Below the pieces are notes generated by a model, which ran no database searches, was not told the origin of the DNA, and saw only the letters and a list, made by a program, of their open reading frames with translations. Source: Halanaerobium salsuginis (GTDB taxonomy: Bacteria > Bacillota > Halanaerobiia > Halanaerobiales > Halanaerobiaceae). Taken from it: 64,000 nucleotides of DNA. The DNA is taken from the NCBI RefSeq assembly GCF_900114545.1, contig NZ_FOTI01000003.1:1-64000 (forward strand). The letters run 5' to 3'. The position numbers and the translations under genes were made by a program. Of this stretch, positions 1 to 64,000 are shown piece by piece. Numbering within the stretch: the first letter of the stretch is position 1; every line of letters begins with the position of its first letter.

Positions 1-211
1 TGCTGGGAATCTTTTCAATCTGCTGGACCAGAAAAGCTCTTAAAACAGCTTCTGGATTGTATCCAGTTGGTCCTTTATTAGACTTAGGTTTTATCTTTTC
101 AACTAAAGGTTTAAGATCAATAGGATCTAAAATACAAATCAATTTGTCTGTTTCCGATAAATTTAGCAATTCTTCAAAGGGAAAGAGACACTCTTGTCGA
201 ATATTATTAAT
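1..211 (-). mobile_element. IS transposase, N-terminal part, cut by window edge
   Basis: The minus strand is open from about 211 to the window edge. It translates to a segment containing LFPFEELLNLSETDKL and then GYNPEAVLRAFLVQQIEKIP. The second motif resembles the N-terminal domain of IS4/IS1182-like DDE transposases ('PEALLRA' followed by 'QIE.IP'). The catalytic domain lies outside the window. No ATG, GTG or TTG precedes the conserved region in frame. An ATT codon at 211-209 sits 7 nt downstream of a good ribosome site (AAGGTG on the minus strand, plus-strand 219-224), so ATT is the likely start. The family is assigned from short motifs only. Confidence 0.7.
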
Positions 212-278
212 AGGGCTTCACCTTCTTTCGGGTTTTATGGGTGCTACTATTTAATTCGACAAGATGGGGTGAAGCCCT
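193..278 (-). promoter_or_regulatory. Two interleaved inverted repeats over the transposase start
   Basis: Plus-strand 212-222 (AGGGCTTCACC) is the exact reverse complement of 268-278. Plus-strand 193-202 (CTTGTCGAAT) is the exact reverse complement of 254-263. The two pairs interleave (A-B-A'-B'), which is the topology of an H-type pseudoknot and not of a nested hairpin. In the minus-strand transcript, one pairing covers the ribosome site and the other covers the first codons. Some IS elements use such structures to block translation from read-through transcripts; that role here is inference. Confidence 0.55.
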
Positions 279-342
279 TTTTATATCATTAAAATCTTTG
301 TTATATCAAGGCTTATTTTTATGAAATTCGCTTATTTAATAA

Positions 343-390
343 AAAACCTCCTTCTAGATTATTATCTGAAATGAAGGAGGTTTTATTTTG
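343..390. terminator. Hairpin with flanking A and T runs, possibly bidirectional
   Basis: AAAACCTCCTTC at 343-354 pairs perfectly with GAAGGAGGTTTT at 373-384, followed by TTTTATTTT. The A-run on the other side means it could also stop minus-strand transcription. It separates the IS element from the next gene. Confidence 0.7.
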
Positions 391-468
391 TTTAATTAAG
401 GAATTAACCCTGTAAAAAGTTTTGATTTTATGATAGAATTAAGATTGATTAAAAAAGGAGGGTTATAA

Positions 469-876
469 TTGCAGCGTTTATTAATTATACACACACCTGA
501 TCAAGATTTAACGGACATTGCGGAAGGAATCAAGCAGGGAGCAGAGACCCAGGGTTTTAGAGTTGATCTAAAAAATACTAAAGATCTGGGAAGTGGTATT
601 TCTTTTTATCCTTATGACCTGATATTAGCAGGCAGCCCAACTCAAGGTATTTTTAGAGGGAAAATAGACGACTCTTTAGCTAGATTTTTAAGTGAGGCTA
701 AGCGGACTGGGGGTAAAGACGCTGTAGCTTTTGTAAAACCCAGATTTTTTGCTACAAATAAGGCACTCAAAAAAGTTATGTCAGCTTTAGAAACACAGGG
801 CTGTATAGTTAAAAATTTTAGAGCAATTAAAAACCATCAATCTGCAGTAGAATTTGGTAAAAACATAAAATTATAA
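469..876 (+). CDS. Flavodoxin-like protein
   Basis: This 135-residue protein has the alternating beta/alpha pattern of a flavodoxin fold. Strand 1 is RLLIIHTPDQDLT (residues 3-15) and the later motif ILAGSPTQGIFRGKID (about 52-67) resembles the second flavin loop. The first loop, normally (S/T)xTGNT, is replaced by TPDQDLT, so tight FMN binding is uncertain. The start is TTG with AGGAGG about 7 nt upstream; a TGATAGAAT extended -10 lies at 431-439. It is a single-gene unit ending at the hairpin at 898. Its electron-transfer partner is not visible. Confidence 0.6.
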   Translation: MQRLLIIHTPDQDLTDIAEGIKQGAETQGFRVDLKNTKDLGSGISFYPYDLILAGSPTQGIFRGKIDDSLARFLSEAKRTGGKDAVAFVKPRFFATNKALKKVMSALETQGCIVKNFRAIKNHQSAVEFGKNIKL

Positions 877-897
877 GGATATAAACACATAGAACTT

Positions 898-932
898 AAA
901 AGCCGCAGTTAAAATTTGGACTGTGGTTTTTT
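898..932 (+). terminator. Rho-independent terminator after the flavodoxin-like gene
   Basis: A stem AAGCCGCAG / CTGTGGTTT (with G-U pairs) has a 12-nt loop and runs into TTTTTT. Confidence 0.7.
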
Positions 933-951
933 CAAATTATAAAAATTTGGA

Positions 952-1404
952 GTGATTAAAGTAACTATGACTCAAGCAGTAAAAATAAGATTAGAGAATA
1001 AACAATTGTTGACTGGTGAAACAGAGGAAAACAAAATAATTAAAAATTATCAGGGCCAGCTGCAATTAAAAAACAGCAAGATTTATCTTAAATTTAAAGA
1101 CCATTCGGAAGGACTAGCAGGAGCAAGAACTGTCATTAAAATTGATCCAGCTGCTGAAAGAATGTTACTACTGCGTGAAGATCCAGCTGCTTTAAAACAA
1201 GATTTTTCAGTTGGAGAAAAAGAGACAGGTTATTTTAAAACTGAATATGGCTCAATTGATCTGGCAGTTAAAACTAGTAGTTTAGAGTTTGATCTGGCCG
1301 CAACTAAAGGAATTATTAAAATAAACTATCAATTATTTTTAGCTGGCAGTTTAAATGCTGAGCATTACTTAAAGTTAAGTTATAGTGTTTTAGAAGAAGA
1401 TTAA
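952..1404 (+). CDS. DUF1934 (YwiB-like) beta-barrel protein
   Basis: The protein is 150 residues and consists almost entirely of predicted beta strands, with the motif 'TVIKID...MLLLREDPAALKQDFSVGEKETGYF' spread over residues 61-99. This pattern and its place directly before argS match the DUF1934/YwiB family, which neighbours argS in Bacillus. The biochemical function of the family is not established. The annotated start is a GTG overlapping a GGAG ribosome site; an ATG at 967 is an alternative. It ends 32 nt before argS and is probably co-transcribed with it. Confidence 0.7.
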   Translation: MIKVTMTQAVKIRLENKQLLTGETEENKIIKNYQGQLQLKNSKIYLKFKDHSEGLAGARTVIKIDPAAERMLLLREDPAALKQDFSVGEKETGYFKTEYGSIDLAVKTSSLEFDLAATKGIIKINYQLFLAGSLNAEHYLKLSYSVLEED

Positions 1405-1436
1405 TTAGGAAAAGAAATTATAGGGGGTTTATTGTT

Positions 1437-3098
1437 TTGCAAAAAAATTTACAGGCAGCGGTAGAAGCGGAATTAATTAACTATCTGGCCGAAAGTCTAA
1501 AAAAAGCAGTCTATGAAGGAAAACTAGAGCTGGCAGAAATTCCAGAGATAAATATTGAAATACCACGGGAGAAAGAACACGGAGACTATGCAACTAATAT
1601 TGCGCTAGTTTTAGCTGGTAAAGCTGGTTTGAATCCACGTCAATTAGCTGAGATTATTATTGATAACTTTGAAACTGAAATTGTAGAAGAAATATCCATT
1701 GCTGGCCCTGGTTTTATTAATTTAAAACTTAAAAATGACTGGCTTTATAAAAATCTCAACTTAATTAAAGAGTTAGGCGATGACTATGGAAGAGTTGAAG
1801 CCGGGCAAGGAAAAAAAGTTCAGGTTGAATTTGTTTCTGCTAATCCAACTGGCCCGCTCCATGTTGGACATAGTAGAGGTGCAGTGGTTGGTGATGTTAC
1901 TGCAGCAATCTTGGCAGCAGCAGGGTATGATGTTGAAAGAGAATATTATATTAATGATGCAGGTAATCAGATGGATATTTTAGCTGAGTCAACTTTATTA
2001 CGCTATCAGGAACTATTGGGAGAAGATATTGAGCTGCCCGAAAATATTTATGCTGGTGCTTATGTTAAAGAAATAGCAGCTGAGCTGAAAGCAGAATATG
2101 GAGCTGATTTAAAGACTAAGGCTGAAACAGAGCAGCTAGAGATTTGTCGAGAATATGCCTATCAGAAGATGTTGAAAAATATCGAACGCGATCTGGCTGA
2201 ATTCGGGATTGAATTTGATAATTGGTTTAGTGAACGGACTCTTCATCCTGATAAAATTCAGCAGGCAATTGCCAGTCTGAGGGAAAAGGGTTATATTTAT
2301 GAACAGGAAGAAGCACTCTGGTTTAAGTCAACTGAGTTTGGAGATGATAAAGATCGAGTGGTTATCAAATCTGATGGTTCAGCAACTTATTTGGCAGCTG
2401 ATATAGCCTATCATTTAGATAAGTTAGAAAGAGGGTTCGATAAACTGATTAATGTCTGGGGAGCAGATCACCATGGCTATATACCACGTATGCAGGCAGT
2501 AATTGAAGCTTTTGGCTATGATAGAGAAACCCTGGAAGTTATTGTAGTTCAGATGGTAACTTTACTGCGTAATGGTAAAAAAATGCCAATGTCTAAAAGA
2601 GCAGGTAGTTTTGTAACTATGCGAGATGTTAATCAAGAAGTGGGTACAGATGCTGCTCGTTATTATTACATAATGCGTAGTACTGATAGTCACCTTGATT
2701 TTGATCTGGAGCTGGCTAAAGAACAGTCAAGTAGTAATCCAGTTTATTATGTTCAGTATGCCCATGCCAGAATTCATAGTATTTTAGATAATGCAGATCT
2801 AACAGCTTCGGCCGATAATCTGGATTTGCTTGTTGATCCTGCTGAAATTGATCTGCTTAAAATGCTGGCCCGCCTGCCAGAAGAAGTTACTTTAAGCGCT
2901 GAATCAAGACAGCCCCATCATCTAACAACTTATGCCTATGACCTTGCAACTGCTTTCCATTCGTTCTATAATAACTGTCGGGTTAATACAGATGATCAAA
3001 ATTTAGCTCAGGCGAGGCTTTATTTAGTAGATGCGGCTCGCCAGGTTCTGAAAAATGTTTTAACTTTACTGGGAATTAGTGCTCCAGAAAAAATGTAG
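1437..3098 (+). CDS. argS: Arginyl-tRNA synthetase
   Basis: This class I aminoacyl-tRNA synthetase charges tRNA-Arg with arginine in the cytoplasm. The N-terminal additional domain (about 1-110) precedes the Rossmann core. The HIGH motif appears as HVGH at residues 142-145, after the typical FVSANPTGPL, and the second signature reads KMPMSKRAGSF near residue 383. The C-terminal anticodon-binding domain contains YVQYAHARIHSI. The length of 553 is normal. The start is TTG, 9-10 nt after GGGGG. It closes a unit with the ywiB-like gene and is followed by a strong terminator. Confidence 0.97.
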   Translation: MQKNLQAAVEAELINYLAESLKKAVYEGKLELAEIPEINIEIPREKEHGDYATNIALVLAGKAGLNPRQLAEIIIDNFETEIVEEISIAGPGFINLKLKNDWLYKNLNLIKELGDDYGRVEAGQGKKVQVEFVSANPTGPLHVGHSRGAVVGDVTAAILAAAGYDVEREYYINDAGNQMDILAESTLLRYQELLGEDIELPENIYAGAYVKEIAAELKAEYGADLKTKAETEQLEICREYAYQKMLKNIERDLAEFGIEFDNWFSERTLHPDKIQQAIASLREKGYIYEQEEALWFKSTEFGDDKDRVVIKSDGSATYLAADIAYHLDKLERGFDKLINVWGADHHGYIPRMQAVIEAFGYDRETLEVIVVQMVTLLRNGKKMPMSKRAGSFVTMRDVNQEVGTDAARYYYIMRSTDSHLDFDLELAKEQSSSNPVYYVQYAHARIHSILDNADLTASADNLDLLVDPAEIDLLKMLARLPEEVTLSAESRQPHHLTTYAYDLATAFHSFYNNCRVNTDDQNLAQARLYLVDAARQVLKNVLTLLGISAPEKM

Positions 3099-3123
3099 TC
3101 TAATAAAAAGATTAATTTTAGTT

Positions 3124-4841
<1,718 letters not shown>

Positions 4842-4862
4842 AAAAACTAAGGGGGAAAAATA

Positions 4863-5636
4863 ATGGCAGGAGAATTCATTCAGTGTCAATATGAAACTTC
4901 AATAGCAGTAATAAAAATTGATCGACCTGAAGTATTAAATGCTTATAATGATCAGCTTCTAACTGAATTATACGAAGTTCTAGCTGAAGTTTTTGCCAGA
5001 CCAGAAATTGGAGCTGTAATCTTAACTTCCAGCAGTAATCGAGCTTTTTCTGTTGGAGGTGATATTGATTATTTGGAAAAATTAAATGCTCACCAGGCAG
5101 CAGCTCTTTCTCATAAAGGTCAGCAAATTTGTGATTTAATCGAGCAGAGCTCCCCTGCTGTTATAGCAGCTATTGACGGTTATGCTTTAGGTGGTGGAAT
5201 GGAAATTAGTCTGGCTTGTGATATCAGGCTTGCTTCTACCAGAGCTCGTTTTGGTCAGCCGGAAGTTAAGTTAGGATTAATTCCAGCTTTTGGAGCTACA
5301 CAGCGTTTACCCCGCTTAATCGGTATTGCAGAAGCTAAAGAATTACTTTTTACAGGTGAGATAATTGATGCTGCTCTCGCTTATGAATTAGGCTTAATTA
5401 ATAAAGTTGTTACCCCCAGATCTTTATTAACAGCTGCTCGAGAATTGGCTCTGGAAATCACTGCTCAATCAGCAGCAGCTGTTAAAATGATAAAAACAGC
5501 TATCAATAAAAATTATCAAGAAGATGCAGCGGCAGCTCGTAATTATGAAAATGAGTCTTTTGCCCGTTGTTTTGATAATGAAGAGCATCGGAGGCGTTTT
5601 CAAGAATTAAAAAAAATAATTAAAGATGATAAATAA
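4863..5636 (+). CDS. Enoyl-CoA hydratase/isomerase (crotonase) family protein
   Basis: The protein is 257 residues, a normal crotonase length. The oxyanion-hole segments AFSVGGDIDYL and GYALGGGMEISLACD are present. Two glutamates align with the catalytic pair of crotonase: one in FGQPEVKLG, the other in AEAKELLFTG. This favours true hydratase activity over a dehalogenase or thioesterase-like member. It sits 21 nt after pyrG with its own GGGGG ribosome site, an unusual partner, and no other beta-oxidation gene is in the window. The substrate is not deducible. Confidence 0.85.
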   Translation: MAGEFIQCQYETSIAVIKIDRPEVLNAYNDQLLTELYEVLAEVFARPEIGAVILTSSSNRAFSVGGDIDYLEKLNAHQAAALSHKGQQICDLIEQSSPAVIAAIDGYALGGGMEISLACDIRLASTRARFGQPEVKLGLIPAFGATQRLPRLIGIAEAKELLFTGEIIDAALAYELGLINKVVTPRSLLTAARELALEITAQSAAAVKMIKTAINKNYQEDAAAARNYENESFARCFDNEEHRRRFQELKKIIKDDK

Positions 5637-5722
5637 CAATTAAACTTAAAGAGATTAGTTTTTATGGTTAGCTTATAATTAAACTTCCTAAATTACTTTT
5701 TTGAGATCAAAAAAGGATTTTC

Positions 5723-5792
5723 TAATCTAATGGAGAATAGTTAGATTAAGGAGGTGAAGACCTGGCCTTGCTAATACAGGCCGGGATTTAAG
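5723..5792 (+). promoter_or_regulatory. Structured leader with a misplaced ribosome site
   Basis: TAATCTAA (5723-5730) pairs with TTAGATTA (5741-5748), followed at once by the ribosome site AAGGAGG (5749-5754 region). A second stem, GGCCT / AGGCC (5764-5768 with 5778-5782), sits just before the ATG at 5793. The strong ribosome site is about 38 nt from that ATG, too far to serve it directly. It could serve micro-ORFs starting at GTG 5754 (6 codons) or TTG 5768 (7 codons). The TTG micro-ORF ends in TAA one base before the ATG. Translational coupling is inference. Confidence 0.45.
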
Positions 5793-6446
5793 ATGCTAAT
5801 TAATATCTCTACTACAATAGCCTTAAGCTGTCCTGCCTGTGGTCGTCTGGAAAGAGAGAAAATTAATATTTTTGAATTGCCAGTTGCTGAAACAAAAAAA
5901 CTCAGCTGTAGTTGTGGAGCTGAAAAGGCTGCTCTGCAGAGGCAGGCTAATAATTATCTGGGATTAAGTTATTTTTGTTTGCATTGTGATCAGGCACATA
6001 AGTTATTAATTTCACCACAGAAGTTCTGGTATAGTAAAAACTTAACCTCACTTTCCTGTAAAGAGACAGGTCTCAATCTGGGCTTTTTTGGTCCATCTAA
6101 ATTAGTAGAAAATGAACTCGAAAAAGTAAAAAAGGATCTAGAACTAATGGCTGAAGAAATGGGGCTTGATGATTTTAAAGATCCCGATTTAATGTTGCAG
6201 GCTCTGGACATTATCCATGATATAGCTGCAGAACAAGAGCTTTATTGTGAATGCGGCAGTCATGATATAAATATAGAACTTTTTTCCGATAAGATTCAGC
6301 TTATTTGCAATAACTGCGGTTCCCAACTTGATATTGCTGCGCGTTCTGAAACAGACTTGCAAAAATTGCGGCAATTAAATAGAATAGAATTACAGGCTGT
6401 TCAGGGAAAATCAAAAAATTCTCTTGATCCCTGGATTAATATTTAA
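5793..6446 (+). CDS. Unrecognised protein with several CxxC/CxC pairs
   Basis: I do not recognise this 217-residue protein. It has paired cysteines at its N-terminus (CPACG, then SCSCG, then YFCLHCDQAH) and near the C-terminus (YCECGS and ICNNCG), which suggests two zinc ribbons or rubredoxin-like knuckles. Between them lies a charged helical stretch (about residues 108-155). There is no signal peptide or membrane segment. The ATG is the only in-frame start after a stop at 5772. It lies 17 nt before the aldolase gene fba and is probably co-transcribed with it. Confidence 0.7.
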   Translation: MLINISTTIALSCPACGRLEREKINIFELPVAETKKLSCSCGAEKAALQRQANNYLGLSYFCLHCDQAHKLLISPQKFWYSKNLTSLSCKETGLNLGFFGPSKLVENELEKVKKDLELMAEEMGLDDFKDPDLMLQALDIIHDIAAEQELYCECGSHDINIELFSDKIQLICNNCGSQLDIAARSETDLQKLRQLNRIELQAVQGKSKNSLDPWINI

Positions 6447-6460
6447 TAAGGAGGAAATAA

Positions 6461-7321
<861 letters not shown>

Positions 7322-7368
7322 TTAATTTATCACAATACAATGATTAAAATATTGCTAAAATTTTATTT

Positions 7369-7413
7369 AAGAAAAGGGGAATTCTCTTAATCGGTGGAGT
7401 TTCTCCTTTTCTT
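7369..7413 (+). terminator. Hairpin after fba
   Basis: AAGAAAAGGGGAA at 7369-7381 pairs with TTCTCCTTTTCTT at 7401-7413 (one mismatch). The T-rich right arm may act as the U-tract. TATAAT at 7418-7423 directly downstream may be the -10 of the next gene, but I found no convincing -35. Confidence 0.55.
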
Positions 7414-7452
7414 AATGTATAATAATTATATTTTTAAGAGAGGAGGGTGCAG

Positions 7453-8469
7453 TTGATACAGATCTGGTTAAAATTTATTTTAATGGCACTTTTAATTATT
7501 ATCTCTGGTACTTATCTTTCTCGGTTTGGTGATATTATTGCTGATAAGAGCGGCCTTGGTCAGGCTTTTATCGGAGGGATTTTAATTGCGATGGCAACTT
7601 CTTTGCCAGAACTAGTAACAAGTATCAGTTCTGCTGTTGTAGGTGTACCCGATATTGCCGTTGGCAATGCTTTTGGCAGTAACACTTTTAACCTCGTTAT
7701 TTTAGCCTTTGCAGATCTTATTCAGGGCAGAGGACCTCTTTTACTGAGAGTAAACTACAGTCACATTCTTTCCGGTTTAATTGGTATTCTACTTTCATCT
7801 TTAGTAGTGTTCAGTTTGATTCTCTCACATTTTTTAAATATTCATTTAAGTATTTTTGGGCTCGGTGTTGATAGTATTATTCTTCTGTTTACCTACATAG
7901 TTGGAGTTAGAATGATTTATCGTTATGATAAAAAGAATCCTCTTGATCCAAATGAAGAAAAAGAGGCAGATCCTAATCCTGATTATACACTGCGTAAAGC
8001 TGGATTTGGGTTTTTTGCCTGTGCAGTTGTAATAGTGTTTAGCGGTTATTATCTTACTATTACAGCTGATCAACTTTCTGCTTTGACTGGAATTGATCAG
8101 AGCTTTATTGGCTCCATTCTGGTTGCAGCGGCAACTTCTCTGCCGGAATTTGTAGCCACTATTTCTGCTGTTAGATTAAATGCATATAATATGGCAGTTG
8201 GTAATATTTTTGGCAGCAATATATTTAATATGGCAGTTATCTTTTTTGCTGATCTTTTTTATAGACAGGGAATTTTACTGGCAGATGTTAAAATTGTACA
8301 TATTTTAACTGCTGCAATCGGAATTGTAATGGCAACTATTATTTTAATCGGGTTATTTTATAGATCACGCCGGTCTTTTCTATTTTTAGGTTGGGATTCA
8401 ATTGCAGCGGCAGCAGTTTATTTGATCGGGGTCTATATGTTGTTTAGACTTGGTTTGAATATTATGTAG
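7453..8469 (+). CDS. Calcium/sodium:cation antiporter, CaCA family
   Basis: This integral membrane protein has about ten hydrophobic segments arranged as an inverted repeat. Each half has the CaCA alpha-repeat signature: GILIAMATSLPELVTSI followed by GNAFGSNTFNL, and later SILVAAATSLPEFVATI followed by GNIFGSNIFNM. The acidic residues in the two 'SLPE' motifs are the expected ion ligands. It probably extrudes Ca2+ in exchange for Na+ or H+. A GTG at 7447 abuts the AGGAGG site, so the TTG at 7453 (6 nt spacing) is preferred. It is a single gene. Confidence 0.9.
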   Translation: MIQIWLKFILMALLIIISGTYLSRFGDIIADKSGLGQAFIGGILIAMATSLPELVTSISSAVVGVPDIAVGNAFGSNTFNLVILAFADLIQGRGPLLLRVNYSHILSGLIGILLSSLVVFSLILSHFLNIHLSIFGLGVDSIILLFTYIVGVRMIYRYDKKNPLDPNEEKEADPNPDYTLRKAGFGFFACAVVIVFSGYYLTITADQLSALTGIDQSFIGSILVAAATSLPEFVATISAVRLNAYNMAVGNIFGSNIFNMAVIFFADLFYRQGILLADVKIVHILTAAIGIVMATIILIGLFYRSRRSFLFLGWDSIAAAAVYLIGVYMLFRLGLNIM

Positions 8470-8517
8470 TTTTTATTAGTAATAAAATGAATGTAAATGC
8501 GGAAAGGTGGTTTTGGT

Positions 8518-9777
8518 GTGCTTAACATCAGTGAACTAGAAAGAAAAACTATTACAGAATTACATGAAATAGCAAAAGAAATGGAGATTAGTGGTTATTC
8601 GCAGATGCGAAAGAAAGATCTGATTTTTGCTATTCTAAAAAAAGGAACAGAAAAAGGAGGAAATATATTTGCCGAAGGAGTGCTTGAAATTATTCAGAGT
8701 GAAGGCTATGGATTCTTAAGACCTTCTAAGTATATTCCTTCAAGTGATGATATCTATATTTCTGCATCTCAAATTCGGCGCTTTGACCTTCGGACAGGGG
8801 ATGTGGTCTCAGGTCAAGTTAGAGAGCCTAAAGACAGTGAAAAATATTTTGCTATTTTAAGAATTGAGGCGGTTAATTATCAAGATCCGGAGAAAGCACG
8901 CTCCCGGTCTCATTTTGAAGATTTGACTCCTCTTTATCCAGAAGAAAGATATCAGCTAGAATATCATAAAAATGAAATATCTACTCGCTTAATTGATCTT
9001 ATTTCTCCTATTGGCAAGGGTCAGCGGGGACTTTTAGTTTCACCACCTAAAGCAGGAAAAACAGTTCTATTAAAAAAAATTGCTAACAGCATTCGCCATA
9101 ATTATCCCGAAACTAAAATGATGATTTTATTAATTGATGAACGGCCAGAAGAAGTTACAGATATGCGGCGCTCTGTTGATGCTGAGGTGATTAGTTCTAC
9201 TTTTGATGAGCCTCAGGAAGAGCATATTCAGGTAGCAAAGTTAGTTTTAGAAAAGGCCAAACGGCTGGTTGAACATAAAAATGATGTAGTAATTTTGCTC
9301 GATAGTATTACTAGACTGGCCCGGGCAGCAAATGTAACTATTCCTCCCAGCGGAAGGACACTTTCAGGGGGCCTTGATCCAACAGCTATGCATTTTCCTA
9401 AGCGGTTTTTTGGAGCTGCCAGGAATATTGAAGAAGGAGGCAGTTTAACAATTATTGCTACTTCTTTAGTAGATACTGGAAGTCGAATGGATGATGTAAT
9501 TTATGAGGAATTTAAAGGAACAGGTAATATGGAACTTCATCTAAGCAGAAGGCTAGCTGAAAAAAGGCTTTTTCCAGCTCTTGATATTAACCGCTCTGGT
9601 ACCAGGAAAGAAGAAATGTTATTGACAGAAAATGAACTTGATATTATCTGGAAATTACGTCAGCAGACTTCTGATTTAAATGATTATGAAATAATGGATA
9701 CTCTACTTAAACAGCTCAAAAACACGGAAGATAATCTGGAGCTGGTTGATACTTTAGCTAAGATATTTAAGAATTGA
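8518..9777 (+). CDS. rho: Transcription termination factor Rho
   Basis: Rho is the hexameric RNA helicase that ends transcription at rut sites. The N-terminal Rho_N domain ([18 protein letters not shown]), the cold-shock-like RNA-binding domain ([16 protein letters not shown]) and the ATPase domain (Walker [10 protein letters not shown], Walker [15 protein letters not shown]) appear in order. An ATG at 8497 would add seven residues, but GGAAAGGTGG lies after it and 8 nt before the GTG at 8518, which also fits the family start. The length is 419. Confidence 0.96.
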
Positions 9778-9784
9778 TTTTTGC

Positions 9785-9813
9785 TTGCATAGCTTAAACT
9801 GCTATGTTATAAT
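9785..9813 (+). promoter_or_regulatory. Sigma-A type promoter for rpmE
   Basis: TTGCAT (9785-9790) and TATAAT (9808-9813) are separated by exactly 17 nt. The predicted transcript starts near 9820, giving a leader of about 100 nt before rpmE. Confidence 0.7.
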
Positions 9814-9844
9814 AAACTCTAGTTTGAGGATTTGTGTCTTCAGC

Positions 9845-9882
9845 CTGATAAATGAGATATTTCAGGATAGCTGATTTATCAG
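9845..9882 (+). promoter_or_regulatory. Hairpin in the rpmE leader
   Basis: CTGATAAAT (9845-9853) pairs perfectly with ATTTATCAG (9874-9882), with a 20-nt loop, in the untranslated leader of rpmE. Ribosomal protein genes often carry autoregulatory leaders, so a binding site for L31 or another control is possible but not shown. Confidence 0.4.
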
Positions 9883-9918
9883 TGTAAAATTATTATGTAT
9901 GCAAGAGAGGTGATATAG

Positions 9919-10134
9919 ATGCGTGAAGGAATCCACCCAGAAATGAAGGAAACCACAATAACCTGTGCCTGCGGCGAGGTTTATAAAACTAAGTCAACTA
10001 AAGAAGATATCAGGGTAGAAGTATGTTCCAGCTGTCATCCATTCTATACAGGAAAACAGCGTAGAACAACTAAAGGTGGTCGTGTCGAAAGATTTAATAA
10101 AAAATATGGTATTTCAGAAGAAGATTCTGAATAA
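9919..10134 (+). CDS. rpmE: 50S ribosomal protein L31, zinc-binding type
   Basis: The product is 71 residues. It keeps the cysteines of the zinc-containing (C+) form of L31: ITCACGEVY near residue 14 and [13 protein letters not shown] near residue 36. The C-terminus contains [10 protein letters not shown], typical of L31. The start ATG is preceded by GAGAGGTG. The gene lies between its own promoter and a terminator, so it is monocistronic, in the conserved rho-rpmE-tdk-prfA order. Confidence 0.96.
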
Positions 10135-10163
10135 AAAGGAAAGAAATCCATTTTGTTTCTGCT

Positions 10164-10192
10164 GCAGGGCTTAATTGCTCTGCTTTTTTTTT
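10164..10192 (+). terminator. Rho-independent terminator after rpmE
   Basis: GCAGGGC (10164-10170) pairs with GCTCTGC (10177-10183) with one G-U pair, followed by nine T's. Confidence 0.9.
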
Positions 10193-10232
10193 AGAGAAAA
10201 TTTAATAATTATTTAGATTATGAGGTGGACTG

Positions 10233-10820
10233 ATGTATAAGATTACTAATAGCGGCTGGCTTGAGATTATTACTGGCCCAATGTATTGTGGAAAAAGTGA
10301 GGAATTAATTAGGCGAATCAGGAGAGTAAAGATTGCTAAAAAAACTGTTAAAGTTTTTAAACCTGTACTTGATAATCGATATAGTAAAAAAGATGTTGTT
10401 TCTCACAGTGGAAATAGTATTGAGGCAATCCCTGTTGATCATCCAGAAGAGATTTTAACTAAAATAAATTCTGATATCGATGTTGTGGGGATTGACGAAG
10501 CGCAATTTTTCCCGGATGATTTGATTCAGATTTGTGAAGATCTAGCCGATCGGGGAGTCAGGGTAATTATTGCTGGACTTGACCGCGATTTTCGCAATCA
10601 GCCTTTTGGGCCTATGCCAGAGTTGATGGCCCGGGCAGAATATGTTGATAAATTACATGCTATCTGCATGAAATGTGGTGAACCAGCTAGTAGAACTCAG
10701 CGTTTAATTAATGGAGAACCAGCTGCGTTCGATGATCCTATAATTTTAGTTGGAGCAGCTGAGGTTTATGAAGCACGCTGTCGAAGTTGTCATGCTATAA
10801 AAGGAAAAGCAAAGAGGTGA
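10233..10820 (+). CDS. tdk: Thymidine kinase
   Basis: This is a type II thymidine kinase of the pyrimidine salvage pathway, 195 residues. The P-loop is [16 protein letters not shown] (residues 10-25). The Walker B-like motif [10 protein letters not shown] follows near residue 85. The lasso domain has zinc-binding cysteines (ICMKCG and ARCRSCH). The start ATG follows GAGGTGG. It is 6 nt upstream of prfA and so in one unit with it. Confidence 0.96.
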
Positions 10821-10826
10821 ATTTAA

Positions 10827-11900
10827 ATGTTTGATTTAGAAGAAAAATTGGATAAATTGGTTGATAATTATCAGAAATTAAATAAAAAACTAAGTGATCC
10901 TGAAATAATAAATGATAGTGACAAATATCAAAAACTTTTGAAAAAACATGCTAAACTAAAAAAAATTATCGATAAATATCAAGAGTACAAGACTGCCAAA
11001 CAGGGCTTAGCAGAAGCACGGGAAATGCTTGAACTTGATGATGATCCTGATGTACAGGAACTGGCAGAAATGGAGATAGCTGAATTAGAACCGAAATTTA
11101 ATAAATTAGAAGAACGGCTGCCAATCATGCTGCTGCCTGATGATCCTAATGATGAAAAAAATGTTATTGTAGAGATTAGAGCTGGAGCTGGTGGTGATGA
11201 AGCTGCTCTTTTTGCTGCTGATCTTTATCGGATGTATGCCAGGTTTGCGGAAGGAAAAGGTTGGGTTGTCGAAGTAATGAGTGCAAATCCATCTGGTGCA
11301 GGTGGCTATAAAGAAATGATTTTTACTATTGAAGGAACTGATATCTTTAAATATTTAAAATACGAAAGTGGAGTGCACAGAGTCCAGCGGGTACCTTCTA
11401 CAGAATCAAGTGGTAGAATTCATACTTCAACAGCTACTGTTGCTGTTTTACCAGAAGCAGAGGAAGTAGATGTTGAGATTGATTCAAATGATTTAAAAGT
11501 TGATGTTTATCGTTCAAGTGGCCCAGGTGGTCAGAGCGTAAATACAACTGATTCAGCAGTTAGAATCACTCATTTGCCTACTGGCTTAACTGTTTCCTGC
11601 CAAGACGAGAAATCGCAGCATAAAAACAAAGCAAAAGCTATGCGAGTTTTACGAGCTCGCTTGCAGGAAAAGAAAGAGCAGGAAAAACAGGCAGAACGAG
11701 CTGAAGCGAGAAAATCACAAGTCGGTACTGGTGACCGAAGTGAAAAAATTAGAACTTATAATTTCCCTCAAGGAAGAGTAAGTGACCACCGGATCAACTT
11801 AACTTTACATCAGCTTGATAATATTCTTGATGGTGATTTAGACCCGGTAATTGAAGCTTTAATTGAGGAGGACAACCTGAAAAGATTGGAGAAGATCTAA
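10827..11900 (+). CDS. prfA: Peptide chain release factor 1
   Basis: RF1 recognises UAA and UAG stop codons. The peptidyl-tRNA hydrolysis motif GGQ is at residues 234-236 in [16 protein letters not shown]. The codon-reading tripeptide is PST in [14 protein letters not shown], matching the PxT signature of RF1; RF2 would have SPF. The length is 357. It is followed after 2 nt by prmC, whose product methylates this same GGQ glutamine. Confidence 0.97.
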
Positions 11901-11902
11901 AA

Positions 11903-12760
11903 GTGAATATTAAGCAACTTTTAAATCTAAGCACTGATTTCTTAGCTAAACAGGGTATTGTAAGTCCACGCCTTGATGCAGAAGTTATGCTAGCTGATTT
12001 ACTGCAAATGGAGCGAATTAATCTTTATGTTAAGTTTGATTATCCACTTAAAACAGGAGAAATAAATAGCTATCGTGAAATGATAAAACAGCGGGCACAG
12101 CATGTTCCAGTAGCTTATATTTTGGGCAAAAAAGAATTTATGTCACTTGATTTAATAATTAAAAAAGGTACTTTAATTCCTCGTCCTGATACAGAAAATC
12201 TGGTTGAAACAGTTCTCAATTATTGTAAAGAGGATGATCTTACAGAGGCTCAAATAATTGATGTTGGAACTGGGAGTGGAGCAATAGCAGTTAGTTTAGC
12301 TTATTATCTTGAATCAGCCCGTGTAGTAGGTGTTGATGTTTCCAAGATAGCACTTCAAACTGCTTCTCTAAATTGTGAAAAATTTGAATTAAATGATCGT
12401 CTCAAAATCCTGAAAAGTGATTTATTAACAGAATTTATTAAAAGAGAGATTAATGGAATAGATATTATTGTTGCAAATCCTCCTTATCTTACAGCTGCTG
12501 AAATGGAAGAAATTTCTGCTGAAGTAAAGCAAGAACCAGAGTTAGCTCTGCTGGCAGGGAAAGATGGACTTACTTATTATCGCAAGTTAATTCCACAGTC
12601 AGAGAAAGTATTGGCTGATGGGGGTCATATTTTTCTTGAAATTGGTTATCAGCAAGCCGAGTCAGTTAAAGCTCTTTTTTCAGATGATTGGCAGCAAATA
12701 GAAGTAATTAAAGATTATGCTGAACATGATCGAATTATTAAGGCAGTCTATGTTCCTTGA
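11903..12760 (+). CDS. prmC: Release factor glutamine methyltransferase
   Basis: PrmC transfers a methyl group from SAM to the glutamine of the GGQ motif in release factors. The N-terminal helical domain (1-85) is followed by a Rossmann methyltransferase with SAM loop VGTGSGAIAVSLA (about 115-128). The substrate-binding NPPY motif is at residues 192-195. The GTG start lies 2 nt after prfA and uses the GAGGAGG-like site within the end of prfA. The length of 285 is standard. Confidence 0.95.
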   Translation: MNIKQLLNLSTDFLAKQGIVSPRLDAEVMLADLLQMERINLYVKFDYPLKTGEINSYREMIKQRAQHVPVAYILGKKEFMSLDLIIKKGTLIPRPDTENLVETVLNYCKEDDLTEAQIIDVGTGSGAIAVSLAYYLESARVVGVDVSKIALQTASLNCEKFELNDRLKILKSDLLTEFIKREINGIDIIVANPPYLTAAEMEEISAEVKQEPELALLAGKDGLTYYRKLIPQSEKVLADGGHIFLEIGYQQAESVKALFSDDWQQIEVIKDYAEHDRIIKAVYVP

Positions 12761-12795
12761 TTTTTGATGATTAAATAAAAGGAGTATCAATTGGA

Positions 12796-13980
12796 ATGAA
12801 GAAAAAACTTGAGTTTCCAGAAAAATTTAGTACAGAAGTTTTAGAACCAATCATTAGTCGAAATGTTATAAAAAATTTTAGCCAGCTGCAGTCAAAGGAT
12901 AGATTAGCAATAATTAAAGATCTGCAGCAAGAACCAGCTGTAATTAAAGCAGCTGAATTGATTAAAGAAGGTGAAGTAGTTGCTCTACCTACTGAAACAG
13001 TTTATGGCTTAGCGGCTAATGCTCTCAATTCCAGGGCTGTTAAAAAAATTTTTGCAGCTAAAGGAAGACCGCAAGACAATCCTCTTATTATTCATATTGC
13101 CAGAAAGTCTGCTCTGGAAAAATTAGTTTCTAATCAGCTTGATAATAATTTAGAAAATTTACTGACTGAGTTTTGGCCAGGACCACTCACTTTGATATTT
13201 AATAAAAAACAGTTAGTTCCAGATCAAACTTCAGCAGGATTAAAAACTGTAGCAATTAGAATGCCTTCTCATCCGCTTTTTCTGGCTGTAATTGAGAAAA
13301 GTGGTTTTCCACTAGCAGCTCCCAGTGCTAATACTTCTGGTTATCCCAGTCCAACTAAAGCAGAGCATGTTTTTGCTGATCTTCACGGTAAAATACCTTT
13401 GATTTTAGATGGAGGAAGTTGTGAATTTGGACTTGAATCAACTGTAGTTGATTTAAGAAAGAAAACAGCAGTTGTTCTGAGGCCTGGAGCATTAAGTCGC
13501 GAAAAATTAGCTGCTTTTTTGGGAGAAGAAGTGAAAATAGCTGCTCCTGGGAAATTGCCAAAGAATAAAGCTGCTATTGCACCGGGGATGAAATATCGTC
13601 ATTATGCTCCTGAAAAAAAATTATATGTCTTACCAGTTGATTTTACTGGTGAGGAATTAGCCAGCCGAATTAATCTTCAGCAGGTTGATCGGATAGCTTT
13701 AATTACTGCCCGGGAAAATAAAATTGAACTTAGCTCTCAATTTAAAAAATTAACTAATAAAATTGAAATCAAACTGTTAAAAGTTTTTAATCGGCAACAG
13801 CCAGCTGAACTAGCTCATAAGTTATTTGATCTGTTAAGAAAACTTGATCAAGATTCTAAAGTTGAAGAAATTTACATTGAGTCGGTAGCTGGAACAGGAA
13901 TAGCAGAGGCTTTAATGAATAGAATTTATAAAGCTGCAGCAGCTGCAAATGATTTTCAGCCGGGAGGTGAAAATGATTAA
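12796..13980 (+). CDS. L-threonylcarbamoyladenylate synthase, Sua5 type
   Basis: The enzyme makes threonylcarbamoyl-AMP for t6A37 modification of ANN-decoding tRNAs. The YrdC domain (about 50-235) shows GEVVALPTETVYGLAANA, AKGRPQDNPLIIHI and PSANTSGYPSP. A linker with KYRHYAPEKKLYVL leads into a Rossmann-like C-terminal domain, which marks it as the long Sua5 form. About 48 residues precede the YrdC core with no recognised motif. It overlaps the next gene by 8 nt, as in the Bacillus ywlC region. Confidence 0.92.
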   Translation: MKKKLEFPEKFSTEVLEPIISRNVIKNFSQLQSKDRLAIIKDLQQEPAVIKAAELIKEGEVVALPTETVYGLAANALNSRAVKKIFAAKGRPQDNPLIIHIARKSALEKLVSNQLDNNLENLLTEFWPGPLTLIFNKKQLVPDQTSAGLKTVAIRMPSHPLFLAVIEKSGFPLAAPSANTSGYPSPTKAEHVFADLHGKIPLILDGGSCEFGLESTVVDLRKKTAVVLRPGALSREKLAAFLGEEVKIAAPGKLPKNKAAIAPGMKYRHYAPEKKLYVLPVDFTGEELASRINLQQVDRIALITARENKIELSSQFKKLTNKIEIKLLKVFNRQQPAELAHKLFDLLRKLDQDSKVEEIYIESVAGTGIAEALMNRIYKAAAAANDFQPGGEND

Positions 13981-14446
13981 AAAATTATTGTTTGTTTGTA
14001 CAGGCAATACCTGTCGTAGTCCAATGGCTGAATATTTATTAAGGGAAATTACAGCAGACTCGTCTAATCAGTCACTAGAAATTAGCTCAGCGGGAATTTC
14101 GGCTATTAGTGGCTCTGAAGCTAATGAAAAAGCAGCCGCAGTTATGGCAGAGCTTGGCATTGATTTAAGCGAACATCGTTCCCGCAATATTAATGAGATT
14201 GAATTAAGTCAGGAAGACTTAATATTAACAATGACCCGTAAACATAGCCGTGCTCTAATTTTAAATCATCCTGATTTAGCTGATAAAATATTCACATTAA
14301 AAGAATTTGCTAATGATGATCATCAAATAGAAAAAGATATTCAGGATCCGTTTGGCTTGTCAGAAGAAAAATATCGTTCTACTCGAGAAGAAATAAGGAC
14401 AGAACTTAAATTAATGGTAAAAAAGTTAAAAGATTTTTCCCTCTAA
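13973..14446 (+). CDS. Low-molecular-weight protein phosphatase, probably arginine phosphatase
   Basis: The active-site loop is CTGNTCRSPMAE near residue 8, and the general acid is in IQDPFGLSEEKY near the C-terminus. In Bacillus YwlE the threonine in CTGNTCRS gives specificity for phospho-arginine, and the same threonine is present here. The sua5-ywlE gene order also matches Bacillus. I therefore favour a protein-arginine phosphatase over a tyrosine phosphatase, though no arginine kinase is in the window. An earlier ATG at 13949 lies upstream of the GGGAGGTG ribosome site; the ATG at 13973 is right. Confidence 0.85.
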   Translation: MIKKLLFVCTGNTCRSPMAEYLLREITADSSNQSLEISSAGISAISGSEANEKAAAVMAELGIDLSEHRSRNINEIELSQEDLILTMTRKHSRALILNHPDLADKIFTLKEFANDDHQIEKDIQDPFGLSEEKYRSTREEIRTELKLMVKKLKDFSL

Positions 14447-14482
14447 AGAGGAGGACTAAGCTTGTTTAAGTAGAATAATTAT

Positions 14483-14496
14483 AATAAAGCTTTATT
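14483..14496. promoter_or_regulatory. 14-bp perfect palindrome upstream of upp
   Basis: AATAAAGCTTTATT overlaps a TATAAT sequence (14480-14485) in the gap before upp. No correctly spaced -35 was found. It may be an operator or chance in AT-rich DNA. Just upstream, an isolated AGGAGG site (14450-14455 region) precedes only a three-codon frame. Confidence 0.25.
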
Positions 14497-14548
14497 TAAC
14501 TTAAGTTATTGATAATAAATTATTAAAAAAATGAAGGGAGAATAAAAC

Positions 14549-15178
14549 TTGAGCGAATTACATGTAATGGATCATCCGCTGATTAGACACAAGGTAGCAA
14601 TAATTAGAGATAAAAATACTGGGCCAAAAGAATTTAGAGAGTTAGTTGATGAGGTAGCAACTTTAATGGCTTATGAAGTAACCAGAGATATGCCTTTAGA
14701 AGAAGTTGAAATTGAAACACCTATTACAAAAGATAAATTTAAAATGATAGCAGGTAAAAAAATGGGGATTGTTCCTATTTTAAGAGCTGGTTTAGGAATG
14801 CTTGATGGTGTTTTGAAATTAATTCCAGCTGCTAGAGTTGGTCATATTGGGCTTTATCGTGATCCAGAAACTTTAGAAGCAGTTGAGTATTATTGTAAAC
14901 TTCCTACAGATATTGAAGAAAGAGATTTGCTGGTTGTTGATCCAATGCTGGCAACTGGTAATACAGCAATGGAAGCAATTAAATTTCTTAAAGATAGAAA
15001 TCCTCGTAGTATAAAATTAATGGTTTTAATAGCTGCTCCAGAAGGAGTTAAAAAGATTCAGGAAGCACATCCTGATATTGATATTTGGACAGCTGCTCTT
15101 GACGAAAAACTTAATGATCATGCCTATATTGTGCCAGGCCTTGGTGATGCTGGTGACAGACTTTATGGAACTAAATAA
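14549..15178 (+). CDS. upp: Uracil phosphoribosyltransferase
   Basis: Upp converts uracil and PRPP to UMP in pyrimidine salvage. The product is 209 residues, with [17 protein letters not shown] near residue 75, the PRPP loop [16 protein letters not shown] near residue 130, and the uracil-binding C-terminus [15 protein letters not shown]. The start is TTG after GAAGGGAG. It keeps the upp-to-atp neighbourhood known from Bacillus and Clostridium, although rpiB and glyA are missing from the interval before it. Confidence 0.97.
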
Positions 15179-15201
15179 TAACTGAGAAGGAGGTAAGTAA
15201 G

Positions 15202-16248
15202 TTGCTTTATCTAGCTGCATTTGTTGTAACTTTAATTCTTTCTTTAATTATAACACCACTTATAATTAAATATGCGCCTCGTTTTAATCTAATGGATTAT
15301 CCTGGGGAGAGAAAAATTAATCTTAAAGCTATCCCTACTGCAGGTGGAATAGCAATTTATCTTGCCTTTGTTTTGCCGTTAATATTCTTTTTGCCACTTA
15401 ACTCAACTGTAAAAGGTATTATAATTGGCAGTACTTATATGCTTATTCTGGGAATAATTGATGATAAATTTGAGCTCTCTGCGCCAATAAAGTTTTCAGG
15501 ACAGATAATTGGCGCTTTAATCTTGATTTATTTTGGAGTTAGAATTAATTATGTAACTAACCCCCTTGGAGGAGTTATTTATTTAGGAGTTTATTCAATT
15601 CCTTTAACTGTTTTCTGGATAGTAAGTATTATTAATACCATTAATTTAATTGATGGTCTTGATGGTCTTGCAGCAGGAGTTTCAATTATAGCTGTACTGA
15701 CTTTATTTGCAGTTGCTTTACAAGAAGGTCAATATTTAGCCTCTTTTCTGGCTATAATGCTGGCAGGCAGCTGTCTTGGATTTTTAAAGTATAATTTTAA
15801 TCCTGCTCAGATATTTATGGGAGATACTGGAGCAATGTTTATTGGTTATATTATTGCTGCTGTTTCAATTACAGGTGCCTTAAAGAGTGCAGCTGCAGTT
15901 ACTATTTTTGTACCAATGCTGGCTTTAGCAATTCCTATTTTAGATACTACTTTTGCTATAGCAAGACGTTTATTCAATGATCGACCAATTGGGCAGGCAG
16001 ATCGCGGCCATATCCATCACCGTTTATTGGCGATTGGCTTAAATCAAAAACAGGCTGTTATTTCAGTTTATTTAATTAGTGCTGTTCTGGGAGGAATAGC
16101 ATTTTTAATTAATGGTATTAATTTTAATAAGGCATTAACTATCTTTTTAGCAGTAATTTTAATTATTATTTATGGTGCTAAGCGATTAGGTATTTTTTCA
16201 GTTAAGTTGCCTAAAGAAAATTATTCTGTAGAAGATAGTCAGTCTTGA
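15202..16248 (+). CDS. wecA: Undecaprenyl-phosphate N-acetylglucosaminyl-1-phosphate transferase
   Basis: This is a polytopic membrane protein (about ten hydrophobic segments) of the MraY/WecA/TagO family, 348 residues. Family motifs are MDYPGERKINLKAIPTAGG, ILGIIDDKFEL, NLIDGLDGLAAG, FMGDTGAMFIG and the HIHHRLL signature that marks GlcNAc-1-P transferases. It should load undecaprenyl phosphate with a HexNAc-1-phosphate for O-antigen, capsule or wall polymer synthesis; in a diderm, WecA-like use is likely. The start is TTG. It is 23 nt after upp. Confidence 0.9.
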   Translation: MLYLAAFVVTLILSLIITPLIIKYAPRFNLMDYPGERKINLKAIPTAGGIAIYLAFVLPLIFFLPLNSTVKGIIIGSTYMLILGIIDDKFELSAPIKFSGQIIGALILIYFGVRINYVTNPLGGVIYLGVYSIPLTVFWIVSIINTINLIDGLDGLAAGVSIIAVLTLFAVALQEGQYLASFLAIMLAGSCLGFLKYNFNPAQIFMGDTGAMFIGYIIAAVSITGALKSAAAVTIFVPMLALAIPILDTTFAIARRLFNDRPIGQADRGHIHHRLLAIGLNQKQAVISVYLISAVLGGIAFLINGINFNKALTIFLAVILIIIYGAKRLGIFSVKLPKENYSVEDSQS

Positions 16249-16369
16249 TATTTATTTTATTCCGTAAAAATTGTTTGTTTTTAACAGAATCAATTTATAT
16301 TTAAAGATAAAATAAACAGTATCTGCAAATAATTGCGATTTTAAAAACTTTGTTGTTTAATTCACATAC

Positions 16370-16397
16370 TTGCTTGCAACTTTTACTTTTCTATAAT
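16370..16397 (+). promoter_or_regulatory. Probable promoter of the ATP synthase operon
   Basis: TTGCTT (16370-16375) and TATAAT (16392-16397) are separated by 16 nt, placing the start of transcription about 20 nt before the first atp gene. The rest of the gap 16249-16369 shows nothing recognisable. Confidence 0.6.
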
Positions 16398-16422
16398 AAA
16401 ATATTACAAAGGTTAGATAATT

Positions 16423-16644
16423 ATGAAACAGGAAAATTGGCGGCAAATTTTAAGAGCTTTTTCGCTTTTAACTGAGGTAGGTTTAATTATAATAATTTCA
16501 GCCGGTCTTGGTTTTGGGCTGGGCTATTTAATTGATAGTTTTTTGAATTTTAGTTTATTTTTCAAACTGCTTGGTTTAATCGTTGGTATTTTTGCAGGTT
16601 TTTATTCAGTTTATAAACTTTTAATCTCAACTTTTGATGATTAA
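16423..16644 (+). CDS. atpZ: AtpZ-like small ATP synthase accessory membrane protein
   Basis: The protein is 73 residues with two hydrophobic helices (about 18-40 and 47-68) separated by a short turn: GLIIIISAGLGFGLGYLID, then FKLLGLIVGIFAGFYSVYKL. This matches the AtpZ family (putative F0F1-ATPase subunit), which typically starts atp operons. A role in Mg2+ or Ca2+ movement or rotor assembly has been proposed for AtpI/AtpZ proteins. There is no clear ribosome site, and its ATG lies close to the predicted transcript start. Confidence 0.75.
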   Translation: MKQENWRQILRAFSLLTEVGLIIIISAGLGFGLGYLIDSFLNFSLFFKLLGLIVGIFAGFYSVYKLLISTFDD

Positions 16645-16757
16645 AAGTTTTCTAAAATAAATTTTGGCAGTTTTAGCTGTTTAAAGTAAGACAGCTGCAA
16701 ACTGTATATTTTACAAATTCTCTGAGTCTAAATAATTTGCAGAAAGGAGGAAGCAAA

Positions 16758-17698
<941 letters not shown>

Positions 17699-17803
17699 AC
17701 TTAAATAATTAGTTTAACTATTTTGCTTTAATTCTTGAAAGAAGTTTAGACAAAAAGTAAAAAAGTATTGAATAATGACTGTTGTTAACCAAAGGAGATT
17801 TTA

Positions 17804-18211
17804 ATGAAAGATATTAATGATCCTGTAAAAGTACAAAAAGAAATTTTAAAAAAAGTTTATTTGTTTTCATTGCTGCCTATCATTTCTTCGCTACTGGCAG
17901 GAGAATTTAAGGTCTTATTTGGCTTTATTTTTGGGCTTGTAATCGCTACTCTTCTTTTAAGGTTAAAATATAATAATATAGTTAGGGCATTGAGTATGCA
18001 AGAAGAATCAGCAGAAAAATTTATCAGAAATAGATATTTTTTGGAATATGCCCTTTACTTTTTTGTATTATTTACCGCAGCTAGAAATGATAATTTAAAC
18101 TTTCTTGCTGCAACAGTAGGATTATTTATGATAAAATTTGTAGTCTTACTGTGGACAGTTGCTGATCTAGTTAAAGATAGTTTTCAAAATAAACTTGATC
18201 AGTATAAATAA
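17804..18211 (+). CDS. atpI: AtpI-like ATP synthase accessory membrane protein
   Basis: The protein is 135 residues with four hydrophobic segments (about 20-35, 38-55, 83-98 and 104-125), as in the AtpI/ATP synthase I chain family that helps assemble the c ring. The family call rests on topology and location, since the sequence is weakly conserved. It lies between the two c-subunit genes, 105 nt after the first and 52 nt before the second. A possible internal promoter (TAGACA at 17747, AATAAT at 17771, 18 nt apart) precedes it. Confidence 0.65.
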   Translation: MKDINDPVKVQKEILKKVYLFSLLPIISSLLAGEFKVLFGFIFGLVIATLLLRLKYNNIVRALSMQEESAEKFIRNRYFLEYALYFFVLFTAARNDNLNFLAATVGLFMIKFVVLLWTVADLVKDSFQNKLDQYK

Positions 18212-18242
18212 TTTAATTTTTAGTTAGTTATTTGTTTTTTAA

Positions 18243-18521
<279 letters not shown>

Positions 18522-18535
18522 TAAGCGGTGGAAAA

Positions 18536-18566
18536 TTAAGTCGGGAGACTTAATCTCCTGACTTAA
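18536..18566 (+). promoter_or_regulatory. Intercistronic hairpin between atpE2 and atpF
   Basis: Thirteen bases at 18536-18548 pair with 18554-18566 (one G-U), with a loop of five. There is no T-run directly after it and the operon clearly continues. A role in mRNA processing or in protecting the upstream atpE message, to raise the level of subunit c, is inference. Confidence 0.6.
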
Positions 18567-18635
18567 TCTTACTATATTTTCCTGTTTTTATACTACTAAA
18601 GATAGGTCATTATATTTCAGGAGGTGAATGTACTC

Positions 18636-19136
18636 TTGGTTAATATTAATACTACAATGATATGGCAATTAATAAACTTTTTTGTATTGCTTTTTCTCTT
18701 AAAGAAGTTTCTTTATTCACCAGTAAAAAATATGCTGGAGCAGAGAGCTGCTCAGATCAATGGTGATCTTGATGCTGCTGAAGCAGAAAAAGAAAAAGTC
18801 GAAGAGTTAAAAGCAGAGTACGAGCAGAAATTAAGAAATGCCCGTAATGAAGCACAAAAGATTGTTGATAATGCTGAAACAAGAGCTAATAAGAAAGCTA
18901 AAGATATAATTAGTGAGGCTGAAACAAAAGCTGAAAATATAAAAGAAAAGAAATTAGCAGAAATTGAACAGGCTAAGAAGGAAGCAGTATCTGAACTTCG
19001 GGACAGCATTGCTGACTATACAATTCTAGCTACAAATAAACTAATCCAGGAGCAATTAGATAAAGAAAAACATCAGGTGATGATTAATCAATTTATCGAT
19101 GGTCTGGATAAAGAAAAGCTAGGTGAGCTGCAATGA
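18636..19136 (+). CDS. atpF: F0F1 ATP synthase subunit b
   Basis: Subunit b is the peripheral stalk. One N-terminal membrane helix (WQLINFFVLLFLLKKFLY) is followed by a long charged coiled coil rich in E, K and A, as in other b subunits. A GTG at 18624 overlaps the AGGAGGTG ribosome site, so the TTG at 18636 is preferred, giving 166 residues. Its stop overlaps the atpH start (ATGA), implying translational coupling. Confidence 0.93.
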   Translation: MVNINTTMIWQLINFFVLLFLLKKFLYSPVKNMLEQRAAQINGDLDAAEAEKEKVEELKAEYEQKLRNARNEAQKIVDNAETRANKKAKDIISEAETKAENIKEKKLAEIEQAKKEAVSELRDSIADYTILATNKLIQEQLDKEKHQVMINQFIDGLDKEKLGELQ

Positions 19137-19693
19137 GAAATGAAGTAGCTTCAAAATATAGTCGGGCTCTTTTTGATCTTGGTAAAGAAAAAGATAACCT
19201 GCCTGTTTTGCGGGATAGCTTGCTTGAATTTTGGCAGCTGGTAGTGGAAAATGAAGATTTGAATCAGGTTTTATTTCATCAGCGAATAATGCCCGAAGAC
19301 AAGAAGCGAATAATTGAAAAAATATTTTCTGATGAATTAGAAACAGATATTTTGCATTTTCTTTATATTTTAATTGATAAAAGAAGAGAATATTTTTTAG
19401 AATCAATTATAGATGAATTCAATAATCTTGTTGATCAAGAAGAAGATATTTTACATGTTGAAGTAACATCTGCTATAGAATTAGATGAACAAACGATTGA
19501 TAAATTAAAAGCTAAACTGGATCAACTGCTTAAATATAATATTCAGCTAACCAATAAAGTTGATCAGGAAATTATTGGTGGACTTGTACTTAAGGTTGAG
19601 GATTATATTATTGATGGTAGTCTGCGTAATGGACTTTATTCATTACAGCAGCAGCTTAAAGCGATTCCAGTAAGTAAGTTAGGGGTGAATTAA
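19133..19693 (+). CDS. atpH: F0F1 ATP synthase subunit delta
   Basis: Subunit delta links the F1 head to the b stalk. The product is 186 residues, with the N-terminal signature [15 protein letters not shown] and the C-terminal motif [23 protein letters not shown] typical of the OSCP/delta family. The ATG overlaps the atpF stop codon and one base separates it from atpA. Confidence 0.95.
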
Positions 19694-19694
19694 T

Positions 19695-21269
19695 TTGAAA
19701 CTAAGACCAGAAGAAATTAGTTCGATCATTAAAAAAGAAATAGAAAATTATGGCCAGAAGCTAGAGTCAACTGGTGTTGGTACCGTGCTTGATATCGGTG
19801 ATGGTATTGCTCATGTTTATGGACTTAAGGATGCTATGGCTGGTGAGTTATTAGAATTTCCTAATGAAGTTTTTGGCATGGTTTTAAACCTTGAAGAAGA
19901 TAATATCGGGGTTGTTTTACTTGGAGATGAAACCCTGATTGAAGAAGGTGATGATGTAAAACGAACCGGGAGAGTAGTTGAAGTTCCGGTTGGGGAAGCA
20001 TTGTTAGGGAGAGTTGTTAACCCACTTGGGCAGCCAATTGATGGTAAAGGTGCTATTGATAGTGATAAATATAGACCAATTGAATCAGAAGCTCCTGGTG
20101 TTGTACAGAGACAACCTGTAGAAGAGCCTTTACAAACAGGTTTAAAAGCTGTTGATGCAATGACTCCTATTGGTAGAGGCCAACGTGAATTAATTATTGG
20201 AGACCGTCAAACTGGTAAAACAGCAATTGGAGTAGATACAATTATTAATCAAAAAGATAATGATGTAATTTGTATTTATGTTGCTATTGGCCAGAAAAAC
20301 TCTACTGTTGCTCAGTTGACTGAACGATTAAGAGAAGAAGGCGCAATGGATTATACAATTGTAGTATCTGCTACAGCAAGTGAGCCTGCTCCAATTAGAT
20401 ATATTGCACCTTATGCTGGTTGTGCAATGGGCGAATATTTCATGTATGAAGAAGATAAAGATGTTTTAGTTGTTTATGATGACCTTTCCAAACATGCAGT
20501 GGCCTATCGTTCAATGTCCCTACTCTTGAGAAGACCACCTGGACGTGAAGCTTATCCAGGAGATGTATTCTATCTTCATTCTCGCCTACTTGAAAGAGCT
20601 GCCAAATTAAATGATGATCTTGGAGGGGGTTCTTTAACTGCTCTACCAATTATTGAAACACAAGCAGGAGATGTTTCTGCTTATATTCCAACTAATGTTA
20701 TCTCTATTACAGATGGTCAGATTTATCTAGAAAGCGAATTGTTTTTCTCTGGAGTTCGTCCTGCTGTTAATGTTGGTATATCTGTTTCCCGTGTTGGTGG
20801 TAATGCTCAAATTAAAGCGATGAAAAGTGTTGCTGGAACATTGCGGCTTGATCTTTCCCAGTATCGTGAATTAGAAGCATTCTCTCAATTTGGTTCTGAT
20901 CTTGATAAAGCAACTCAACAAAAGCTTAATCGTGGGGAAAGAATTGTTGAAATCCTGAAACAGAAACAATATTCTCCAATGCCAGTTGCTGAACAGGTAA
21001 TAATTATTTATACAGTTACTAACGGATATCTTGATGATTTACCAGTTGATAATCTGGGTAGATTTGAATCAGAATACTTAGGCTTTATTGATAGCAACTA
21101 TGCAGAAATAAAAAAAGATATAACAGAAAATGGCAAGCTAACTGATGAGTTAAAAGAAAAAATTAATCAGGCAGCTAAAGAATTTAAAGATATGTTCCAG
21201 GTTAAGAAAAATACAATTGTTGATATGGAAGATTCTGATACCGAAGCAGAGGAAGCTGAGGTGAACTAA
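19695..21269 (+). CDS. atpA: F0F1 ATP synthase subunit alpha
   Basis: Alpha is the non-catalytic nucleotide-binding subunit, 524 residues. The P-loop is [10 protein letters not shown] near residue 169. The signature [17 protein letters not shown], with [19 protein letters not shown] before it, is typical. The start is TTG after GGGGTG. The last 15 residues are an acidic tail ([15 protein letters not shown]), longer than usual and in keeping with a salt-adapted proteome. Confidence 0.97.
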
Positions 21270-21271
21270 TA

Positions 21272-23601
<2,330 letters not shown>

Positions 23602-23604
23602 CCT

Positions 23605-24039
23605 ATGGCTGCTGCACCAAAAATCCAGTTAGATGTAGTAACACCACAAAAATTAGCTTATAGTGACCAAGTTGATCTTATTGAAGGACCTGCAGTTGAT
23701 GGTTTGATTGGAATTTTGCCTAAACATGCTCCTCTAGTAACTGCCATGAAGATTGGTGTAGTGAGAGTTGTTAAAGATGGCGAAGAAATCCAGATAGCTA
23801 TTAGTGAGGGCTTTATGGAAGTTAGACCAGATCAAATTAATTTAGTAGTTAGAACAGCTGAACTGCCGGAAGAGATTGATATAGAAAGAGCAGAGTCGGC
23901 CCGTGACCGAGCGGAAGAAAAATTACAGAGTTCTGGTGAAAACATTGATTTTGCTAGAGCAGAAGCATCTTATGAGCGCGCTGTTGCACGTCTAAAAGCT
24001 GCTGGTCATAATGATCGCTCTTATACAACTACTGTTTAA
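23605..24039 (+). CDS. atpC: F0F1 ATP synthase subunit epsilon
   Basis: Epsilon is the regulatory subunit of F1, 144 residues. The N-terminal beta sandwich contains [29 protein letters not shown], split here as the conserved 'G.iGILP.HaPLvt' pattern. It is followed by the two-helix C-terminal arm ([15 protein letters not shown] and [17 protein letters not shown]). It is the last gene of the operon, and a strong terminator follows. Confidence 0.95.
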
Positions 24040-24061
24040 CAACTAATTTAATTAGTTTTTT

Positions 24062-24098
24062 AAAAGCAGTTTCAATTATTTTGAAACTGCTTTTTTAT
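24062..24098 (+). terminator. Terminator of the ATP synthase operon
   Basis: AAAAGCAGTTTCAA (24062-24075) pairs perfectly with TTGAAACTGCTTTT (24081-24094), followed by a T-rich stretch. Confidence 0.9.
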
Positions 24099-24147
24099 TT
24101 TAATTTTATTGATTAATAATAAAATTATTAAAAGTTTGCTAACTAGC

Positions 24148-24176
24148 TTGACAAATTGGCAAAAAAGAGTTAATAT
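24148..24176 (+). promoter_or_regulatory. Strong sigma-A type promoter of the GntR gene
   Basis: TTGACA (24148-24153, perfect -35) and TAATAT (24171-24176) are 17 nt apart. The predicted start of transcription falls next to the dyad at 24187. Confidence 0.75.
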
Positions 24177-24186
24177 CTATATATAC

Positions 24187-24198
24187 TTATCATGATAA
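24187..24198. promoter_or_regulatory. Candidate GntR operator, copy 1
   Basis: TTATCATGATAA is a perfect 12-bp palindrome just downstream of the -10. The surrounding 20 nt (24186-24205) match 24963-24982 at 17 of 20 positions. TTRT-N4-AYAA dyads of this kind are in line with sites of GntR/HutC regulators, so autoregulation is likely. Confidence 0.55.
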
Positions 24199-24218
24199 CA
24201 TAATAAGAGGTGAATTAA

Positions 24219-24944
24219 TTGGATATTATTAGTTCTGATAGACGGTTGCCGCTATATTATCAACTGTATGATATTATTAGTAAAAAAATAAAAGAAGGAA
24301 TCTATCAAGAAGATGATAAGCTTCCCTCTGAAAGAGAATTTTGTGAAGAATATGATATTAGCAGGGCTACTGTAAGAAGAACTATGGTTGAACTGGAAAA
24401 AAATAATTTGATTTATAAAAAGCAGGGTAAAGGAGTTTTTGTTTCTCCAGAAGCTTTTGAACAAGACTTACTTAATTTTTATAGTTTTACTGATGAAATG
24501 AAAAAGATTAATAAAAAGCCTACTTCAAAAATTATTGATTTTAAACTAGTTGCAGCAGCTGAAAAAATCATAGCTAAATTAAATTTGCAAGAAGATGATA
24601 AGGTATACCAGATCAAAAGACTTAGATTAGCCGATAATGAGCCAATGATGCTGGAAACTACTTTTTTACCGGCATATAGATTTGAGAACTTGACAGAAAA
24701 AGAACTAAGTGATTCAGCCATGTATGATATATTTAGGAAGAAATTTGATGTTGTCTTTGCTAAAGCAGAAGAAACATTTCAGGCAACTAGTATTAATAGT
24801 GAAGAAGCTATGCTGCTTGATGTAAAAGAAAATTCTCCAGCTATTTTATTAGAAAGATTGACTTATGAGACTAATTCTATAATTGAATATACAGTTAGTA
24901 TTGCCCGGGGCGATAAATTTAAATTCCATGTTGTGCTGGAATAA
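24219..24944 (+). CDS. GntR-family (HutC/UTRA) transcriptional regulator
   Basis: The protein is 241 residues. The N-terminal winged helix-turn-helix (about 8-75) contains LPLYYQLYDIISKKI, KLPSEREFCEEYDISRATVRR and KKQGKGVFV. The C-terminal UTRA ligand domain (about 95-238) ends in LERLTYETNSIIEYTVSIARGDKFKF. Relatives such as NagR and AgaR-like GntR proteins sense phosphorylated amino sugars. Given the next genes, the effector is probably GalNAc-6-P, GlcNAc-6-P or galactosamine-6-P. The start is TTG, 6 nt after AGAGGTG. Dyads before this gene and before agaS suggest that it controls both. Confidence 0.88.
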   Translation: MDIISSDRRLPLYYQLYDIISKKIKEGIYQEDDKLPSEREFCEEYDISRATVRRTMVELEKNNLIYKKQGKGVFVSPEAFEQDLLNFYSFTDEMKKINKKPTSKIIDFKLVAAAEKIIAKLNLQEDDKVYQIKRLRLADNEPMMLETTFLPAYRFENLTEKELSDSAMYDIFRKKFDVVFAKAEETFQATSINSEEAMLLDVKENSPAILLERLTYETNSIIEYTVSIARGDKFKFHVVLE

Positions 24945-24963
24945 AAATTGAATTTTAAACAAC

Positions 24964-24975
24964 TTGTAATGACAA
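24964..24975. promoter_or_regulatory. Candidate GntR operator, copy 2
   Basis: TTGTAATGACAA is a dyad (TTGT-N4-ACAA) within the 20-nt block shared with the region before the GntR gene. A TATAAT at 24981-24986 lies just downstream, so a bound repressor would block polymerase. No clear -35 was found. Confidence 0.5.
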
Positions 24976-25001
24976 CATAATATAATAATGAGGTGTTATA
25001 A

Positions 25002-26168
25002 TTGACAAAATTACTAAATTTAAATGAAGAAAAATGGAAAGAAAAACAGGGCCTATATACAGCGAAAGAAATATACCAACAGCCTGAAATGTGGAATTTA
25101 ACTTTACAAAAAATTTTAAATGCACAACAGGAATTAAAGAGCTTTTTAGAAGAAGTTCTAGCAAATAAAAATATTCGTATTATTTTAACTGGAGCCGGGA
25201 CATCTGGGTTTATTGGTGATACACTTATTAATTATATTAAAGAAAAATATAGTGATTTAGATGTAGTTTCTGTTCATACAACAAATATTGTTAGTCATCC
25301 GGCTACATATTTAGATAAAGATATTCCTACTTTATTAGTTTCCTTTGCCAGATCTGGCAATAGTCCTGAAAGTGTAGCTACTGTAAATTTAGCAAAACAA
25401 ATTGTTAATAATCTTTATCAGTTAGTTATAACTTGTAATCAAGCTGGTAAACTTGCAAAGTCTATAGAAGGGAGGAAAAACAAAGTAATTTTATTGCCTG
25501 AAGCTACTAATGATAAGGGGTTTGCAATGACTAGTAGTTTTACTTCAATGTTATTAGCAGCCTTATTATTTTTTAACTTAAACAAATTAGCTGAGCTTGA
25601 ACCTTTAATTAAATCCGAAGTAGCTGCTGCTAAAAAAGTTATAAATGATTTTCCACAATTTGATGAGCTATTAATTAAGAAATATAAAAAAATAATTTAT
25701 CTTGGATCTTCTTATTTTTATGGTCTAAGCAAAGAAGCTAGCTTAAAATTGCTAGAATTAAGTGCAGGTAAGACTGTTACTAAGTATGATACTCCTCTGG
25801 GATTTCGGCATGGTCCTAAGTCCATAATTGATTCAGAGACATTGGTTGTATTTTTCTTATCACGTTCAGAATATGCAAGGCTTTATGAATATGATCTTTT
25901 AAGAGAATTAAAAGAAGATCAGGTGAAAACTTTTGTTATCTCAGATTTAATAGATGACCAAATTATAGAACTTAGTGATTATAATTATAAAATTGAAAGT
26001 AATCAAAAATTAGATGAAGTATTTAACTCATTGATTTATATTATTTTTGCTCAAATAATTTCTTTGTATAATTCAATTAATAACAAGATAAACCCAGATA
26101 ATCCTAGTCCGGATGGAAGTGTTAATCGAGTAGTTAAAGGAGTAAAAATTTATCCCTATCACAATTAA
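25002..26168 (+). CDS. agaS: AgaS-like SIS-domain sugar-phosphate deaminase/isomerase
   Basis: The protein is 388 residues with two SIS domains: the first with LTGAGTSGFIGDTL and LLVSFARSGNSPESVAT (about 60-125), the second with YLGSSYFYGLSKEASLKLLELSAG (about 230-253). This arrangement and the context match AgaS, which turns galactosamine-6-phosphate into tagatose-6-phosphate and ammonia. A GlmS-like or FrlB-like role is less likely because no glutaminase domain is present. The start is TTG after GAGGTG. It is the first gene of the PTS operon. Confidence 0.82.
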   Translation: MTKLLNLNEEKWKEKQGLYTAKEIYQQPEMWNLTLQKILNAQQELKSFLEEVLANKNIRIILTGAGTSGFIGDTLINYIKEKYSDLDVVSVHTTNIVSHPATYLDKDIPTLLVSFARSGNSPESVATVNLAKQIVNNLYQLVITCNQAGKLAKSIEGRKNKVILLPEATNDKGFAMTSSFTSMLLAALLFFNLNKLAELEPLIKSEVAAAKKVINDFPQFDELLIKKYKKIIYLGSSYFYGLSKEASLKLLELSAGKTVTKYDTPLGFRHGPKSIIDSETLVVFFLSRSEYARLYEYDLLRELKEDQVKTFVISDLIDDQIIELSDYNYKIESNQKLDEVFNSLIYIIFAQIISLYNSINNKINPDNPSPDGSVNRVVKGVKIYPYHN

Positions 26169-26186
26169 AATTTAGGAGGCTTAAAA

Positions 26187-26660
26187 ATGCCCAATATTTT
26201 ATTGACAAGAATTGATAATCGTCTTATTCATGGTCAGGTTGGAGTTACCTGGTCTAGTCATTTAGGTGCAAATTTAGTTTTAGTAGCTAATGATAAAGTA
26301 GCGGAGGATAGTATTAGACAAAATTTAATGGATATGGTTATGCCAGAAACAGTAGAAACAAGATACTTTACTTTAGAAAAAACTATTAATATTATTGATA
26401 AAGCATCTGCCAGACAAAAGATTTTTATAGTAGTTGAAACACCACAAGATTTATTAGTATTAATTAAAGGTGGTGTTCCAATAAAAAAAGTAAATATTGG
26501 AAATATGCATTATGCTGAAGGTAAAAAACAAATATCTTCGACAGTTTCTGTTTCTAAAGAAGATATCGAAACTTTTAAAGAGCTTGATAATTTAGGAGTT
26601 GAGCTTGATTTACGAAGAGTTCCAGATGAAAAGGGGGAAAATATAATCGACTTGCTTTAA
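26187..26660 (+). CDS. PTS mannose-family IIB component
   Basis: IIB passes phosphate from IIA to the incoming sugar. The product is 157 residues, with the phosphorylated histidine at residue 15 in TRIDNRLIHGQVGVTW, the signature of the mannose/fructose/sorbose/GalNAc family. The operon context suggests the AgaB/AgaV type. It follows agaS by 18 nt with its own AGGAGG site. Confidence 0.92.
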   Translation: MPNILLTRIDNRLIHGQVGVTWSSHLGANLVLVANDKVAEDSIRQNLMDMVMPETVETRYFTLEKTINIIDKASARQKIFIVVETPQDLLVLIKGGVPIKKVNIGNMHYAEGKKQISSTVSVSKEDIETFKELDNLGVELDLRRVPDEKGENIIDLL

Positions 26661-26698
26661 AGGTAATTAGTATAATCTTAAAATGAGGGGGAATATTA

Positions 26699-27472
26699 AT
26701 GTTAACAGAAGCACTATTAATTGCTTTACTTGCTGGTATCGCAGGAATTGATATGTATAATGGTTTAACTCATATCCATCGGCCTATCGTTACAGGAGTT
26801 ATTGTAGGACTTATTTTGGGAGATCTTAGAACTGGCTTAATAACTGGAGGTATGTTGGAATTAGTCTGGATGGGAATGGTTCCGTTAGCTGGGGCACAAC
26901 CACCTAATGTAGTGATTGGGGGTATTATTGGAGTCTCTTTTGCTATCCTAACTGGTCAAGATCCCAAAGTAGCAATTGGAATTGCAGTTCCTTTTGCTGT
27001 AGCTGCTCAGGCAGGTATCACATTGCTTTTTACAGTTTTTTCTCCAGTTATGCACAAAGCAGATAAATATGCTGAAGAAGCAAACCTAAAAGGTATTGAT
27101 ATGATTAATTATTTAGGTATAACAATTTTATTTGTATCTTATTTTATTGTAGCATTTTTACCAATCTATTTTGGAGCAGACGCAGCCCGGGCTGCTGTTG
27201 AAATGTTACCTCAAAAGTTTATTGCAGGTCTTTCTGTTGCTGGAGGAATGATGCCAGCCGTTGGTTTTGCTTTACTATTAAAAATAATGTTTAAGAAAGA
27301 ATATATAGGATTTTTAATAATTGGATTTGTTTTAGTAGCTTATTTAGAATTACCAATTTTAGCAGTGGCTTTAATTGGTACATCGATAGCTTTATATGAT
27401 TTCTTTAAAAATCAGTCTAATGATTCAACTCCAGATAATAATAATGAGGAGGTAGTAGCCGATGGAATCTAA
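26699..27472 (+). CDS. PTS mannose-family IIC component
   Basis: This membrane component forms the sugar pathway with IID, and is 257 residues with seven or eight hydrophobic segments. Signature segments are GLILGDLRTGLITGGMLELVWMG and AGAQPPNVVIGGIIG, given here in pieces as typical of the EII-Sor family. Its stop overlaps the IID start by 11 nt, so the two are translationally coupled. Confidence 0.9.
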   Translation: MLTEALLIALLAGIAGIDMYNGLTHIHRPIVTGVIVGLILGDLRTGLITGGMLELVWMGMVPLAGAQPPNVVIGGIIGVSFAILTGQDPKVAIGIAVPFAVAAQAGITLLFTVFSPVMHKADKYAEEANLKGIDMINYLGITILFVSYFIVAFLPIYFGADAARAAVEMLPQKFIAGLSVAGGMMPAVGFALLLKIMFKKEYIGFLIIGFVLVAYLELPILAVALIGTSIALYDFFKNQSNDSTPDNNNEEVVADGI

Positions 27473-28286
27473 AAACGAAAATGTGTACACTGATCAAAGT
27501 ACAGATGTGAGTTTGACTAAGAAAGATCTCAATAAAATGGCATGGCGCTCTTTGCTTTTACAAGCATCTTTTAATTATGAAAGAATGCAGGCAGCTGGTT
27601 GGCTTTATAGTATGGCTCCCGCTTTAAAAAAGATACATAAGAAAAAAGAAGATCTTAGTAAATCAATGAAAATGCATCTTGAATTTTTTAATACTCATCC
27701 TTTTTTAGTTACTTTTGTTATGGGAATCATTTCTGCTATGGAAGAAAATAAAAATGATCTTCAAACTATTAGGGGAATTAAAGTTGCCACAATGGGTCCA
27801 TTGGGTGGAATTGGTGATGCTTTATTTTGGCTCACTTTACTTCCGATTAGTGCAGGAATAGGAGCTTCTTTAGCAGTTGAGGGCAGCATTGCAGGTCCGA
27901 TAATTTTTCTTCTTCTATTTAACATTGTTCATTTTTCTTTAAGGTTTGGCTTAATGCATTATGGTTATCAAACAGGAGTTAGATCTATTTCTAAATTAAA
28001 AGAGAATACTAAAAAAGTATCAAGAGCTGCAAATATAGTTGGACTTTCTGTTATTGGAGGATTAGTTGCTTCCTATATTAGCTTAAAAACTACTCTAGTT
28101 ATCAATGCTGGTAAAGCAAGTGTAGCTTTACAGGGAGATGTTTTAGATAAAATTATGCCTAAATTACTGCCTGCACTTTATGCTTTATTAATGTACTGGT
28201 TGTTAAAAAGAGGTTGGTCTCCAATAAAATTAATTGCTTTGACAGTAGTTTTTGGAGTTGTAGGAAAATATTTAACAATACTATAA
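27462..28286 (+). CDS. PTS mannose-family IID component
   Basis: This is the partner membrane subunit of IIC, 274 residues. Characteristic segments are LLLQASFNYERMQAAGW near residue 32, EFFNTHPFLVTFVMGI, and MGPLGGIGDALFW near residue 110, with C-terminal membrane helices. It overlaps the IIC gene by 11 nt. A 30-bp palindrome (28295-28324) separates it from the IIA gene. Confidence 0.92.
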   Translation: MESKNENVYTDQSTDVSLTKKDLNKMAWRSLLLQASFNYERMQAAGWLYSMAPALKKIHKKKEDLSKSMKMHLEFFNTHPFLVTFVMGIISAMEENKNDLQTIRGIKVATMGPLGGIGDALFWLTLLPISAGIGASLAVEGSIAGPIIFLLLFNIVHFSLRFGLMHYGYQTGVRSISKLKENTKKVSRAANIVGLSVIGGLVASYISLKTTLVINAGKASVALQGDVLDKIMPKLLPALYALLMYWLLKRGWSPIKLIALTVVFGVVGKYLTIL

Positions 28287-28294
28287 TTAATTTT

Positions 28295-28324
28295 TTAATA
28301 GAAGGGGATATCCCCTTCTATTAA
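28295..28324 (+). promoter_or_regulatory. 30-bp perfect palindrome between IID and IIA genes
   Basis: The sequence is centred on GGGGATATCCCC and self-complementary over 30 bp, flanked by TTAA on both sides. As RNA it forms a long hairpin. No T-run follows and downstream genes belong to the same pathway, so it may mark an mRNA processing or stability point or partial attenuation. Confidence 0.6.
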
Positions 28325-28342
28325 CTCAGGAGAGTGATTAAA

Positions 28343-28774
28343 ATGACTGGTATAATTATTTCCGGACATGGGCATTTTGCTGCTGGAATTAATTCTGTAA
28401 TAGAATTAGTTGTTGGCAAACAAGATAAAATTGGTGTTGTAAACTTTTTAGAAAGTGATTCTACTGACTTGCTTTATAAAAAATTAACCAGCCAAGTTAA
28501 AGAATTAGATTGTGATAGCTATTTGATTTTTACTGATTTACCAGGCGGATCTCCATTTAAAGAATCAGTAAAATTATCACTTGAAATAGAAAACTGTGAA
28601 GTTATTACAGGTACAAATGTACCTATGATTCTTGAGATTATATTTAAATTAGAAGATCTTTCCTTAACTGATTTAAAAAATCAGGCCCTAAAAATTGGCA
28701 AAAAACAAATACTTGCTTTTGAAGTTAAAGAAAACACCAATAAAGCTGAAAATAAAATTAAAGATGGTATTTAA
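28343..28774 (+). CDS. PTS mannose-family IIA component
   Basis: IIA accepts phosphate from HPr. The product is 143 residues and the phosphorylated histidine is probably His9 in GIIISGHGHFAAGI, aligned with the ManX-type GTHG motif. FTDLPGGSPFKES is a further family signature. A GTG at 28334 lies inside the AGGAGAG ribosome site, so the ATG at 28343 is preferred. Confidence 0.9.
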   Translation: MTGIIISGHGHFAAGINSVIELVVGKQDKIGVVNFLESDSTDLLYKKLTSQVKELDCDSYLIFTDLPGGSPFKESVKLSLEIENCEVITGTNVPMILEIIFKLEDLSLTDLKNQALKIGKKQILAFEVKENTNKAENKIKDGI

Positions 28775-28800
28775 ATTAGACTCAGAAATAAGGTGAAAAT

Positions 28801-29964
28801 GTGAAATATTATCTAAAGAGTGAACAGATATTTTTAGAAAATAGAATTTTAAAAAATGCATATTTATTAATAGAAGATGAAATTATAAAAGATATTTTTA
28901 GTTGTTCTGAAAATAAATCTCTAAATAAAAATTTAAAGATAATTGATCTAGGGAGTAAAATAATTGCTCCAGGCTTGATTGATCTTCATATCCATGGTGC
29001 AGTTGGCAAGGACGTCATGGATGCTGATTATGAATCTCTTAACTCTATTTCCCAATTCCTTGCTAAAAATGGAGTTACTTCATTTTTAGCAACTACTTTA
29101 ACTTCTCCACTTTCTAAAATAAAATCAGCTTTACAGAATGTCAAATTGGGAATTGAAAAAGGAGTTGATGGAGCAAAAATTCTTGGTATTTATTTAGAGG
29201 GGCCATATTTGACGCCTGAACATAATGGTGCTCACCCGGTTGAATTTATGCGAGAAATAAATTTGCAAGAGATTGATGAACTAATTGATTTATCAGGTAA
29301 TAACATTATGGTAGTTGCATTAGCGCCAGAAAAAGATCTTGCTTCTCAAATAACTGAATATCTTACTGAAAAAGGAATAAAGGTTACTATTGCACATACT
29401 AATGCTTCTTATGAAGAAACTAAAAAAACAATTAATTGTGGAGCAAATATTGCTACTCATACCTTTAATGGTATGACTGGTTTACATCATAGGGCTCCAG
29501 GAGCAGTAGGCGCTATTTTATCTTCAGCAGAAGTTTATTCAGAACTAATTGCTGATAAGATTCATGTGCATCCAGCTGTAATTAAGATATTATATAAAGT
29601 AAAAAATAATAAATTGATGCTGATAAGTGATTGTATTAGAGCTGGCGGTCTGGCTGATGGAAACTATAAATTAGGAGAACTTGACATAAAAGTACATGAT
29701 TCTATAGCAAGGACTGAAACTGGTTCTCTTGCTGGGAGCACTCTAAAGATTAGAGAAGCAATCTTAAATATTAAAGATTCAGCTGAACTATCTTTATTCG
29801 ATAGTCTTAAACTGGCTACTTTGACTCCTGCAGCAGCAATTGGATTAGCTGAAGAAATAGGCAGTATAGAGATAGGTAAAAAAGCTGATTTAATTGCAAT
29901 AGATAAAAAAATGAATGTTTATTTAACTATTATAAATGGGAAAATAATTTATAATAATTTATAA
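28801..29964 (+). CDS. nagA: N-acetylhexosamine-6-phosphate deacetylase
   Basis: The enzyme removes acetate from GlcNAc-6-P or GalNAc-6-P. The product is 387 residues of the amidohydrolase fold: metal motif GLIDLHIHGAVGKD, LEGPYLTPEHNGAH, ATHTFNGMTGLHHRAPG, and the catalytic aspartate in MLISDCIRAGG. The start is GTG. In this operon it most likely acts as AgaA on GalNAc-6-P to feed AgaS, but substrate preference cannot be read from the sequence. Confidence 0.92.
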   Translation: MKYYLKSEQIFLENRILKNAYLLIEDEIIKDIFSCSENKSLNKNLKIIDLGSKIIAPGLIDLHIHGAVGKDVMDADYESLNSISQFLAKNGVTSFLATTLTSPLSKIKSALQNVKLGIEKGVDGAKILGIYLEGPYLTPEHNGAHPVEFMREINLQEIDELIDLSGNNIMVVALAPEKDLASQITEYLTEKGIKVTIAHTNASYEETKKTINCGANIATHTFNGMTGLHHRAPGAVGAILSSAEVYSELIADKIHVHPAVIKILYKVKNNKLMLISDCIRAGGLADGNYKLGELDIKVHDSIARTETGSLAGSTLKIREAILNIKDSAELSLFDSLKLATLTPAAAIGLAEEIGSIEIGKKADLIAIDKKMNVYLTIINGKIIYNNL

Positions 29965-30007
29965 ACTGACTTGTGTTAAAAAATTATTCTTAATGAGGAG
30001 AATTTAA

Positions 30008-30874
<867 letters not shown>

Positions 30875-30879
30875 GATGG

Positions 30880-31551
30880 ATGAGATTTATGTTAAAAGCT
30901 GTAATTTTTGATATGGATGGAGTAATATTGAATTCTGAGCCAATTTATCATGAAGTCAATTTAAAAATGTTTAAAGACTATGGCCTTGATGTAGAAGAAG
31001 TTAAACCAGTTCAATATCAAGGAGTTAATTTACTTGATATGTGGAGAGATATAACCAATAATTATAAGCTAAATAAACCTATTGAACCTGATGAAATTGC
31101 TCAAGACAATCTTAATCATTTTTTATTAGCTTTGAAAAATAAAAAGAACCTTAAATTAATGAATGGAATAGAAGAATGGTTTCAATTTTTTAAAGATAAA
31201 AAAATAAAAATGATTATTGCTTCCTCTTCATATCCTGAAATTATTGATTATATTTACCATAAGTTAAAGTTATATTATTATATTGAGCAGTATGTTGACA
31301 TTAATAAAATAGAAAATGGGAAACCAGACCCAGATATTTTTTTAACAGCTGCCAAAACACTCAATGTTTCTCCTGAGGAATGTCTGGTAATCGAAGACTC
31401 AACTCATGGTATTACAGCAGCTCATCGAGCAGATATTAAATCTGTTGCTTATAAACAGTCCGGACAAAAAAAGCAGGACTTTAGTCAGGCTGACTTAATA
31501 ATTGACAAATTTAATTATCAAAACTTAAAAAGAGTATTAAAATTATTTTAA
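30880..31551 (+). CDS. HAD-family hydrolase, beta-phosphoglucomutase-like
   Basis: The product is 223 residues. Motif I is VIFDMDGVILNSEP, motif III is near ENGKPDPDIFL and motif IV is CLVIEDSTHGITAA, as in HAD subfamily IA phosphatases and phosphomutases. The substrate is not clear; sugar-phosphate housekeeping for this operon is plausible. The start could be ATG 30880 or ATG 30889 (which gives MLKAVIFDMDG). It is the last gene before the terminator at 31581. Confidence 0.85.
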   Translation: MRFMLKAVIFDMDGVILNSEPIYHEVNLKMFKDYGLDVEEVKPVQYQGVNLLDMWRDITNNYKLNKPIEPDEIAQDNLNHFLLALKNKKNLKLMNGIEEWFQFFKDKKIKMIIASSSYPEIIDYIYHKLKLYYYIEQYVDINKIENGKPDPDIFLTAAKTLNVSPEECLVIEDSTHGITAAHRADIKSVAYKQSGQKKQDFSQADLIIDKFNYQNLKRVLKLF

Positions 31552-31580
31552 AATATATTGCTTTATATGTGTATACTTTT

Positions 31581-31616
31581 AAGACCATTCCAATTTTAAT
31601 TGGAATGGTCTTTTAT
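31581..31616 (+). terminator. Terminator of the amino-sugar PTS operon
   Basis: A 15-bp perfect stem (31581-31595 with 31598-31612) containing GACCATTCC / GGAATGGTC is followed by a T-rich tract. The innermost pairs must open to form the loop. Confidence 0.9.
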
Positions 31617-31666
31617 TTTAATATTTATTAATAGTTCTTAATTTAATTACAAAATTTGCTGTTTTG

Positions 31667-31694
31667 TTGAATAAAAAATTAAAAATGATAAAAT
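31667..31694 (+). promoter_or_regulatory. Promoter of the yueI-like gene
   Basis: TTGAAT (31667-31672) and TAAAAT (31689-31694) are 16 nt apart, with an upstream TGA giving an extended -10. Confidence 0.6.
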
Positions 31695-31716
31695 AGAACA
31701 AGGAGGTACTAAAGAA

Positions 31717-32283
31717 ATGTATAATCAAAATAAACAGGAGAGCAAATTGGAAAAGACAGCCCGGGCGGGTGCTTTTGGTCCAGTTGAAATAAATAAAGGA
31801 GAAAAAAATCGCTTTTTAGGAGAATTTAAAGAAAGAATTATTGGTTATTTAGAGGAAAAGCAGGTAAATGAAACTGCTATTTACCCTGAAATTAAAGAGT
31901 TATTAAAAGAGAATGAAGCAGAAAAGTTGATCATTAGAGGAGATATAGCTAGAGATAAAATAGAACAATATCTTGACTGGGCTCGAGAAATGGGAGTCAA
32001 ATTCAATCGTAAAAACTCACCAGAATTTAAAGGGAAAGTGGCCTTAGCTATTGCCGGTAGTGATGCGGTTACAAAACAAATTGGTAAAGTTCCCAATAGA
32101 GAAGAAAAGTTGCAAAAAAAGGGCTTATCTGATAATATTATAAGGAATGCAGGTTCTTTGTTATGTAAGGAATGTTGGCAAGAATTAATTGAAAAAGCCC
32201 CGGAAGAAAAAATTAATTACCAAAAAGCCGGGATATTTGATAAACTAACAGGTAACGATTGTGTGGGCTGCCAGGAAAAGTAG
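31717..32283 (+). CDS. DUF1694 (YueI-like) protein
   Basis: The protein is 188 residues and soluble. The segment NRFLGEFKERIIGYLEEKQV followed by a Rossmann-like core with GKVALAIAGSDAV matches the YueI/DUF1694 family, whose function is unknown. The C-terminus carries CKECW and CVGCQ, cysteine pairs that may bind a metal; I do not know whether the family normally has them. The start is ATG after CAAGGAGG. It is followed by murA, 70 nt downstream. Confidence 0.65.
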   Translation: MYNQNKQESKLEKTARAGAFGPVEINKGEKNRFLGEFKERIIGYLEEKQVNETAIYPEIKELLKENEAEKLIIRGDIARDKIEQYLDWAREMGVKFNRKNSPEFKGKVALAIAGSDAVTKQIGKVPNREEKLQKKGLSDNIIRNAGSLLCKECWQELIEKAPEEKINYQKAGIFDKLTGNDCVGCQEK

Positions 32284-32353
32284 TGATACTCTAATTTTAA
32301 TTAATGCTTTTATGCGGCCTTTAAAGGCAAAATTTGGAAAGGAGCTTTTAGAG

Positions 32354-33601
32354 GTGGGAAAATATATTATTGAGGGACTTAGACCACTTAAAGGAGAGAT
32401 TAAAGTCGGTGGAGCAAAAAATGCAGCACTGCCAATTATAGCTGCCGCTCTGCTGGCAGATTCACCAGGAGTTTTAGAAGATATACCACAATTAAGAGAT
32501 GTTAATAATTTATGTAAAATAATTGAAGAAATGGGAGCTAAAGTTAAAATTTCTAATCATCGGATTGAAATTGATCCCAGAACTGTTTTTAAGAGTGAAG
32601 CAGACCATGAACTGGCTAGAAAATTAAGAGCTTCTTATTATATACTGGGGGTTATGTTAGCAAAAGAAGGTCATGCAAGAACCACTTTGCCGGGAGGATG
32701 TAATATTGGTAATCGACCGATAGATCTTCATTTGAAAGGCTTTAGAGCTTTAGGAGCGGAAGTTAACCTTGATCATGGTGTAGTAGAAGTTAAAGCAGAC
32801 CGACTTAAAGGAGCAGAAATTTATCTTGATTATCCCAGTGTTGGAGCAACTATTAATATTATGATAGCTGCCAGTCGGGCAGAAGGTAAAACTGTAATAG
32901 AAAATGCAGCTCGTGAACCTGAAATAGTTGATCTGGCTAATTTTTTAACAGTAATGGGAGCAAAGATAAAAGGTGTTGGAACAGATGTAATAAAAATTGA
33001 AGGTGTTTCTGAGATGCATGGAGTTGAGCATCGCATAATCCCTGATCGGATTGAAGCAGGAACATATATGATTGCAGCAGCAATCAGTAAAGGTGATGTT
33101 TTTATTCGGAATGTTTTAACTGAGCATGTAAAACCTCTGATTGCTAAAATGCATGAGATGGGAATTGTGGTAGAAGAAAATATTGAAGGTGTTAGGGTAA
33201 CTGGTCAGAATGATTTTAAAGCAGTTGATGTTAAAACTTTACCTTATCCTGGCTTTCCAACTGATATGCAGTCGCAAATGATGGCTCTTTTAACTCAGAC
33301 AGATGAAACTAGTTTAATTATTGAAACAGTCTGGGAAAATCGCTTTATGCATGTTGATGAATTAAAACGCATGGGAGCAGATATAAAGATTGATGGTCAT
33401 AGTGCGCTAATTAAACCGGGCCATCTAACCGGAGCAGAAGTAAGAGCAACAGATCTCAGGGCAGGGGCTGCGCTTATTCTGGCTGGTCTGGCTGCTGAAG
33501 GCAAAACAGAAGTTCGTGATATTTATCATGTAGAGCGTGGTTATGAAGACATTGAAAAAAAGCTTCAACTTGTGGGAGCAAAAATAAATAAAATATCTTA
33601 A
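32354..33601 (+). CDS. murA: UDP-N-acetylglucosamine 1-carboxyvinyltransferase
   Basis: MurA adds enolpyruvate to UDP-GlcNAc, the first committed step of peptidoglycan synthesis. The product is 415 residues, starting with KYIIEGLRPLKGEIKVGGAKNAAL. The catalytic, fosfomycin-reactive cysteine is in TLPGGCNIGNRPIDLH, so the target is of the sensitive type. The frame is open back to 32261, but the GTG at 32354 follows AAAGGAGC at 8 nt and fits the family start. Gene order (murA before mbl) matches Bacillus. Confidence 0.96.
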   Translation: MGKYIIEGLRPLKGEIKVGGAKNAALPIIAAALLADSPGVLEDIPQLRDVNNLCKIIEEMGAKVKISNHRIEIDPRTVFKSEADHELARKLRASYYILGVMLAKEGHARTTLPGGCNIGNRPIDLHLKGFRALGAEVNLDHGVVEVKADRLKGAEIYLDYPSVGATINIMIAASRAEGKTVIENAAREPEIVDLANFLTVMGAKIKGVGTDVIKIEGVSEMHGVEHRIIPDRIEAGTYMIAAAISKGDVFIRNVLTEHVKPLIAKMHEMGIVVEENIEGVRVTGQNDFKAVDVKTLPYPGFPTDMQSQMMALLTQTDETSLIIETVWENRFMHVDELKRMGADIKIDGHSALIKPGHLTGAEVRATDLRAGAALILAGLAAEGKTEVRDIYHVERGYEDIEKKLQLVGAKINKIS

Positions 33602-33619
33602 AAAAGGAATTATAACCTG

Positions 33620-33644
33620 CCGCTGATATTTTCAGCGGTTTTTT
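33620..33644 (+). terminator. Rho-independent terminator after murA
   Basis: CCGCTGA (33620-33626) pairs with TCAGCGG (33632-33638), followed by TTTTTT. Confidence 0.9.
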
Positions 33645-33727
33645 GTTTAATTTTGCTAAAATATAACTTTTATTTTTACAATGAACATTAAAATTTTACG
33701 GCAAAAAATAGTTAAGGTGGTGCGAAA

Positions 33728-34678
33728 ATGATTACGACAGTAACACTCAATCCTGCAATTGACCGTGAGTATTTTGTTGACAACAATGAAGTAATGAAAA
33801 ACCAGTTTATTTACAATGAAAAAGATTTGAAAGTTTATCCAGGTGGGAAAGGTTTAATTAGTGCTGTTAATTTTAAAGCGCTTGGCTACCATGATGTACA
33901 AAACATTGGTTTTGTAGGAGGAAAGCAGGGGCTTTTTTTCGAAAAAATGGTACAAAAATACGATATAATAAGCAATTATATTCATACCGAAAAAGAAATT
34001 AGAAATAATGTTAAAATTATTGGCCGTAACCCAGCTACTTATACCCAATATAACGATTATACTTATCAGGTTAGTACAGAAGAAGTTCAGGAACTTGTTA
34101 ATCGTTTTCAGCGCTCTATTTCCGAAAGTGACTGTATTTTAATTTCGGGTTCAATTCCAGAAGGTGTTCATTTCGACATTTATCAAAGACTAATTAGAAT
34201 TGCCAAAACAAAAGATAAAGGAGTTTTTTTGCAGGGGAGTGGAGAAGCACTTAAGTTAGCTCTAGCAGCTAAACCCGATATAGTAACTCCTTATTTTAAA
34301 CACCACCAAACTATCCTTGATCTCGAAATGGATACTAAAAAGGATTATATTAAGGCTGGCCATAAAATGCAGGAGCTTGGTGCTAAATATGTTATGATTC
34401 CTTTTCACTGTGATCGTTTGTTGTTTGATAAAAATGGTGATGTTTATCAACTTTCCCCTCAGGAATATTGTATTATTAATTGGTTAGGGGCAAGTGATGC
34501 TTATAACACAGCTTTTCTGGATTATATATTCCAGCATGATTTTGATTTTTTTGAAGCTAATTTGCGGGGGGCAGCAGCAGCTCTCTGGGTAGCTGAAAAT
34601 AAAAAGATTTATCTTTCTGCCCGAGAAAATTTTAACTGCTGTCTTGACCGGCTTAAAATAAAGAAATTGGAGGTGTGA
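33728..34678 (+). CDS. PfkB-family sugar-phosphate kinase, 1-phosphofructokinase-like, altered active site
   Basis: The product is 316 residues. The N-terminus ITTVTLNPAIDREYFVD and the VYPGGKGLISAVN motif are those of 1-phosphofructokinase and tagatose-6-phosphate kinase (LacC). The anion-hole motif, normally GAGD, is GASD in NWLGASDAYNTAF; the catalytic aspartate is retained. It might supply the tagatose-6-phosphate kinase missing from the PTS operon 2 kb upstream, or be a weakened or regulatory kinase. It is followed after 4 nt by a CBS protein, so the two probably act together. Confidence 0.75.
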   Translation: MITTVTLNPAIDREYFVDNNEVMKNQFIYNEKDLKVYPGGKGLISAVNFKALGYHDVQNIGFVGGKQGLFFEKMVQKYDIISNYIHTEKEIRNNVKIIGRNPATYTQYNDYTYQVSTEEVQELVNRFQRSISESDCILISGSIPEGVHFDIYQRLIRIAKTKDKGVFLQGSGEALKLALAAKPDIVTPYFKHHQTILDLEMDTKKDYIKAGHKMQELGAKYVMIPFHCDRLLFDKNGDVYQLSPQEYCIINWLGASDAYNTAFLDYIFQHDFDFFEANLRGAAAALWVAENKKIYLSARENFNCCLDRLKIKKLEV

Positions 34679-34682
34679 TAGG

Positions 34683-35159
34683 TTGAGTAAAGTTAAAGAC
34701 TATATGATTCGAACAATGAATTCTATCACCCCTAAAGATAGTATTAAGAAAGCTATTGAAATTATGTATCGTTCTGAACAATCAGTGCTTCCAGTAGTTG
34801 ATGAACATAATCGTTTTATTGGAACAATTTATAGCAACAATATTTTAAAAAATATTATCCCCGAGAGTTTTGGGTTTCTTGACAGCAGCCGTCTTTTTTA
34901 TGAAGTTAATGAGGCAGTAGAAAATTTAAAAGAAGTTAAAGCAGAGCCAATAGAAATTTATATGTCAGAGAACAGAGATGCTGTTGAAGAAGATAGTGAT
35001 ATGAAAAAGGTAGCAGATATAATGTTGAATAATAAGGAATCACTTTTATTTGTTATCAATGAAGCTGGTTATTTAAGAGGATTTATTGAGCGATCTAATT
35101 TATTACACTTCTTACTTGACGAAGCAGATAATTCTGATCTTACAGCTGATAGTAAGTAA
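34683..35159 (+). CDS. Protein with two CBS domains
   Basis: The product is 158 residues. The first CBS repeat spans about 8-60 (MNSITPKDSIKKAIEIMYRSEQSVLPVVDE, in the standard pattern) and the second about 95-148 (VEEDSDMKKVADIMLNNKESLLFVIN). CBS pairs bind adenine nucleotides and act as sensors. The start is TTG after GGAGGTG. It lies between the PfkB-like kinase and a cation antiporter and could regulate either. Confidence 0.85.
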   Translation: MSKVKDYMIRTMNSITPKDSIKKAIEIMYRSEQSVLPVVDEHNRFIGTIYSNNILKNIIPESFGFLDSSRLFYEVNEAVENLKEVKAEPIEIYMSENRDAVEEDSDMKKVADIMLNNKESLLFVINEAGYLRGFIERSNLLHFLLDEADNSDLTADSK

Positions 35160-35226
35160 ATAATTTAGCTTCTAGATTTAGAATCAGTTTATTAATTAAA
35201 GAAACTAGCAAAACGGGGTGCTGATT

Positions 35227-36507
35227 ATGGAAGAATTACTATCAATTTCAATTGGTGATTTTGAAAGATGGTTAACTTTAAATAATATCATAAATAAGCA
35301 AATATATTTACTGGCAGTCTTTTTACTGCTTGCTTTTTTAACAGTAATTTTAGCTAAAAAATATAAAATTCCAATTGTGGTTGGCTATGTTTTTTTAGGA
35401 ATTGTATTAAGTCCTGATATTGTTGCTCTTTTGCCCGGGATTGATCGTGAATTTTATGATTTTTATGTTTTTATAATTTCTAATCTTGGCTATATAACTC
35501 AAATAGCACTTGGCTTTATCGCTTTTACGATTGGGAGTGAGCTTTCTTTAAGAACTATTCGAAGATTAGGTAAAAGTATTATTGCTATTGCTATTTTCGA
35601 ATCAGTTTCAGCATTTATAGTAGTTACTCTTGCTATTTTAGCATTTGGTTATCCTATTTTTATGGCTTTGTTATTGGGAGCAATAGCTTCTGCAACTGCA
35701 CCAGCTGCTACAGTAATGGTATTAAGAGAATATAATGCTGAAGGACCGCTCAGTTCAACAATTATGGCAGTAGTTGGTCTAGATGATGCCTTCGCTTTGA
35801 TTATTTTTTCGCTAGTTAGTCCAATTGCTTATCTGCGTTTCCAGGGCGGAGGAGAGCTCTTATTAAAAGAGATAATTATCGATCCTCTCTTAGAAATTGG
35901 TGGAGCAATTATCATTGGTTTATTAATTGGCTATTTATTACAATATTTATTGGGTAATCTTAATGAAAAGACTAAAAAAATATTAGCTCTTGTAACCGGA
36001 ATTGTACTAAGTTCAGCTATTTCTATTTTTATGGGTGTATCTGCTCTAATAGCTAATATGACAGTGGGATTTGCAGTTAGAAACTTTGCCCACAAAAACT
36101 TGCAAATTTCAGAATATCTTGATACTTTGACAATTCCACTTTATGCTTTATTCTTTATAATTGCTGGAACTGAGATTAGATTTTCAGAAATGTTTTCAGC
36201 TGCTTTTTTATTAATTGCCCTCATTTATTTATTAGCGAGAATAATTGGTAAAGTTGGCGGTTCAACTCTGGCAGCTCATTTATCGGCAGCTCCCCGGAAT
36301 GTACAAAAATATATTGGCTTTGGTTTGCTTCCACAGAGTGGAGTAGCAATTGCTTTAGCTTATTCTGTGGAAAAGCAGTATGTAGCAGCACCAGAAATTG
36401 GCCTTCTAATTTTTAATACTTTACTTTTAACGGCTGCTTTGACTGAAATAATTGGTCCGCTTTTAACAAAATATGCAGTTATTAATTCTGGGGAAGCAGA
36501 AAACTAA
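35227..36507 (+). CDS. Cation:proton antiporter, CPA2 (KefB/NapA-like) family
   Basis: This is an integral membrane protein of 426 residues with about 12 hydrophobic segments. Signatures are KYKIPIVVGYVFLGIVLSP at the second helix, GFIAFTIGSELSLRTIRRLGKS, and the ion-binding-site pattern VVGLDDAFALIIFS, whose two aspartates are typical of electrogenic Na+/H+ members. There is no TrkA_N domain. The ATG at 35227 is preferred over GTG 35218, which overlaps the GGGGTG site. It probably moves Na+ or K+ against H+. Confidence 0.87.
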   Translation: MEELLSISIGDFERWLTLNNIINKQIYLLAVFLLLAFLTVILAKKYKIPIVVGYVFLGIVLSPDIVALLPGIDREFYDFYVFIISNLGYITQIALGFIAFTIGSELSLRTIRRLGKSIIAIAIFESVSAFIVVTLAILAFGYPIFMALLLGAIASATAPAATVMVLREYNAEGPLSSTIMAVVGLDDAFALIIFSLVSPIAYLRFQGGGELLLKEIIIDPLLEIGGAIIIGLLIGYLLQYLLGNLNEKTKKILALVTGIVLSSAISIFMGVSALIANMTVGFAVRNFAHKNLQISEYLDTLTIPLYALFFIIAGTEIRFSEMFSAAFLLIALIYLLARIIGKVGGSTLAAHLSAAPRNVQKYIGFGLLPQSGVAIALAYSVEKQYVAAPEIGLLIFNTLLLTAALTEIIGPLLTKYAVINSGEAEN

Positions 36508-36698
36508 TAAAAATGGGCTGGACAGTTAAAATTACTTTGTTGATTCTAATTATATTTTAAGATTGATCATGTATAATTATTTTAGAATTCTTTTGCCAGT
36601 TAGAGCAGGATTTAAGCCTTTTAAATAGAAATTTAGATTAATATAGTTTGAATTTGTATCTATTACTTGAGCAAGGTAAAGTGGGAGGGAGTAGATTA
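36508..36698 (+). promoter_or_regulatory. Gap before mbl with a candidate -10
   Basis: TATAAT at 36572-36577 is the only good promoter element seen; no matching -35 was found. No hairpin or small ORF of note was recognised in this gap. Confidence 0.3.
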
Positions 36699-37733
36699 TT
36701 GAGTTTTTTAAATAAACTAGGTAAAAAGATTGCTATTGATTTAGGTACTGCAACAGTAATAATTTATGAAAATAATAAAGGGATAATACTTCAAGAGCCT
36801 TCTTTTGTGGCTTTAGATGTTAAAACAAATAAAGTTTTAGCTGTTGGGGAAGAAGCGAGGAGAATGCTGGGCAGAACACCTGCTAGCATAAAAGTAGTTA
36901 GACCGCTAAAGGATGGAGTGATTGCTGATTTTGAAGTAGCCGAATTAATGCTAAAAAGTTTCTTACAGCGAGTTGGAGTTAAAAATAAGTTTATTAAGCC
37001 TTTAATTATGGTCTGCATTCCGGTTGGAGTTACTGGGGTGGAAAGCAGAGCTGTACTGGATGCTGCTATTCAAGTTGGTGCCCGCAAAGCATTTTTGATT
37101 GAGGAACCAGTTGCAGCTGCTATTGGAGCTGGGTTGCAAATCGAAAAAGCTGAAGGAAGTATGGTAATTGATATCGGTGGAGGTACTACAGAAATTGCAG
37201 TTTTATCTCTTGGTGGTATAGTTGTTGGCGAGTCAATTAGAGTCGGTGGTGACAAGTTTGATGAGGCTTTAGTTCGCTATGTGAGAGAAAACTATAATCT
37301 TGTTATTGGAGAAGCAACAGCTGAAGAAATAAAGATAAATATTGGGAGTGCTGATCCTGAATTTACAGCTAAATTTGAAGTTAAAGGTAGAGATTTAATG
37401 ACTGGTTTACCCCGTCACATAGAGCTTTCAGCAGCAGAAAGTAACAAAGCCTTTAAAGAACTTTTAGAAAGTATTGGTCAAGGAGCAAGGCGTGTTTTAG
37501 AAAAAACCCCACCTGAACTTTCGGCTGATATAGTAGAAAAAGGGATTATTTTAACAGGAGGAGGCTCACTTCTAAATGGAATTGATAAATTTATTAGTCA
37601 AAAGACAGAAGTAGGAGCTTTTGTGGCTGATGATCCTCTTGTTTGTGTTGCAGAAGGAACAGGACAGGCACTTAGTGAACTAGATAAAATTTCTAATGTT
37701 TTAAGTACAGGACAGCAGAGTATTTCTTCTTAA
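36699..37733 (+). CDS. mbl: MreB/Mbl-type cell-shape protein
   Basis: This bacterial actin organises lateral wall synthesis. The product is 345 residues. Nucleotide-binding motifs are KIAIDLGTATVIIY (phosphate 1), GSMVIDIGGGTTEIAVLSLGG (phosphate 2) and IILTGGGSLLNGID (adenosine). VRPLKDGVIADFEVAELMLK is typical. The frame is open from 36648, but the TTG at 36699 follows GGGAGG at a proper distance. The downstream envelope block begins 25 nt later, so shape and outer-membrane genes may share a transcript. Confidence 0.9.
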   Translation: MSFLNKLGKKIAIDLGTATVIIYENNKGIILQEPSFVALDVKTNKVLAVGEEARRMLGRTPASIKVVRPLKDGVIADFEVAELMLKSFLQRVGVKNKFIKPLIMVCIPVGVTGVESRAVLDAAIQVGARKAFLIEEPVAAAIGAGLQIEKAEGSMVIDIGGGTTEIAVLSLGGIVVGESIRVGGDKFDEALVRYVRENYNLVIGEATAEEIKINIGSADPEFTAKFEVKGRDLMTGLPRHIELSAAESNKAFKELLESIGQGARRVLEKTPPELSADIVEKGIILTGGGSLLNGIDKFISQKTEVGAFVADDPLVCVAEGTGQALSELDKISNVLSTGQQSISS

Positions 37734-37757
37734 ATCTGGCTGGAGAGGAATGATATT

Positions 37758-39734
37758 TTGAAAAAAAAGAGGATTAAGATTTTAATTGCTATTTCGTTCT
37801 TTTTGCTTTGCTTTAGTTTACCTGCCTTAGCAGCAGAAGATATAATGCCTCTGGCAGACGTTAAAGCGGGAATGACTGGTTATGGAAAAACTGTTTTTAA
37901 AGGGACTAAAATAGAAAAATTTCCAATTGAAGTTATTAGTATTATGAATGATAGGAGCCTGGATCAGGATCTTATTTTAATTAAATTAACTGGTAAAGAA
38001 GTCGAAGAATATGGTGGAATTGCAGCCGGAATGAGTGGTAGTCCTATTTATATTAACGACCGTTTAATAGGAGCTATTGGTTATGGTTGGAGTAATAGTG
38101 ATCACCGCTATGGACTTGTTACTCCAATTGAACGAATGCTTAAATTAATTGATTCTGACCGCTTAAATAGTCAAACAAATGTCGGGCAGCGTCCGGCTGA
38201 AGTTAATGATTTTGCTCCAGAAGAAAATTTCATTAAAACAACAACTCCTTTAATGGTGAGCGGATTGAGCGGGAGAGCTCTTAAACAATTAAAGAGTCGC
38301 CTAACGAACTATAAATTAGATGTTATTCCAAGTCCAGGTATTGAAGAATCTGATAAGAGTAATGCCCGGCCCAGGCCTGGGGAGGCGATAGCTGTACAAT
38401 TAGTTAGAGGTGATATTAGTATTGCTTCAATCGGAACATTAACTTATATTGATAAAGATAATATCCTTGCTTTTGGCCACCCTTTTACTAACCGGGGAAA
38501 GGTGAGTTATTTATTGAGTCGAGCTAAAATTAATGCAGTAATTCCAAGTACAGAACAGCCCTTTAAACTGGGTTCTCCTTATAATAGATTATTAGGCTCA
38601 ATAACTGAGGATAGAGGGGCTGGAATAGCAGGTAAAATTGATACCTATCCTAGAATTACACCGCTTTATGTAGCTGTTTATGAGGATGGAAAGCTGATTA
38701 AAGAGGTTAGCCTGCAGATAATTAATGATGAACATCTTTTTGATTCACTGGCTAATACAGCTGCTCTACAGGCAGTTGATTCTGCTCTGGATAGAATTGG
38801 ACCTGGTTCTGCTCATTCAAAGTTGAAAATAATGGGAAGAGGTTTACCAGAACTTCAAGTTGAATCAGACAATATGTATTATAGCCAGAATGATATTGGT
38901 AGCATGGCGTTAACTGATTTTTCCCAACTTCTCAATTTGATTTTAACTAATCCATATAAAGAGATAAATTTAATAGATATTCGACTTGAGCTTGACTTTA
39001 GCAAAAAAGACAGTGTAGCTCTGGTTCAGGAAGCTAAAGTATTGAATGATCAAATTCATCCTGGTGATGAACTAGAAGTTGAAGTTAAACTGCATAAATA
39101 TCGTGATGGAATAGAGAAGAAAATTGTAAAACTTAAAATACCCGAAGATATTGAACCGGGAATGGCAACTTTATTTATTGATGGTGGTTATACCGGTGAA
39201 ACAAATCGCAGCCAGCTGCCAGAGGAGCTGCCAGAAAATAATAGCAATGGTGATGGACTCAAAGAAGCTAAAATTGCTGGTCATAAGACATTTGAATCAA
39301 TGTTGGAGGCATATTTAGATTCAGCAGACAATAATGATTTAATCCTACAGCTTTACCCTGCTTATTCTGCACCTCCAGCTTATGAAGAAAGCAGTGCTGA
39401 ATCACCTACTGAGAGATTTAAAAATCAAAAAGAAGATCCTAAATCTAAAGATGAGCAGCAGGCTAAGAATGAGCTTGAGCAGGAAACTGCAGCTGACAAT
39501 GCTGCTGAACAGGAAATAAAAGAGCGCTTTACCACCGATTATGTTCTGGAAGGTAATCTGAATTTAAATCTTGAAATAATTCAGCCAGATGCAGATACTG
39601 TCAATAGTACAGCAACCGAGGCAGAAACTGCACAGTCTTCTGATAATTTAAAACAGCCAGAGGATAAAAAGGAAACAGCACTTGAACGAGATTCTAATCA
39701 AGATACAGAAAAGGAGAATAATGAAAGTAAGTAA
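37758..39734 (+). CDS. Secreted protein with SpoIVB-like (S55) peptidase motifs
   Basis: A signal peptide (residues 1-25, ending LPALAAED) is followed by 'MPLADVKAGMTGYGKTVFKGTKIE', the usual start of S55-domain proteins. The nucleophile motif AAGMSGSPIYI places Ser93, and a second motif ILAFGHPFTNRG places His241. In SpoIVB the histidine comes before the serine, so the order is reversed here. The product is 658 residues; after about 490 the tail is acidic and low in complexity. It lies 24 nt before tamB, which suggests an envelope role. TTG start. Confidence 0.7.
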   Translation: MKKKRIKILIAISFFLLCFSLPALAAEDIMPLADVKAGMTGYGKTVFKGTKIEKFPIEVISIMNDRSLDQDLILIKLTGKEVEEYGGIAAGMSGSPIYINDRLIGAIGYGWSNSDHRYGLVTPIERMLKLIDSDRLNSQTNVGQRPAEVNDFAPEENFIKTTTPLMVSGLSGRALKQLKSRLTNYKLDVIPSPGIEESDKSNARPRPGEAIAVQLVRGDISIASIGTLTYIDKDNILAFGHPFTNRGKVSYLLSRAKINAVIPSTEQPFKLGSPYNRLLGSITEDRGAGIAGKIDTYPRITPLYVAVYEDGKLIKEVSLQIINDEHLFDSLANTAALQAVDSALDRIGPGSAHSKLKIMGRGLPELQVESDNMYYSQNDIGSMALTDFSQLLNLILTNPYKEINLIDIRLELDFSKKDSVALVQEAKVLNDQIHPGDELEVEVKLHKYRDGIEKKIVKLKIPEDIEPGMATLFIDGGYTGETNRSQLPEELPENNSNGDGLKEAKIAGHKTFESMLEAYLDSADNNDLILQLYPAYSAPPAYEESSAESPTERFKNQKEDPKSKDEQQAKNELEQETAADNAAEQEIKERFTTDYVLEGNLNLNLEIIQPDADTVNSTATEAETAQSSDNLKQPEDKKETALERDSNQDTEKENNESK

Positions 39735-39757
39735 TAATATTTTCTGGGGGTTTATAA

Positions 39758-42700
39758 ATGGATAAACAGATTAAATATCTGGTGGGAATATTAGTCCTTT
39801 TTATAATTGCAATGTATTTCTTAAATCTTTTTGCAGGACTCCCCCAGTTTTTTAAAGATGATATTATTGCTTTTCTAGAAGAAAAGAGTCAGGCTGATAT
39901 TGCTTTTGAGTCAGTATCGCTCTGGCCTTTAAATAGATTGCGCCTTACAGGGTTTCGTTATCAAGACCAATCTGGTAATTCCTTTAAAGCAGATGAGCTT
40001 AGCCTTAATTATAGCCTTAGCTTTTTTACTGATAAATTATTAACTATTAACTTTATGGAGTTAAAAAAAGCCGATTTAAATTTAATTAATGTCAGTCCTT
40101 TTTTACAGAATAATAATTTAAACAAAGAGTCTTCAAGCTCTAATTTAAGGGAAAACCCAGAAGAAATTGCTGATAACTTTGCTTTGCCAAATTTTTTGAC
40201 TGGTTTGCGCTTAAATATAGTTGATTCTAATTTTGAAATAAATTTACCTGATTATAAATTACAGCTGGAACGCTTAAATATGGGATTAAATATAAGCAGT
40301 CCAACTGATTTTACAGCTGATTTGACAACTGCTCTAAAAATTGATCAGTTAAAGCTGCTCGATCAAATTGAGCAGCCTAAAGAGCTTAAAAATATTAGTC
40401 TGGATAAGCTTGATCTCAGTTTTACTAAACAGGATCAACAAAGCAAATTATATTTCGCGACAGCTGATTTTAAGCTGCAGGATATGGTAGCTCATCTTGA
40501 ACATAAAATATATAATTATCAAAATTTAAGTACTAATCTCGAAGAGCTTACTGGAAACGCAGCCCTACAGGGAGAAATTAAATTTGATGGTTTGAGATTA
40601 ATTAATTATAATTCAGAATTAGATTTGACTAATTTAGCAGCGACAGCCGCTTATAATTACCAAACAGGTACAGAAGCTGAACAATCAGTTTCTCAAGCAG
40701 AATTGCAGCCTGTAAATCAAAGTGTTTTTAATCTGGAGATCCCACAGCTTAAGCTTTTTATTTCTGGTCCTAAACTAGCAGTTGCCTTTAAAAAAACTAA
40801 TTTTATTTTAGCTAATAATCCACTTGAAATTGCTTTTAAACTTAAAGCAGATAGTGAATTTGAGTTTACAGCTTCAGCCAGCAGTTTTTCGGCAGACTAT
40901 CCCTTTCCTGAAAAATATTTTAAACAATTGAATTTTGACTTTAGATTGGCTGGTAAGGGAAAGAAAAATGAGCTTACCCAGGCCACAGCTGAAGTGAAAG
41001 TTAACCAGCTAACAAATGAATTGTTTGATCTAGAAGAAGGAATATTTAAACTGCGTTTTGTTCAAAATAAACTTTACCTTGATCAGGGACATTTATTAAT
41101 GTCCAATCAAGGAGAAATTGACTTGAAAGGCAGTTATAATTTGCAGCAGGAAAACTACTTACTGCAGCTTAAGACAACTCAATTTGTAATTAGCAATAAA
41201 TTAAAAACAGAAATTTTGAATTTTAAACCTGAGACAGAAAAATATTTAAATCAGTTAGAAAGAATAAAGGATAATAAGCTTAATTTTTCTGCTAAACTAG
41301 CTGGCCTTTATGGAAAAAATAATGCTCTTTCAGCAGCTGGTAATTTAGACTTTAATTTTGCTCTGGCTGATTCGTCTGAATTAATTAACTTAAATAGCTC
41401 TTTCTGGTATGCTCAACAAAATTTAATTTTTAATCAGCTGCAGTTTAAATCTAATTCTGGTTATTTAGATTTAATGGGAGAAATAAATTTTGCAGCTAAT
41501 AGCTTGAATTTGCGTTATGCTGGTCAAAATATTGAGGCTGATCTAGTCAAAGATTTTTATCCAGCCAGCAGTCAGTATTTAGCTGATTTTAAGCCTAATA
41601 TTGCTTACTTACAGGGATCAATTAGTCAGCAAATTTCAGATCCTTTAATAAAGCTTAGTTTTAAAACTCCCTATTGGGAGTATCAAGGCTATCAATTAAG
41701 AAATATTGTTTTAAAAAGTAGTTATCAGGCTGATCAAGTTAAAATTAGACAGCTTACAGCAGATTTAAATCAAGCAGTAATAAATGTTTCTGGTCAAATT
41801 AATAATTTAAGTGCTGGTCAGGAGGCAGAGCTTGCTTTACAGCTTGAAAGTGAAGATCTCTATTTTGAAGATATTGCAAAATTTATTCAGCAGCCGCTTC
41901 CATTGAGTGGAGAAATATCTTTAAAAGCTAAGCTTAATTCAAAACTGAGCCAGCCTAATATTCAGCTGGAAGTTAAAGCTGATAACAGTTCTTTAATAAT
42001 TGCTGAAAATGAATTTGATTTTTCAAATCTTAAACTTAATTTAACTGGTGATGGCAGTAGCTTTAGAGTGGATAAATTTTCAGTTCAGCAAAAAAATGTC
42101 AATTTAACTGCCGCCGGAGAATTTTCTTTAAATAATGGCTTTGAGCTTGATTTTAATCTAGAACCATTTATTTTGAATGATTATTCCAGTTATTTGGGTA
42201 AAAACTTTAATAATATTAAAGGTCAATTAAACATTACAGGTAGAGTTAAGGGGCCTTTGCTGCAGCCAGAATTTGATTTTAATATTGATTCTCAGAACCT
42301 GGAAGTTTTTGGTTTTAAAGCGAATTTACAAAATACTGCGTTAAATTTTAGACCAAACTCCAGGCAGCTTCAGCTGGAAGAATTTGACTTTGAACTTGCT
42401 GGTGGTGACTATAGTCTGCAGGGTGATTTAGTATTGGCTGATCAGCTGCAGACAAATTTGAATTTGCAATTGAAAAGAGTTCCTATTCAACAGTTAGCAG
42501 AACAATACTTAAATACTTATCCGCTGGCTGAGCCTGTTTTTCTGCAGGGAGAAACTGACATTAAGGGCACCGGGCTTTCGGTGACAGCTAATTTGAATTT
42601 AACAGGTCAATTTCCAGCTGATTCTAAGAGCAGTTTTAGTGTTGAAGGACAGCTGGGTCAGGGCATGTCAGTCAAGCTAGCAGCAAAAGATCTGCCACTT

Positions 42701-44305
42701 AATCTAGTTAGTGATCGAACTGGATTTAAACTTGATCTCCAGTCCAGGCTTGATTTTACTGGTGAATTAACCGGAAGTTTACAGAAACCAGTCTTTAAAC
42801 TTAATAATCAATTAACTGAGCTGACCCTTAATTCATCACAATTAGAATCAATTAAAGGTAATTTGGTGATTAATGATAGTGAACATATTTCAGTTGAGCA
42901 GGAAATAAAATTTAAATCTGCTGGGAGTCTTTTAGTTGCAGGAAGTTATGGAATTCAAAATCAGAGCCTTGATTTTAGTTCTGATTTAAATTCTCTGCCA
43001 ATTTCATTTTTACTTTCATTTTTAGATGATGATTTTAGTTCTGATGGCAATTTAGATGGAAGCTTAACTGTAGCTGGCACTATAGCAAAGCCTGAACTTG
43101 ATGGTAATTTAGATCTGACTGGTAATAATCTAGCTGTTGGTCTTTCTGACCCTATTCGCAACTATCAAGGTCATATTCTATTTTCAGAAGAAAATATTAA
43201 ATTAGAAGCTATAACTGGAGATTTTGTTGATGGTGATTTCAAACTAGATGGTACAATAAATTTGGCTGAGCTTGATCAGGCCTGGCAGCTTAATTTAACA
43301 GGTCATAAGCTTTATTTCTCACATGGATCACTGGAAGGTCTTTTTGATACTGAACTTGAATTTAAAGGTCCGCTTTTGCGTCCGGTGTTGAGAGGTCAGC
43401 TTGACTTATATGATTTTGTAGTTGGCATTCCTTTTAAATGGTCAGATAACAGCGATCAGCAGTCAGCTGATCAGCAGAACTCTGCTGATCAGGTGGAGGT
43501 TAATCAAGTTGAAACAACTCAGGAGACAGAGCAGTCTTTTCAACCAGCTCTTGATTTACAACTTAACCCTACTGATAATGTAAGAGTTAAAAGTGATAAT
43601 ATTGATGTTTTAGTACAAGATGGTAGTGTTAGACTTAGCTATTATGCTACTCGAGAAAAGCCATTTGCTATGGAAGGTCGGCTCAGCAGTGATCGAGGGG
43701 TTTTTAATTATTACAGTTCTCGCTTTGAATTGATTAATGGAGAAGCAATTTTTACTCCCCTTGATGAAAACTCAATTCCAACTTTACGAGTTAATGCCGA
43801 AACATATGCTGGTGGAAGAGAAATAAATATAAACTTAAATGGTCCTGCTAATAATATGCGGATGACATTTAGTTCAACACCAGAGATGACCCAGGAAGAA
43901 ATTCTAAACCTTTTATCCAGTCAGGGTGCATTAGGTTCAGCTGTAATTGGCGGCGAAGATATTGGAATCCAGACAATTATTTTTCAAGAGCTAATTAGAT
44001 TGGTTAATTCTTCACTCCAGAAAGATGTAATCAGTGACTTAGAAACTAATTTCCGTTCAGCTTTATCGCTGGATAGGATTGAAATAGATACCTATAATTA
44101 TGGGGTTGATCGTGAGTTTGCTATTTATCTTGGTAAAAATTTATCAGATAAGTTTTATTTAGAATATGCAAGCTATTTTAATGAGGATGGTAGAGAAGGA
44201 GAAATATCGTTTGAGTATAAATTGAATCAAATTTCAGTTTTAAAAGGAAGTTATTTAGGCGATAATGACTACCAGATCAGCATTGAATCAGAAATAGAAT
44301 TTTAA
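39758..44305 (+). CDS. tamB: TamB-like (DUF490, AsmA-related) translocation and assembly protein
   Basis: This is a very large protein of 1515 residues. It has an N-terminal membrane anchor (about 5-28), then more than 1000 residues of repeating beta-strand segments, as in AsmA/TamB bridges that span the periplasm. The C-terminal DUF490 domain contains PTLRVNAETYAGGREI and STPEMTQEEILNLLSSQ, which is diagnostic. TamB-like proteins are linked to outer-membrane protein assembly and to phospholipid transport. It is 28 nt upstream of bamA. A glutamine/aspartate-rich insert lies near residues 1230-1265. Confidence 0.9.
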   Translation: MDKQIKYLVGILVLFIIAMYFLNLFAGLPQFFKDDIIAFLEEKSQADIAFESVSLWPLNRLRLTGFRYQDQSGNSFKADELSLNYSLSFFTDKLLTINFMELKKADLNLINVSPFLQNNNLNKESSSSNLRENPEEIADNFALPNFLTGLRLNIVDSNFEINLPDYKLQLERLNMGLNISSPTDFTADLTTALKIDQLKLLDQIEQPKELKNISLDKLDLSFTKQDQQSKLYFATADFKLQDMVAHLEHKIYNYQNLSTNLEELTGNAALQGEIKFDGLRLINYNSELDLTNLAATAAYNYQTGTEAEQSVSQAELQPVNQSVFNLEIPQLKLFISGPKLAVAFKKTNFILANNPLEIAFKLKADSEFEFTASASSFSADYPFPEKYFKQLNFDFRLAGKGKKNELTQATAEVKVNQLTNELFDLEEGIFKLRFVQNKLYLDQGHLLMSNQGEIDLKGSYNLQQENYLLQLKTTQFVISNKLKTEILNFKPETEKYLNQLERIKDNKLNFSAKLAGLYGKNNALSAAGNLDFNFALADSSELINLNSSFWYAQQNLIFNQLQFKSNSGYLDLMGEINFAANSLNLRYAGQNIEADLVKDFYPASSQYLADFKPNIAYLQGSISQQISDPLIKLSFKTPYWEYQGYQLRNIVLKSSYQADQVKIRQLTADLNQAVINVSGQINNLSAGQEAELALQLESEDLYFEDIAKFIQQPLPLSGEISLKAKLNSKLSQPNIQLEVKADNSSLIIAENEFDFSNLKLNLTGDGSSFRVDKFSVQQKNVNLTAAGEFSLNNGFELDFNLEPFILNDYSSYLGKNFNNIKGQLNITGRVKGPLLQPEFDFNIDSQNLEVFGFKANLQNTALNFRPNSRQLQLEEFDFELAGGDYSLQGDLVLADQLQTNLNLQLKRVPIQQLAEQYLNTYPLAEPVFLQGETDIKGTGLSVTANLNLTGQFPADSKSSFSVEGQLGQGMSVKLAAKDLPLNLVSDRTGFKLDLQSRLDFTGELTGSLQKPVFKLNNQLTELTLNSSQLESIKGNLVINDSEHISVEQEIKFKSAGSLLVAGSYGIQNQSLDFSSDLNSLPISFLLSFLDDDFSSDGNLDGSLTVAGTIAKPELDGNLDLTGNNLAVGLSDPIRNYQGHILFSEENIKLEAITGDFVDGDFKLDGTINLAELDQAWQLNLTGHKLYFSHGSLEGLFDTELEFKGPLLRPVLRGQLDLYDFVVGIPFKWSDNSDQQSADQQNSADQVEVNQVETTQETEQSFQPALDLQLNPTDNVRVKSDNIDVLVQDGSVRLSYYATREKPFAMEGRLSSDRGVFNYYSSRFELINGEAIFTPLDENSIPTLRVNAETYAGGREININLNGPANNMRMTFSSTPEMTQEEILNLLSSQGALGSAVIGGEDIGIQTIIFQELIRLVNSSLQKDVISDLETNFRSALSLDRIEIDTYNYGVDREFAIYLGKNLSDKFYLEYASYFNEDGREGEISFEYKLNQISVLKGSYLGDNDYQISIESEIEF
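43467..43492 (+). repeat. Perfect 12-bp inverted repeat inside tamB
   Basis: CTGATCAGCAGA (43467-43478) and TCTGCTGATCAG (43481-43492) are separated by two bases. It encodes part of the Q/D-rich low-complexity insert, so it may simply reflect repetitive codons. Confidence 0.6.
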
Positions 44306-44332
44306 ATTTACAAAGGACTAAGGAGGCAAAAA

Positions 44333-46021
44333 ATGAAGCGTAGTTTTGGGTCAGGCCTATTAATTTGGGCACTTTTAATTTGTGTTTTTTCCCTGCCAGT
44401 GACAGCTCAACAAATTCCTATTGATGAGGTAACTAAAATTACTGTAGAGGGTAATAATTATGTTAGTGATTTCGAAATATTAAATTCAGTTCAAACCACA
44501 GTTGGTGATCAAACTAATCAGGATGCTTTACGGGCTGATATGCAGTCTGTTTATGATATGGGTTATTTTTCTGATGTTAATATTGTATTTGAAAATTATC
44601 AGGGTGGTTTAAATGTTATTTTTGAGGTAGTGGAAAACCCTGTTTTAAAAGAGATTAAAATTTCCGGAAATGAAGGGTTATACAGTCGGACTGAGATTCT
44701 TAATGTCCTTGATTTAGACTTAGATACAGTTTTAAATGTAAAGAAAATGAATCAAAACTTAAAAAAGCTGCAGTCTAAAATGCAGGATGACGGTTATATT
44801 CTTGCCCGCTATCATGATGTTAACATTTCCGAAGCAGGAGTACTAGATATTCAGATCACTCCAGGGAGACTTGACTCAATTGAGGTAAGTGGCAACACGA
44901 AAACAGAAGATAAGGTTGTTTTAAGAGAAATGCCAATTGAACCAGGAGACATAATTAATATTAAAAAAATCCAGAAGGGATATCAGAGGCTTTTACGACT
45001 TCAGTATTTTGAAAATATCAATCCTGAGTTAGAAAGAGTTGATTCTGAGCAAAATTTGGCTCGTCTAGTTATTAATTTAACTGAAGGAAAAACTGGTAAA
45101 TTAAACTTTGGTGGGGGTTATAGCTCTACTGATGGATGGATAGGATTTATTGATGTAAGCGAAAAAAATCTTTTTGGGAAAGGTCAGCGAGTTGGAGTAA
45201 GATGGCAGTTTGGTGACTCAACGACTTATTCACTGAATTTTTACGAGCCCTATCTCTGGGATACAGATTTTTCCTTTGGAATTAGTGTCTATGATAAAGA
45301 AAGCGAAAGAACTACCTCTGATGATCAAGACTATACTAAGAAGAGTAGAGGTGGTAGCATTAGCATCGGTCATCCGCTGCCTAAAGACTGGCGAACTTCC
45401 TTGCGCTATAAAGCTGAGCATGTTGAAGAGTATTGGGATGATACAGAAGAAACAATTTCTGATGATAATTTGCGTTCATTAACTTTAAGTTTTAGTCGAG
45501 ATACCAGTGACAACCCTTTTAATCCCAGACATGGCACAATTAATAACCTCAGTGTAGAGTATGCTGGTGGTTTTCTGGGGGGCGGTATGGAGTTTACTAA
45601 GTTTAACCTAGATAGCCGGAGGTATTTCCCTGGTTTCAAAAATCATGCTCTGGCTGTGCGAATGAAATTAGGCTTAAGTGATCCCCGTGAACCTTTAGCA
45701 GGAGAAGAATATGATTTAGGTGGTTCTGATAGCTTGCGCGGTTATCAGCAGAGTGATTTTGATGATGAAATTCCTAATAATGACTTACTTCTATTTAACA
45801 TAGAATATAGAATTCCCTTTAATGATAGCTTTACCGGGGTAATTTTTACAGATGCTGGTAATGTCTGGGATGATAGCGATAAAATTTCTTTAAGCGATCT
45901 TTATGTTGGCTATGGTCTTGGAGTAAGGATGAATACTCCTGTTGGACAGCTGCGACTTGATTATGGTTGGGATGAAGATAACGAAGGACGTCTGCATTTT
46001 AGTATTGGTAATACTTTTTAA
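44333..46021 (+). CDS. bamA: Outer-membrane assembly factor BamA (Omp85 family)
   Basis: BamA inserts beta-barrel proteins into the outer membrane. A signal peptide (1-26) is followed by three POTRA-like repeats (about 33-105, 107-181 and 182-257), for example ITVEGNNYVSDFEIL, EIKISGNEGLYSRTEIL and SIEVSGNTKTEDKVV. A 16-strand-type barrel follows, with the conserved LRGY loop motif (GGSDSLRGYQQSDF). It ends in phenylalanine. At 562 residues with three POTRAs it is shorter than the 5-POTRA proteobacterial form. Alternative: a TamA-like protein paired with the upstream TamB. Confidence 0.88.
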   Translation: MKRSFGSGLLIWALLICVFSLPVTAQQIPIDEVTKITVEGNNYVSDFEILNSVQTTVGDQTNQDALRADMQSVYDMGYFSDVNIVFENYQGGLNVIFEVVENPVLKEIKISGNEGLYSRTEILNVLDLDLDTVLNVKKMNQNLKKLQSKMQDDGYILARYHDVNISEAGVLDIQITPGRLDSIEVSGNTKTEDKVVLREMPIEPGDIINIKKIQKGYQRLLRLQYFENINPELERVDSEQNLARLVINLTEGKTGKLNFGGGYSSTDGWIGFIDVSEKNLFGKGQRVGVRWQFGDSTTYSLNFYEPYLWDTDFSFGISVYDKESERTTSDDQDYTKKSRGGSISIGHPLPKDWRTSLRYKAEHVEEYWDDTEETISDDNLRSLTLSFSRDTSDNPFNPRHGTINNLSVEYAGGFLGGGMEFTKFNLDSRRYFPGFKNHALAVRMKLGLSDPREPLAGEEYDLGGSDSLRGYQQSDFDDEIPNNDLLLFNIEYRIPFNDSFTGVIFTDAGNVWDDSDKISLSDLYVGYGLGVRMNTPVGQLRLDYGWDEDNEGRLHFSIGNTF

Positions 46022-46026
46022 TCATG

Positions 46027-46050
46027 ACAGCCGGTTAATTAACCGGCTGT
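46027..46050 (+). terminator. 24-bp perfect palindrome after bamA
   Basis: A self-complementary sequence centred on TTAATTAA with ACAGCCGG arms follows bamA by a few bases. Only a weak T-stretch follows, so it may be a partial terminator or a stability hairpin inside the envelope operon. Confidence 0.55.
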
Positions 46051-46080
46051 AGTTTTAAATATTTTGCTGGAGGAATATAA

Positions 46081-46632
46081 ATGAACTGGATTAATAAAAA
46101 TTTTAAATTATTAAGCCTACTTCTACTACTGGCAATTTTAGTAGTAGCAGTTATTATATTAACAATGAGTGCTGATTCAAAAAGAAATAGTGTAGCTTAT
46201 GTAAATTTGGAAAAAGTATTTGCTGAACATCCTGCTCGAATAGCAGCTCAAAGCAAATTGGATAAGCAGGCAGCTGCTTATCAAACAGAACTTGAAGAGC
46301 AGGCTGTTGATTTATCAGGTGTTGAGCAAAAAGAGATGCTGCAAAAATACCAAAAACAGCTCAATGGTCTAGAGGGTGATTTGCTAGATTCAGTTACCAA
46401 AGAAGTTGAAGCGGCAATAGCTAAAACAGCTCTGGAAGAGAAAGTAAAATTTGTAGTTAACGAAAAAGATATGCTTTATGGTGGTTATGATATGACCGCT
46501 GATGTAATAGCCAGGATTAAGCAGGATTGGCAAAGCAGTTCTACTTCTGTGACTGACCAATCAGTTCAATCTGGAGATGTTAAAAATAAGTCAGGCGATA
46601 AAAAATCTGAGTCTGCTAGCAACAACAAATAA
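46081..46632 (+). CDS. OmpH/Skp-like periplasmic chaperone
   Basis: The product is 183 residues. An N-terminal membrane anchor or signal (about 9-29) precedes VAYVNLEKVFAEHPARIAAQ, the OmpH signature. A charged helical hairpin follows, and VKFVVNEKDMLYGGYDMTADVI is the typical end of the core. The C-terminal 25 residues are Ser/Lys/Asp rich. It should hold unfolded outer-membrane proteins for BamA, the gene just upstream. Confidence 0.85.
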   Translation: MNWINKNFKLLSLLLLLAILVVAVIILTMSADSKRNSVAYVNLEKVFAEHPARIAAQSKLDKQAAAYQTELEEQAVDLSGVEQKEMLQKYQKQLNGLEGDLLDSVTKEVEAAIAKTALEEKVKFVVNEKDMLYGGYDMTADVIARIKQDWQSSSTSVTDQSVQSGDVKNKSGDKKSESASNNK

Positions 46633-46701
46633 AATAGCAGTAAATTTTAATTATTGAACTTCAATTTTATTTAATTGACTAAATCGAGTAAGGAGGGCAA
46701 A

Positions 46702-47595
46702 ATGTCAGAATCTAATCATCATTTAGTAACTTTAAAGTTTATTACAGCGATTGTGTTAGGCCTGGTTTTTGCTTTTTTACTTATTTATGTTTTTGTGCCT
46801 GAACAAGAATATCAGCATCATATTTTTAATTTGCAGCAGCATAATTTTACTAAGCCAGCAGCAGTAGAAGTTTTGACAGAAGCTGATTCTGAATTTTTAG
46901 TTCAGACTGCTTCTGCAGCAGAATATAAAAACTTTAGAGATGATTTTAAAGCAAGCAGTTTTAAACTAATGGATATTAGCAAAGAAACCGTTTTAAATGT
47001 TTTAACAGCTAATCAAATCTCAGCTGCTGATGGTATTAGAGAAGAAAAAATGCAGTTTCTGGCTAAAAGAAGTAGAAAACTTGCAGAAAGAAAAGATGCT
47101 TTGCTGCAGGAAAAAAGAGAAGAATTGGAGACACGATTAAATAATGAACTTCAGCAGTTAAGGTCTGAAGTAAAAAATAATTATGCTGATTATAGTCAGC
47201 ATGAAATTAGAGATAATTATCTGGAGATAATTAATTTGAAAATTGCAATTGCAGTTATTGCTGAAACTGAAGCAGAAAAAAATGATTTGAATCAGCAGCT
47301 AGAACAAGTTGAAGCTGAACAGCAAAAGATTTTACAGGATAAGCAGGGATTAATTGATAACCAAATTTCAGCTAAAACTAGAAAATTGATTATCGAATTT
47401 AATCATGATTTTTCAGCTTATCGGCAAAAACTAACTGAGCATAATAACAATTTATTAAAAAATTATCAGCAGGAAATTGAAGTTGAACTGGCTAACTATA
47501 GAGATGAACTTAAACGTAGATTAGCATCATCTAAAAAAGAAAAATCTGCTAGACTTGAACAATTAATTGAGAAGAGTCAGAAAAGATATTATTAA
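46702..47595 (+). CDS. Unrecognised membrane-anchored coiled-coil protein
   Basis: I do not recognise this protein. With the ATG at 46702 (after AAGGAGGG; an upstream TTG at 46675 precedes the ribosome site) it has 297 residues. One membrane helix (about 12-34, ITAIVLGLVFAFLLIYVFV) is followed by about 260 residues facing the periplasm. From residue 105 to the end it is highly charged and helical, built like an OmpH/Skp helical hairpin but longer. Its place between ompH and lpxD suggests a periplasmic chaperone or envelope spacer. Confidence 0.75.
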   Translation: MSESNHHLVTLKFITAIVLGLVFAFLLIYVFVPEQEYQHHIFNLQQHNFTKPAAVEVLTEADSEFLVQTASAAEYKNFRDDFKASSFKLMDISKETVLNVLTANQISAADGIREEKMQFLAKRSRKLAERKDALLQEKREELETRLNNELQQLRSEVKNNYADYSQHEIRDNYLEIINLKIAIAVIAETEAEKNDLNQQLEQVEAEQQKILQDKQGLIDNQISAKTRKLIIEFNHDFSAYRQKLTEHNNNLLKNYQQEIEVELANYRDELKRRLASSKKEKSARLEQLIEKSQKRYY

Positions 47596-47646
47596 ACTAT
47601 ATTAATTAAATTTATTGAGGAAAGATCAAATAGGAGGAAAGGGAAA

Positions 47647-48723
47647 TTGACAGTACAGTCATCTAAAAATTATAAACTAAGTTACTTAGCTGAATTTACT
47701 GAAGCAGATCTAAAAGGTAATGCTGAACTCATTATTGAATCAGCTTCTGGTATTGCTGAAAGTGATAGTTCTACCATAACCTTTGCTGATCAGTTTGACT
47801 ATTTAAAGGCAGCACTTGATTCAAAGGCAGCAGCTGTTGTTACTAAAGCTGAATTTTTAACAAGATTAGCTTCTAGCACAAAAAATAAATCTTTCTTATT
47901 GACTACAAACCCCAGAACAGTTTATGCAAGGATAGCTAATTTATTATCTGCCACACCATATTATACAGGAGAAATATCTGCTGATGCTGTAATTGCAGAT
48001 TCAGTTAAGTTGGGAAAAAATATTTCTATTCATGCCGGAGTAGTAATTTCTGAACGGGTAGAAGTTGCTGATAACACAATCATAGCTCCAGGAGTAATTA
48101 TAGGACCTGATGTTAAGCTTGGTAAAGCTTGTTTACTTCATCCGGGAGTAATTGTGGAAAGGGATTCCAGGCTTGGTGATAATGTAATCATTCAATCTGG
48201 TTCTGTAATTGGTTCTGATGGGTTTGGATTTGCAACTGATAATACTGGTCATTATAAAATACCCCAGCAGGGAAATGTAATTATTGAGTCTGGAGTTGAA
48301 ATTGGAGCTAATGTTACTATAGATAGAGGAGCTAGTGGACCAACAATAATTCGTCAGGGAAGTAAACTAGATAATTTAATTCAAATTGCTCATAATGTAG
48401 AGGTGGGAGAAGAATCGCTAATTGTTTCTCTGACTGGTATTGCTGGAAGTACAAAACTTGGGCGGAGAGTTACTCTGGGCGGACAGTCCGGAATAGTAGG
48501 CCATATCAAATTAGCTGATTACACAACTGCTGCAGCTAGAGCAATGGTAACTGCAAGTACTAAAAAAGGTGATTTTATTTCAGGAGCTCCTGCTCGAGAA
48601 CACCGCACTGCTCTTAAAGAACAGGCATATTTAAGAAGGTTACCTAAATATATAGAAAAAATTAAACAGCTGGAGAAAAGGATTTTAGAACTCGAAAATA
48701 ATAATTTAGATAAACAAGATTAG
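47647..48723 (+). CDS. lpxD: UDP-3-O-(3-hydroxyacyl)glucosamine N-acyltransferase
   Basis: LpxD adds the second acyl chain in lipid A synthesis. The product is 358 residues. An N-terminal uridine-binding domain (1-105) is followed by a left-handed beta helix of hexapeptide repeats (for example [20 protein letters not shown]). The catalytic histidine is in [15 protein letters not shown]-terminal helix ([19 protein letters not shown]) ends it. The start is TTG after AGGAGGAAAGGG. Confidence 0.94.
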
Positions 48724-48761
48724 TTAATCTAAAAATAAAACTTAGTTATGAAGGAGATATT

Positions 48762-49232
48762 ATGCGAAAAAAGAAATCAGCAGCAACAGCCAGAGGGGAA
48801 TTTGAATTTGTTGTTGAACCTGCTATGCTTAATCATTTAGGTATTTTACATGGTGGTTCATTAGTGAAAAAATTTGACAGTTCAGCCGGTTATATAGCGG
48901 CAAAATTTTCAGAGGGGAAAGTTGTTACAGCCGCTATGTTAGCAGTTAATTTTGATCAGAGAATTCCCTGCGGCCAGATGGTCAAAATAAAATCAGAAAT
49001 TTTTGCGGTAGGAAAAAGTTCTATGAAAGTAAAAGTAGAGGTTTTATCAGCTGCTATGAATGGATCAGCTTATCAAAAAGCTGGGTCAGCTTTTTTAGTC
49101 TTTATTGGAGTTGACGATGATTTTAAATCACGCCAGGTGCCAGAGCTTTATTTTGACAATGAAGCAGCTTGTAAGCGGGCTGAGGAATTAAGCCAGCAAT
49201 TTGATCAGCTTAAAGAGGCTGCTCAAGGATAG
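48762..49232 (+). CDS. Hotdog-fold acyl-CoA thioesterase-like protein
   Basis: The product is 156 residues of the acyl-CoA hydrolase (YkhA/YciA-like) group. NHLGILHGGSLVKKFDSSAGYIAAKFS is the hotdog helix region, in which an aspartate in 'KKFDSSAG' takes the active-site position, and AMLAVNFDQRIPCGQMVKI follows. Its natural substrate is unclear; editing of acyl-CoA or acyl-ACP near the lipid A genes is plausible. It ends the lpxD side of the cluster; lpxC has its own promoter. Confidence 0.78.
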   Translation: MRKKKSAATARGEFEFVVEPAMLNHLGILHGGSLVKKFDSSAGYIAAKFSEGKVVTAAMLAVNFDQRIPCGQMVKIKSEIFAVGKSSMKVKVEVLSAAMNGSAYQKAGSAFLVFIGVDDDFKSRQVPELYFDNEAACKRAEELSQQFDQLKEAAQG

Positions 49233-49313
49233 GGAATATTTAAAATTAGCAGCTATAAATTTGAGTAAATAAAATTTGCAGTAATCTGAGCTAAAAATTC
49301 GGTTAAGTTTTTC

Positions 49314-49342
49314 TTGAATTCCCTGTTTAATAAATATATAAT
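49314..49342 (+). promoter_or_regulatory. Promoter of the lpxC-lpt operon
   Basis: TTGAAT (49314-49319) and TATAAT (49337-49342) are 17 nt apart, about 35 nt before lpxC. This probably drives lpxC, fabZ, lpxA, lpxI, lpxB and the lpt genes. Confidence 0.72.
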
Positions 49343-49371
49343 AAACTATTGAAAGGCTTTATAGAGAAAGG

Positions 49372-50244
49372 ATGGATCTTTTGTATATAGAAAAGGAAAA
49401 ACAGCAGACACTTGCAGATGAAATTATTGTAAAGGGAGTTTCTCTCCATTCTGGTAAAAAAGCAGAAATTAAAGTTAAACCAGCCCCTATAGATACAGGT
49501 ATTTTATTTACTAGGTCTGATCTTGATACAGCTATAAAAATTAAAGCTGAGCCAGCTTCGGTAGTTAATTTAGTTAGAAATACAACTATTGGCAGTGGTG
49601 AGGATGCAGAGCAGGCTTTCAAAATTAAGACAATTGAGCATTTAATGGCGGCAATCTGGGGAGCTGGAATTGATAACTTATTAGTAGAGGTAGCAGGTCC
49701 AGAAATTCCAGTAACTGATGGCAGTGCTTTTCCCTATTATGAAAAATTTCTGCAGGTCGGGATTAAAAAGCAGTCAAAACCCCGTTCTTATTATAAAATT
49801 ACCGAGGCTATTTTTGCTAGAGATGAAGCTGCTTATATTGTGATTTTACCTTATGATGGTTTTAAAATATCTTATACATTAGATTATCAGCATCCAGTGA
49901 TTGGCAGCAGCTTTTATGAGTATAATCAGCTTAGTGATGATTTTGCTACTGAGATAAGTAAAGCCAGGACATTTGGTTTTGAAAAAGAGGCAGAGAAGAT
50001 GTATGAACAAGGTCTGGCCCTGGGAGCAAGTCTGGAAAATATTGTTTTAATTGGTGAACAGGAAACAGTTAATCCCATGCGCTATAAAAATGAATTTGTT
50101 AGACATAAAATCCTTGATGTTATTGGTGATATGAATTTAAATGGAAGAATAATGGGTCATATAATAGCTGTTAAGTCAGGACACCGTCTGCATGTTGAAT
50201 TGGCCACAAAAATTAGAGAAAAAATGCTTGAGGAGGAAAACTAA
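49372..50244 (+). CDS. lpxC: UDP-3-O-acyl-N-acetylglucosamine deacetylase
   Basis: LpxC performs the committed step of lipid A synthesis, a zinc-dependent deacetylation. The product is 290 residues. The N-terminal motif VKGVSLHSGKKAEI, the first zinc histidine in KTIEHLMAAIWG, and the H-x3-D pair in FVRHKILDVIGDMNLNG are all present, and the C-terminal HRLHVELA is typical. A TTG at 49381 is an equally possible start, given AAAGGATGG upstream. It is not fused to FabZ, unlike in some bacteria. Confidence 0.95.
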   Translation: MDLLYIEKEKQQTLADEIIVKGVSLHSGKKAEIKVKPAPIDTGILFTRSDLDTAIKIKAEPASVVNLVRNTTIGSGEDAEQAFKIKTIEHLMAAIWGAGIDNLLVEVAGPEIPVTDGSAFPYYEKFLQVGIKKQSKPRSYYKITEAIFARDEAAYIVILPYDGFKISYTLDYQHPVIGSSFYEYNQLSDDFATEISKARTFGFEKEAEKMYEQGLALGASLENIVLIGEQETVNPMRYKNEFVRHKILDVIGDMNLNGRIMGHIIAVKSGHRLHVELATKIREKMLEEEN

Positions 50245-50245
50245 T

Positions 50246-50695
50246 TTGAGTGAATTGAATGATATAATTGATATTAGTATAATAAGGTCTATTTTACCCC
50301 ACCGCTATCCTCTACTGTTAGTAGATAGAATTGAAGAAGTAGAAAAAGGAAAATCAATTGTGGGAATTAAAAATGTTACCATCAATGAAGAATTTTTTCT
50401 GGGTCATTATCCAGAAAGACCAATCATGCCAGGTGTTTTAATTGTAGAAGCTATGGCTCAAGTTTCTGGTATTTTAATCTATTATAGTTTTGATGGTATG
50501 GATGATAAATTGCCTATCTTTACCAGTATTGACAAAGCAAAGTTTAGAGCTCCAGTCACACCAGGTGATCAGCTGAGAATTAAAGTAGAGTTAGTCAGGC
50601 TTCGCAAAAAACTTTCTAAAGTAAAAGGAGAAGCCTATGTAGGTGATGATTTGGCAGCAGAAGCAGAGATGATGTTTACTTTTGAAGATAAATAA
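50246..50695 (+). CDS. fabZ: 3-hydroxyacyl-ACP dehydratase FabZ
   Basis: FabZ dehydrates 3-hydroxyacyl-ACP in fatty acid synthesis and competes with LpxA for the same substrate. The product is 149 residues, with ILPHRYPLLLVDRI (active-site His) and GHYPERPIMPGVLIVEAMAQ (active-site Glu). The frame is open from 50192 within lpxC, but the TTG at 50246 directly follows GAGGAGG at a proper distance and the lpxC stop. Confidence 0.95.
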   Translation: MSELNDIIDISIIRSILPHRYPLLLVDRIEEVEKGKSIVGIKNVTINEEFFLGHYPERPIMPGVLIVEAMAQVSGILIYYSFDGMDDKLPIFTSIDKAKFRAPVTPGDQLRIKVELVRLRKKLSKVKGEAYVGDDLAAEAEMMFTFEDK

Positions 50696-50704
50696 GGAAG
50701 GGGA

Positions 50705-51523
50705 ATGATAGTCTTGGCAGCCGAGAAAAAGGGAAAAGTGCTCCATATGGGCAAAATCCATGAAACAGCGATTATTGCCCCGGGAGCCAAACTAGCTAAA
50801 AATGTTGAAGTTGGGCCATATGCAATAATAGGTGAAAATGTAGAGATAGGTGAAGGTACAGTTATTGGCCCAAATGTTGTAATTAAAGGTTGGACTACTA
50901 TTGGAAAAAATAATCAAATTTTTCATGGAGCTTCGATTGGTTTTGAGCCCCAGGATTTGAAATTTGAGGGTGAAAAAAGTTATTTATTTATAGGTGATAA
51001 TAATACAATTAGAGAAAATGTAACTATCCACCGGGGGACCGCTGAAGGCGGCGGGGAGACAAGAGTTGGTAATGATAATTTAATTATGGCCTACTGTCAT
51101 GTAGCACATGACTGTCAGCTTGGTAATCATATTGTGATGTCAAATGCATCTAATCTGGCTGGCCATGTAATTATAGAAGATAGTGCAGTTATTTCAGGTA
51201 TGGTTGGAGTACATCAATTTGTCAGGATAGGTAAAATGACAATGGTCGGGGGACATTCTAAAGTTGTTAAAGATGTACCACCGTATATTTTAGTTGATGG
51301 CCATCCCGCTAGTGTAAATGGAATTAATGTAGTTGGTCTGAGAAGGAATGGACTTGCTCCAGAGCTGAGAAGAGAAATTAAAAAAGCATATAAAATTCTT
51401 TATCGATCTAAATTAAGTATTGAAGAAGCGATAGAAAAAATGGACCAGGAGCTGGATACAAGTGAGGAAATTGAACATTTCCTACGCTTTTTAAGAAATG
51501 CTAGCCGCGGAATTTGCCGGTAG
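50705..51523 (+). CDS. lpxA: UDP-N-acetylglucosamine acyltransferase
   Basis: LpxA transfers a 3-hydroxyacyl chain to UDP-GlcNAc, the first step of lipid A synthesis. The product is 272 residues. The hexapeptide beta helix covers about 17-190, and the catalytic histidine is in IMAYCHVAHDCQLGNH. The C-terminal helical domain follows. About 14 residues precede the usual start (MGKIHETAII at 50747), which is an alternative start, although GGAAGGGG favours 50705. Confidence 0.93.
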   Translation: MIVLAAEKKGKVLHMGKIHETAIIAPGAKLAKNVEVGPYAIIGENVEIGEGTVIGPNVVIKGWTTIGKNNQIFHGASIGFEPQDLKFEGEKSYLFIGDNNTIRENVTIHRGTAEGGGETRVGNDNLIMAYCHVAHDCQLGNHIVMSNASNLAGHVIIEDSAVISGMVGVHQFVRIGKMTMVGGHSKVVKDVPPYILVDGHPASVNGINVVGLRRNGLAPELRREIKKAYKILYRSKLSIEEAIEKMDQELDTSEEIEHFLRFLRNASRGICR

Positions 51524-51533
51524 GTGTTTTGCT

Positions 51534-52370
51534 ATGAGTAAAAAGGCCTTACTTGCTGGTTGGGGGAATTTGCCTTTGCTGTGGGCTGAAAAAGCCAAAA
51601 TGGCTCAGGAAGATTTTATAATTATTTCTATTGCTGAAGAAATAACAGCTAACTTTTCTGAGTTTGCTTGTCAGGAATATACAATTAACTTAAGTGAGTT
51701 TAATAAACTGATTGAACTCCTTAAAGCAGAACAAGTTAGTGATTTAATTATGTTAGGCAAAATTCAAAAAGCCCACTTATTTGCTGGTTTTGAACCCGAT
51801 ATAAGATTAAAAAAATTACTGGCTGGGCTGCCTAATTTTAATGATGATACAATAATGCTGGCTCTGGTAAAAGAATTTACTCGGTCAGGTATTAACGTTC
51901 TACCCCAAGATTATCTTTTGCAAGATCAATTAGCTAAAACAGGAGTCTTAGCAGGCAAACTAACTGAGCAATTAAAAACTGAGCTGAGTTTTGCCTTTAC
52001 AACTGCTTATAACTTAGGCCAGCTTGATATTGGTCAGACTGCTTTAACTAAAAATGGAGCGGTTCTAGCTCTGGAAGCTATTGAAGGTACTGACCAGGCT
52101 ATTAAACGAGCTGCTGAATTTGGTGGCCCGGGGATAGTTATGGCTAAGTGCAGTAAAAAAGAACAGGACTTGCGGTTTGATCTACCTACAGTTGGTCTGC
52201 AGACACTAGATAATTTAATTAGCAGTCAAGCAGCCGCTTTAATAATTGAATCAGGTAAGACATTTATTTTAAATCAGGCCGAGTTTTTACAGCGGGCAGC
52301 TGCTAATAATTTAGTGGTTGTAGCGGCTGGACACAACAAAGGAGAACTGATTTTCCCTTGGCAAAAATAA
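51534..52370 (+). CDS. lpxI: UDP-2,3-diacylglucosamine pyrophosphatase, LpxI type
   Basis: LpxI (DUF1009) cleaves UDP-2,3-diacylglucosamine to lipid X and UMP, replacing LpxH of Escherichia. The product is 278 residues, starting KKALLAGWGNLPLLWAEKA. EAIEGTDQAIKRAAEFGGPG and VGLQTLDNLISSQ lie in the C-terminal domain. An upstream ATG at 51498 lies inside lpxA; ATG 51534 follows GGTAGGTG. It overlaps lpxB by 13 nt. Confidence 0.92.
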   Translation: MSKKALLAGWGNLPLLWAEKAKMAQEDFIIISIAEEITANFSEFACQEYTINLSEFNKLIELLKAEQVSDLIMLGKIQKAHLFAGFEPDIRLKKLLAGLPNFNDDTIMLALVKEFTRSGINVLPQDYLLQDQLAKTGVLAGKLTEQLKTELSFAFTTAYNLGQLDIGQTALTKNGAVLALEAIEGTDQAIKRAAEFGGPGIVMAKCSKKEQDLRFDLPTVGLQTLDNLISSQAAALIIESGKTFILNQAEFLQRAAANNLVVVAAGHNKGELIFPWQK

Positions 52371-53497
52371 TGGTTTCTGCAGGAGAAGTTTCGGGTGATA
52401 TGCATGCTGCTGCAGTACTCAAAGAAGTGAAAAATAAAATAAAACAGACTGAGATATTTGGCATGGGGTCCACTGCTTTACTTGATTTGGGAGCAGAAAT
52501 TTTAATTGATCCTACAGCTATCAGTACCATTGGCTATCTAGAAGCTTTCAAAAATATCGGACAGCATTTCAAAAATCTCAAACAGATGCGCCAGTTATTG
52601 AAAAAACGCCAGCCTGATCTTGTTTTTCTAGTTGATTATTCAGCTTTTAATATGAGATTAGCTAAAAGCTGTAGTCAGCTGGGAATCCCGGCTGTTAATT
52701 ATTTTCCACCTTCGGCCTGGGTTTATAATAGGAGGAGAGCTGACAAAATGGCCGCTTATGGCACCAATATAGCGGCAGTTTTTCCGATGGAAAGAGATGT
52801 CTATCAGGCAGCTGGGGCTGATGTTACTTTTGTCGGGCATCCTCTGCTTGATTTAGTTAAAGTGCAGGCTAGTTCTTCAGAATTAAGAGCAGAACTTAAG
52901 CTATCTAAAGTTCGCAAAGTAATCGCTTTATTTCCAGGTAGCCGTCATTCTGAAGTGGAGAGCCTATTACCGGAAATGATTAAAGCTGCCGCCAGGCTGC
53001 ATAAAGACTATCAGACTGAATTTGTTTTAGCTGCAGCTGCTGGTATAACAGATCAATTTCTGGCTAAATTCTTAGATAAAATTGATTTTGATTTACCAGT
53101 TCTAAGGGGGAGTAATTATAAAATAATGAAGGCAGCTGATTTGCTTTTGATTGCTTCGGGGACTACATCCCTGGAAGCAGCAATTCTAAATACGCCACAT
53201 TTGCTTGGTTATCACTCTGCTTTTACTACTTATCTGCTGGCTAAATATATATTTAAGGTAAAATTTGTTGGTCTGCCTAATATTATTATGCAGAAAGAAA
53301 TTATTCCGGAATTATTACAGAATGATTTTACCGCTGCTAAAATATATCGGCAGGTAGCAGATTGGTTAGAAAATCCTGTAAAATTACAGCAGTTAAAATC
53401 TGAATTAGCAGTAGTTAGAAAAAAATTAGGTGGTGGCGGTGCAGTCAAAAAAACAGCAGAATTATTAATAGATAAGGGAGGGCTAAGGAATGGATAA
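52358..53497 (+). CDS. lpxB: Lipid-A-disaccharide synthase
   Basis: LpxB (GT19) joins lipid X to UDP-diacylglucosamine. The product is 379 residues, with N-terminal IMVSAGEVSGDMHAAAVL, then VDYSAFNMRLAK and VNYFPPSAWVYNRRRADKMA, and the donor site ASGTTSLEAAILNTP near residue 268. The start is TTG inside the end of lpxI, so the two are coupled. It overlaps lptC by 8 nt. Confidence 0.95.
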   Translation: MAKIMVSAGEVSGDMHAAAVLKEVKNKIKQTEIFGMGSTALLDLGAEILIDPTAISTIGYLEAFKNIGQHFKNLKQMRQLLKKRQPDLVFLVDYSAFNMRLAKSCSQLGIPAVNYFPPSAWVYNRRRADKMAAYGTNIAAVFPMERDVYQAAGADVTFVGHPLLDLVKVQASSSELRAELKLSKVRKVIALFPGSRHSEVESLLPEMIKAAARLHKDYQTEFVLAAAAGITDQFLAKFLDKIDFDLPVLRGSNYKIMKAADLLLIASGTTSLEAAILNTPHLLGYHSAFTTYLLAKYIFKVKFVGLPNIIMQKEIIPELLQNDFTAAKIYRQVADWLENPVKLQQLKSELAVVRKKLGGGGAVKKTAELLIDKGGLRNG

Positions 53498-54086
53498 ACG
53501 ATATATTTTTTTAGCGCTCTTTATTTTTATAATTATTTTTTTCTCGATTTATTTTACAATTAATGATACTAATTTTATTTTGCCTGAACCTGTGCAGGAT
53601 AGTCAACAGCAGCCTAAACCTGATCAGGAACTGGAAAATGTAAATTTTACTATTTATAACAATCAACAGCAGCTTAGAATTAAACTAATTAGTAAAAATG
53701 TAGATAATTATACTACAACAGCTAAAATGGATTTAACCCCTTTTCGAGCAGAAGCTTATTCTCTGCTTGATGGCAGTTTGCAGTACACAATTACTGGAGA
53801 AACAGGAACTTACTATACAGCTGAGCATTATCTTAAAGTAAAAAGAAATGTTGAGCTTAAAAGTGAGCTTTATCAAATTAATTCTGATAAATTAGATTAT
53901 TATCTTGATAAAAATTATTTATCAGGTAGTGGATCAGTTATAATTACTGGTAATGAATTTAATGCAAAGGCCGACTCTTTTAACAGTGATTTAAAGCTGA
54001 ATAACTTAAAACTTATCGGGCAGCAAAAAGATTTTAAGCCTGAGGTTAAATTTAAAGAGCCAGAGGAGAGAAAGCAAAATGATTAA
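53490..54086 (+). CDS. lptC: LPS export protein LptC
   Basis: LptC is a membrane-anchored periplasmic protein that takes LPS from the LptB-permease complex to LptA. The product is 198 residues, with one N-terminal membrane helix (about 5-24) and a beta-jellyroll domain of short strands (for example AKMDLTPFRAEAYSLLDG). The call rests on topology, fold pattern and position directly before lptA and lptB. It overlaps both neighbours by 8 nt. Confidence 0.85.
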   Translation: MDKRYIFLALFIFIIIFFSIYFTINDTNFILPEPVQDSQQQPKPDQELENVNFTIYNNQQQLRIKLISKNVDNYTTTAKMDLTPFRAEAYSLLDGSLQYTITGETGTYYTAEHYLKVKRNVELKSELYQINSDKLDYYLDKNYLSGSGSVIITGNEFNAKADSFNSDLKLNNLKLIGQQKDFKPEVKFKEPEERKQND

Positions 54087-54744
54087 AAAAACTTTATTTA
54101 TCTTATTGATTATATTATTATTTTTAACTACAGTAGAAGCAGCTGCAGTTCGAGAATTAACTGGCGATAAACTTGATTTTTCCGAAAATGAGCAGGGACA
54201 AATTTTTACTGCTGTTGGTAATGTTAATTTATTATATGATCAGCTTAAAGTAACAGCAGCTGGGCAAGGTATTTACTATCGTTACAGTGGCCAATTAGAT
54301 TTTCAAGATGATGTAGAATTATTTTACCAGGAATATCAGGGGGCTGCTCAAAAATTGACAGGTAATGTTAATCAGCAGGTTTATCATCTACAAGATCAGG
54401 CAGAGCTAACCACTGCGGAAGCAGAAGTTAGTGGTGACCAGATAGATTTTTATCAGCTAGAACAGCGTGTTGAAGCAAGTGGTAATGTTTACCTTAAATA
54501 TCAAGATTTTTGGGCTGAAGCCGACCAGGCAACTTATTATTTGGATCGTAAATTTATGATTTTAACTGGTAATGTACGTGGAGCAAGAAATGGTCAAAAA
54601 TTCACTTCTGATTCAGCAGAAGTGAATCAGTTAACTAATCAGGTAAAACTTAAGGGTCAGGCTAAGCTTACTTTACCAGCTGAATCAACAACATCTGATT
54701 CAGCAGCACAGGATAGTCCTTCTAATGAGCAGGGGGGAAATTAA
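54079..54744 (+). CDS. lptA: LPS transport periplasmic protein LptA (OstA-like)
   Basis: A signal peptide (1-21, ending TVEAAAVR) is followed by repeated OstA-type beta segments: LTGDKLDFSENEQGQIFTAVGNVNLLYD, in pieces, and later ATYYLDRKFMILTGNVRG. LptA forms the periplasmic bridge for LPS. The product is 221 residues. The last 25 residues are Ser/Asp-rich and disordered. It ends directly at the lptB ATG. Confidence 0.87.
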   Translation: MIKKTLFILLIILLFLTTVEAAAVRELTGDKLDFSENEQGQIFTAVGNVNLLYDQLKVTAAGQGIYYRYSGQLDFQDDVELFYQEYQGAAQKLTGNVNQQVYHLQDQAELTTAEAEVSGDQIDFYQLEQRVEASGNVYLKYQDFWAEADQATYYLDRKFMILTGNVRGARNGQKFTSDSAEVNQLTNQVKLKGQAKLTLPAESTTSDSAAQDSPSNEQGGN

Positions 54745-55464
54745 ATGCCTCTGCAAGCACAGAGTTTAGTTAAAATTTATAATAAGGAAAAGGTAGTTAA
54801 TCAGGTTGATTTAACAGTAAAAAGAGGTCAGATAGTTGGACTTTTAGGACCGAATGGTGCTGGTAAAACTACTACTTTCTATATGGTGCTTGGTTTTATT
54901 AAGCCAGATGCTGGTAAGATATTTCTTGACCAGAATGATATTTCAACGCTTTCTGTTCATAAAAGAGCCCGGCGGGGAGTAGGGTATTTGCCGCAAGAAG
55001 CATCTATTTTTAAAAAGATGACAGTAGCTAATAATTTGCGGTCTATTCTAGAATTTCAGAGTTTAAATCAGTCAGAGATTAAAAGTCGTATCGATGAACT
55101 GCTGGCTGAGTTTCATATTGAAAAATTACGCCAGCGGAAAGGATTTCAGCTTTCAGGTGGAGAAAGAAGAAGAGTTGAAATCGCACGTGCTTTAGCAACA
55201 GAGCCAGATTTTATTCTGTTAGATGAGCCCTTTGCTGGTGTTGATCCTATTGCTGTTAATGATATTCAGGAAATAATTCGCTATTTAAAAAAACGTGGTT
55301 TGGGAGTTTTAATTACTGATCACAGTGTACGCGAAACACTTTCGATTACAGATCGTGCTTATATTATGCATGAAGGTAAAATTCTGCTGTCAGGTACGTC
55401 AGCAGAAATTACCGAAGATGAACAAGCCCGTAAATTTTATCTGGGTGATAAATTTAAAATTTAA
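54745..55464 (+). CDS. lptB: LPS export ABC transporter ATP-binding protein
   Basis: LptB is the ATPase that powers LPS extraction from the inner membrane. The product is 239 residues. Walker A is GPNGAGKT (35-42), the signature is LSGGERRRVEIARAL, and Walker B is FILLDEPFAGVDP. The high identity pattern, including YLPQEASIFKKMTV, is typical of LptB. It has no gap from lptA and its stop overlaps the next frame. Confidence 0.95.
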   Translation: MPLQAQSLVKIYNKEKVVNQVDLTVKRGQIVGLLGPNGAGKTTTFYMVLGFIKPDAGKIFLDQNDISTLSVHKRARRGVGYLPQEASIFKKMTVANNLRSILEFQSLNQSEIKSRIDELLAEFHIEKLRQRKGFQLSGGERRRVEIARALATEPDFILLDEPFAGVDPIAVNDIQEIIRYLKKRGLGVLITDHSVRETLSITDRAYIMHEGKILLSGTSAEITEDEQARKFYLGDKFKI

Positions 55465-55478
55465 TGGGGTGCATTCTT

Positions 55479-56579
55479 TTGAAAACAGTTAATAAATACA
55501 TTTACAAAGAGTTAATTGCACCCTTTTTCTTTGGGGTGGCAGCTTTTACTGGAATTTTTATTGGAACAGATCTAATTTTTAAATTAACCGAATATTATAC
55601 CGAATGGGGAGTAAATGTAATAACTTTAATCAGGCTCTTTTTTCTCAGTCTGCCAGCAATTATAGTTGTTACTTTTCCAATGGCTTCTCTTTTAGGAACT
55701 ATTATGGCTTATAATCGCCTTTCCGGTGACAGCGAAATTACTGCTATGCGGGCCGGTGGGATCAGTGTAATTGCCATTGTTATGCCAGCATTATTAATGG
55801 GGCTGGTGACCAGTGGGGTAACAATTGCGATTAATGAATTTTTAGTTCCAGAGGCAAATTATCAATCAGAGCAAATTATTTATCAGTTTAAGCATGGAGA
55901 GCAACGTCCAGAAACTCAATATGATCTTTTTTTAAATCCGATTGATAGTCAGACCCATCGTCCAGATTATATGCTTTATGCGAGAACTTTTAATGCTGAT
56001 AGTGGAGAAATGAAAAATGTAGTAGTACAGATTTTCGAAAATGGTCATCCAGCGCGTGTTTTGGAGGCTCAGAGTGCTAAATGGCTAACTGATGGCTGGC
56101 ATTTTTACAATGGGACTGTTTATTTTCTCGATAAATCGAATCGGCAGCCAGCATTAGAGTTCAGCAGTTATCGTTCTCGAGAAGATATTCATTCGCCAGC
56201 TCAGGCTGGTAAACTGGGTAAAGATATTGATGAAATGAATATTAGACAGCTGCGCGAAAAAATTACTTTACAGGAAGAGCAGGGGAGAACTGCCTATGAA
56301 GAAAGAGTTGAACTACATCAGCGGTTTGCTATTCCACTGGCCAGTTTTATTTTTGCACTGCTGGCAGCTCCGTTGGGAATTAAACCACAACGCTCTGCTG
56401 GTTCAGCAACTGGATTTGGAATCAGTATTATTATAATATTTATTTATTATATTTTAATGACAGTTGGTGATGCTTTAGGTAGTAAAGGAAGTATTGCTCC
56501 CTGGCTTGGTGCCTGGCTGCAGAATATAGTTATTTTTCTAGTTGGATCTATTATGCTTTATCGAAGTGCCCGGCAATAA
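55479..56579 (+). CDS. LptF/LptG family LPS permease (single copy)
   Basis: This is a membrane protein of 366 residues. Three N-terminal helices (for example FFFGVAAFTGIFIGTDLIF and VVTFPMASLLGTIMAYNRLSGDSEITAMRAGGIS, in pieces) are followed by a periplasmic beta domain (about 125-250) and three C-terminal helices. AIPLASFIFALLAAPLGI is typical of YjgP/YjgQ proteins. Only one such gene lies here where enterobacteria have lptF and lptG, so a homodimer is possible. TTG 55479 is preferred over ATG 55464 because GGGGTG lies between them. Confidence 0.88.
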   Translation: MKTVNKYIYKELIAPFFFGVAAFTGIFIGTDLIFKLTEYYTEWGVNVITLIRLFFLSLPAIIVVTFPMASLLGTIMAYNRLSGDSEITAMRAGGISVIAIVMPALLMGLVTSGVTIAINEFLVPEANYQSEQIIYQFKHGEQRPETQYDLFLNPIDSQTHRPDYMLYARTFNADSGEMKNVVVQIFENGHPARVLEAQSAKWLTDGWHFYNGTVYFLDKSNRQPALEFSSYRSREDIHSPAQAGKLGKDIDEMNIRQLREKITLQEEQGRTAYEERVELHQRFAIPLASFIFALLAAPLGIKPQRSAGSATGFGISIIIIFIYYILMTVGDALGSKGSIAPWLGAWLQNIVIFLVGSIMLYRSARQ

Positions 56580-56614
56580 TAGTAATGTTTATTTGATTTG
56601 AGGAGGTGAAGGCC

Positions 56615-57889
56615 ATTAATGCTTTTGTAATCATAGCAATGGTAGTTTTTTTGAGTGGCTTAATCGCTTTTATTGGTGATCGAATTGGACTTAAAATGGG
56701 AAAAAAGCGTGTTTCTTTATTTGGTCTTCGGCCCCGCTATTCTTCTATTATTATTACAATTATAACTGGTATTTTAATTGCTGTTATTTCGATCACTATT
56801 TTATTAGGGATTTATTCTGAACTCAGGCATGCTCTTTTCAATATTAATGATGTTCTTTCTCGACTGGAAAGTTTAAACCAGCAGTTAGCAGAGCGTGATC
56901 AAGAACTTACTGCCAGGAATAAAGAACTGGCTGCTAAAGATGATCAGCTTACTAAATTGCAAAATGAAATTGATAGTAAAGAACAGGTTATTGAAGAAAA
57001 AGAAAATGAATTGGCTGCCCGGGAAAAAGAGATAGCAAAAAGAGACCAGGAAATAGCTGCAGTTGAAGCAGAATTAAAGAATCTTTCTGCAAATCGTAAA
57101 GAACTTCAGGCTAGAATTACTGAACTTAACAGCCAGAGAGATGATTTAGAAAAACAAATTACAGATCTTAAGAGTCAGACAGCTGATTTAAACGAGCAGA
57201 TTGCTAATCTGGAATCTGACTATGACAGGCTGCGAGAAGTTGCTAATCAGCTGCAGGCAGGTGTTATTTATTATATGGGTGAAGATATGGTTTATCAGAA
57301 AGGTGATATTGTTTATACTGATGTTCTAACAGGAGGGCGTAGTGAACAGTCAACTATTTCTGCTTTAAATAAATATCTGCAGGCAGCAAATGAAGTTGCC
57401 AAGCAGAATGAAATTGAAGTTAATCAGGAGACCGGGATGGCTTTGCGTCTGCAGACAGAAGATATTTTGAATGCGGCTCGCATTATTTATAATATGGATC
57501 CAGGTAGTCGGGTAATAGTTTCTTTAGTGGCCAGAGTCAATGTGCCCAAAAATGACTGGCTTTATGCCAATTTTCAGCTGCACGAAGATTTTATAGTTTT
57601 TGAAAAAGATTCTCTAATTGGCAGTAAGCAGATAGTGGCAGGTCAGAGCAGTTCTGAAATCGAAAATAGCCTGCGATCTCTGCTACAGGAAATAAATGAA
57701 AAAGCTATTAATCAGGGATTATTACCTGATAACTCAGGTCAGGTAGGTAGTATTAACTTTAGTGAGTTTTATGATATTCTCAATCAAGTTAAAGCAGCAG
57801 AAAAAAAAGTTACTGTTAAAGTTTATGCTAAAACTGCTATCTGGCGGGAAGATCGCTTAACTGATAATATTAACTTTAAATTAGAATAA
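56615..57889 (+). CDS. DUF3084 membrane-anchored coiled-coil protein, probable ATT start
   Basis: Two N-terminal membrane helices flank the conserved DRIGLKMGKKRVSLFGLRPR of DUF3084. A long coiled coil follows (about 90-200, heptads such as RDQELTARNKELAAKDDQL), then a C-terminal mixed domain. The length is about 424 residues. GTG 56606 shares its first base with the AGGAGG ribosome site (56601-56606). The codon 8 nt downstream is ATT (56615), directly before the hydrophobic INAFVIIAMVVFL, so ATT is the likely start. Function is unknown; its partner is the next gene. Confidence 0.8.
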   Translation: MNAFVIIAMVVFLSGLIAFIGDRIGLKMGKKRVSLFGLRPRYSSIIITIITGILIAVISITILLGIYSELRHALFNINDVLSRLESLNQQLAERDQELTARNKELAAKDDQLTKLQNEIDSKEQVIEEKENELAAREKEIAKRDQEIAAVEAELKNLSANRKELQARITELNSQRDDLEKQITDLKSQTADLNEQIANLESDYDRLREVANQLQAGVIYYMGEDMVYQKGDIVYTDVLTGGRSEQSTISALNKYLQAANEVAKQNEIEVNQETGMALRLQTEDILNAARIIYNMDPGSRVIVSLVARVNVPKNDWLYANFQLHEDFIVFEKDSLIGSKQIVAGQSSSEIENSLRSLLQEINEKAINQGLLPDNSGQVGSINFSEFYDILNQVKAAEKKVTVKVYAKTAIWREDRLTDNINFKLE

Positions 57890-57923
57890 TTTTTAGCCGG
57901 CTAATATAAGGAGATGAGCAAAA

Positions 57924-58361
57924 ATGGATCAGGTTTTATTAGCATTTGATCCTGGCAGTCATAAAATAGGAGCAGCAGTTGTGGATTTCAATGCTCAACT
58001 GCAGGAAAAGACAATTCTCAGCCAATCAGAATTAACTGCTTACTTAGCTGAATTAGCTAAGCATTATCAAATTGTAAAAATAATAATTGGTAATGGAACT
58101 ACCGCTCTCGAGTTACTTGCAATGTTAAATAATGAACTGCCTGAACAGGAAATAGAGCTGGTAGAAGAAAGCTATACTACAGAAGCTGCTCAGGCTCGAT
58201 ATTTAGCTGAAAAGCCAATGTCAAATTACGAAAAATTACTCCGGAAATTTATCAGCTGGAAGGTAAAAAAACCACTTGATGATTATGCAGCTTTAATTAT
58301 TGCAGAAAAATATCTAAAAAAGCTTGACAAAGAGCCAGCTGACAAGTACAATAGTGAATGA
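57924..58361 (+). CDS. RuvC/YqgF-like RNase H-fold protein
   Basis: The product is 145 residues. Motifs in order are LLAFDPGSHKIGAAVVD (first aspartate), IIIGNGTT, VEESYTTEAAQARY (glutamate) and PLDDYAALIIAEKYL (aspartates). These match the acidic residues of YqgF/RuvC-like nucleases, although the protein is not the standard YqgF. It lies 34 nt after the DUF3084 gene, a pairing also known from cyanobacteria. The nucleic acid substrate is unknown. Confidence 0.75.
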   Translation: MDQVLLAFDPGSHKIGAAVVDFNAQLQEKTILSQSELTAYLAELAKHYQIVKIIIGNGTTALELLAMLNNELPEQEIELVEESYTTEAAQARYLAEKPMSNYEKLLRKFISWKVKKPLDDYAALIIAEKYLKKLDKEPADKYNSE

Positions 58362-58416
58362 GGATACAAAAATTAAAATTGAATTAAAAAATTGGATTTT
58401 GAAAATTGAATACTTC

Positions 58417-58443
58417 AAGCAAATTGTAAGCTTTTTTTTGCTT
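58417..58443 (+). terminator. Weak hairpin with internal T-run
   Basis: AAGCAAA (58417-58423) pairs with TTTGCTT (58437-58443) around a loop ending in eight T's. It may terminate the envelope operon, but the stem is weak. Confidence 0.35.
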
Positions 58444-58462
58444 AATTAATGTTTTAAATAAC

Positions 58463-58670
58463 GCTTATCAACTCGACGCTAAAATGTAGCTGGAAGGAGG
58501 TGCCCCCCGAACGCTGCGTAGTGGGAGAGTTATAAGAGTTCTAATGCTTATCAGAAGCAAAGGATAGCTGAAGAGGAAACAAGGAAACTCGCTCGGATGT
58601 CCTCTGTGTTTAGATAGGTCGCTTAGGACTTATAGATAGTAAACACAAACAATCAAGGGGGATTTTATTA
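58463..58670 (+). ncRNA. Candidate structured 5' leader of the SLH porin gene
   Basis: The 309-nt gap before the SLH porin gene contains a block richer in G+C than the spacers around it. Stems are TGCTT/AAGCA (58545-58559), AGAGGA/TCCTCT (58572-58577 with 58600-58605), and directly adjoining it GTGTTTA/TAAACAC (58606-58612 with 58640-58646), which encloses ATAGGTC/GACTTAT (58614-58620 with 58627-58633). Two copies of GCTTATCA (58463, 58546), each followed by TAGCTG (58487, 58565), suggest a repeated module. GGGGG lies at 58657-58661. It resembles no riboswitch class I know. Confidence 0.55.
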
Positions 58671-60626
58671 ATGAAGAAACTTACAATTACAATTGCTTTA
58701 TTACTCGTTGTAGCATTTGCTATGCCAGTATTTGGTGCTTCTTTCTCAGATGTACCTTCTGATCACTGGGCATATAGTGCTATTAACAAACTTGTTGCTG
58801 CTGGTATCGTTGAAGGATATCCAGATGGTGAATTTAAAGGCCAACAATCAATGACTCGTTACGAAATGGCTGTAATGGTTAGCCGTGCTTTAGACAACAT
58901 TGCAGACGAACAAAAAGAAATGGCTGCTGGTTTAACAACTGGTCAGGCAGAAGACGTAACAGCTATTGTTAAAGCCTTAATGGAAAAAAACACAAGTGAA
59001 GAATTTACAGATGCACAAGCTAAAAAAGTTGCTGACATCGTAGATGCTTTAACTTTTGAATTAAAAGCTGAACTTAAAGTATTAGGTGCTAAAGTTGATA
59101 CTTTAGGTAAAGATGTTGACGAAATCAAAGCTACTATAGCTGCTTTAGACGTACCAGAAGATAATATCGAATTCTCTGGTGTAGTTACAACTTATGCTCA
59201 AGTTGGTAGCTATGGTGATGATGATGAGCAAGCTGCAACTGCTGAAGCATTAGCTGATGGCGATGTTTTAGATGCTGACTTATCAAACAATGGTGGTGGA
59301 GATTATGATGATTTCCCTGCTGAACAAGCATTTTATCAAGAAATTGATTTACTGTTAAACGGAAGTTTAAAAGGAATCAATTTTGACTTAGCAGTAGATA
59401 CTATTACTAATGGTTTTACTGACTATGAAGGTTATAACTATGATGATTACACTAAGGTTTTAGGTGAACAGGGTGATGAAAACGGTATCGATATGGATAC
59501 AGCACTTTTAACTATTACTCAAGATAACTGGACTGTAAAAATTGGTGATATGGGTGACTATGATGTAGATGATAGCGCTTATTTCTATGATGTAGAAGAT
59601 GCTGAAGGTATTGAATTCACTGGTCCTGTTTACGGATTTGGTGTTAAAGCTTTTGCTGTTGGTTATGATGATGGTAACTTAGATGAGTTTGCTACTAGTG
59701 ATGACTTATACTATGGTGTTGCAGTTAGTAAAGAATTCATGAATAATACTGTAGTAACTGGTAAAGTCTATCAGGCTGATTTAGACTCTGCTGACGAAAA
59801 GGTTACTGATATTGCAGTTGCAGTTAGTACAGACTTAACTGATTCTTTAACTTTAAGTGGAGAAGCAGTTTATAATGAGCTAGATGAAGCTGATACAGAT
59901 GACAGTATGTTTAAAATAGCTGCTAACTACATTTATACTGATACTCTGAGCTTCAGAGGTAGTTTCCAGACTGTTGGTGATGAGTTTAATGGTGGTGTAG
60001 ACCATTTTGCTGATGTTCAAGCAGATATGGAAGAAGATTATGATTTTGATAAATATACTTTAGGAACTACTTATGTAGTTAATACTAATAATAGTCTTGA
60101 CTTTGATGTAGCTATGGTTAGCTATGATGCTGATACTGCATTTAGTCAAGATTTTGTAGATGATTTAGGTTACAGCAGTGATACTGATGAAGACAAATAT
60201 ATTTATAGTATTGGTTGGAACAATACCTATGGTAAATTTACTAACCATGTTGGTTTAGAATATGTTGAAAATGACTATTATACAGATGAAACTGATGACA
60301 ATACTACAGTAATTGAGTTAGGTACAGTTTATGACTGGACAGCAAAAACTGACTTAAGAGCTAAGATTGTTAACAAAAATGCTGATCTCTATGATAATTC
60401 AGATGTTTGGGATAAAGATATGAACTTCACTTATCTCCAAGCAGGAATTGATCATCAATTAGCTGATAACATTAGCTGGATTACAGATGTACAATACATC
60501 ACTGGTGATGTTGATCAATTGACTAATCATTCAGCTGATGATAGTGTTGATAGCTATGTTGCTAATGGTGACAATGCTGATATCAATGGTAACTTTATTA
60601 CAACTCAGTTATCAGTTAGCTTCTAA
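58671..60626 (+). CDS. SLH-domain outer-membrane porin (OmpM-like)
   Basis: A signal peptide (1-22, ending PVFGAS) is followed by one SLH domain (about 24-70: FSDVPSDHWAYSAINKLVAAGIVEGYPDG in the usual pattern, then MTRYEMAVMVSRAL). A coiled coil (about 75-155) and a large, very acidic beta barrel (about 165-651) ending in VSF come next. This is the OmpM layout, in which the SLH domain binds peptidoglycan and tethers the outer membrane. Codon use looks optimised for high expression. It has its own leader and terminator. Confidence 0.9.
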   Translation: MKKLTITIALLLVVAFAMPVFGASFSDVPSDHWAYSAINKLVAAGIVEGYPDGEFKGQQSMTRYEMAVMVSRALDNIADEQKEMAAGLTTGQAEDVTAIVKALMEKNTSEEFTDAQAKKVADIVDALTFELKAELKVLGAKVDTLGKDVDEIKATIAALDVPEDNIEFSGVVTTYAQVGSYGDDDEQAATAEALADGDVLDADLSNNGGGDYDDFPAEQAFYQEIDLLLNGSLKGINFDLAVDTITNGFTDYEGYNYDDYTKVLGEQGDENGIDMDTALLTITQDNWTVKIGDMGDYDVDDSAYFYDVEDAEGIEFTGPVYGFGVKAFAVGYDDGNLDEFATSDDLYYGVAVSKEFMNNTVVTGKVYQADLDSADEKVTDIAVAVSTDLTDSLTLSGEAVYNELDEADTDDSMFKIAANYIYTDTLSFRGSFQTVGDEFNGGVDHFADVQADMEEDYDFDKYTLGTTYVVNTNNSLDFDVAMVSYDADTAFSQDFVDDLGYSSDTDEDKYIYSIGWNNTYGKFTNHVGLEYVENDYYTDETDDNTTVIELGTVYDWTAKTDLRAKIVNKNADLYDNSDVWDKDMNFTYLQAGIDHQLADNISWITDVQYITGDVDQLTNHSADDSVDSYVANGDNADINGNFITTQLSVSF

Positions 60627-60663
60627 AAACAGTTAAATATTAGCTGAATAACGAAGCTAAAAC

Positions 60664-60695
60664 AACCCGGGGGATTTATCCCTCGGGTTTTTTAT
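60664..60695 (+). terminator. Rho-independent terminator after the SLH porin
   Basis: AACCCGGGGGAT (60664-60675) pairs with ATCCCTCGGGTT (60678-60689) with one G-U, followed by a T-run. Confidence 0.9.
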
Positions 60696-60742
60696 GTCAT
60701 AAGGAAAAATATGTAAAATAATAAAAGGAGGAATTTTTAAAG

Positions 60743-61441
60743 TTGAAGAAAAAAATATTAGTTTTGTTGGTGATGGTTGGGGTTATTCTGGCAGCAACCG
60801 CAAGTGCTGCTGCTTCTGATTGGGAAGTGACAGGTGGTTTTTCAATTATTAATGTAACTTTAGATAAGTGGAATTCTACTATTGATGATCTAAATAGTTT
60901 AGTTGATGGTAATTTTAATGGCCTAATCCCAACTACAAATGTAGATGAAATGGATAATATTGAGAAAGTTCCCATGCTTTCTTTAGGAGCAGAAAAGGCA
61001 TTATCTGATAAATGGTCTGCCAGAATTGAATACGAGTATATTTTTGGAGCTGTAGAGACAGAATTTGAATCTTTTAATGGTGCATCTTATGTAGATAATG
61101 AAGGTGAAATTAAAGTTGATCTGCATGGGATTGCCTTTTTAACTGATTATAGCTTAAATGACAACTGGTCATTGGGTGGTGGAGTAGGTTTTTATAAAGG
61201 AACTAAAAGTAAAAAATTAACTGGTCCTGCTTTTACAGCAGTTGGTTTAGCTGCTGATGAAGATTATGATCTGGATGCAGTTAGCTACAGATTTGGAGTT
61301 AATTATCAAAAAGAAATTTCTACTAACTGGGATTTTAATGCTGGCTTAGATTATCTCTATATGGAACTTGATGATGAAGATGAAGGTAATGTTTACAGTA
61401 AAGGCTTGATTTATAACTTAGCTGTAAGCTATAACTTTTAG
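60743..61441 (+). CDS. Small outer-membrane beta-barrel protein
   Basis: The product is 232 residues. The signal peptide (1-24, ending ATASAAAS) is followed by a beta barrel of about eight to ten strands and a C-terminal aromatic strand (YNLAVSYNF), the signal recognised by BamA. The strands alternate as in OmpW/OmpA-like barrels, for example SLGGGVGFYKGTKS. The exact family is unclear. The start is TTG after AGGAGG. It stands alone between two terminators. Confidence 0.75.
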   Translation: MKKKILVLLVMVGVILAATASAAASDWEVTGGFSIINVTLDKWNSTIDDLNSLVDGNFNGLIPTTNVDEMDNIEKVPMLSLGAEKALSDKWSARIEYEYIFGAVETEFESFNGASYVDNEGEIKVDLHGIAFLTDYSLNDNWSLGGGVGFYKGTKSKKLTGPAFTAVGLAADEDYDLDAVSYRFGVNYQKEISTNWDFNAGLDYLYMELDDEDEGNVYSKGLIYNLAVSYNF

Positions 61442-61444
61442 ATA

Positions 61445-61468
61445 AAAAGCGGCTGTACAGCCGCTTTT
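61445..61468. terminator. Bidirectional terminator between convergent genes
   Basis: A 24-bp perfect palindrome with AAAAGCGGCTG arms ends the + strand barrel gene and the minus strand ccdA gene, with A and T runs on both sides. Confidence 0.9.
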
Positions 61469-61490
61469 ATTTTTGCTTAATAATTTAAGT

Positions 61491-62183
61491 TTAAAGTAAA
61501 AGTCTGTTTAATATTTCCAGATAACCAGTGATCATCAATAGACCAAAAATAATTAACAAAATACCGGTTAATTTTTTAATTAGGGGTAGATACTGGTTAA
61601 ATTTTTTTAATCGTGGCAGCAGTTGTTCCATAAATATAGCAGTTATTAAAAAGGGTATAGCCAGCCCAAGAGCATAAAAGAGCAGCAAGATAGCACCACT
61701 GCTGAGACTGCTTTTGGTGCCAGCTATAATTAAGATTGAACTAAAAATTGGGCCTATACAGGGAGTCCAGCCCAGGGCTAGAATTATGCCCAACAGAAAA
61801 GCTTTCAAATTACCAGTTAAGGAGTCAGGAAGATTAAGTTTTTTTTCCTGATAAAAAGAGCTAACTGTGATTAGACCAGTTAAATGAAGGCCAAAAACAA
61901 TAATTATTAGACCACCCAGGCGGGTTAGTAAAAGCTGGTTGCGCAGTAAAAATTTACCCAATAAAGTAGCAGATAAGCCAAGCAGAACAAAAATAATTGT
62001 AAAGCCAGTAATAAAACTGGCTGCACTAATTAATAAGGTGAGTTTAGCACTTTGTTTTTCTTTTGTGCTGTAATCAGCAACCAAATAGGCCAGATAAGTT
62101 GGAATTAAAGGTAAGATACAGGGAGAAAAGAATGACAAAATACCAGCTGAAAAAGCTGTTAAAAGACTAATGTCAATTGACAC
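61491..62183 (-). CDS. ccdA: CcdA-like thiol:disulfide transmembrane protein
   Basis: The product is 230 residues with six membrane helices. The two redox cysteines lie in membrane helices within FFSPCILPLIPTYLAYL (near residue 22) and GWTPCIGPIFSSIL (near residue 138), the DsbD/CcdA signature. It passes electrons from cytoplasmic thioredoxin to proteins outside the inner membrane. The start is GTG with GAGGTGA upstream. It is the only complete minus-strand gene in the window and has no nearby cytochrome c genes. Confidence 0.92.
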   Translation of the reverse strand: MSIDISLLTAFSAGILSFFSPCILPLIPTYLAYLVADYSTKEKQSAKLTLLISAASFITGFTIIFVLLGLSATLLGKFLLRNQLLLTRLGGLIIIVFGLHLTGLITVSSFYQEKKLNLPDSLTGNLKAFLLGIILALGWTPCIGPIFSSILIIAGTKSSLSSGAILLLFYALGLAIPFLITAIFMEQLLPRLKKFNQYLPLIKKLTGILLIIFGLLMITGYLEILNRLLL

Positions 62184-62221
62184 TTAATCACCTCTTTAAG
62201 TTATATTATTTTGCTAAGCTA

Positions 62222-62250
62222 ATTATACCAGAGAAGCTCTCGTAAGTCTA
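62222..62250 (-). promoter_or_regulatory. Promoter of ccdA
   Basis: On the minus strand TAGACT (plus 62245-62250) and TATAAT (plus 62222-62227) are 17 nt apart, with TGG before the -10 giving an extended -10. Confidence 0.65.
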
Positions 62251-62368
62251 AATAATACCACCAATCTGATTTAAATGGTCTGTAAATAGCTGCTCAAATT
62301 AATGTGAAAATATTCTGTAGAATTATAAAAAAATATTAGATTTTCTTAGCTTAATCTGTCTGCTGATC

Positions 62369-62397
62369 TGGATAATTAGTCTATTTTCTGATATAAT
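62369..62397 (+). promoter_or_regulatory. Promoter of the 62436 gene
   Basis: TGGATA (62369-62374) and TATAAT (62392-62397) are 17 nt apart, and TGA before the -10 makes it an extended -10. It diverges from the ccdA promoter; the gap between them shows nothing else. Confidence 0.6.
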
Positions 62398-62435
62398 AAA
62401 TTTGACTAGATAGAATCAAGAAAGGAGGCAGGCAG

Positions 62436-63404
62436 TTGCAGAAATTTATTGTGTTACTTTTAACTTTAATTTTACTTTTAACAGGTGGAATCAATGTTTT
62501 TGCTGCTGAGCAGGAACAGGCAGCAGAAAAACTTACCGATCAAACCACAGCTGAACTTGACCTGTCTCAAAGTAAAGTTTTTTCTGAAGCAGCCCGGCAG
62601 CAGTTATTAGGTATTGCTTCCCAATATGATAATGAAGATGTTTTTGCTGAACAAAATACTGAGGTAGAAATCGGCAGTAAAGATTTTACTATTATTGAAA
62701 ATCAAATTAAAGATAAACAAAATTTAAATTTATTGACTGACTTAAATTTTAATGCAGATTATTCTAAATCAGTTATTGATAATAAGCTGCAGAGTGAGGC
62801 AGATTTAAAACTTGAATATTCTTTAAACCCGCGTACCTTAATTAGAGCTGGTTATTCAGTTATTAATGAGGAAGGTTGGGATGTACAACGTAATAATTCA
62901 GCTGGCAGCCTGGCTTCAGCTGGTGATAAAACTTATTTTGATGATCTTGAAAGCAGTAAAAGTGTTGGTCTGGCTTATAAAAGTACCGATCGAGTTACTG
63001 TTTCGGCAGATTTTATTGAGAATAATGAGTTTGGTAGTTATTATAATGAAAATCTTGATGTTTACGGTAATTCAACTGTATTTGGTCTTCAATATGATGA
63101 TCCAGGCGGATCTTCAATTAGAGCTAGATATCAGGTTGACCTGGGAGATGATGTGACTCAGAGAATCGCCGGGGTTGATTTTGCTTTTAATAATCTAGCT
63201 ACTTTTAGTGCTTCTTATAAATTACTCGATCCGAAAGCAGTAGAATCTGTTTTAGCAGAAGAAAAAACTGCCTGGGATTTAGGCTTGGGAGTTAATCTTA
63301 ATGATCAATATGGGGTTTCACTTGGTTACGAATTAATTCAAAGTAAAGATCAGTCAGAAGAGCCCGAGAAAAAAATTAAAGCTTCTTTTGAAATAAATTT
63401 CTAA
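62436..63404 (+). CDS. Secreted protein with probable outer-membrane barrel
   Basis: I do not recognise the family. The product is 322 residues. A signal peptide (1-23, ending INVFAAEQ) is followed by an acidic helical stretch, then alternating beta strands (from about 95) such as LKLEYSLNPRTLIRAGYSVI and VDFAFNNLATFSASYKLL. It ends in SFEINF, a C-terminal phenylalanine as in BamA substrates. The start is TTG after AAAGGAGG. The next gene follows after 18 nt, so they form a unit. Confidence 0.7.
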   Translation: MQKFIVLLLTLILLLTGGINVFAAEQEQAAEKLTDQTTAELDLSQSKVFSEAARQQLLGIASQYDNEDVFAEQNTEVEIGSKDFTIIENQIKDKQNLNLLTDLNFNADYSKSVIDNKLQSEADLKLEYSLNPRTLIRAGYSVINEEGWDVQRNNSAGSLASAGDKTYFDDLESSKSVGLAYKSTDRVTVSADFIENNEFGSYYNENLDVYGNSTVFGLQYDDPGGSSIRARYQVDLGDDVTQRIAGVDFAFNNLATFSASYKLLDPKAVESVLAEEKTAWDLGLGVNLNDQYGVSLGYELIQSKDQSEEPEKKIKASFEINF

Positions 63405-63422
63405 AAGGATGGTGGAGTTAAT

Positions 63423-64000
63423 TTGTCACAAACATTAAAAAAATTAATTAGTACACTTTTATTAACAGCCTTAATTTTTACCCCTTTTATGCAGCTTACT
63501 CACGTTCAGGCAGCTGGTATAATACCATTGAGTAAGTTAGGAAGAGTTGAAGAATTACTCTATGGATCTGTTTCAGAAAAACCTATTCTGGAGCGAGTTG
63601 CTGTTATTGAAAAAACAGTTTATAATTCTACACAGTCAGGTTCTATTGTCCAGCGCTCAAATAAAATAATTTCAGATCTTTTAATTACTGATGAAAAATC
63701 TACTTCTTTATTATTTCTTTTAAATACAGTTGAGTGGTCAATTACTGGTGAACTTGGAACTGGTAACTTAATTGATCGGCTAAATAATCTAGAAGAACAA
63801 GTTAGTGGTCAGCGAGCAGATGGACCTCTTAAAACTAGAATTAAGAATTTATATGAACTAACAATTAAAGGCCAGGATCTACCAGTTAAAAAAGTTGAAA
63901 GTATGAATGATCAATTAATTAGAATTAAATTATTAGCAAAAATAAATTCTGGCACAGCTCGTAAAGGCGAAAAAGTACCTTATCAGGTTATGGAAGATAT
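63423..64000 (+). CDS. Secreted protein of unknown function, cut by window end
   Basis: The frame starts with TTG at 63423 after GGTGGAG and stays open for 192 codons to the window end. A signal peptide (about 1-31, with LLLTALIFTPF as its core and HVQAAG at the cleavage site) is followed by a mostly helical region with KLGRVEELLYGSVSEKPILERV, in pieces, and DRLNNLEEQVSG. This pattern of short leucine-rich helices recurs, but I do not recognise the family. It probably forms an operon with the barrel gene upstream. Confidence 0.7.
   Translation, partial: MSQTLKKLISTLLLTALIFTPFMQLTHVQAAGIIPLSKLGRVEELLYGSVSEKPILERVAVIEKTVYNSTQSGSIVQRSNKIISDLLITDEKSTSLLFLLNTVEWSITGELGTGNLIDRLNNLEEQVSGQRADGPLKTRIKNLYELTIKGQDLPVKKVESMNDQLIRIKLLAKINSGTARKGEKVPYQVMED

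Follow-up and report, generated by a model that had tools for sequence, protein, structure and literature searches.

The stretch of DNA analysed here (the window, 64 kb) comes from contig C32 of a Halanaerobiia-like draft genome (G000). It contains a cluster of outer-membrane genes, with BamA/Omp85 (identified by search), LptC, LptA and TamB (identified with Pfam) and lpx-like and lptB/F-like genes that were judged by eye. Near the end of the window lies the gene of an OmpM-type porin of 651 aa (58671–60626, forward strand), matched by Pfam SLH (PF00395, E = 1.1e-14) and, weakly and in the SLH region, by the model of the cyanobacterial porin SomB (NF033921). The block 58463–58670 is the 5′ leader of this gene. 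A predicted sigma-70 promoter (58324–58352, forward strand), with TTGACA and TACAAT separated by 17 nt (11/12), would give a transcript start near 58359 and a leader of ~310 nt; the pattern was found once against 1.1 expected by chance and is weak on its own. In the relatives L006 and L008–L013 the sequence TTGAC[AT]-18-TATAAT precedes the leader, at a distance of ~275 nt from the start of the porin gene.

The two genes directly before the leader encode a DUF3084 protein (56606–57889) and a short RuvX-like protein (57924–58361), an order that is kept before ompM in many Halanaerobiia and in some Negativicutes loci. The RuvX-like protein matches Pfam RuvX with E = 3e-10 and falls far under the NCBIfam RuvX cut-off. 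It has a nucleic-acid enzyme fold and is a possible candidate for a nucleic-acid-binding partner. Elsewhere in the cluster, a SpoIVB-type protein with an S55 peptidase domain (PF05580; 37758–39734) adjoins TamB. Two more predicted beta-barrel outer-membrane proteins are encoded downstream of ompM (60743–61441 and 62436–63404), and for neither of them was a hairpin match reported in the covariance-model search described below.

Covariation and anatomy of the leader

The block is G+C-rich (0.44, versus 0.19 in 58362–58462 and 0.34 in the whole window), as a first-pass annotation made from the letters had stated. Folded as a single sequence it is only moderately better than its shuffled versions (z = -1.82; 8 of 200 shuffles were as good), so that the case for a structured RNA rests on comparison. 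The leaders compared are all located upstream of SLH porins, and were collected in most cases through homology of the porin protein and in the rest through similarity of the leader DNA. A second blastn match in the window's own genome (C55, L002) corresponded to AT-rich DNA before a phosphoglycerate-kinase-like gene and was discarded as chance. All 34 distinct leaders contain GGAAACNNGGNNAC (0.01 expected), and their common hairpin has a loop of 12 nt that follows GAAACNNGGNNA.

Alignment A2, with 32 leaders, revealed two domains, whose elements are given here with their forward-strand positions in the window. Domain 1 is closed by stem P1, in which CUUAUCAACUC (58464–58474) pairs with GAGUUAUAAG (58527–58536); in the covariation count 8 of its 11 pairs were changed on both sides, with ~81% of the cells paired. 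Stem P2 joins GUAGC (58486–58490) to GCUGC (58513–58517) and is weak, as 4 of 4 counted pairs were changed on both sides but just 50% of the cells were paired. The domain exposes AGAAAGGAGGUG or near variants and then a run of C, represented in the window by GGAAGGAGGUG in the apical loop (58492–58502) and CCCCCC (58503–58508). Domain 2 is closed by stem P3, formed by GUUCUAA (58538–58544) and UUAGGAC (58623–58629), with 88% of the cells paired and 4 of 6 pairs changed on both sides. It ends in the apical hairpin (58573–58590), seen in 34 of 34 leaders, where GAG and CUC enclose the 12-nt loop GAAACAAGGAAA (58576–58587). The covariance model of this hairpin (R1) matched 58565–58598 with E = 2.3e-7, the window sequence itself being among the R1 inputs.

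Over the whole leader (32 sequences, structure written from one member), 79% of the cells were paired and 23 of the 34 pairs were changed on both sides, against 14.2 ± 2.0 in shuffles and 7–18 when the structure was slid along the alignment. For the hairpin, 75 distinct sequences from several classes gave a stem covariation of 0.341 against 0.146 ± 0.015 in shuffles, with 6 of 8 pairs and 105 cells (44.6 ± 5.9 in shuffles) changed on both sides and 82% of the cells paired, a value that dropped to 48% or less on sliding. The innermost stem pairs of the sequences derived from the pattern scan were fixed by the search pattern, and the signal therefore comes from the outer pairs; kinship among the sequences inflates these shuffle results, and the permutation results given below, somewhat.

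A conserved structured RNA is thus placed where the first-pass annotation had put one, with both sequence conservation and pair covariation in the related SLH-porin leaders, but most of the anatomy drawn at that time is wrong. The strings on which it was built are present: AGAGGA (58572) with TCCTCT (58600), GTGTTTA (58606) with TAAACAC (58640), and two copies of a module made of GCTTATCA (58463 and 58546) and TAGCTG (58487 and 58565). However, the GTGTTTA/TAAACAC stem is not kept in alignment A2 even inside the genus. The AGAGGA/TCCTCT stem is invariant in the genus, and therefore uninformative; it is not seen beyond the genus, and its formation is in competition with that of the conserved GAG/CTC stem (58573–58575 with 58588–58590). 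The module is not conserved as a repeat, its CTTAT strings being parts of two different helices.

The element had also been put forward as new. In the older taxonomy the Clostridia included the Halanaerobiales. The SLH motif (Stav et al. 2019, BMC Microbiol 19:66, PMC6429828) is a riboswitch candidate known from 80 examples in Synergistaceae, Clostridia and Negativicutes, ~60% of them before SLH genes, and has no known ligand. The leader shares with it the position upstream of SLH-protein genes and the presence in Negativicutes, and is probably the same or an overlapping element. The novelty of the whole element is not supported, and its loop recurs in Yfr2/Cyano-1 (RF01701). Unlike the SLH motif as described, the leader extends to Limnochordia-like MAGs and Cyanobacteriota, is linked to Yfr2, and has a 16S-like tract and an SD pairing. 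What appears to be new comprises the definition of the loop and its identity with that of Yfr2, the SD pairing, the 16S-like tract, the correlation with the outer membrane and the Cyanobacteriota cases. Synergistota gave no match in the pattern scan, but the pattern fixed the stem as TGAG/CTCA.

The earlier classification of the SLH motif as a riboswitch candidate, with c-di-GMP as the suggested signal (PMC6429828), raises the reading of the leader as a sensor of a metabolite or second messenger. A complex conserved leader beside cell-envelope genes would suit this role, and SD sequestration is a usual riboswitch output. We nevertheless regard it as improbable: the most widely conserved part is a single hairpin, its loop 12 nt long, and no multi-helix pocket, the same loop stands alone in Yfr2, and at the gathering threshold no Rfam family, riboswitches included, matched the whole window or ten related loci. 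Among the functions proposed at that stage, translational control through a protein or the ribosome and mRNA stability fit the data better, and the metabolite riboswitch fits them less.

Two Shine-Dalgarno sequences in the porin leader

The purine tract of domain 1 (the 'super-SD', 58492–58502) is complementary to 16S rRNA. Its longest exact match to AGAAAGGAGGUGAUCC, the complement of the assumed 16S rRNA 3′ tail (a tail that gave no match when searched in the window's own draft genome), has a median length of 11 nt in 34 leaders (about 11–12 nt), compared with 4 nt at the porin's own SD and 6 nt at the other genes of the window. A leader peptide starting after this tract was considered and rejected for lack of a conserved start codon, since a possible codon in register was seen in only 4 of 62 leaders, one of them ATG.

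Immediately 3′ of the tract lies a segment that pairs with the sequence around the porin SD, and this pairing is one of the helices that covary in the 32-leader alignment. In the window, CCCCCC (58503–58508) faces GGGGG (58657–58661, forward strand), placed 9 nt before the AUG, with a duplex energy of -12.0 kcal/mol (RNAduplex). Across 62 leaders the mean energy of the anti-SD:SD duplex was -12.3 kcal/mol, versus -10.7 ± 0.22 kcal/mol with permuted partners (0/20,000). After dereplication (n = 25) the permutation z was -5.6, and the reversed anti-SD segment gave no excess of complementary runs in the same dereplicated set; loci that had not been used before (n = 12) gave z = -4.4. The two sides compensate each other, as CCCCC/GGGGG is replaced by CCUUGAUUG/CAAUCAAGG or CGUUCCCC/GGGGAACG, by AACACUUC/GGAGUGUU in paralogs from the genus to which the window belongs, and by CCUUAGGUU/AACCUAAGG in a Negativicutes MAG whose tandem paralog carries CCUUAGGA/UCCUAAGG.

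A second group of ompM paralogs in the window's genus (L037, L040, L041 and L266) has hairpin stems of the AAG/CUU type. Their SD is GGAGUG or GAGUGU and the matching anti-SD CACUUC or ACACUC, which makes them natural compensatory variants.

We give roughly even chances to a reading, drawn from sequence comparison, in which the 5′ leader of this OmpM-type porin mRNA combines translational control gated by the 30S subunit with a hairpin that docks a trans-acting factor. Domain 1 would offer a second SD, much stronger and without a start codon, followed by the segment that pairs with the porin SD ~150 nt away. In the resting state this anti-SD:SD pairing would hide the true ribosome site. A 30S subunit docked at the upstream tract would cover the pairing segment with its footprint, freeing the true SD, and would hand ribosomes on to the porin start codon, so that porin output would follow ribosome supply; the docked subunit may also shield the mRNA from 5′ decay. 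The hairpin of domain 2, which is the part of widest spread, would most likely dock a trans-acting factor, probably an RNA-binding protein, that the genes of outer-membrane proteins within a genome would share, as would Yfr2. Repression and activation predict the same pairing, which is thus compatible with control in either direction.

The STAB-SD of cry3A is a 16S-complementary sequence in a 5′ UTR that starts no translation (PMC4113751). The tract is likewise a complement of the 16S 3′ end in a 5′ UTR and has no start codon; unlike the STAB-SD, it occupies the loop of a conserved stem and is linked to the segment whose pairing partner is the true SD. A leader devoted to mRNA stability would use the tract as a STAB-SD, at which a bound 30S blocks the 5′ exonuclease RNase J1, and the hairpin for protection or processing, translation not being switched, and message stability would be an advantage for a protein of very high abundance. 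This explanation accounts neither for the covariation of the segment adjoining the tract with the distant true SD nor for the invariant loop in leaders devoid of the tract, and we consider it unlikely, though by no means negligible; a STAB-SD role could also coexist with the switch.

Ribosome standby sites and SD-sequestering leaders are known in which an upstream 30S landing site accompanies a hidden SD. The porin leader resembles them in both features, and we know of no example among them with an anti-SD adjacent to the tract or with conservation across classes. If the 30S-gated reading is correct, a landing site complementary to 16S rRNA and coupled to an adjoining anti-SD would constitute an unusual translational switch. 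Many leaders, mainly from Negativicutes, have the hairpin without the 16S-like tract (17 listed alongside the 62 leaders of the pairing analysis, 35 of 53 in a further set), and the two modules are therefore separable and may do different jobs.

Distribution of the hairpin and the outer membrane

A scan of 84,980 species genomes with the pattern TGAGGAAACNAGGNNACTCA returned 104 stretches, where ~30 were estimated by chance. The matches listed (80 of the 104) are concentrated among Halanaerobiales, Negativicutes and uncultured Bacillota; where a signal-peptide gene follows, it mostly starts 60–150 nt downstream. The Prochlorococcus matches correspond to one homologous stretch in about two dozen genomes, which was judged to be coding from its uniform sequence and was rejected. 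Of the 179 distinct hairpins in all fetched loci, 119 stand before genes of SLH proteins; another 30 are followed by other proteins with a signal-peptide-like start, mostly porin-like by eye. The distance from hairpin to start has a median of 86 nt and is mostly 60–130 nt, and the non-SLH downstream proteins include one clear Porin_4 match and another below the cut-off.

With R1 at E <= 0.1, 99 of 120 Negativicutes genomes were matched, often several times, where ~12 chance matches are expected. In the window's phylum 54 of 299 genomes were matched at E <= 0.01, namely 50 of the 76 with Omp85 and 4 of the 223 without it (Fisher p = 1.2e-32, kinship ignored); these last four have E values of 0.002–0.008, and chance alone would give about as many. 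The occurrence of the element thus follows that of the outer membrane, and before porin genes it is found almost only in Firmicutes that bear one. A proposal for Terrabacteria sees in OmpM their ancestral porin and outer-membrane tether (PMC10628300), and a conserved leader that marks its mRNA across diderm Firmicutes would, if the proposed control is real, be a handle on how the supply of outer-membrane proteins is controlled outside Proteobacteria.

Hairpin copies also occur side by side or in number within one genome. One locus (L071, G038:C11) has three tandem non-SLH porin genes, each with its own copy (positions 241, 1747 and 3378), and a Phascolarctobacterium genome (G353; L084, L113, L128, L131 and L144) has 8 hairpin matches, those inspected being placed before OmpM-type genes.

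Genomes with several hairpins, which mostly precede genes of outer-membrane proteins, suggest a common trans-acting factor. CsrA/RsmA is a candidate because the loop contains ACAAGGA, which resembles the CsrA consensus, and because csrA is present in 20 of 27 host genomes. The second GGA is not conserved (GGNNA), though, and csrA was not found in the other 7 genomes, among them the Phascolarctobacterium genome with its 8 matches and also one Prochlorococcus, whose pattern match lies in probable coding sequence. CsrA was rejected as a universal partner on the strength of these 7 genomes, and a CsrA/RsmA site is a barely credible identity for the hairpin.

The Yfr2 loop and the porin hairpin

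A relaxed cmscan placed Cyano-1 (RF01701), taken here as the Yfr2 family after Axmann et al., at 58548–58607 with 26.1 bits and E = 0.027, under the gathering threshold of 41; no Cyano-1 match above the cut-off was seen in the 299 genomes of the window's phylum. In 21 cyanobacterial genomes with Cyano-1 matches, the loops inspected follow GAAACNNGGNNA, variable positions included, their closing pairs being G-C or C-G and their stems varying. Porin leaders and Yfr2 therefore have in common the 12-nt loop, in which eight invariant and four variable positions agree in register, and a link to porin regulation through Yfr1, since cyanobacterial porin mRNAs are Yfr1 targets and Yfr1 in turn is bound by the 5′ motif of Yfr2 (PMC6778093, PMC6974561). 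They differ in that Yfr2 is a separate trans-acting sRNA and the leaders are cis elements under the Rfam threshold, and in that the GUGUGAGGAG segment found 5′ of the hairpin in Yfr2 is missing from the window leader. No established role for the Yfr2 loop was found. The porin leaders give this loop of a near-universal cyanobacterial sRNA a testable role.

The connection between Yfr1, Yfr2 and porins (PMC6974561, PMC6778093) could be taken to mean that a small RNA base-pairs with the loop. Four of the loop positions vary freely, even among the paralogs of one genome, which is not what a conserved pairing site would look like, and it is the 5′ motif of Yfr2, not the loop, that binds Yfr1; such a target is very improbable.

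The R1 search of Cyanobacteriota listed 19 matches, about the number expected by chance, and those with porin context alone were used. Two genomes without a Cyano-1 match (G378 and G392; loci L219 and L220) have the hairpin 110 nt upstream of a gene whose product combines a signal peptide with an SLH domain. Taken by themselves the R1 scores of the two are weak (E ~0.1), and it is the porin-like gene context that makes these hairpins credible. The hairpin was absent from the OprB-type porin loci of photosynthetic Cyanobacteria (0 of 30). The presence of a cis hairpin in genomes without Cyano-1, as opposed to Cyano-1 together with hairpin-free OprB genes, suggests a shift from cis to trans.

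The identity of the loops may instead be a matter of convergence or chance between RNAs unrelated in function, a possibility that we take seriously without favouring it. The Rfam score is below threshold (26 bits versus 41) and the gene context differs in photosynthetic Cyanobacteria; against this stand the agreement in register of all twelve loop positions, invariant and variable, and the two Cyanobacteriota genomes with the hairpin before an SLH-domain porin-like gene. If the two RNAs have a common origin, the hairpin could have been, since the ancestor of Cyanobacteriota and Bacillota, the site of an RNA-binding factor governing the OmpM porin and tether, kept in cis in diderm Firmicutes and some Cyanobacteriota, freed as the trans-acting Yfr2 in photosynthetic Cyanobacteria and joined to the 30S-gated SD switch in many Firmicutes. 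We offer this history tentatively and hold it to be somewhat doubtful.

A further Cyano-1 match (L064/L069, G083:C18:23058) was discarded as a false positive. It is placed before a serine-acetyltransferase-like gene, overlaps a terminator stem and presumably corresponds to a T-box antiterminator or leader.
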